IMG/VR virus record: IMGVR_UViG_3300032246_000262 | Span: 1-22,966 of that record | DNA length: 22,966 nt | Source: a virus | Direction: 5' to 3' (one strand) | Shown: positions 1 through 22,966 of the stretch, piece after piece | Position numbering within the stretch: position 1 is the first letter of the stretch | How the letters are laid out: each line of letters begins with the position of its first letter | Program-made: the position numbers and the translations under genes | Notes under the pieces: model-generated | Databases searched by the model: none | Told to the model about the DNA's origin: nothing | The model's input: only the letters and a program-made list of their open reading frames with translations

Positions 1-583
1 CGTCTTGCGTTAATGCTCCGTTGTAAATTTGAAAGTTGTTTGCGCCGTTTGCGCCAATCTTTACAGACGAATTTCCACTACCAATTTGCAGTTTATCTCC
101 TGGCGAACTTGTACCAATACCCAAATTTGTACCATCAAACGTCAAGTTGGCAGAGTCAGTCTCAAGACCCCCAGTGGTGGAATACACCACACGACCTGAT
201 GTCAGGCCCGAATTGGTAATACTTGTAGCAGCCAATTGTGGTACTGATACTTGTGTATTTGCCGAGTTTACATACACAGCCCGTTCAGCAGGTTGGGTTA
301 CAAATACGTCTTTTGAGCCAGCGCCAAAACTGACCAACGAACCCGCGTTGCTAGAGGATAAAACAGTTGTGCGAGATAACGTATTACCCGCAGATGTATA
401 AGTACCAATACCAACCTCCCACTCACCTGTGGAAATATTGGCAATCGTGTAGTAAGTGCTGTTGGCGTTACCAACACCGGCGGAAAATGTTTGGAATCCT
501 GTGTACGCACCAACAAGCGTTACAGAACCCGTGCCTGTAGTTGTGGTGGTTTCACGGACTCTGTCTGCGAGGACTAAGGCCAT
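1..583 (-). CDS. Tail fibre protein, N-terminal part (runs off left edge)
   Basis: The first 194 residues are open to the window edge; the C-terminus is missing. The start is the ATG at 583, 3 nt after the stop of the upstream 59-aa gene. The N-terminal part (about residues 1-105: LADRVRETTTTTGTGSVTL, then GEWEVGIGTYTSAGNTLSR and AERAVYV) is a beta-rich domain I recognise from fibre-like proteins of many uncultured aquatic phages. From about residue 150 the sequence (LTFDGTNLGIGTSSPGDKLQI) matches the repeat style seen in fibre shafts, often ahead of a self-cleaving chaperone tip. The role would be host recognition at the distal virion, inferred from this pattern and from its place at the end of the structural operon. 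No catalytic motif is visible. Confidence 0.75.
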   Translation of the reverse strand, partial: MALVLADRVRETTTTTGTGSVTLVGAYTGFQTFSAGVGNANSTYYTIANISTGEWEVGIGTYTSAGNTLSRTTVLSSSNAGSLVSFGAGSKDVFVTQPAERAVYVNSANTQVSVPQLAATSITNSGLTSGRVVYSTTGGLETDSANLTFDGTNLGIGTSSPGDKLQIGSGNSSVKIGANGANNFQIYNGALTQD

Positions 584-586
584 TTA

Positions 587-766
587 TCATGCTCCTGTCA
601 GTTGTGACTCTTCAAACCAGCGCTGCTGCACATTACCATCCACATCAGTCCACTCAACAAGATAAGTGACGTTTCCGTCCTCATCCATACGTAAAGCAGC
701 AACAGGGCCTTGAGGGATTACTGCGACAGCCTTAACGACATCGCCTTTTTTAAATGTTGTTGCCAT
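587..766 (-). CDS. Small conserved phage protein, 59 aa
   Basis: The ATG at 766 follows AGGTTAATC, a short ribosome site, and the frame ends in TGA just before the tail fibre start. The protein begins MATTFKKGDVVKAVAVIPQG and continues with an acidic stretch (RMDEDGNVTYLVEWTDVDG) and a C-terminal QQRWFEESQL. The KKGD...V...P.GPV..LRMDEDG...W.D..G..Q.RWF pattern looks like a small SH3-like beta barrel found next to fibre genes in related phages; that fold is inference. The two-gene spacing (2 nt to the upstream gene, 3 nt to the fibre) places it in the same mRNA as the fibre. Function is unknown. Confidence 0.75.
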   Translation of the reverse strand: MATTFKKGDVVKAVAVIPQGPVAALRMDEDGNVTYLVEWTDVDGNVQQRWFEESQLTGA

Positions 767-768
767 GA

Positions 769-1347
769 TTAACCTGCCAAGCTGAGTGTGTAAGTTACGG
801 ACAATGTGTCGCCTGAAACAACTGCGCGATCACCGGGGGAGCTAAAGTCTGCTGCTGAATACAACGTACCTGTTGTACCACTCTTGGTACTGTTGCTGGT
901 CAAGAAAGCGCCGCCAACTGTGGTCGTTGCGTTGATGCTGAATGTTGCAGGTGAGGCTGAGTTTGTAGCCACCGAAGGGTTGGCTGTAGTAGGAACGCCA
1001 AACGTGCAAGCGGGGCGAGTGGATTGGCTGTATGCAACTACCTCAGTCCAACCAGCGTGAGAAGACATGGTGTCACCAGCCGCAGGGTTGTTGGATGCAG
1101 CAGCACCATACAAGCCCAAATACCAAGCAGCCGTGTATGCGCTACCTGTGAAGTACTTGGAGTTCATGTCTTGCAGACCGACGTTGACCACCAGATTGGG
1201 GGCATCAGCTTCCCACTTCAGATTGCCCTGTGCGTCATGGCACTGGACTTTATAAACGCCTGTTGCGCTTGCGCTCTCAGCAGCGGAGCCACCGGCAATC
1301 AAGCTACTTGCAGCTACGTCTTGTGATTTAATTTTATCGTTGAACAT
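769..1347 (-). CDS. Putative virion structural protein, 192 aa
   Basis: A canonical AAGGAG lies 5 nt before the ATG at 1347. The first 30 residues are polar and Ala/Ser-rich. Residues about 31-65 (GVYKVQCHDAQGNLKWEADA, then PNLVVNVGLQDM) resemble the opening of tail or fibre-associated proteins that also contain GxYxxxxxDxxGxLxW. The rest is Thr/Ser/Ala/Gly-rich with alternating hydrophobics, typical of beta-sheet virion proteins. It ends in TLSVTYTLSLAG, a common end for such proteins. It sits between two other likely tail-region genes. I cannot assign a precise tail role. Confidence 0.7.
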   Translation of the reverse strand: MFNDKIKSQDVAASSLIAGGSAAESASATGVYKVQCHDAQGNLKWEADAPNLVVNVGLQDMNSKYFTGSAYTAAWYLGLYGAAASNNPAAGDTMSSHAGWTEVVAYSQSTRPACTFGVPTTANPSVATNSASPATFSINATTTVGGAFLTSNSTKSGTTGTLYSAADFSSPGDRAVVSGDTLSVTYTLSLAG

Positions 1348-1356
1348 GGTTACTCC

Positions 1357-1779
1357 TTAAACAAGTCGAATAAGTGCAGATGTGCTGGTATTAGCAGGCA
1401 TCGTCACGGTGAAAGTGTTGGTAGATGTTTTGTCGTTACCAAAGTCCAAAACACAAATAGCGCCATTTGCTCCAGCTTTATAAATTAAAGCCCCACGAGC
1501 AGTGATTGCCCCAGTCCACGCCGGGGATGCAAAAGACACATAGACAACGCTGCCAGCATCTGTAACCTGAGAAGAAACTGTGGCGGCTACAACTTGTCCA
1601 CCAGCAACATAATTTCCGCCCGTAGCCTCGCCTATAGAGGTGTACGCAGTTGTAGTTTCATCAAGCGTAGCTGCGTTTGTGTATAGAGCAAGATAAAATG
1701 TATCAGTCGTTAAGTTGATTGACGCATTAGCCAAGCCACTACGCAGCGTGTTGCAAGAAAAGTTTCCGGTAAACGCCAT
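1357..1779 (-). CDS. Putative virion structural protein, 140 aa
   Basis: The start ATG at 1779 overlaps the stop of the adaptor-like gene by one base (TAATG), so translation is probably coupled. The protein starts MAFTGNFSCNTLRSGL, then TDTFYLALYTNAATLDETTTAYT and a Gly/Thr/Val-rich body. The pattern F.LALY..AA.L...T.AY...GE..G.GY.AGG is a recurrent one in small phage virion proteins near the neck and tail genes. No enzyme motif is visible. Its stop is fused to the next ribosome site (GTTTAAGGAG). Confidence 0.7.
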   Translation of the reverse strand: MAFTGNFSCNTLRSGLANASINLTTDTFYLALYTNAATLDETTTAYTSIGEATGGNYVAGGQVVAATVSSQVTDAGSVVYVSFASPAWTGAITARGALIYKAGANGAICVLDFGNDKTSTNTFTVTMPANTSTSALIRLV

Positions 1780-2492
1780 TAACGCACCCCGTTATTCTGC
1801 GGCAAAGGCGCTTGACGGTACTGACCACTGCGGTATGCGTCGCTACGCTCCAGACCATCGCCAAGACGCTGAGCCAGTGCAAGGGCTTCTTTGTACTTCA
1901 TGTCGTAGCCAGCGATGATGTCTTGTTCACCCTTCATGAAGGTGTAGGCTTCTACCAAAGAACCGTACAACAAAACAGTATCAAAGTTATCGCCAAGCCA
2001 TGTCTGCCCACCAGCTACAGTAGTGATTGACTCTGGGTAAAAGAAGTAATGCAACTCCATTGTATAAAGTGCATCGGGTGTTGGGCCAAGAATAAAACTT
2101 AACTCGTTGCTGCTTGAGTAAGATGGGCCAAACAAAGCGTAGTACTTAGGGATGGCTGTGTCTGTTGGCTTGGGATAAGCCTGACGGATAAAATTCACAT
2201 CCTTGTTCAACAAATACTCATAGCTACCATCTGCGGCAACAACTGCCATTGAATACGTAGCCAAGAAATCCGATGGGCAGGCTAGGTACTTGTTGTTTGT
2301 GGATGTGAAGCCAGTGACGTTGCGGCGAAGAGATGGAAACTGAACCGAGTTGTATATACGTTGTTCAGCCTGCGTAATGAAAGTATTGATCTGCGTAGTT
2401 GCAGATACGGTACTCCCACTTGCAAGATATACATCGGGGAACTGATTCTCCGTGTATGACTGAATCGTGTTATACAACGTCGTGTAGTTCAT
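1779..2492 (-). CDS. Head-tail adaptor/neck protein (SU10 adaptor-like)
   Basis: The 237-aa protein has an N-terminal helical stretch (TLYNTIQSYTENQFPD; TQINTFITQAEQRIYNSVQF) followed by PSLRRNVTGFTSTNNKYLACPSDFL, then a beta-rich centre and a C-terminal helix (DMKYKEALALAQRLGDG). This order matches adaptor proteins that dock under the portal ring in phiEco32/SU10-like short-tailed phages; the family name is from memory. The role would be joining the filled head to the tail. The start ATG overlaps the preceding gene by 4 nt (ATGA). Moderate confidence in the exact family, high that it is a virion connector protein. Confidence 0.65.
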   Translation of the reverse strand: MNYTTLYNTIQSYTENQFPDVYLASGSTVSATTQINTFITQAEQRIYNSVQFPSLRRNVTGFTSTNNKYLACPSDFLATYSMAVVAADGSYEYLLNKDVNFIRQAYPKPTDTAIPKYYALFGPSYSSSNELSFILGPTPDALYTMELHYFFYPESITTVAGGQTWLGDNFDTVLLYGSLVEAYTFMKGEQDIIAGYDMKYKEALALAQRLGDGLERSDAYRSGQYRQAPLPQNNGVR

Positions 2493-2755
2493 GCCATCGG
2501 GCCTCGTGCCATCAGACCTTTGGTAGCCGCGCCAGTGCCACGCATTTTGATACCATCTGTTTTGATAGGTTCATTACCAGCAGACTTGCTGATATTGCCG
2601 ATGCTCATATTGACTGTTTTGGACTCGCTGCGGTTTGGCAGCTTTCCGGGGTTGGGTTCAATGCCAACAGCTTTACCAGACATATTGTGTGGCGCAGCAT
2701 AAACGGCGGCATTACCGACTTCTTTACCCATTCGCTTATCGCTAAATTTAGCCAT
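2489..2755 (-). CDS. Small conserved phage protein with GTGAATKG motif, 88 aa
   Basis: The ATG at 2755 follows AAAGGTTAATC. The C-terminal third reads IKMRGTGAATKGLMARGPMA, a motif I recognise from very small basic proteins in the neck region of many aquatic phages; no function is established that I know. The N-terminal half is basic and polar with no predicted membrane segment. It ends in an ATGA overlap with the adaptor-like gene, which suggests translational coupling and a role in virion assembly. Confidence 0.75.
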   Translation of the reverse strand: MAKFSDKRMGKEVGNAAVYAAPHNMSGKAVGIEPNPGKLPNRSESKTVNMSIGNISKSAGNEPIKTDGIKMRGTGAATKGLMARGPMA

Positions 2756-2757
2756 GA

Positions 2758-2991
2758 TTAACCTTTCATGCCGGTTTTTTGATTAGCTACTTTAGCCATA
2801 CCGCGACCCATGCTCATCATGTCATCATTGGTTTTGCCGCCTTTGTGCATTTTAGAAACACCACCTTTTTTCAATTTCAAAGATGTGCCTTTGCCGCCTT
2901 TGTGTTCTTGCATATCATGTTGTTTAAACGCTTTCTTGATCAAAGCAACATCTTGCTTTTTATCCATCGCGTCTGATTCCATTTTTGCCAT
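2758..2991 (-). CDS. Lys/Gly/Met-rich small basic protein, 77 aa
   Basis: The ATG at 2991 lies after AAGGAGTCAAC, a strong ribosome site fused to the stop of the upstream gene. The N-terminal half is helical and charged (MESDAMDKKQDVALIKKAF), the second half is rich in KGG and M (LKKGGVSKMHKGGKTNDDM). The D...K.....AF..HD.QEHKGG.GT.L.LKKGG pattern recurs in small proteins of related phages. No catalytic residues are seen. One copy of GTTTAAAC lies inside the gene and is read as Phe-Lys. Function is unknown; neighbours suggest a minor virion or assembly protein. Confidence 0.7.
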   Translation of the reverse strand: MAKMESDAMDKKQDVALIKKAFKQHDMQEHKGGKGTSLKLKKGGVSKMHKGGKTNDDMMSMGRGMAKVANQKTGMKG

Positions 2992-3000
2992 GTTGACTCC

Positions 3001-3426
3001 TTAAGTCGTTGTTACCGTAACTGTACCAAGTTCCACGGCTAACACCAAGTTATTTGGTGTTAACCCCGCATCATTTGCTTGTGATCCGCCAACAGGATAC
3101 CAACCCCATTGGAAGATTCGACTACCACCTTCAACTGTCCCTGATCCATTTATCCCAGTTCCAGTTGGGCTAAGCTGCAACCCATTTGGCCCAGACAGAA
3201 CATAACTGCGGTCAGGTCTAGGGTTCCTCAAAGCCTGTGGATCATCAACAGGCCACATTCCCAACTGCAATTGAGGATGATCTGGATCCCAACACGCAGG
3301 ACAAACCAGCAAGTTGTATTGCTTTGTCTTAATGATTTCGGTCTTCAAAACTTTCAGTTTAAACCGCTGCGCACACCGATCACACTCAGCAATTGCAAAT
3401 TTGCCACTAGCAAACCGATTGCCCAC
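3001..3426 (-). CDS. Zinc-ribbon virion protein, 141 aa
   Basis: The start is GTG at 3426, six nt after GGGAG. Cys15, Cys18, Cys42 and Cys45 form a CxxC...CxxC pair with a 23-residue gap (ECDRC ... VCPACWDPDHPQL), which should bind one zinc. The sequence after it (PVDDPQALRNPRPD) and the loop-rich C-terminal half ending in VELGTVTVTTT complete a form seen next to neck genes in related phages. It follows the neck protein by 2 nt. A structural role in the head-tail joint is inferred from position only. One GTTTAAAC lies inside and is read as Phe-Lys. Confidence 0.75.
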   Translation of the reverse strand: MGNRFASGKFAIAECDRCAQRFKLKVLKTEIIKTKQYNLLVCPACWDPDHPQLQLGMWPVDDPQALRNPRPDRSYVLSGPNGLQLSPTGTGINGSGTVEGGSRIFQWGWYPVGGSQANDAGLTPNNLVLAVELGTVTVTTT

Positions 3427-3428
3427 AT

Positions 3429-4355
3429 CTATCTCCCAATGTAGGTTTGACGGGGTACAAGTCTCAAAGCTGCTTTCTCATGATCTTCATAGGCTGCAAG
3501 CTCCCACGCCTCGTCATACTGAGACTTAAGGAATGGGATGCGCTCTGCGCCTGTTGGAATCTTTGCGGCGATGTAATACGACAGGCCAGCCGCCATACAG
3601 GGTAAAAACCTAAAGGGCACATCCATAATATTGACACCGCCATCTGCATCTTGGGTACGTCGCAAGCGCCAATACACAAACTGGTATTGCTGTGCATTGT
3701 CTGGAGTGGGCCAAACGGTGATCGCGGGGACTTGTTGCCAATAGACAGCAGTCGTACTTGTGTGGCTTGCGGCAGTTGTGTTTTGCTGACCACGGAAACA
3801 GTTATATAGGGTATTCCCCGAGATATAGCTGTAGTTAATTATTTCATTGTCAATCTTTACAAACCCGGCGGCTGGTAAGCCAACCGCAGTGTTCAACACG
3901 ATTTCAGTGGAAATGGCTGTAATTGCGCCATTTAGGGTTATCCCTGTCGGCGAAGTTTGTCCATTGTAGCGTTGAATCCAAACTTGAATAGGTCTGGCTT
4001 GTTGAATCTTGTTTGGGATCGTAGCGTAGGTAGAAACGCTAATTCTGGTGATACTCAAGTCAGCCTGAGTTGCAGCTACGTTCGCGCCTGTACGTATAAC
4101 GTGTTCCAACAAATCAATGGTGTCGTCCGGCAAGGCGTAGGTGTTTTGACCCTGCACAAAGTCAATCGTGCCAGTCTCAATCGTCCACAAGTTGATGCCA
4201 CGGTTTGCCCAATCAGCAAACATGATATTTAAACTGCGTCTTGCTGTACGCAAGTCATATCCGGTGCGAAGCTCACCACCAGCGCGTTCAAACGCCTCCT
4301 CTACCAATTCGGTGAGGTCTAGGTTAAAGCTGGTTGCGCCGGAAGTGTTTGCCAT
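3429..4355 (-). CDS. Neck/head-completion protein with an inserted beta module, 308 aa
   Basis: The N-terminus (LDLTELVEEAFERAGGELRT, then ARRSLNIMFADWANRGINLW) is the helical opening of a common phage neck protein. The C-terminal part (VWPTPDN ... YWRLRRTQD ... PFRFLPCMAAGLSYYIA) completes that family. Between them, about residues 132-206, is an extra module (ITLNGAITAISTEIVLNTA ... KIDNEIINYSYISGNTLYNC ... RGQQNTTAASH) of a type that occurs in many unrelated virion proteins. The ATG overlaps the stop of the upstream gene by one base (TAATG). The role would be sealing or joining the head after packaging, by family and position. Confidence 0.7.
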   Translation of the reverse strand: MANTSGATSFNLDLTELVEEAFERAGGELRTGYDLRTARRSLNIMFADWANRGINLWTIETGTIDFVQGQNTYALPDDTIDLLEHVIRTGANVAATQADLSITRISVSTYATIPNKIQQARPIQVWIQRYNGQTSPTGITLNGAITAISTEIVLNTAVGLPAAGFVKIDNEIINYSYISGNTLYNCFRGQQNTTAASHTSTTAVYWQQVPAITVWPTPDNAQQYQFVYWRLRRTQDADGGVNIMDVPFRFLPCMAAGLSYYIAAKIPTGAERIPFLKSQYDEAWELAAYEDHEKAALRLVPRQTYIGR

Positions 4356-4588
4356 TATCTAAATCCTGCTGTTTTCTTTGCTATGCCTTTGGGTTGAGCA
4401 ACAAACTGTTTCCCTGCTGCCTTACCTTTACGTTTGGCTTTGGTTGTTGCAGCGTATTCAGCAGATGATAAAGACTTGATAGCCGCTTCAGGGAGATACC
4501 TCTCACCTGTTTTTGACGAAGGCTCCCCCGACTTAGTGCGCCATTTCTGGTCGCCCCAGTTCTTAAGGGATTGCTGCGGCGCTTTCAA
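4355..4588 (-). CDS. Small basic conserved phage protein, 77 aa
   Basis: The start is TTG at 4588, overlapping the upstream stop as TTGA, with GGAGGA 8 nt ahead. The sequence QSLKNWGDQKWRTKSGEPS, ATGERYLPE-like (TGERYLPEAAIKSLSSAEYA) and GKQFVAQPKGIAKKTAGFR is a pattern shared by many phages, where it sits near the portal or neck genes. It is strongly basic and lacks cysteines or catalytic motifs. Function is unknown to me; DNA or capsid binding is only suggested by charge. Confidence 0.75.
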   Translation of the reverse strand: MKAPQQSLKNWGDQKWRTKSGEPSSKTGERYLPEAAIKSLSSAEYAATTKAKRKGKAAGKQFVAQPKGIAKKTAGFR

Positions 4589-5400
4589 TCTCTATATCCT
4601 CCGCCAGCAGCTTTGTATTTCTTGGCTACCAACTGAGCTTTGCGGGCTGACCATTGACCCGCCCCAGTTCCCTGCGTTGCCGCTGCTTTGACCTGAGACA
4701 CAATCCGTTTGCGTAGTTCAGGCTTGGTGTAATTGCCAGCAGCATTGACTCCGCCGCCTTCTTTCATATAGCCCATCTTGTTGCGCACTTCTGTGGGAAG
4801 TTTAGAAAGTCCAGTGTTATCTTCCGGCACTTCTTTTAACTCGCCGCCAGCAGCCATTTTCTTTGGTTTCTTTCCAGCCGCCTTCATTGCTATGGCGGTG
4901 GCAGCTTGTTTTGCTGAACCGCCCTTTTTAAAAGATTTATTCAAGGCAACCATGTACCTTTTCTCCGAAGGTGATTTGCTTACCGAAGCGCCAAAGGTTG
5001 TGTCCTTGTCTAAATTCTTTATGTATTCAGCTTTAACACGATCTAAAGCAGCTTTTGTTCCTTGTCCTTGCGCTCTGATTGCGGCAATATCAGCATTAAC
5101 ATTTAACTTGGACTTGTCATCCAAAGGAATGTCGCCTGAAATGTTAGCACCTATACGTTTGTAATTTTTGTCTACGATAGCATGAGTTGGCTTAACGTTT
5201 AAACCATCATCTTTTGCGGATTGAAGATTAAAATTTAAAGGTTCTTCTTTAACTTCGCTGCCGTCTTCGCCGCTGTATTTCTTAACCTTTCCGCCACGTT
5301 TGTACATGGCGACTTTATTCGGATCATCCGTGCGGGTGATCTCCTTCTTACTGGGCATTTTTGACGGGTTTATGGCCCCCATGCCACGAGAAGACATCAT
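4585..5400 (-). CDS. Phage protein with C-terminal QWSARKAQL domain, 271 aa
   Basis: The ATG at 5400 overlaps the upstream stop by 4 nt (ATGA). The N-terminal 40 residues hold a short RGGKVKK patch; the middle (about 60-155) is polar with beta-type alternation (FGASVSKSPSEKRYMVALN). Residues about 160-190 are basic (KKGGSAKQAATAIAMKAAGK), and the last 50 form a compact domain (NYTKPELRKRIVSQVKA ... GQWSARKAQLVAKKYKAAGG). That C-terminal pattern is widespread in phages and some bacteria; my recollection is DUF5872, which needs a profile search. One GTTTAAAC inside is read as Leu-Asn. The role is unknown; the position suggests a minor virion protein. Confidence 0.7.
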   Translation of the reverse strand: MMSSRGMGAINPSKMPSKKEITRTDDPNKVAMYKRGGKVKKYSGEDGSEVKEEPLNFNLQSAKDDGLNVKPTHAIVDKNYKRIGANISGDIPLDDKSKLNVNADIAAIRAQGQGTKAALDRVKAEYIKNLDKDTTFGASVSKSPSEKRYMVALNKSFKKGGSAKQAATAIAMKAAGKKPKKMAAGGELKEVPEDNTGLSKLPTEVRNKMGYMKEGGGVNAAGNYTKPELRKRIVSQVKAAATQGTGAGQWSARKAQLVAKKYKAAGGGYRD

Positions 5401-5870
5401 CGTTTAGACATCCCGCCGCCGCACATTACCATCGTGCCTTTGGTCTTGCCACGTTGGGCAATGCCATCTGCGCGACTAGAGGCAGAGCCGCCCTTAGCCA
5501 TTTTTTTAGGAGCGTCAGGATTGCCACGGTTACCAGCTTCACGGATTGCGCGGAAGGGGCTAGATAAAGTGTCGCCAATGCTGCTTGCTGCGCCTTTAAC
5601 CTTGTCAGCCGCGCCTTCAATCACGCCATAGGGGTCAAGCTTTGAACGAGGTTTTGCCGCGCTACGTCCTTCGTTGCCGTAGTCATCCTTGCGGGTTTCT
5701 ACAGATGCAGGGCGAGCGGCGCGGGTTGCTTTAGGCTTTTTCTTGGCTTTAGGCTCTTCTTCTGATGCTGAAGTTGCGGTAGTTGCATCGCCAACATCAG
5801 CTATGTCTGTGCCTTCTTGGTTGAAAATTGATTTAGGGATGTATCCGCCATCGTCATAACGTTTTTTCAT
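5397..5870 (-). CDS. Basic protein with RADGIA-RGKTKG C-terminal module, 157 aa
   Basis: I place the start at the ATG at 5870 (MKKRYDDGGYIPKS), which has AAGGAAAATC just ahead, rather than the in-frame ATG at 5885 inside the upstream gene. The first part has an acidic Ala/Thr patch and a basic Lys/Pro/Ala patch (KAKKKPKATRAARPASVET). A middle stretch reads DPYGVIEGAADKVKGAASSI. The end carries PKKMAKGGSASSRADGIAQR followed by GKTKG and MCGGGMSKR. The same C-terminal module is in the two genes upstream. Function is unknown; a minor virion or scaffold-associated role is a guess from position. Confidence 0.7.
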   Translation of the reverse strand: MKKRYDDGGYIPKSIFNQEGTDIADVGDATTATSASEEEPKAKKKPKATRAARPASVETRKDDYGNEGRSAAKPRSKLDPYGVIEGAADKVKGAASSIGDTLSSPFRAIREAGNRGNPDAPKKMAKGGSASSRADGIAQRGKTKGTMVMCGGGMSKR

Positions 5871-5878
5871 GATTTTCC

Positions 5879-6601
5879 TTAGCAAATTTTGCCGCGTGTT
5901 TTGCCTTTAGTGGCAATGCCATCAGCACGTTTAGATGCAGATGATGTCATGCCGCCTGAAGCCATTTTCTTGACTGCGCCACCCCTTTTAAAGGTGGTCA
6001 TTTCACGGCCTGTGCGCGGATTGCGCATTGATTCAGTTTGCATGGCTGTATTTCTTTGGCCGGGGATAATATTCCCGTCGGCATCAACCATTCCAAACCC
6101 GGGGACAAACCTAGCCCCAACAGGAATTACTGAACCGGGGCCGAGCTTTGGCTGTACTATTCGGTTACCTTCATTACCGTAATCAGGATTACGAGCATCG
6201 GTTGCCGCCTTGTTAACTTTTGCCAACGTATCGTTTTGAGCGCCAGTCATGCCGCGAGGTCTGGCCTTTGCGGCAGTCGGCTGTCTAGAGCCGCCCATTA
6301 CTCCGCTCTTGTATGCATTTGCGGTTGTATTGTCTGCGCTAGTATCATCAGCCATTTTTGGCTTGCTAATCGCGTTTAAAACGCCAGCGTTCGTATCATT
6401 GACTGCGTTTTGCCCGGGCGACATATTGCTGTTTACACGAGCCAATGTATCGCTGTCGGCAGACATCTTGCTGATTCTGTTGGCGTTAGCCAATGCGTCA
6501 TTGTCATCTTGACCAGAACCCATTCTTTGGTTTTTTTGAGAAAGTTGATATCCCAAAGCGCCAAGCGCCGCCAACCCTGCCAAGTCTTTAAGTTTTGCCA
6601 T
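5879..6601 (-). CDS. Asn/Ala-rich protein with RADGIA-KGKT C-terminal module, 240 aa
   Basis: AAGGAG fused to the upstream stop precedes the ATG at 6601. Residues 5-19 (KDLAGLAALGALGYQ) form a short hydrophobic Ala/Leu/Gly helix, too short and mild for a confident membrane span. The next 130 residues are polar, with repeated NDTLAKVN-like pieces (DTLARVN, NDTLAKVN). A loop-rich part (VPVGARFVPGFGMVDADGNI with small changes) precedes the end, which has FKRGGAVKKMASGG, SKRADGIATKGKTRGKIC. The last part matches its two neighbours. The first half could form an elongated helical structure; function is unknown. Confidence 0.68.
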   Translation of the reverse strand: MAKLKDLAGLAALGALGYQLSQKNQRMGSGQDDNDALANANRISKMSADSDTLARVNSNMSPGQNAVNDTNAGVLNAISKPKMADDTSADNTTANAYKSGVMGGSRQPTAAKARPRGMTGAQNDTLAKVNKAATDARNPDYGNEGNRIVQPKLGPGSVIPVGARFVPGFGMVDADGNIIPGQRNTAMQTESMRNPRTGREMTTFKRGGAVKKMASGGMTSSASKRADGIATKGKTRGKIC

Positions 6602-6610
6602 GATTGCTCC

Positions 6611-7129
6611 TTAACAATACGCCTTGCCGCCTTTGGCAAGCATTTTGCCCTTGGTCTTGCCCTTAATAGCAACACCATCGGCACGACTTGATGCTGAGCC
6701 GCCAGAAGCCATCTTCTTAGTTGCCCCACCTTTTTTCATCATCATTTGCTTTTTGTCCATAGCCATGTCAGCTTTAGAGCCTTCTTTCATGCCCTTCTTC
6801 TCAACATCCTTGCCGGACTTTTCAAAAGCAGCCATTTTGCCAGTTCCAACTTTTTTCTTAGCCATCATTGCCATAAAGCCGGGGTTCATTTTTGTTGCCA
6901 TAGCGTTTCCGCCTTTCTTAAAAAGTTCCTGTTTACCTTGATTGGTTTTAGGACTGTTGATTGACTGAGAATCTGCGCGGGTTTTGGAGCCAAACTTCAT
7001 ACCTTTACTGGCCTCACTGAAGTCCTTGCCAACAGACTGAGGAACTCCAGTCTGCTTAGCAAACGCTGGGTTATGCGCCACAGCATCCATGAATTTTTTT
7101 TGTTTAAGGCTTGTTGCTGGCATCATCAA
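6611..7129 (-). CDS. Lys/Met/Gly-rich protein with RADGVA-KGKTKGK module, 172 aa
   Basis: Three consecutive ATG codons (7129, 7126, 7123) open the frame; MPATSLKQKKFMDAV from the third is the form I recognise in related phages, so 7123 is equally possible. The first 75 residues (VAHNPAFAKQTGVPQSVGKD, FSEASKGMKFG) are a conserved piece of unknown role. The middle is rich in Lys and Met (NPGFMAMMAKKKVGTGK; DKKQMMMKKGG). The end has KKMASGGSASSRADGVAIKG followed by KTKGK. It overlaps the membrane/coiled-coil gene upstream by 4 nt. No enzymatic motif is present. Confidence 0.7.
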   Translation of the reverse strand: MMMPATSLKQKKFMDAVAHNPAFAKQTGVPQSVGKDFSEASKGMKFGSKTRADSQSINSPKTNQGKQELFKKGGNAMATKMNPGFMAMMAKKKVGTGKMAAFEKSGKDVEKKGMKEGSKADMAMDKKQMMMKKGGATKKMASGGSASSRADGVAIKGKTKGKMLAKGGKAYC

Positions 7130-7365
7130 CCTTTGGCTTGGATAAGTTGGTCAATTTTTGCCTCAAGCTTGTTGAAACGTTGGTCAATGTGGTCAGTAAG
7201 TCTTGCAACTTCTGCTTTAGTAGCTGTATCACGGGCAATCTCCTCTCGGGTTATGTTGAGCAAACGCTCAACTCGTTTGACATCTTCAAACTTTTCACGA
7301 ATGAAAAACCACAAACCTCCAAGCAGCACTGAAAGTCCGGCAGACCAAATTGTGTTGATGTCCAT
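7126..7365 (-). CDS. Small membrane-anchored coiled-coil protein, 79 aa
   Basis: I choose ATG 7365 (MDINTIWSAG), with GGAAG ahead and one base after the upstream stop, over an in-frame ATG at 7422 deep inside that gene. Residues about 6-21 (IWSAGLSVLLGGLWFF) form one membrane span. The rest is a charged helix with heptad-like spacing (RLTDHIDQRFNKLEAKIDQL). This single-span plus coiled-coil form is like XhlA-type lysis accessory proteins and phage holin partners; equally it could be a virion membrane-contact protein. Without a neighbouring endolysin in view, the lysis role stays open. Confidence 0.6.
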   Translation of the reverse strand: MDINTIWSAGLSVLLGGLWFFIREKFEDVKRVERLLNITREEIARDTATKAEVARLTDHIDQRFNKLEAKIDQLIQAKG

Positions 7366-7366
7366 A

Positions 7367-7624
7367 TCAGCACTTCCATCTTGCCAAAGAAGCCGCCTTG
7401 CGGGTGGGCTTACCTTTTTCATCTTTCATTGGGCCGGGCATACCAGACATACGGGCGCAAAATGACTTCTTGCGTGGGCCACCTTCGGGCTGTGGAGCCT
7501 TCAAATTGCTTCCTGTTGCTGCGTTGTACTTGGCACGACCTTTGGCAGTCAAGCCCGCTCCCTTGGAAGCAGGTAACTTCTCACCGCGACCAACAGCTAG
7601 AGAGGGGGCCTTTTTCTTAGCCAT
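7367..7624 (-). CDS. Small basic Gly/Pro-rich phage protein (DUF6321-like), 85 aa
   Basis: The start is ATG 7624 (MAKKKAPSLAVGRGEKLP), 8 nt inside the end of the upstream gene; the longer in-frame ATG at 7654 is less likely because the conserved part begins here. The core LTAKGRAKYNAATGSNLKAP, followed by QPEGG, KKSFCARMSGMPGPM and GKPTRKAASLARWKC, is very strongly conserved in phages; I recall it as DUF6321. Two cysteines are present (in SFCARM and at the last residue). Function is unknown. It is likely packaged or used in assembly given its place behind the capsid genes. Confidence 0.78.
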   Translation of the reverse strand: MAKKKAPSLAVGRGEKLPASKGAGLTAKGRAKYNAATGSNLKAPQPEGGPRKKSFCARMSGMPGPMKDEKGKPTRKAASLARWKC

Positions 7625-7913
7625 AGAACACCGTAATACCCGTAACAGAGCCAACGCTAAGCGTAAGGTACAGCCCTGTAGAAGCTAATATACCCTCAGC
7701 GGGAATCAAAATATAAAAAGTATTTGGTGTTCCAAGGCTTGCAATATCCATTGTGTAGAGAACGGCGGCTGAAGAACCCCCATCTCTAATTTCAAATGTT
7801 GCGGCGGTGCTTGCTTTAGGGCTAACAACAAACCCTTTAAGACGCGTTCGCCCAGCGTAGTAAGAACCTGCCGCACTCAAATGAGCGGATTTAACGTCTG
7901 TCTGCATTGCCAT
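7617..7913 (-). CDS. Putative small virion protein, 98 aa
   Basis: GGAG lies 8 nt ahead of the ATG at 7913. The protein is beta-rich: SYYAGRTRLKGFVVSPKAST, then FEIRDGGSSAAVLYTMDI and TFYILIPAEGILASTGLYL. The pattern R.RLKG..V......G.I.......G......I........ ...IPG.GI.... .G is familiar from small head or tail-associated proteins of aquatic phages. It follows the UUCG hairpin behind the 160-aa gene. The end overlaps the next gene by 8 nt. A decoration or stabilising role is inferred only. Confidence 0.68.
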   Translation of the reverse strand: MAMQTDVKSAHLSAAGSYYAGRTRLKGFVVSPKASTAATFEIRDGGSSAAVLYTMDIASLGTPNTFYILIPAEGILASTGLYLTLSVGSVTGITVFYG

Positions 7914-7932
7914 AATTAATCTCCTGTTATTA

Positions 7933-7948
7933 GGGGGCCGAAGCCCCC
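7933..7948 (-). terminator. UUCG hairpin after the 160-aa virion gene
   Basis: On the minus strand GGGGGC-TTCG-GCCCCC is a 6-bp GC stem with a C(UUCG)G loop, 8 nt past the stop codon at 7957. It is followed by TAATAACAGG rather than a T run, so it may only pause transcription or protect the 3' end of the upstream mRNA, letting the following small genes be made at a lower level. Confidence 0.65.
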
Positions 7949-7956
7949 TTGATTAA

Positions 7957-8439
7957 TTAGACTTGGCTTGGATTGGCAGAGCCGTCAGTATCACGTACTG
8001 TGTACAAGCAAGAGATGCTTGCTGCGCCGCCACTGGCTGTTCCAGCACAAGCGTAAGTCACGGTAACGATGGCATCAGTTGCACCCACGTTCTGGTAAGT
8101 AGCGATGCTGGCATCAGTGATGGTGAATGTCGCACGGCCTACAGATAAAGGCGTGGTGGTAGCGCCACCAACAGTACCCAGAGTCGTAGATCCAATTTTG
8201 ACAGTGATTGTGTTGCCGGTTGTACCTGCATAAGCAGTTGTAATGTTAACAATGAAGCTGTTAATCATCGCGCCAGCAGGCAAAACGAAGAGGGTGGTTG
8301 CGGTTGTATCGCTAACAGTGGTTGTACCCGTTTGGCTAACCTGTGTAGCGCCCATATTACGGATAGTGCCAGCGGTAGTACCAGTGGTGTTTTTAACAGT
8401 GCCCAACAACCAAGGGCCAAGGTGAGTTGCGAATCCCAT
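7957..8439 (-). CDS. Putative head decoration or virion protein, 160 aa
   Basis: GGAG sits 8 nt ahead of the ATG at 8439. It starts MGFATHLGPWLLGTVKNTTG, then IRNMGATQVSQ, and continues as a Thr/Gly/Ala/Val-rich beta protein with a single late Cys pair (TVTYACAG; ISCLYTVRD). The start pattern H.GPWLLGTVK.TTG...G..RN.G...V.Q is common to small proteins made in large amounts right after the major capsid protein. It has its own candidate promoter and leader hairpin upstream and a strong hairpin after it, so it may be expressed separately from the capsid gene. Confidence 0.7.
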   Translation of the reverse strand: MGFATHLGPWLLGTVKNTTGTTAGTIRNMGATQVSQTGTTTVSDTTATTLFVLPAGAMINSFIVNITTAYAGTTGNTITVKIGSTTLGTVGGATTTPLSVGRATFTITDASIATYQNVGATDAIVTVTYACAGTASGGAASISCLYTVRDTDGSANPSQV

Positions 8440-8461
8440 GTTTAATTCTCCATGCGTTGTA

Positions 8462-8504
8462 GCGTATCAATCTGCATGAGGTCAGCCGAGCCTGTTTGAT
8501 ACGC
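8462..8504 (-). promoter_or_regulatory. Leader inverted repeat before the 160-aa virion gene
   Basis: GCGTATCAA (8462-8470) and TTGATACGC (8496-8504) are perfect 9-bp arms around 25 nt. It lies between a candidate promoter and the ribosome site of the gene that starts at 8439, so it would form a hairpin in the 5' leader. It may stabilise the mRNA or regulate its translation; no riboswitch class is recognised. Confidence 0.5.
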
Positions 8505-8526
8505 CGATGATTCTCGGGGTGGTTCC

Positions 8527-8555
8527 AATATACATCATTTAAACGCTCTATACAA
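8527..8555 (-). promoter_or_regulatory. Candidate minus-strand promoter behind the capsid gene
   Basis: On the minus strand TTGTAT (8555-8550) and TATATT (8532-8527) are 17 bp apart; the -10 matches five of six consensus bases and the -35 only three. A GTTTAAAC (8558-8565) lies just upstream and ATTTAAAC (8537-8544) in the spacer. This could drive the two small virion genes separately from the capsid gene. Confidence 0.35.
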
Positions 8556-8570
8556 GAGTTTAAACAATAA

Positions 8571-8594
8571 AAAAGGGAGCCGAAGCTCCCTTTT
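8571..8594 (-). terminator. UUCG terminator after the major capsid gene
   Basis: On the minus strand AAAAGGGAGC-TTCG-GCTCCCTTTT forms a 6-bp GC-rich stem, extended by A/T pairs, with a C(UUCG)G tetraloop and a T run. It starts 12 nt past the capsid stop codon. It is a textbook intrinsic terminator and also works as a hairpin for the opposite strand. Confidence 0.85.
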
Positions 8595-8606
8595 CTTATC
8601 GCCTGA

Positions 8607-9518
8607 TTAGGACGAACCGGGTGAACCAAAGATTCCCAATGGATCAGACCAGCCAAAGCTGTAACGCTCGCGGGCTTTGTAACGGACGTTGCCGGTATCA
8701 AAGTCACCGTCCATACTATTAGCAAGGGGTGAACGAACAAAATGCTTCAGGCCGTTAGGCACGTCAGTAGTCAAATACCAGCCGTTTGTGTCGGTCAGGT
8801 AATGATTAATGGTATAGCCTTCAGGGATAGAGCCATTGTTCTTCAGCGCATTGATATCGTTGTCGGTTGTGCCAACACGGAGGTTGGTTTCCAACAGGCG
8901 GGTAGCCACGAACTGCAATGCAGGAGGAACAATCAGCTTCTTGGGCTTAGCGGCGATCAACAAACCACGCTCGTCTGTCCAAGCGGCGATCTGAATGACT
9001 GCGTTTTCCAACGAAGTTTCATTCAAGTCAGCAGCAGTGGAGGGACGGTTGGAGTTGGTTCCACCAGAAACCAAGGGGTGAGCAGTGCTAAACAAAGCAA
9101 CGCCGTCGCCACCGGGATAAGCGGCAGAGAAGCCGTTGTTGATGGTAGCAGCAGCTTTTACCTGCTTGGTATACGCCATTGCACGAGCCAAACCTTTGGT
9201 GTAACGAGCAGACAAGCTGTCGTACAAGTTATCTTCAATCGCTTCTTCAGTGATTGAGAAACCCAAAGCAATGGTTTCGTGGTTGTAGCGGGTAGTCCAT
9301 GCCTCTTGAGCATTGTCATAAGCGATGGCAGAACCCTCGTTTTTGACAGGTGCGGCTGAGAAGCCAGACAGTTTGGTCTCTTCTTCAAAAGAACGCTCAG
9401 AAGTTTCGGTTTCGTACATCTCTTTATGTTCTTCACCATAACGAGCGTACTCCATGCCAAACAATGCGTTCAGTCCGGGTAAGAGTTCTTTAAGTAGTTG
9501 TGCACGTGAAATAGCCAT
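8607..9518 (-). CDS. Major capsid protein (Mu gpT-like, HK97 fold)
   Basis: The 303-aa protein starts MAISRAQLLKELLPGLNALF; this opening, YARYGEEHKEMYETETSERS, and the middle NHETIALGFSITEEAIEDNL and KGLARAMAYTKQVKAA are typical of Mu gpT-like major head subunits with the HK97 fold. The C-terminal part (WYLTTDVPNGLKHFVRSP, then RYKARERYSFGWSDPLGIFG) matches the usual end of these proteins. Length is normal for the family, with no long delta domain, so the separate scaffold gene upstream probably serves assembly. AAGGAG fused to the upstream stop lies 9 nt ahead of the ATG. A UUCG terminator follows. Confidence 0.9.
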   Translation of the reverse strand: MAISRAQLLKELLPGLNALFGMEYARYGEEHKEMYETETSERSFEEETKLSGFSAAPVKNEGSAIAYDNAQEAWTTRYNHETIALGFSITEEAIEDNLYDSLSARYTKGLARAMAYTKQVKAAATINNGFSAAYPGGDGVALFSTAHPLVSGGTNSNRPSTAADLNETSLENAVIQIAAWTDERGLLIAAKPKKLIVPPALQFVATRLLETNLRVGTTDNDINALKNNGSIPEGYTINHYLTDTNGWYLTTDVPNGLKHFVRSPLANSMDGDFDTGNVRYKARERYSFGWSDPLGIFGSPGSS

Positions 9519-9531
9519 TTTATGTTACTCC

Positions 9532-10353
9532 TTATGCGCCAGTGGCAGAATAGTAGCCGTGCAGACCTTGATTCAACTTAACCAAGATTTCAGGATACTG
9601 GGTGAACACGATGGTCGAATTCAATGTAGCAACAGGAGCTTGGTCTAGTACAAACGATGTTGCACCAGCGGAAGCGGCAGTAGCTACAAAAGAATTACTG
9701 GCAACAAATTGACCATTTGCAGCAATCGAACCAACATCAGTACCAACCGGCAACGCGAACGGCAGAGCCGAACAGGTCACAGTAGCAGTAGAAATGCTGC
9801 TATAAGTTGCAGTACCTAGCGAAACTGCGGTCTCTTGAACCAGACCAATCATGCGCAAAGGCAGGGTGGTGGTAACAGGAGTAGCAGAAGGAGCCAGAAC
9901 GGCGTTGGCGGAGTTACCAGTAGCTGTGCTACCAGTATTGTTGATGGCTGACAGGTTAGTGCCAATCATTGCCATAGCGCCAGAAGCAATGGTAGTTCCA
10001 GAAGAACACACAACAGCTTTAAACACAGCATCGGGATCGTCCAACACATAGGCTTGACAGTCACCGGCAGCGGTGCTTGCGGGCCAATATTGAGAGAACA
10101 ACTTTTGCTTAGTTGTGGGGTTGGTATATGTGCAACCTAAGAAAATACCAGTGGTCTGGTTTAAGCCACTGCCGGTAGAAACGGAAGCCCTTTGGAGGCG
10201 ACCACGGGATAAAACAACAAAGTCACCATAAAAGATGTCAGTTGCATAACCGTACTGGATGGGGTACATACGGGTAGAACCCGCAAATACTTGACCACCG
10301 ATTAGGTTTTGCGCCAACAGCCCGTATGGAGCTGATACGACGGGATAAGCCAT
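9532..10353 (-). CDS. Virion protein of the capsid operon, 273 aa
   Basis: AAAAGGAG precedes the ATG at 10353. The N-terminus (MAYPVVSAPYGLLAQNLIGG, then QVFAGSTRMYPIQYGYATDI and FYGDFVVLSRGRLQRA) is a pattern I recognise from capsid-adjacent proteins in aquatic phages, where they precede or follow the major capsid gene. The remainder is beta-rich and Thr/Ser/Ala-rich, ending in PEILVKLNQGLHGYYSATGA. Position between scaffold-side genes and the major capsid protein suggests a head protein, perhaps a decoration or minor capsid component. No enzyme motif is seen. Confidence 0.75.
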   Translation of the reverse strand: MAYPVVSAPYGLLAQNLIGGQVFAGSTRMYPIQYGYATDIFYGDFVVLSRGRLQRASVSTGSGLNQTTGIFLGCTYTNPTTKQKLFSQYWPASTAAGDCQAYVLDDPDAVFKAVVCSSGTTIASGAMAMIGTNLSAINNTGSTATGNSANAVLAPSATPVTTTLPLRMIGLVQETAVSLGTATYSSISTATVTCSALPFALPVGTDVGSIAANGQFVASNSFVATAASAGATSFVLDQAPVATLNSTIVFTQYPEILVKLNQGLHGYYSATGA

Positions 10354-10373
10354 TTAAGACTCCTTTTAAAAAG

Positions 10374-10844
10374 TTAAGAACCTGTACCAAATGTTACTTT
10401 TGACGAGCGTTCCGCGAATTTTGACATCCGTGGATCGTTGTCTTTCATGTAGGTGTTATCTACTGAATCCATCTGCGCTTTGTTCTGGCGGGAGAAATGG
10501 GCCTCCCTTTGATCCATAAACTCAGCAGGAATCCGGCAAAGAATCAACCCACCAACTTCGATGTTGCCTTTGAAGCGCCCCTCATGGGAGGCATGCATCA
10601 TTAGCTCCGGATACTCATCTGCTTTGCAGGGCTCGTACCCTTCTCTAAATTTAGATGAAATGTTTGATGGATCACTTGTTCCCAGTGTGCTTGTTCTTAC
10701 CCAGCGATGCGACCAATCGGGCCGATCATCAGGAGAAGGTAGGGCATCAGGTAAACGCCACGACGTTGGTCGTTGCATTTCTTGACGAGCCTCAAGGTCA
10801 CGGGGCTTACGATTTGTCTTGTCAGACACTTGTACTTGATCCAT
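10374..10844 (-). CDS. Small head-cluster protein, 156 aa
   Basis: I choose the ATG at 10844 (MDQVQVSDKTNRKPRD), which is spaced 9 nt from AGAAGGA; the upstream ATG at 10853 touches that ribosome site. The protein is polar and loop-rich, with SWRLPDALPSPDDRPDWSHR followed by WVRTSTLGTSDPSNISSKFR and a later DNDPRMSKFAERSSKVTFG. The piece GRFKGNIEVGGLILCRIPAE looks like a short beta-hairpin. I know similar proteins only as conserved hypotheticals between scaffold and capsid genes. It may assist capsid assembly or be a minor head protein. Confidence 0.72.
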   Translation of the reverse strand: MDQVQVSDKTNRKPRDLEARQEMQRPTSWRLPDALPSPDDRPDWSHRWVRTSTLGTSDPSNISSKFREGYEPCKADEYPELMMHASHEGRFKGNIEVGGLILCRIPAEFMDQREAHFSRQNKAQMDSVDNTYMKDNDPRMSKFAERSSKVTFGTGS

Positions 10845-10845
10845 G

Positions 10846-11808
10846 TTAAGCATTCCTTCTTAAATTTGCTACCGCTTTCGCATACTCTTCCATAGGCACA
10901 TTAAGCCGACGCGCAATGGTGGCCTGAGATGCTGTTAGTTTTACGCGATTTGGAGGGGTGCTACGTGTAGCGGGAGCTACAACAGAAGCTGGTTTGGCGC
11001 GGCGAGGGGTTTCCTCATCCGGTTCTGATGACGTATTAGAGGTGTCATCATCCTCACGGCGCTGAGAATTGAAGTTCTCAGGAAATCTTTTGCGCATCGT
11101 TTTATCGATGGTTTGAAAGTACTCTTCAGTACCTGCATAGTCGTCACCATATTCCTTTTTCAGTTTCCTGTCAAGGCCCATAGCCGCCATTGTCATTTCT
11201 TCGTCTGCACCAAACCACGAAGAATTAGCATCAACCCATCGCTGGGTTCTTGGCGACATTGTTTGAGCAGGCTGCTGAGGTGCTGGTCTAAGAGTTTCGG
11301 GCTCGTCAATTGGGCGCATTTGTTCTGCCCTGTCGATCCTGAGCGTCGCCTTGGTGATCTCCATTTGAGCCTCAGCTACGCCATCAGAGTCGCCAGATTC
11401 ATAGGCTTCTTTGTAGCGTTTCTTGGCTGCGTCCAGAGACATCTGGGCTGTAGACTTGTTTTGCTCAATGAAAACTTCACTGCCGGACTTGAGTTGTCCT
11501 TTTAAACGCTTGTTTTCCTCATACACCTGTGCCGCAAACTCTTCTGCTGCCAGACGCTCACGTTCAGCCTTTTCTTTGGCTCTGCGTTCGTCATGGTAGC
11601 CGCGCTTGAGTTTTCCGACGCGCTCTTGTACATCCTTGCTGTACTGCGAAAGCTCTTCGTCTTCCGGCTCGTTTATAGGGGCGCTTTTCCGGCCTCGGTC
11701 AGCCGCAGGCGTGTCGTCCTCAATTTCTACCTCAAACTTTTCTTCCGAGGCTTTTGCTTCCTTCTCATCAGGAAACTCATATGTATCGTTTTCGATTTGT
11801 GTTGCCAT
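10846..11808 (-). CDS. Capsid scaffolding-like protein, 320 aa
   Basis: The ATG at 11808 follows TAAGGAGTAATAC. The first 60 residues are strongly acidic (EEKFEVEIEDDTPAADRGR). Residues about 60-115 form a long charged coiled coil (GYHDERRAKEKAERERLAAE, then EFAAQVYEENKRLKGQL). Later there is RTQRWVDANSSWFGADEEMT and DYAGTEEYFQTIDKTMRKRF. The end (KLTASQATIARRLNVPMEEY) is a short helical piece likely to touch the capsid. Acidic start, central coiled coil and basic end match scaffold proteins, and it lies upstream of the major capsid gene as scaffolds do. No protease motif is seen, so how it leaves the head is open. Confidence 0.78.
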   Translation of the reverse strand: MATQIENDTYEFPDEKEAKASEEKFEVEIEDDTPAADRGRKSAPINEPEDEELSQYSKDVQERVGKLKRGYHDERRAKEKAERERLAAEEFAAQVYEENKRLKGQLKSGSEVFIEQNKSTAQMSLDAAKKRYKEAYESGDSDGVAEAQMEITKATLRIDRAEQMRPIDEPETLRPAPQQPAQTMSPRTQRWVDANSSWFGADEEMTMAAMGLDRKLKKEYGDDYAGTEEYFQTIDKTMRKRFPENFNSQRREDDDTSNTSSEPDEETPRRAKPASVVAPATRSTPPNRVKLTASQATIARRLNVPMEEYAKAVANLRRNA

Positions 11809-11818
11809 GTATTACTCC

Positions 11819-12229
11819 TTATGCTGCTCGTGTAATGCCACGGGGATCTTGCACAACCGCTTCAACCGAGTCATCGTTGATGAGCCGGAATTCACGACCA
11901 TGAATCTTCAGGCGGGTTCCTGAATTGGGGCGGACGATGACAAAGTCACCAACCTTGCAACGCGCTCCTGATGGGAACCTAGTTGCGTCCTTGTAAGCTT
12001 CTGGGCCAAGCTTTACAACAAAAAGCACAGGGGTCAGAATCTCTTCTTTCCAGATTGCTTGGGTGGACTTAACAATCCCAATGTCGCTGTCTGCATACTC
12101 TTCCATTGCCTCTGGTACGACGGTAAGCAGCATAAAACCCGTGGGGTCAGGTAGTTGTTTGGCTTTTTGTTCAGCAGATGTGTTCAAAATGCCAGACAGA
12201 TCAACCGCCTCAACATCAAATTCAGTCAT
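11819..12229 (-). CDS. GroES-like co-chaperonin domain protein, 136 aa
   Basis: I use ATG 12229 (MTEFDVEAVDLSGIL), which has GGAG nine nt ahead and overlaps the upstream gene by 8 nt; the longer frame to 12283 adds 18 residues without a good site. The middle holds a typical GroES-type barrel pattern: TGFMLLTVVPEAMEE, then a loop, then GIVKS, FVVKLGPEAYKD, GARCKVGDFVIVRPNSGTRL, and GREFRLINDDSVEAVVQDP. This G..CKVGD.V......G......G..... ...D....V signature is that of GroES and of phage gp31-like proteins. It would help fold capsid protein together with host GroEL; that role is inference from family and from its place between portal and scaffold genes. Confidence 0.75.
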   Translation of the reverse strand: MTEFDVEAVDLSGILNTSAEQKAKQLPDPTGFMLLTVVPEAMEEYADSDIGIVKSTQAIWKEEILTPVLFVVKLGPEAYKDATRFPSGARCKVGDFVIVRPNSGTRLKIHGREFRLINDDSVEAVVQDPRGITRAA

Positions 12230-12419
12230 CGGAATACTCCATTTTTTTCGCAAGGTCGGATATAAAACCATCTGCGTGACCAAGACCTCGAATCACCCCG
12301 CAGACGTGCCGATACTCGGCAAAATCAGTTACTCTTCCACTGGCTAAAAACTCCACTTGCTCATGGCGGATGTTTTCTAGCTCTTTTCGCACGTGTTGTA
12401 AGACACGAGTTGCATCCAT
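12222..12419 (-). CDS. Small helical protein, 65 aa
   Basis: The ATG at 12419 lies 2 nt after the portal stop, with AAAGG ahead. The protein (MDATRVLQHVRKELENIRHE, then HVCGVIRGLGHADGFISDLA) is mostly helical with one central Cys. The form LA.G...D...Y....G.I.GL......I.DL is seen in small proteins that follow portal genes in other phages. It may be a portal-associated or assembly factor; no function is established that I know. It overlaps the GroES-like gene by 8 nt. Confidence 0.72.
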   Translation of the reverse strand: MDATRVLQHVRKELENIRHEQVEFLASGRVTDFAEYRHVCGVIRGLGHADGFISDLAKKMEYSDD

Positions 12420-12421
12420 AC

Positions 12422-14917
12422 TTAACCTTTCGTTGGTTTGTTAGGAAGTTGTTGCGCATTTCTTTGCGCGGCTTGCACCGACATTTGTGCTCGGTGTTTG
12501 GCAATGTCCACACCCAAGCGTGATCCATCTATTTCCATTTGTTTGTTTAAACGATCTTTACTCTCGGCGGCTTTTGCCGATACTTGCATAGCTGCAATCT
12601 CTTTTTGCGCCGCAATACGAGCCTCTTCAATCCGGATTTGGTCAGCTTTTGCTGCTGCGTCAATCTGTTGTTTTTGCTGCTTAAGCTGCAATTCTCCTTG
12701 CTTGATCTGAAGTTCTTGCATTTGCATTTGAACAATAGGATCTTGCATTTGTTGCTGAGCTTGTTGCTGCTGGGCTTCTTGGCTGTGTTGCTGGAACAGT
12801 TGTTTGGCTGCTTCTGCTGCCATGATGGCAATGTGATCAGCCATTTCTGGTGGCACTTGCTTGGTTTGATCTTCGCTTGGCAGTGCTATACCCATGCGCT
12901 TTTCAATCTCAAGGCGGTACTGGAATCCAGTGTGTTCATTGATATGCGCAAGCATTGCGGCTTGTAGCATCTGCGCTTGTGGATTTTGTGCAATGATTTG
13001 GGCAATTTTGGGGTCTTGCATTGCCATCATATGAACCTGAATGTGTGCTTCGTGGTTCTGGTTCAAGAATGCCTTTACACCCTTCCCGGTCAAGATGTTT
13101 TGGTTTTCCTGAACCGGGTCGGTAGGAACCTGATCATCTTCTGTCTTGACCAGTTTATTGGCGTTTTTGATGCCAAGAACCTCAATCATTTGACGGTGCA
13201 ATAAAGGCATGTCATACAACTGGGGTGCGCCTTGTGCCAATTGAAGCACTGCCTGATACTGGACAATCTTCTGCGCCATTGTTGAAGCGTTGGGATCGCT
13301 GACGGGGATAACGTCAGTGCTGTCGTAATCAGATTTACGGGCGGCACGGCTACCTTCTTCTGGCTCGTACTCATAATCTTCTGGCGCGTAATCAGCAATA
13401 ATCACCTTCAAGAGCTTGAACTCTTGCTTCATTGAGAAGTGCATACGGGACTGGACTGCGCCCATGACCTTCAGGGTTCTTTCCAGAATTGCCAGTGTTG
13501 TGCCTACAGGAGCCTGCGCAGACATGTCGGAGACATTCATATCTCCACCGTTGGCAAAAGAGCGGCCTTCTTCTACGATGTTTTGGAATAAGGCAAACAG
13601 AACCTGACTTGGTTCTTTGTAGGGCAAAGGCAGGATGTTGTCGCGGATGGAGCCGCTTGGCACATCTACATCTCGGAATTCTCCCGGCTGAATGGGAGTG
13701 TCATCGCCCTTGATACGTAGACCACGGGACTTGAGGCCGCCCGGCAAGTTGCTAAGCGTTCCTGCGTCAACCAATTGCCGGATGAGCATCGTAGCCGATT
13801 TTGCATATCCCCCGATAAGGTGGATAAGACCATAACCGTAAAATCCATCACCGGGGATGTATTGGTAATGGACAAAGTGCTGTCGCTTGATATGAAGCTC
13901 ATCTCCGTCATACCAGTTTCTCCTTATTGAAAGAATTTCTGCGGTGCTTTTCTCAACCGTAATGACGTAAGGCAGGGCAATGCCCGTCTTCTCGCCTTTG
14001 TCGTTTTTGTGTTCAAAACCTTTAAGGTCAATGTCTACGTGCATTTCAAGGATGCGATAGCGATCATCTTGAATAGCAGACATGCCGTTTTCTTCTGACT
14101 TCTGCTTCTCAATATCATCAAGCTCAAAGCCGGGGTCGCCAAGATCAACATCTAAGTAAAAACCCGACTCCTGAAGCTTTAAAACTTCATTCTTGGTCTT
14201 GCGCATGACGTGGGTAACACGCTCAGAAGACTCAATATCCCTTGCGCCATAAGGAACAACCAAATCCTCTGCGGGGATAAACACAGCCATCTGACGGCCT
14301 TTTGATGGGTCGTAGTAGACTTTTTTGAATGCCGAGCCGGTAATGGGTAAAGACCACAGCAGTTTTTCATGCTCTGGGCGGTACTCAGTCATAACCTCAG
14401 TCAACTGGTAATTCATGTCCTCTTGGACGCGCTGGGCAGCTTCTTCTGTTTCTGGCGTCTCTTTGCCGATGATCTTTGTCTTGACTGGCCCCATAGCTGG
14501 AAATGTCTCGGTAATACCTTCAGACTGGAACCTGACAACTGACTCTGTCAGCATTGGGTGGAATACACCGCAGGCTCCTTGCCAAGGCTCTGTACGCTCT
14601 TCATAGCGCAGACCCAGAAGCTTTAAGCCTTCGACGTAGGTTTGAATCCAATCTCTGCGGTCGCGGGTGTCCTTTTCAAAGTCATCAATCAAGTCTGAAG
14701 CTAATTTTGAGATTTCAGACTCATCCATGTACTCCGCAAGGTTTACGTCAAAATCTTCTGATGTCTCTTCTTCAGGCATCATGTCAATTTGAAGATCTCC
14801 GATGCCAACATGAACTGCCTCGGGGTCTTCAATTTCAATTTCAATAGGAGCATCATTCTCTTGCTCCATACCCAAAGGGGCTGCGTACAAACCTTTATCT
14901 ATTGAACTTGTTGCCAT
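12422..14917 (-). CDS. Portal protein, 831 aa
   Basis: AAGGATTAAAA leads to the ATG at 14917, 9 nt after the large terminase stop. The first 60 residues are acidic. Then come RRDWIQTYVEGLKLLGLRYE, EPWQGACGVFHPMLTESVVR, and FQSEGITETFPAMGPVKTKI, all typical of large P22-like or podovirus portals. The core includes YDPSKGRQMAVFIPAEDLVV and the wing/crown region DGFYGYGLIHLIGGYAKSAT. The C-terminus is a long Gln-rich helix (about residues 690-830, QEAQQQQAQQQM etc.), as expected for the portal barrel. It would form the 12-fold ring through which DNA enters the head. One GTTTAAAC inside is read as Leu-Asn. Confidence 0.92.
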   Translation of the reverse strand: MATSSIDKGLYAAPLGMEQENDAPIEIEIEDPEAVHVGIGDLQIDMMPEEETSEDFDVNLAEYMDESEISKLASDLIDDFEKDTRDRRDWIQTYVEGLKLLGLRYEERTEPWQGACGVFHPMLTESVVRFQSEGITETFPAMGPVKTKIIGKETPETEEAAQRVQEDMNYQLTEVMTEYRPEHEKLLWSLPITGSAFKKVYYDPSKGRQMAVFIPAEDLVVPYGARDIESSERVTHVMRKTKNEVLKLQESGFYLDVDLGDPGFELDDIEKQKSEENGMSAIQDDRYRILEMHVDIDLKGFEHKNDKGEKTGIALPYVITVEKSTAEILSIRRNWYDGDELHIKRQHFVHYQYIPGDGFYGYGLIHLIGGYAKSATMLIRQLVDAGTLSNLPGGLKSRGLRIKGDDTPIQPGEFRDVDVPSGSIRDNILPLPYKEPSQVLFALFQNIVEEGRSFANGGDMNVSDMSAQAPVGTTLAILERTLKVMGAVQSRMHFSMKQEFKLLKVIIADYAPEDYEYEPEEGSRAARKSDYDSTDVIPVSDPNASTMAQKIVQYQAVLQLAQGAPQLYDMPLLHRQMIEVLGIKNANKLVKTEDDQVPTDPVQENQNILTGKGVKAFLNQNHEAHIQVHMMAMQDPKIAQIIAQNPQAQMLQAAMLAHINEHTGFQYRLEIEKRMGIALPSEDQTKQVPPEMADHIAIMAAEAAKQLFQQHSQEAQQQQAQQQMQDPIVQMQMQELQIKQGELQLKQQKQQIDAAAKADQIRIEEARIAAQKEIAAMQVSAKAAESKDRLNKQMEIDGSRLGVDIAKHRAQMSVQAAQRNAQQLPNKPTKG

Positions 14918-14926
14918 TTTTAATCC

Positions 14927-16438
14927 TTAAACTGTGTAATATCGTTCGGTTCTGCGGCCTTTGAAATACCTGACCTCTTCTTGCTCATCTGAATCTATTC
15001 CAATAAACCCGCCCTGCCGGTATCGAATCAGCGCCTGACTGGTTGAGTCAACAAGGTCATCGTTGTCGCCATAAGGAAAAGCTGCGAGTTCTTCCATTAA
15101 CTCATCAGCCCAGCGGGTTTCAGGACACCAGACCACGCCAGATGCAAACAGGTCTGATATCGCGTTTACACGCGCTATCTTATCGTTTCCTTTGCTTGGT
15201 GTGAACTCCTGTAAAGGGATTCCCATCATCCGAAGCTCATATATCAGCGGAGCGCCAGCCGCTTTCTTCTCAATAATCAATGTGTCTGGGTTCCATTCCT
15301 TCCACATCTCCATAGCTTTTTGTTTTAGCTCTGGAAACTCCATACGCTGTTTAAACGAGTCAAGAGCAATAATATTTGGCTTCAAATTACCCTGCGCATC
15401 GGGATGCTGAAAGACTCCCCACGTGGTGCAAGCTGAATAATCTGCGCGGTTGTTCTTTTCAAAGGCTGTGTCCCAGCTTTGTATCAAGTAATCACAGGGT
15501 GGGGGCGTCTCTTCAGTCCAGATTCTCCACATATCCCGCTTAATGATGGCGCTTTCATTGCCGGTTGGGTTTTGTTGGTACTGCGCTTCCCATTTAGCGG
15601 CAGGAATTTCAGCTTTAATGGCCTCAAGCTCTTCTTTTTTCCAAAATCCGGGCCATAAAGGAGTCCCTGACGGTAAAATCGCAGGAAATTCAATTACTTC
15701 CCAGTCGTTTACACCCTCTTTTTCCGAGTTTTTAAGGATCTGCCCGGTCAGATCTCGTTTAGACCAGCGCGTCATCACAATAATGATGGCCCCACCGGGT
15801 TGTAGACGCTGGCGAGGGCCTGATGTATACCACTCATAGACACCATCAAACACTGCGGGGTTGTTTTGTCTGGCTTCCTGCTCAGAATGCGGGTCATCAA
15901 TGATCAATACATCTGCGCCTTTACCAGTTACAGCACCACCAACGCCGATAGCAAAGTAATCTCCACCTGCGTCAGTGTTCCAACGTCCTGCGGCTTTTGA
16001 ATCTGACGACAACTTGGTATCAAAGATCTTTGAATACGCTTCTGAAGACACAAGATTCCTGACCTTACGACCAAAACCAACAGCCAACTCTGCGGTGTGG
16101 GCTGTCTGAATAATCTTCTTTGCAGGATATTTACCAAGAAACCACGATGGCAACAGATATGACGCAAACTCGGACTTTGTATGCCGAGGAGGCATATTAA
16201 TGATTAAACGCTTAAGCTGACCAGACGCTACACGCTCAAAAGCATCTGACATGATCTGATGATGTTTGCCTGAAATAAACCCGGGCCACATCTGCGTGAC
16301 GAAATACAGGTAGTTTTCCCGACAGCGCTCAATCCTGTCCAACTCCAATAACCTATAAACCTTGTTTCTCTCAGCTTCAGGCAATGTGTCCACAATGGAC
16401 AAATACTCACCAATTTCTGTTTTGGTCAGTAACGTCAC
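14927..16438 (-). CDS. terL: Terminase large subunit (ATPase-nuclease)
   Basis: The 503-aa protein starts with GTG at 16438, overlapping the upstream stop as GTGA. The ATPase domain has a Walker A-like PPRHTKSE at 83-90, Walker B DVLIIDDPHSE at 176-186, and a coupling motif VMTRW at 221-225. The RNase H-like nuclease has SWDTA at 321-325 (Asp323), LIIEKKAAG at 387-395 (Glu390) and DNDDLVDS at 458-465 (Asp461, Asp464). This is the motor that cuts and pumps DNA into the prohead, working with the small subunit and portal encoded on either side. Length and motif order are normal. One GTTTAAAC lies inside, read as Phe-Lys. Confidence 0.97.
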   Translation of the reverse strand: MTLLTKTEIGEYLSIVDTLPEAERNKVYRLLELDRIERCRENYLYFVTQMWPGFISGKHHQIMSDAFERVASGQLKRLIINMPPRHTKSEFASYLLPSWFLGKYPAKKIIQTAHTAELAVGFGRKVRNLVSSEAYSKIFDTKLSSDSKAAGRWNTDAGGDYFAIGVGGAVTGKGADVLIIDDPHSEQEARQNNPAVFDGVYEWYTSGPRQRLQPGGAIIIVMTRWSKRDLTGQILKNSEKEGVNDWEVIEFPAILPSGTPLWPGFWKKEELEAIKAEIPAAKWEAQYQQNPTGNESAIIKRDMWRIWTEETPPPCDYLIQSWDTAFEKNNRADYSACTTWGVFQHPDAQGNLKPNIIALDSFKQRMEFPELKQKAMEMWKEWNPDTLIIEKKAAGAPLIYELRMMGIPLQEFTPSKGNDKIARVNAISDLFASGVVWCPETRWADELMEELAAFPYGDNDDLVDSTSQALIRYRQGGFIGIDSDEQEEVRYFKGRRTERYYTV

Positions 16439-16665
16439 AGGGAAGCCATCTCTCTAACACTGCGATCCACAATTTTGATGGAATGGAACTTGTGTGGCTT
16501 TGTTGTAAGAAATCCGTCAGACTGTAATCTATGGATGATCCTATGGATATTTGCCTTTGACTTCATACCAAGACCTTTGGCAATAACTTCATAAGACGGC
16601 GCTATACCGTGGATACGAATGTAAGCCTTTACAAAGTCCAATACAAGTTGTCTGCGTGGTGTCAT
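16435..16665 (-). CDS. LexA-type winged-helix DNA-binding protein, 76 aa
   Basis: The sequence MTPRRQLVLDFVKAYIRIHG, then APSYEVIAKGLGMKSKANIH and RIIHRLQSDGFLT, closely follows the N-terminal DNA-binding domain of LexA (TPRQ..VL.FI..YI..HG..PS..EIA..LG..S...VHR....LE..G). The C-terminal self-cleaving peptidase domain of LexA is absent, so RecA-driven cleavage would not apply. The ATG at 16665 has no ribosome site ahead, and a candidate promoter ends six bases upstream, so the mRNA may be leaderless. It lies between the two terminase genes, an odd place for a repressor. It may control its own promoter and terminase expression. Confidence 0.8.
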   Translation of the reverse strand: MTPRRQLVLDFVKAYIRIHGIAPSYEVIAKGLGMKSKANIHRIIHRLQSDGFLTTKPHKFHSIKIVDRSVREMASL

Positions 16666-16671
16666 AACAAG

Positions 16672-16700
16672 AGTTTAAACGTTCTCACGAACGTTCGCAA
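16672..16700 (-). promoter_or_regulatory. Candidate promoter of the LexA-like gene, possibly leaderless
   Basis: On the minus strand, TTGCGA (16700-16695) and TAAACT (16677-16672) are separated by 17 bp, a sigma70-like layout with four of six matches in each box. The -10 box is part of a GTTTAAAC copy. Six bases separate it from the ATG at 16665, so transcription would begin at or next to the A of the start codon. The palindrome CGAACGTTCG falls in the spacer, where a bound repressor would block RNA polymerase. Confidence 0.45.
16688..16697. promoter_or_regulatory. Operator-like palindrome CGAACGTTCG
   Basis: This is a perfect 10-bp palindrome inside the candidate promoter of the LexA-like gene. 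Extended on the right it reads CGAACGTTCGCAATAG, close to the right part of the second palindrome at 16806-16825. An additional AACGTTC at 16678-16684 overlaps the adjacent GTTTAAAC. GAAC/GTTC half-sites recall Gram-positive LexA boxes but with no spacer; the link is inference. Confidence 0.45.
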
Positions 16701-16805
16701 TAGGTTTAAACAAAAAATATGTGCCGCGCTGACATGGGATATTTTTTTCAAAAATATATACCCCCGGGGGTGTGTAAAAAAGAAAAGGTATGGGGGGGGG
16801 TGTTT

Positions 16806-16825
16806 CTATGCGAACGTTTGCATAG
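16806..16825. promoter_or_regulatory. Operator-like near-palindrome, 20 bp
   Basis: CTATGCGAACGTTTGCATAG is a palindrome except for one pair next to the centre. It shares GAACGTTYGCA-TAG with the site at 16688-16703, 118 bp away. Two related palindromes near a DNA-binding protein gene are what a repressor with a looping or cooperative mode would use. The bound protein is not shown by the sequence. Confidence 0.45.
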
Positions 16826-16932
16826 GTTGGGGGAAGGAAATTGTGGGAGTGGAATAGAGTGTAAGTGCAGGTGGGGAGCCTCAACGTGGCTTTGGGGGTA
16901 TGGGGTACGGCAGGGGTCACGCCAGCACAAAT

Positions 16933-16970
16933 CGTTTAAACGCCACACGCCGTGTAAACGCACCACACGC
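16933..16970. repeat. Tandem imperfect direct repeat containing GTTTAAAC/GTGTAAAC
   Basis: CGTTTAAACGCCACACGC (16933-16950) is followed directly by CGTGTAAACGCACCACACGC (16951-16970). The two units differ by one base and a 2-bp insertion. They lie 12 bp past the stop of the small terminase gene. The role is unknown; a protein-binding or packaging-related site is possible given the place. Confidence 0.55.
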
Positions 16971-16981
16971 TGATGACCGAT

Positions 16982-17602
16982 CTATGCACTGCGCTTGTCA
17001 GTCTTGAGCAGACGCAAGTGAACACCAAGCTCACGCTTCAACTGCTCTGCACTCACAGGCTTTGCCTCAGTCTCTGCTTTGTCGATGAACAACCCTGTGC
17101 TCTTACCAAGTAGTTCAAGTGCTTTGAGTTTCGTTCCCTCTTGCTTGGCAGTCTTACTATGTGCAACCAACTGCCTCAGCACATACCTTTGAGTCGCCGC
17201 TCTATCCTCTGCGAGGTGTTCTGCTGTTTCCTCCAATGCATCTCTCACCATCTCTGCAATGCGTGGATCTCTGCTGAGCCTGTAGGCACTTGTCGTGATG
17301 CTTGCGTCAGTGCCTTGTGCGTTTGGGTAGGCATCCCTATAAGCTTGTTTGTATGTGTTCCCTCTGATAAGTCCTTGTGCGAATGCTAACTGCGATGGTG
17401 ATAATGGTCTTGCCCTTGTGTACGTCTCTGTACTGTGAGGTTTCCCATCTGCCCTTAGTAGAGGTGCATCTGCATGAGCCGCCAACCGTTCCGCTTCGCT
17501 AAGTTCGCCCAGCCCATCATCATTATCAATTTGATCATCATCATCATTCTGACCAGCAAGCTCCAACGCCTGCAGGTACTCTTCTTTTGATATCTTTTGC
17601 AT
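16982..17602 (-). CDS. terS: Terminase small subunit
   Basis: I choose ATG 17602 (MQKISKEEYLQALELAG), 8 nt after AAAGGG, over the in-frame GTG at 17611. After an acidic patch (DDDDQIDNDDG) comes the DNA-binding helix region LSPSQLAFAQGLIRGNTYKQ, then AYRDAYPNAQGTDASITTSA and RLSRDPRIAEMV, the standard small terminase arrangement (F...L..G....AY..AYP.A......A..A.RLL....V). The C-terminal part is helical and basic (ETEAKPVSAEQLKRELGVHL), fit for oligomer and large-subunit contact. It would pick the phage DNA for packaging. It is 206 aa and is the first gene of the minus-strand arm, next to the origin-like region. Confidence 0.85.
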   Translation of the reverse strand: MQKISKEEYLQALELAGQNDDDDQIDNDDGLGELSEAERLAAHADAPLLRADGKPHSTETYTRARPLSPSQLAFAQGLIRGNTYKQAYRDAYPNAQGTDASITTSAYRLSRDPRIAEMVRDALEETAEHLAEDRAATQRYVLRQLVAHSKTAKQEGTKLKALELLGKSTGLFIDKAETEAKPVSAEQLKRELGVHLRLLKTDKRSA

Positions 17603-17653
17603 AGTGATCACCCTTTGCTGTTTGCTTGTAGCTGTACAAATCTACACCCTGAT

Positions 17654-17682
17654 AGTTTAAACAGTATTGTTCGCATTGTCCA
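17654..17682 (-). promoter_or_regulatory. Candidate promoter for the late (packaging/structural) arm
   Basis: On the minus strand TGGACA (17682-17677) and TAAACT (17659-17654) are 17 bp apart, matching sigma70 in five and four of six positions. As in the LexA-like gene promoter, the -10 box is the right part of a GTTTAAAC copy, and the -35 overlaps the first DnaA box. Transcription would start about 45 nt before the small terminase ATG. Untested. Confidence 0.4.
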
Positions 17683-18050
17683 CAGCTTGTTATCTTATCC
17701 ACAAGTTGTTAATGTGGATAACTCACCGTTTCTGTGGACAACCCGCAGACCGCTGTGCATAACAACTTATCCACACTGGTATTGACCTTATCCACATGGG
17801 TCTAGGACGCATTTAAACACCCCTACAAGCGATTTTCTTTTTTACCCTCACCTACCCCTTACCTTTTGTTTTTCCCCGCCTTGCTGGTCGTTTTAAGCGT
17901 TTTAGAATACTTTCGTTATTTACCCCATAAAACTAAAACTTCAGTATACAAACTCTTAGAACCAGCACCAACATATAAGAATGTCTTGTAAATTCAAGCA
18001 CCCAAGTTAGTGAGTCTTCACTTCAACTATTTTTAACTTTTTTTGTGATC

Positions 18051-18084
18051 GTGTAAACGCATTATCCTCTCGTGCCGTTATAGT
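18051..18084 (+). promoter_or_regulatory. Candidate early promoter: GTGTAAAC-N20-TATAGT
   Basis: GTGTAAAC (18051-18058) lies exactly 20 bp before TATAGT (18079-18084). The same two elements with the same gap occur ahead of the SprT-like gene. No good sigma70 -35 is present, so the GTGTAAAC box may be the upstream contact of an activator or altered polymerase. A 7-bp inverted repeat (TAGTCCT 18081-18087, AGGACTA 18106-18112) overlaps the -10 and the ribosome site of the first plus-strand gene. Confidence 0.4.
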
Positions 18085-18117
18085 CCTGTTACCAACAACA
18101 TCACTAGGACTAGCATC

Positions 18118-18249
18118 ATGACCAAGACCCTCAAACAAGTTATCGAAGCCTTGCTTGCCCAAGGTTTCAACAAAGCCCAAGTGCTTGAGACCCTTGCCTC
18201 TGAGTACTGGGTTGACCAGTCTGTGACCCGTTTCCTTGCCTCTGTTTAA
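18118..18249 (+). CDS. Small protein, 43 aa, first gene of the plus-strand arm
   Basis: The ATG at 18118 is 8 nt after AGGA. The 43-residue product (MTKTLKQVIEALLAQGFNKA, then QVLETLASEYWVDQSVTRFL, ending ASV) reads as two or three helices without Cys. It is not in a family I know. Position just right of the origin-like region, behind a candidate promoter, suggests an early, possibly host-directed role. Its stop codon is the TAA inside a GTTTAAAC copy. Confidence 0.65.
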   Translation: MTKTLKQVIEALLAQGFNKAQVLETLASEYWVDQSVTRFLASV

Positions 18250-18274
18250 ACCAACCAACCCGAAAGGTATCACC

Positions 18275-18574
18275 ATGTCAACTACTACCGCAAACAAAAT
18301 GACCGCTTGGAAATTGGGCAGATATGCCACTGTTCAACTGATATCGGCGCAGTCTGCCTTTGCAGAAACACCAAGCTCTTACCAATGGAAGCAAACCCTG
18401 CGAGCCATGTTTGTGTACCAGCAAGTGCAATACCTGCTGTCCCGTGGTCTGCTGTTTAGGTTGGATGTATTGTGCGAGGAATTGACCGACTTGCCCCTCG
18501 AAAAATGGGATGACGCAATCAGCCTGTACAGCGTCAACATGACTGTGAGTGATGCCATTGCCGCCCACGCATAA
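18275..18574 (+). CDS. Hypothetical protein, 99 aa
   Basis: I choose ATG 18275 (MSTTTANKMTAWKLGRYATV), 7 nt after GAAAGG, instead of the in-frame ATG at 18236 inside the previous gene. The protein is mostly helical, with a hydrophobic middle (RAMFVYQQVQYLLSRGLLFR) and an acidic C-terminal third (VLCEELTDLPLEKWDDAISL). I recognise no family. It is followed immediately by the hammerhead ribozyme, whose stem begins one base after the stop codon. Confidence 0.65.
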   Translation: MSTTTANKMTAWKLGRYATVQLISAQSAFAETPSSYQWKQTLRAMFVYQQVQYLLSRGLLFRLDVLCEELTDLPLEKWDDAISLYSVNMTVSDAIAAHA

Positions 18575-18575
18575 A

Positions 18576-18627
18576 GCTTAACTGATGAGTCCTGATTGGA
18601 CGAAACCCCAGCGATGGGGTCTTAAGC
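18576..18627 (+). ncRNA. Type-I hammerhead self-cleaving ribozyme
   Basis: All core parts are present in order. Stem I: GCTTAA (18576-18581) pairs with TTAAGC (18622-18627). Core CTGATGA is at 18582-18588. Stem II: GTCC (18589-18592) with GGAC (18598-18601), loop TGATT. GAAA is at 18602-18605. Stem III: A plus CCCC (18605-18609) with GGGG plus T (18616-18620), loop AGCGAT. The cleavage base C is 18621, so the cut falls between 18621 and 18622. Every invariant hammerhead position is kept and all three stems are fully paired. Ends open at stem I, hence type I. The cut would leave the next mRNA with a 26-nt leader before the ATG at 18648. Hammerheads are known from phages and metagenomes; activity here is not shown. 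Confidence 0.9.
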
Positions 18628-18647
18628 AAATAACCGAAAGTACTAAC

Positions 18648-18851
18648 ATGAAATTTGTGCATCACTATACAGGCGAGTGGGTTCGCAGTAATGCGAATAC
18701 CTCAGCCTCACGCACCGATGGGTATGTGCGTGAATACAACTCCCTTGCGGAGATCGACAACGCGTTTGTGCGTTCCACGTTTGAGTGGATGGTGGAAATT
18801 GGCGAGATCGTCACTTCCAGCGGGTCTGACGTTTACCAAATTAGAGGTTAA
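18648..18851 (+). CDS. Hypothetical protein, 67 aa, downstream of the ribozyme
   Basis: The start is ATG 18648 (MKFVHHYTGEWVRSNANTSA), 7 nt after CCGAAAG. The in-frame ATG at 18585 lies in the CTGATGA core of the ribozyme and is rejected. The product has an early VHHY pair, then TDGYVREYNSLAEIDNAFVR and FEWMVEIGEIVTSSGSDVYQ. It looks like a small mixed alpha/beta protein. I know no family. It lies 2 nt from the next gene. Confidence 0.65.
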   Translation: MKFVHHYTGEWVRSNANTSASRTDGYVREYNSLAEIDNAFVRSTFEWMVEIGEIVTSSGSDVYQIRG

Positions 18852-18853
18852 CC

Positions 18854-19117
18854 ATGCAAAAACAAATGACTGCCAAATTCAATGGGCGCTGTGCTGTATC
18901 AGGCGTGGCGATCCGCAAGGGTGACTGGATCACCTACGACACCGTCACCCGCAAGGCATGGCTGTCCGAACATGACGACTGCCAAGTGTCGTTCAACGAC
19001 TACACCAACCGCCGTAACTACGTGTCGCACGTGTTCAACGTGGGCGGACAAGAGTTGTACCGCAACAAGGCAGGACGCTGTATCGATGCCCCCTGCTGTG
19101 GTTGCTGTACTGTTTAA
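18854..19117 (+). CDS. Small Cys-rich protein, 87 aa
   Basis: The ATG at 18854 has GAGG ahead. The first 45 residues (AKFNGRCAVSGVAIRKGDWI, then TYDTVTRKAWLSEHDDC) resemble small beta domains in phage proteins that start with GxCxxSGxxIxKGDxIxYD, often zinc-binding. The last twelve residues are CIDAPCCGCCTV, with Cys at 76, 81, 82, 84 and 85, a marked cluster. Metal binding is likely but unproven. The stop is the TAA inside a GTTTAAAC copy. Confidence 0.68.
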   Translation: MQKQMTAKFNGRCAVSGVAIRKGDWITYDTVTRKAWLSEHDDCQVSFNDYTNRRNYVSHVFNVGGQELYRNKAGRCIDAPCCGCCTV

Positions 19118-19144
19118 ACAAACCATAACCCTGAAAGAAAACTT

Positions 19145-19396
19145 ATGAACTACACCGACTTGAACCGCATCGCCACTGACAAAGTCAGCCGCTACACCCT
19201 CGCCCAATGCGAGTTTGCCATCGCCGATATTCATGCAACCCTTGCCCTGCATGAGCGTGACCTTGGTCACCCTTACGTGGCAAAGCTTTACGCCGAACTG
19301 GATGCAGTGCGTGACCGCCGCATGGTGTTGCAGTCCAAGACCCTGCGCCAACGCCGTGCCATCCGCTCTGCCCACGCTCTCATTGACTCACTCTGA
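19145..19396 (+). CDS. Small helical protein, 83 aa
   Basis: The ATG at 19145 has CTGAAAG ahead. The product (DLNRIATDKVSRYTLAQCEF, then AIADIHATLALHERDLGHPY, KLYAELDAVRDRRMVLQ) is almost fully helical and basic at the end. The pattern of a helical hairpin with PY at the turn is common in small phage proteins of unknown role. Its TGA stop is fused to the ribosome site of the next gene (TGAAAGG). Confidence 0.65.
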   Translation: MNYTDLNRIATDKVSRYTLAQCEFAIADIHATLALHERDLGHPYVAKLYAELDAVRDRRMVLQSKTLRQRRAIRSAHALIDSL

Positions 19397-19406
19397 AAGG
19401 AACATC

Positions 19407-19703
19407 ATGCAATTTTTTATCAATATGACTAAGGCGGACAACGTGATCCGCACCGCCCCTGCCATTGGAAAAATTAGCCTTGTGTTTAAACGCAATGCCC
19501 TGCGAGTTGAATTGTTTGACTACGGCACTCCGATGGGATGGGGTCATGACGTGCGCACAAGAGTCTTTTTGAATGGCACGGCTTTGCCTTTTGGGGCAGA
19601 GCAAATCCATCAGCGCAAACGCCCTGATTGGTTGCCCAGCGCAGTGACCATCGGCGATTGGAATCATGCGGTGAAATCAGCCACCCAATTAATCACACTT
19701 TGA
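19407..19703 (+). CDS. Hypothetical protein, 98 aa
   Basis: ATG 19407 (MQFFINMTKADNVIRTAPAI) follows TGAAAGG by 6 nt; the in-frame ATG at 19215 lies in the upstream gene and is rejected. The product looks beta-rich (KISLVFKRNALRVELFDYGT, then RVFLNGTALPFGAEQI) with a C-terminal helix. No family is recognised. The stop TGA is again fused to the next ribosome site. One GTTTAAAC inside is read as Phe-Lys. Confidence 0.62.
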   Translation: MQFFINMTKADNVIRTAPAIGKISLVFKRNALRVELFDYGTPMGWGHDVRTRVFLNGTALPFGAEQIHQRKRPDWLPSAVTIGDWNHAVKSATQLITL

Positions 19704-19714
19704 AAGGAAAAACC

Positions 19715-19867
19715 ATGTACTACATTCTTATGACACTCGCAAGCGCCGCATTTATTTTTGCTGGTGCGTCCAACATTGACGGCGGATATCTGTGGACTGC
19801 AATGCTTGCAGTTGGCGGATTCTTTTTTGGTCACGTGATGACCGAAGCTTTAAACGAGAGGGCTTGA
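19715..19867 (+). CDS. Small two-span membrane protein, 50 aa
   Basis: ATG 19715 follows TGAAAGGAAAAACC. The 50 residues comprise two hydrophobic stretches (YYILMTLASAAFIFAGA and LWTAMLAVGGFFFGHVM) joined by a short polar turn (SNIDGGY), then a charged tail (TEALNERA). It should sit in the inner membrane as a hairpin. Such proteins in phages may act in superinfection control or lysis timing; this is inference only. It is only 3 nt from the next gene. Confidence 0.65.
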   Translation: MYYILMTLASAAFIFAGASNIDGGYLWTAMLAVGGFFFGHVMTEALNERA

Positions 19868-19870
19868 ACC

Positions 19871-20059
19871 ATGAATCAATACACCGCCGTAGGCATCGCA
19901 GAGGGCTTTATCGATGCCGAATCAGAGGATCAATACTTTGCCGCTTGGCAGTATCTTGTTGATACAGGGCTTGCATGGCGCTTACAAGGATTCTTTGGAC
20001 GCACCGCCGCCGCCTTGATTGAACAAGGCTTGATCGAAAATAAATTTCAGCCCGTGTAA
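19871..20059 (+). CDS. Small hypothetical protein, 62 aa
   Basis: The ATG at 19871 follows GAGGG with 7 nt. The product (AVGIAEGFIDAESEDQYFAA, then WQYLVDTGLAWRLQGFFGRT, AAALIEQGLIE) is helical and acidic at the start. The stretch W.YL..TG....L.G...R.A..LI..G.I looks like small conserved phage proteins, with no function I can name. It ends Val-stop as GTG TAA AC, a GTTTAAAC variant that also forms the upstream part of the next promoter. Confidence 0.68.
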   Translation: MNQYTAVGIAEGFIDAESEDQYFAAWQYLVDTGLAWRLQGFFGRTAAALIEQGLIENKFQPV

Positions 20060-20087
20060 ACCAACTGCTAGTGAAATGCGTTATACT
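20054..20087 (+). promoter_or_regulatory. Candidate promoter of the SprT-like gene: GTGTAAAC-N20-TATACT
   Basis: GTGTAAAC (20054-20061) is 20 bp before TATACT (20082-20087), the same layout as at 18051-18084. A perfect 10-bp inverted repeat (20067-20096) covers the -10. The leader that follows contains ACCAACA, as does the leader of the first plus-strand gene. Confidence 0.42.
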
Positions 20088-20096
20088 TTCACTAGC
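20067..20096. promoter_or_regulatory. Operator-like inverted repeat over the -10 box
   Basis: GCTAGTGAAA (20067-20076) and TTTCACTAGC (20087-20096) are perfect 10-bp arms with a 10-nt spacer that holds TTATAC. As DNA it could be a repressor site that hides the -10; as RNA it could fold as a hairpin only if transcription starts further upstream. Confidence 0.6.
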
Positions 20097-20118
20097 ACCA
20101 ACAAACCGAAAGAAAATC

Positions 20119-20706
20119 ATGACTAATTTTCAAACCCGTGAAGAGTGGCTACAAGCTGGGGTCAGCGAACTGCGCACAAGCTTTGACCTGACTGGTCGCC
20201 CTTTGCCCAAGCGCATACGTGTGGCTTGTGGTTTCCCCTTGAATGCCAAGCGCAGTAAGGCAATTGGCGAATGCTGGGCATCGGATAACAGCGCAGACAA
20301 GACCATTGAGATCCTGATCAGCCCAACCATCGCTGACCCCATTGACGTGTTCGCAGTGCTGGTGCATGAGTTATGCCATAGCACCAGCGGGGCGATGAAT
20401 CACGGCGTGAACTTCCAAAAAGCCGCCGCCGCCATGTTGCTTGAACCCACTGGTGACCCTGCCGCAAAGAATGCATGGAAGTCAACCCGTGGCACAAAAG
20501 AATTCGCCACTGCCTACGCTGGACTGATCGCAGGGTTGGGTGCATACCCACACGGCGAACTGTCCTACTCTGACCGCAAAGTCCAAGGGACACGCATGAT
20601 CAAAGCTTCATGCCCTGCCTGCGGATACACCGTACGCCTGACAGGCAAATGGTTAGCGCAGGGTCTGCCAATCTGCCCTACAGATGGCGAAACATTTACC
20701 GTTTAA
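20119..20706 (+). CDS. SprT-like zinc metallopeptidase, 195 aa
   Basis: ATG 20119 lies after ACCGAAAG; the in-frame ATG at 20071 lies in the promoter and is rejected. The active site is VLVHELCHS: HExxH at 83-87, with NHGVNFQ giving the likely third zinc ligand His95. A C-terminal zinc-ribbon-like piece (CPACGYTVRL at 165-174 and Cys186) completes the SprT-like form. Cellular SprT/Spartan proteins cut proteins cross-linked to DNA; a phage one may clear proteins from replicating DNA, which is inference. It is followed by the ATPase gene after 18 nt. Its stop is in a GTTTAAAC copy. Confidence 0.82.
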   Translation: MTNFQTREEWLQAGVSELRTSFDLTGRPLPKRIRVACGFPLNAKRSKAIGECWASDNSADKTIEILISPTIADPIDVFAVLVHELCHSTSGAMNHGVNFQKAAAAMLLEPTGDPAAKNAWKSTRGTKEFATAYAGLIAGLGAYPHGELSYSDRKVQGTRMIKASCPACGYTVRLTGKWLAQGLPICPTDGETFTV

Positions 20707-20724
20707 ACATTCCGAAAGAACACC

Positions 20725-22227
20725 ATGCCAACTCTAGACCTCAAAGCCGTGCAAGTTGAAATCTCCCGCCTTGGTAGCGCAACCATCACTGGTGCGTACA
20801 GACAGTTGTACAACCAAGACCCGCCCGACATGAAGCAAGCCATTACCCGACTGTCAATGTCGGTTGCGGTCGATGGCGTGACAATGGATACCATCCGAAA
20901 CGCCACGCCTATGAAAGGCATCAACATACAAAGCGCAGGACAATCACAAACAAGCGTTTCGGGTAATTCAACCGCATCAATCCAAGCACTGCAAGCCACT
21001 GCCAATCGGGCGATGGATACCGCCTTGGATGCCAATGCCTTGTCAAAAACAAACAATACGGGGCTGACTGATCTTGCCACACGGGTCAGCACTGTTGCCG
21101 ACATGGCAATAGAAAATTGCGACAAGCTGGTCAAGCTTGAGCGATCCATAAGCCAAAAGCTTGGCGAGGTAAAGGGCGAGGTTGATCCCGTCATCCTGCA
21201 AGCCCAAGTCGCCAAGGCGGTCGCAGACACGTTTGCACCGTTTAAACAGGCTGTGCAACCCGAAATGATGACTGTACTTGCTGAGGATGCTGGGGTTTAC
21301 GTGACTGAAACCAAATCGGTGCGTGAAGTATTCGGTGTTGACGCACGTGACGTGCATGGCAATGTGCTGACTGTGGACGTGTGGAATCACCCAAATACCC
21401 CTGCGATTGACCCCAACTTTATTTGGACTGTTCCGATCTTGCGTCAATTGCTGTTGTCTCAATCAACGGGCGAACACTTGTGGTTTGGCGGTGAAAAGGG
21501 TACGGGTAAGAGTGAAACAGCCCGTCAGTTTGCCGCTCGCACGGGTCGCAATTACGTGCGGATCAACTTTCACAAATACACCACAGCAGAGGATTACTTG
21601 GGCGCAGTGGGCTTGGTTAACGGCGAGACGGTGTTTCAGCCCAAGGATTTTCTGATGGCTTACACCTCACCCAGCACCGTGATTCTGTTGGACGAGGTCA
21701 CCAACGCTGATGCTGGAGAGTTAGCCCCGCTCAATGGTTTTCTTGAGCCTAACAGTGCCGTGTCCTATGGTGGTGCTGTGCGCCGTAAAGCCAACGGGGT
21801 GCTGGTGTTTGCCGCTGACAACACCTTGGGCAACGGCGATGACTCAGGACGTTACGCTGGTACACGCACCATGAACAGCGCATTGGTTGATCGCTTTGCC
21901 CGTATCGTTCACTTTGAGTATTTGCCCTTGGCGCAAGAGGTCGAGGCTGTGGTGCGCCACACGGGTTGCACTGAGGATCTTGCAAGGCACGTGCTGAAAG
22001 CCGTTCATGTTGCCCGATCCAAGGTCAGCACGGGCGATATCGTGGATGCCCCGTCCATCCGCTCAGTGATCGGTTTTATTCGGGCATTGAAAGTGCTGAA
22101 TGTTGATACTGCATGGGCGAGCGCAGTGGTCAACCGCCAACCGTCAGAGTCCCATGCCGCATTGGCGAGTGTCTTTGCCGCTTGCATTGACCCTGACTAC
22201 ATCAACAAACAATTGGGAGGTGTTTAA
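20725..22227 (+). CDS. MoxR/CobS-like AAA+ ATPase, 500 aa
   Basis: ATG 20725 follows TTCCGAAAG. Residues 1-230 are an extra part: a short N-terminal helical piece, a polar Ser/Gln/Thr stretch (about 70-90) and a coiled-coil-like stretch (about 115-170). The AAA+ core has Walker A GGEKGTGKS at 255-263, Walker B VILLDE at 319-324, sensor-1 Asn366 (FAADN) and arginine-finger candidates Arg390 and Arg393 (LVDRFARI). The set is that of the MoxR/CobS/CbbQ group, which remodel protein complexes with a partner that carries a VWA domain. The partner is probably the next gene. The stop is in a GTTTAAAC copy; another copy lies inside, read as Phe-Lys. Confidence 0.85.
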   Translation: MPTLDLKAVQVEISRLGSATITGAYRQLYNQDPPDMKQAITRLSMSVAVDGVTMDTIRNATPMKGINIQSAGQSQTSVSGNSTASIQALQATANRAMDTALDANALSKTNNTGLTDLATRVSTVADMAIENCDKLVKLERSISQKLGEVKGEVDPVILQAQVAKAVADTFAPFKQAVQPEMMTVLAEDAGVYVTETKSVREVFGVDARDVHGNVLTVDVWNHPNTPAIDPNFIWTVPILRQLLLSQSTGEHLWFGGEKGTGKSETARQFAARTGRNYVRINFHKYTTAEDYLGAVGLVNGETVFQPKDFLMAYTSPSTVILLDEVTNADAGELAPLNGFLEPNSAVSYGGAVRRKANGVLVFAADNTLGNGDDSGRYAGTRTMNSALVDRFARIVHFEYLPLAQEVEAVVRHTGCTEDLARHVLKAVHVARSKVSTGDIVDAPSIRSVIGFIRALKVLNVDTAWASAVVNRQPSESHAALASVFAACIDPDYINKQLGGV

Positions 22228-22229
22228 AC

Positions 22230-22966
22230 ATGAAATCTTTTTACAAAGGTTATGAGGTGCGCAAGGCTGTGCAAACCCTTGGGTACAAGGTCTGCGCCTA
22301 CCTTAATTTGCGTCAAGTAAAGATCGGTTGGAACAGCGGTATTCAAACCGCCTGTATCAACGCAAAGGGTGCGATATGGCTTGCCGACATTGCCGATGAT
22401 GCAGTGGTGAGCCGCGCTGTATTTGAGGATTACTGCGGGTACGTGGTGCATGAGTTGTTGCACCGCAAATACACTGACTTCAGTGTGCGTGGCGATACCC
22501 CCTACCTTGCCCGTCTGCACAATGCGGTCGAGGATGTATGGATTGAACGCATGGCTGTTAAGGTCAAGTTGACAGGCAACATTGAATCCCTGCTTGCCAA
22601 CCTCATCAACGGCATGATCGATAAGGCTTTTGAAGCCAAGGTTGATTGGGCTGATCCCCTGCAATATCCTTTTGTCTTTGCCGCCTATGGTCGCCGTTAT
22701 GCCAAGCGTGTGCCGCTTGCAACAGGCTTGCAGTCCATCTTTTACAAAGCATCACTGATGATTGATGATTGCGTGTCCAGCACCCATACCCTGCAAGTTG
22801 CCAAGTGGATCATGGATCAACTCAAAAGCTTGGATGATGATGATCAAGGCGATGGGTCTGAGACCGATCAGGACGGGCAGGAAGAGGGGGAAAACGGCGA
22901 GGGTAAGGGTCAGGGTCAAGGCGAGGGCGAAAGCGCCTCTGAGGGCGATGCTGATGGCGAGGGCAG
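22230..22966 (+). CDS. CobT-like metallopeptidase/VWA protein, N-terminal part (runs off right edge)
   Basis: ATG 22230 follows GGGAGGTG and touches a GTTTAAAC copy. The 245 visible residues have HELLH at 74-78 (HExxH) and NAVEDVWIE at 98-106, the N-x-x-E-D pattern seen in the metallopeptidase-like first part of CobT-like and related VWA proteins. From about residue 200 the sequence becomes a strongly acidic Gly/Glu/Asp/Gln linker (EEGENGEGKGQGQGEG), as in CobT, where a C-terminal VWA domain follows. That domain would be past the window edge. Its place right after the ATPase supports a CobS/CobT-type pair. No cobalamin gene is in view, so a cobalt-insertion role is not implied. Confidence 0.78.
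   Translation, partial: MKSFYKGYEVRKAVQTLGYKVCAYLNLRQVKIGWNSGIQTACINAKGAIWLADIADDAVVSRAVFEDYCGYVVHELLHRKYTDFSVRGDTPYLARLHNAVEDVWIERMAVKVKLTGNIESLLANLINGMIDKAFEAKVDWADPLQYPFVFAAYGRRYAKRVPLATGLQSIFYKASLMIDDCVSSTHTLQVAKWIMDQLKSLDDDDQGDGSETDQDGQEEGENGEGKGQGQGEGESASEGDADGEG

Follow-up and report, generated by a model that had tools for sequence, protein, structure and literature searches.

A candidate type I hammerhead ribozyme at a gene junction of an uncultured phage and the viral sub-class around it

Between two small protein genes of an uncultured virus lies a 52-nt motif that resembles a self-cleaving RNA. Is it a hammerhead ribozyme, to which relatives does it belong, and what could it do at a gene junction? 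The window analysed here, 22,966 bases, is one uncultured virus record from IMG/VR. A first-pass annotation had placed a complete type I hammerhead at this site.

The motif and its gene junction

The motif reads GCTTAA CTGATGA GTCC TGATT GGAC GAA ACCCCA GCGA TGGGGT C TTAAGC, and its parts are located in Table 1. Both core elements of a type I hammerhead, CUGANGA and GAAA, are present, the A15.1-U16.1 pair is formed by A18605 and U18620, and the H at position 17 is C18621. Three stems of 6, 4 and 6 bp are arranged round the core, with stem I open, and covariation is seen in all three. The minimum free energy structure of the RNA is the hammerhead fold itself (-19.4 kcal/mol, z = -3.7). The full core claimed by the first-pass annotation was borne out, with all core bases at 18582-18588, 18602-18604, 18605-18620 and C17. 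Its stem lengths of 6/4/5 were correct for stems I and II, whereas stem III, capped by a GCGA tetraloop, has 6 pairs in place of the 5 given.

Evidence from related sequences comes from A1, a gapless alignment of 64 sequences that includes the window motif. Double changes occur in 14 of its 16 pairs (3 of 4 in stem II; for the other stems see Table 1), and 99.9% of the cells are paired. The covariation score is 0.864, versus 0.163 for shuffled and at most 0.10 for slid alignments; covariation weighs more than the percentage paired, because the scanner pre-selected pairing. Model R1 gives the window motif, one of its 64 training sequences, 82.8 bits. As a chance level, the structural scanner, which is laxer than the window motif, made 3 matches in 400 Markov-shuffled windows. 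Sequence, covariation and relatives together give good support to the assignment of the motif as a hammerhead ribozyme, to its type I topology and to the predicted cut at 18621/18622.

The placement given earlier also holds: stem I starts one base past the upstream stop codon (TAA at 18572-18574), and the predicted cut falls 26 nt ahead of the next start (ATG 18648). Neither the 99-aa upstream protein nor the 67-aa downstream protein has a PHROG or Pfam match, and the label "early" for these genes is deduced from gene order. The junction showed neither an intrinsic terminator nor a sigma-70 promoter, and the record holds a single ribozyme copy. GAAAG(G) recurs ahead of small rightward genes (about 18261-18267, 18636-18640 and 19133-19138) and may be the Shine-Dalgarno variant of this phage.

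Elsewhere in the window, a 500-aa MoxR/AAA_5-type ATPase is encoded at 20725-22227 (PF07728, 6.7e-15; PHROG 249), preceded at 20116-20706 by a weak, sub-threshold SprT-like metallopeptidase match. A small gene on the minus strand (16435-16665; product 76 aa, LexA-type DNA-binding domain, 2.7e-10) immediately precedes the large terminase gene, which has the same orientation.

Table 1. Positions of the ribozyme, its parts and neighbours in the window, and of members in named phages (positions in the respective genome).
Feature	Position	Strand	Evidence or remark
Type I hammerhead ribozyme	18576-18627	+	Rfam Hammerhead_1 27.5 bits, MFE fold, model R1
Conserved flanking A, -1 of stem I	18575	+	A in 213/214 UNA-loop copies
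Stem I, 5' strand GCTTAA	18576-18581	+	Pairs with 18622-18627; 6/6 pairs covary in A1
Catalytic core CUGAUGA (DNA CTGATGA)	18582-18588	+	Sequence
Stem-loop II, GUCC-UGAUU-GGAC	18589-18601	+	Loop 18593-18597, UNANU class
Core GAA	18602-18604	+	Sequence
Stem III, 6 bp ACCCCA/UGGGGU, GCGA (GNRA) tetraloop	18605-18620	+	Fold; 5/6 pairs covary in A1
Predicted cleavage, C17 (18621) / U (18622)	18621-18622	+	Homology to hammerhead core
Stem I, 3' strand TTAAGC	18622-18627	+	Covariation in A1
Conserved flanking A+1 and A+2 after stem I	18628-18629	+	91% and 72% A among 235 listed copies
Upstream gene, 99 aa, no known family	18275-18574	+	Precedes ribozyme also in L122 and L197
Predicted 26-nt leader of downstream mRNA	18622-18647	+	Weak GAAAG Shine-Dalgarno-like motif 18636-18640
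Downstream gene, 67 aa, no known family	18648-18851	+	Relatives in 9 viral loci
Member in Agrobacterium phage OLIVR1	3954-4017		R1, 51-55 bits range
Member in Flavobacterium phage elemoC	16944-17015		R1, 51-55 bits range
Member in Pelagibacter phage Jormungand	38213-38287		R1, 51-55 bits range

Relatives and their coverage by Rfam

A default Rfam scan of the window returned nothing above the gathering scores. Hammerhead_1 (RF00163) matches the motif end to end with 27.5 bits against a gathering score of 34 (E = 4.7e-5 on 201 nt, and 1.3e-6 when the whole record is searched). A covariance-model match over threshold, the check named in the first-pass annotation, thus literally failed; the gathering score is a library threshold, not a biochemical criterion. 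The low score reflects poor coverage of such ribozymes by Hammerhead_1: the scanner and model R1 detect at least 24 sisters in 15 further viral loci, and not one of these lies above its gathering score; the best values seen later among sisters were 31.4 and 28.8 bits. Over the records of the relatives Hammerhead_1 gave no match at E 0.001, which is a limit of that model, because R1 detects their ribozymes.

With Hammerhead_1 the window motif shares the core, the three stems, the open stem I and the UH cut site, whereas its class has a 6-bp stem I without internal or closing loop, an A on either flank and a UNANU loop II. The RAGATH-1 hammerhead (RF03152) likewise has a type I core and an A-rich 5' flank, but its matches are weak (23.9 bits for the window motif, 30.4 bits for L257), far under the gathering score of 56.3, and no conserved hairpin was found upstream in the window's class.

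A blastn search with window positions 17900-20800 against 50,697 phage records gave no match. In the nearest relative, locus L122, the ribozyme is identical to the window's at 46 of 52 positions. A free core position changes from U to C, one loop base is changed, and stem II carries two compensatory pair changes, U-A to C-G and C-G to G-C. An ortholog of the 99-aa gene (55% at the amino acid level) is followed at once by this ribozyme, and then by a gene unrelated to the window's downstream gene. In L197, too, a relative of the upstream gene (30%) precedes a ribozyme, so that the three loci combine a common upstream family with three different downstream genes. The reverse is found for L122 and L177, which have a common downstream gene and unrelated upstream genes; their identity is 0.96 in the ribozyme versus 0.27 in the 60 bases upstream. 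L123-L125 hold hammerheads with other stems, ahead of another small gene that is orthologous to window 19706-19867. In L126-L130 and L132 no hammerhead was found. Since L132 has related flanking genes, with neither the 99-aa gene nor a ribozyme, the ribozyme is dispensable.

A phage sub-class and its junction geometry

Two pattern scans of IMG/VR gave at least 120 and at least 119 stretches, and the structural scanner recognised at least 303 distinct type I copies in the matches listed. A 13-nt stem-loop II is present in 235 of the 303, with a UNA loop in 214 of those. In this UNA-loop class, the 6-bp stem I ends in G-C in 201 of 214 copies versus 32 of the 89 other listed type I copies (p = 5e-26). 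The base at -1 is A in 213/214 versus 49/89 (p = 7e-24) and that at +1 in 198/214 versus 44/89 (p = 4e-16). These copies are related by descent, so that their counts are not independent and the p-values overstate significance to an unknown extent. Loop frequencies are biased, because TGATK in loop II was a fixed part of the second pattern; in the first scan set alone, TNANT loops are again commonest and A-1 occurs in 39 of 44 copies among the matches listed. Beyond A-1 the 5' flank is not conserved in the listed copies, and a distal extension of stem I past the A flanks has no consistent pairing excess over shuffles there.

The sub-class is thus defined by an open, 6-bp, G-C-closed stem I with A on both sides and a UNANU loop II. 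The UNA loop co-occurs strongly with A-1 and with the G-C end, the p-values above ignoring kinship. Judging from the sequences, the flanking A bases probably dock onto loop II and hold the open stem I against stem II.

In 257 billion bases of cellular genomes a similar, slightly stricter pattern found four loci only, two of them real by R1, so the sub-class is mainly viral. By R1 it includes the members in OLIVR1, elemoC and Jormungand (Table 1), which come from other phage groups, differ in stem III length and are in no case annotated as ribozymes; an uncultured Pelagivirus has two members. A match in Pseudomonas phage PA26 was discarded as not being a ribozyme (0 R1 matches). In elemoC (L256 1162-1269, minus strand), the antisense coding sequence elemo141A_phanotate42 is annotated over the ribozyme and is probably spurious. 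L017, L022 and L046 represent a separate group of phage type III hammerheads near gene junctions, often repeated per contig, with stem II loops mostly such as AAAA, GAAA and TAAA.

A tie to one gene family was rejected, as the 267 upstream proteins among the matches listed fall into 201 clusters. What recurs is the position. Both neighbours are co-directional with the ribozyme 204 times and both opposite 7 times among the matches listed; antisense ORFs "inside" ribozymes were taken as spurious calls and left out of this count. The upstream stop ends at 0, +1, +6, +10 or +20 of stem I in 197/280 listed copies, where it makes use of the flanking A, of the A-G step (TAG), of a TAA ending stem I, or of the TGA found in CUGA or in loop II. 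All three reading frames can therefore be stopped by the ribozyme, and the ribozyme-encoded tails QDN and RTTDEA are common to unrelated upstream proteins. From cut to ATG, 214 of 289 listed copies with an ATG span 20-32 nt, with a peak at 26. An upstream stop at -4 to +21 together with an ATG at 20-32 nt was found in 184 of 317 listed copies (58%), versus 1.2% of random positions on the same strand. Where a phage carries 3 to 8 copies, neighbouring copies are separated by one to a few small genes. In L252 (IMGVR_UViG_3300005528_000090, C1:8200-11096), R1 finds eight hammerheads between small genes in about 3 kb.

The prophage and phage hammerheads of Perreault et al. 2011 (PMC3088659), as treated in its main text, likewise separate small phage genes, and one genome often has several of them; the emphasis there was on type II and stem I-II pseudoknots. 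Neither the A-flank/UNANU class nor the stop/start geometry appears in the main-text sections of that paper considered here. Set against the main text of earlier surveys, the anatomy of the sub-class is likely undescribed, although we claim no novelty for it, and the geometry at the junctions and the gap in Rfam coverage are apparently new.

What the ribozyme may do between genes

We consider it most probable, at roughly 70%, that co-transcriptional self-cleavage yields a gene-length mRNA on each side, with stability and translation set separately. The ribozyme sits between two cistrons within a run of small, rightward-pointing phage genes. During synthesis of the polycistronic mRNA the motif would fold and, by homology, cut after C18621. 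A 2',3'-cyclic phosphate, preceded by the stem II-III structure, would terminate the upstream mRNA; the downstream mRNA would begin with a 5'-hydroxyl and a leader of 26 nt, roughly as far as one 30S subunit reaches upstream. Gene-length mRNAs would thus arise on either side, with a presumed effect on expression. The first-pass annotation had suggested such a split with a 5'-hydroxyl leader, and this is still the best explanation: the position in hundreds of phage copies is in agreement with it, and the remainder we infer.

Cutting of phage transcripts into operon- or gene-length mRNAs was proposed already in 2011 by Perreault et al., in whose main text (PMC3088659) cleavage is reported for phage-type hammerhead arrays in vitro and for an Agrobacterium array inside E. 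coli. The same text describes HHphage of haloviruses HF1/HF2, a hammerhead that lies 13 nt ahead of the start of a phage gene and close to whose cut site the 5' end of a transcript was mapped; it differs from the window ribozyme by an altered core with insertions and by belonging to an archaeal virus. An invariant core and compensatory stem changes suggest that both the RNA structure and catalysis are under selection. Against the preferred explanation stand the weak downstream Shine-Dalgarno motif, the lack of the ribozyme in L132 and a stem I without the classic docking loop or internal loop, and it also counts against it that 4 of 18 consensus-conforming hammerheads were inactive in vitro according to the main text of Perreault et al. 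(PMC3088659).

The overlap with stop codons suggests that terminating ribosomes could delay ribozyme folding. It is conceivable, though we think it unlikely, that this amounts to a translation-gated switch, in which terminating or initiating ribosomes block folding and only poorly translated mRNA is cut. The 197 copies counted above, whose upstream stops fall in the flank or within stem I, CUGA or loop II, would fit, as would the window's own stop one base ahead of stem I and leaders clustering at 21-28 nt in the listed copies, by which the next 30S footprint reaches the 3' strand of stem I. Yet compact genomes and built-in three-frame stops could yield the same overlap without regulation.

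Early stem-loop cassettes of T4-like phages offer a parallel for a different reading at the DNA level, namely a homology linker for the exchange of small genes, with cleavage incidental. Near-identical ribozymes do join different genes, as in the window, L122 and L197 and again in L122 and L177, and the many upstream protein clusters would be expected; we nevertheless hold this improbable, as compensatory stem changes, an invariant catalytic core and copies that differ in their stems inside one genome all speak against it. Excision of a self-circularising or retrozyme-like RNA between two hammerheads is very improbable: tandem same-strand copies do occur in other phage contigs, but the 22,966-base record has one copy where two are needed, the segments between copies elsewhere are coding, and circular products were looked for and not found according to the main text of Perreault et al. 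(PMC3088659). That the motif is a chance or decayed, inactive one, as its score under the Rfam gathering value might suggest, is scarcely credible in view of E 1.3e-6, the compensated structure in L122 and hundreds of sisters.

Returning to mRNA cutting as the preferred reading, a wider version can be formulated only tentatively. A widespread and hitherto overlooked phage type I class may act as an all-in-one gene joint, combining compact A-flank/UNANU docking, three-frame stops, an mRNA cut and a leader of about one 30S footprint, with cleavage timed by terminating and initiating ribosomes.

The role of hammerheads in phages has been an open question since 2010-2011, and the blind spot of Rfam means that such ribozymes stay unannotated in phage genomes. 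The tight geometry of the sub-class and its members in cultured phages bring the idea of mRNA processing within direct reach of 5'-end mapping.
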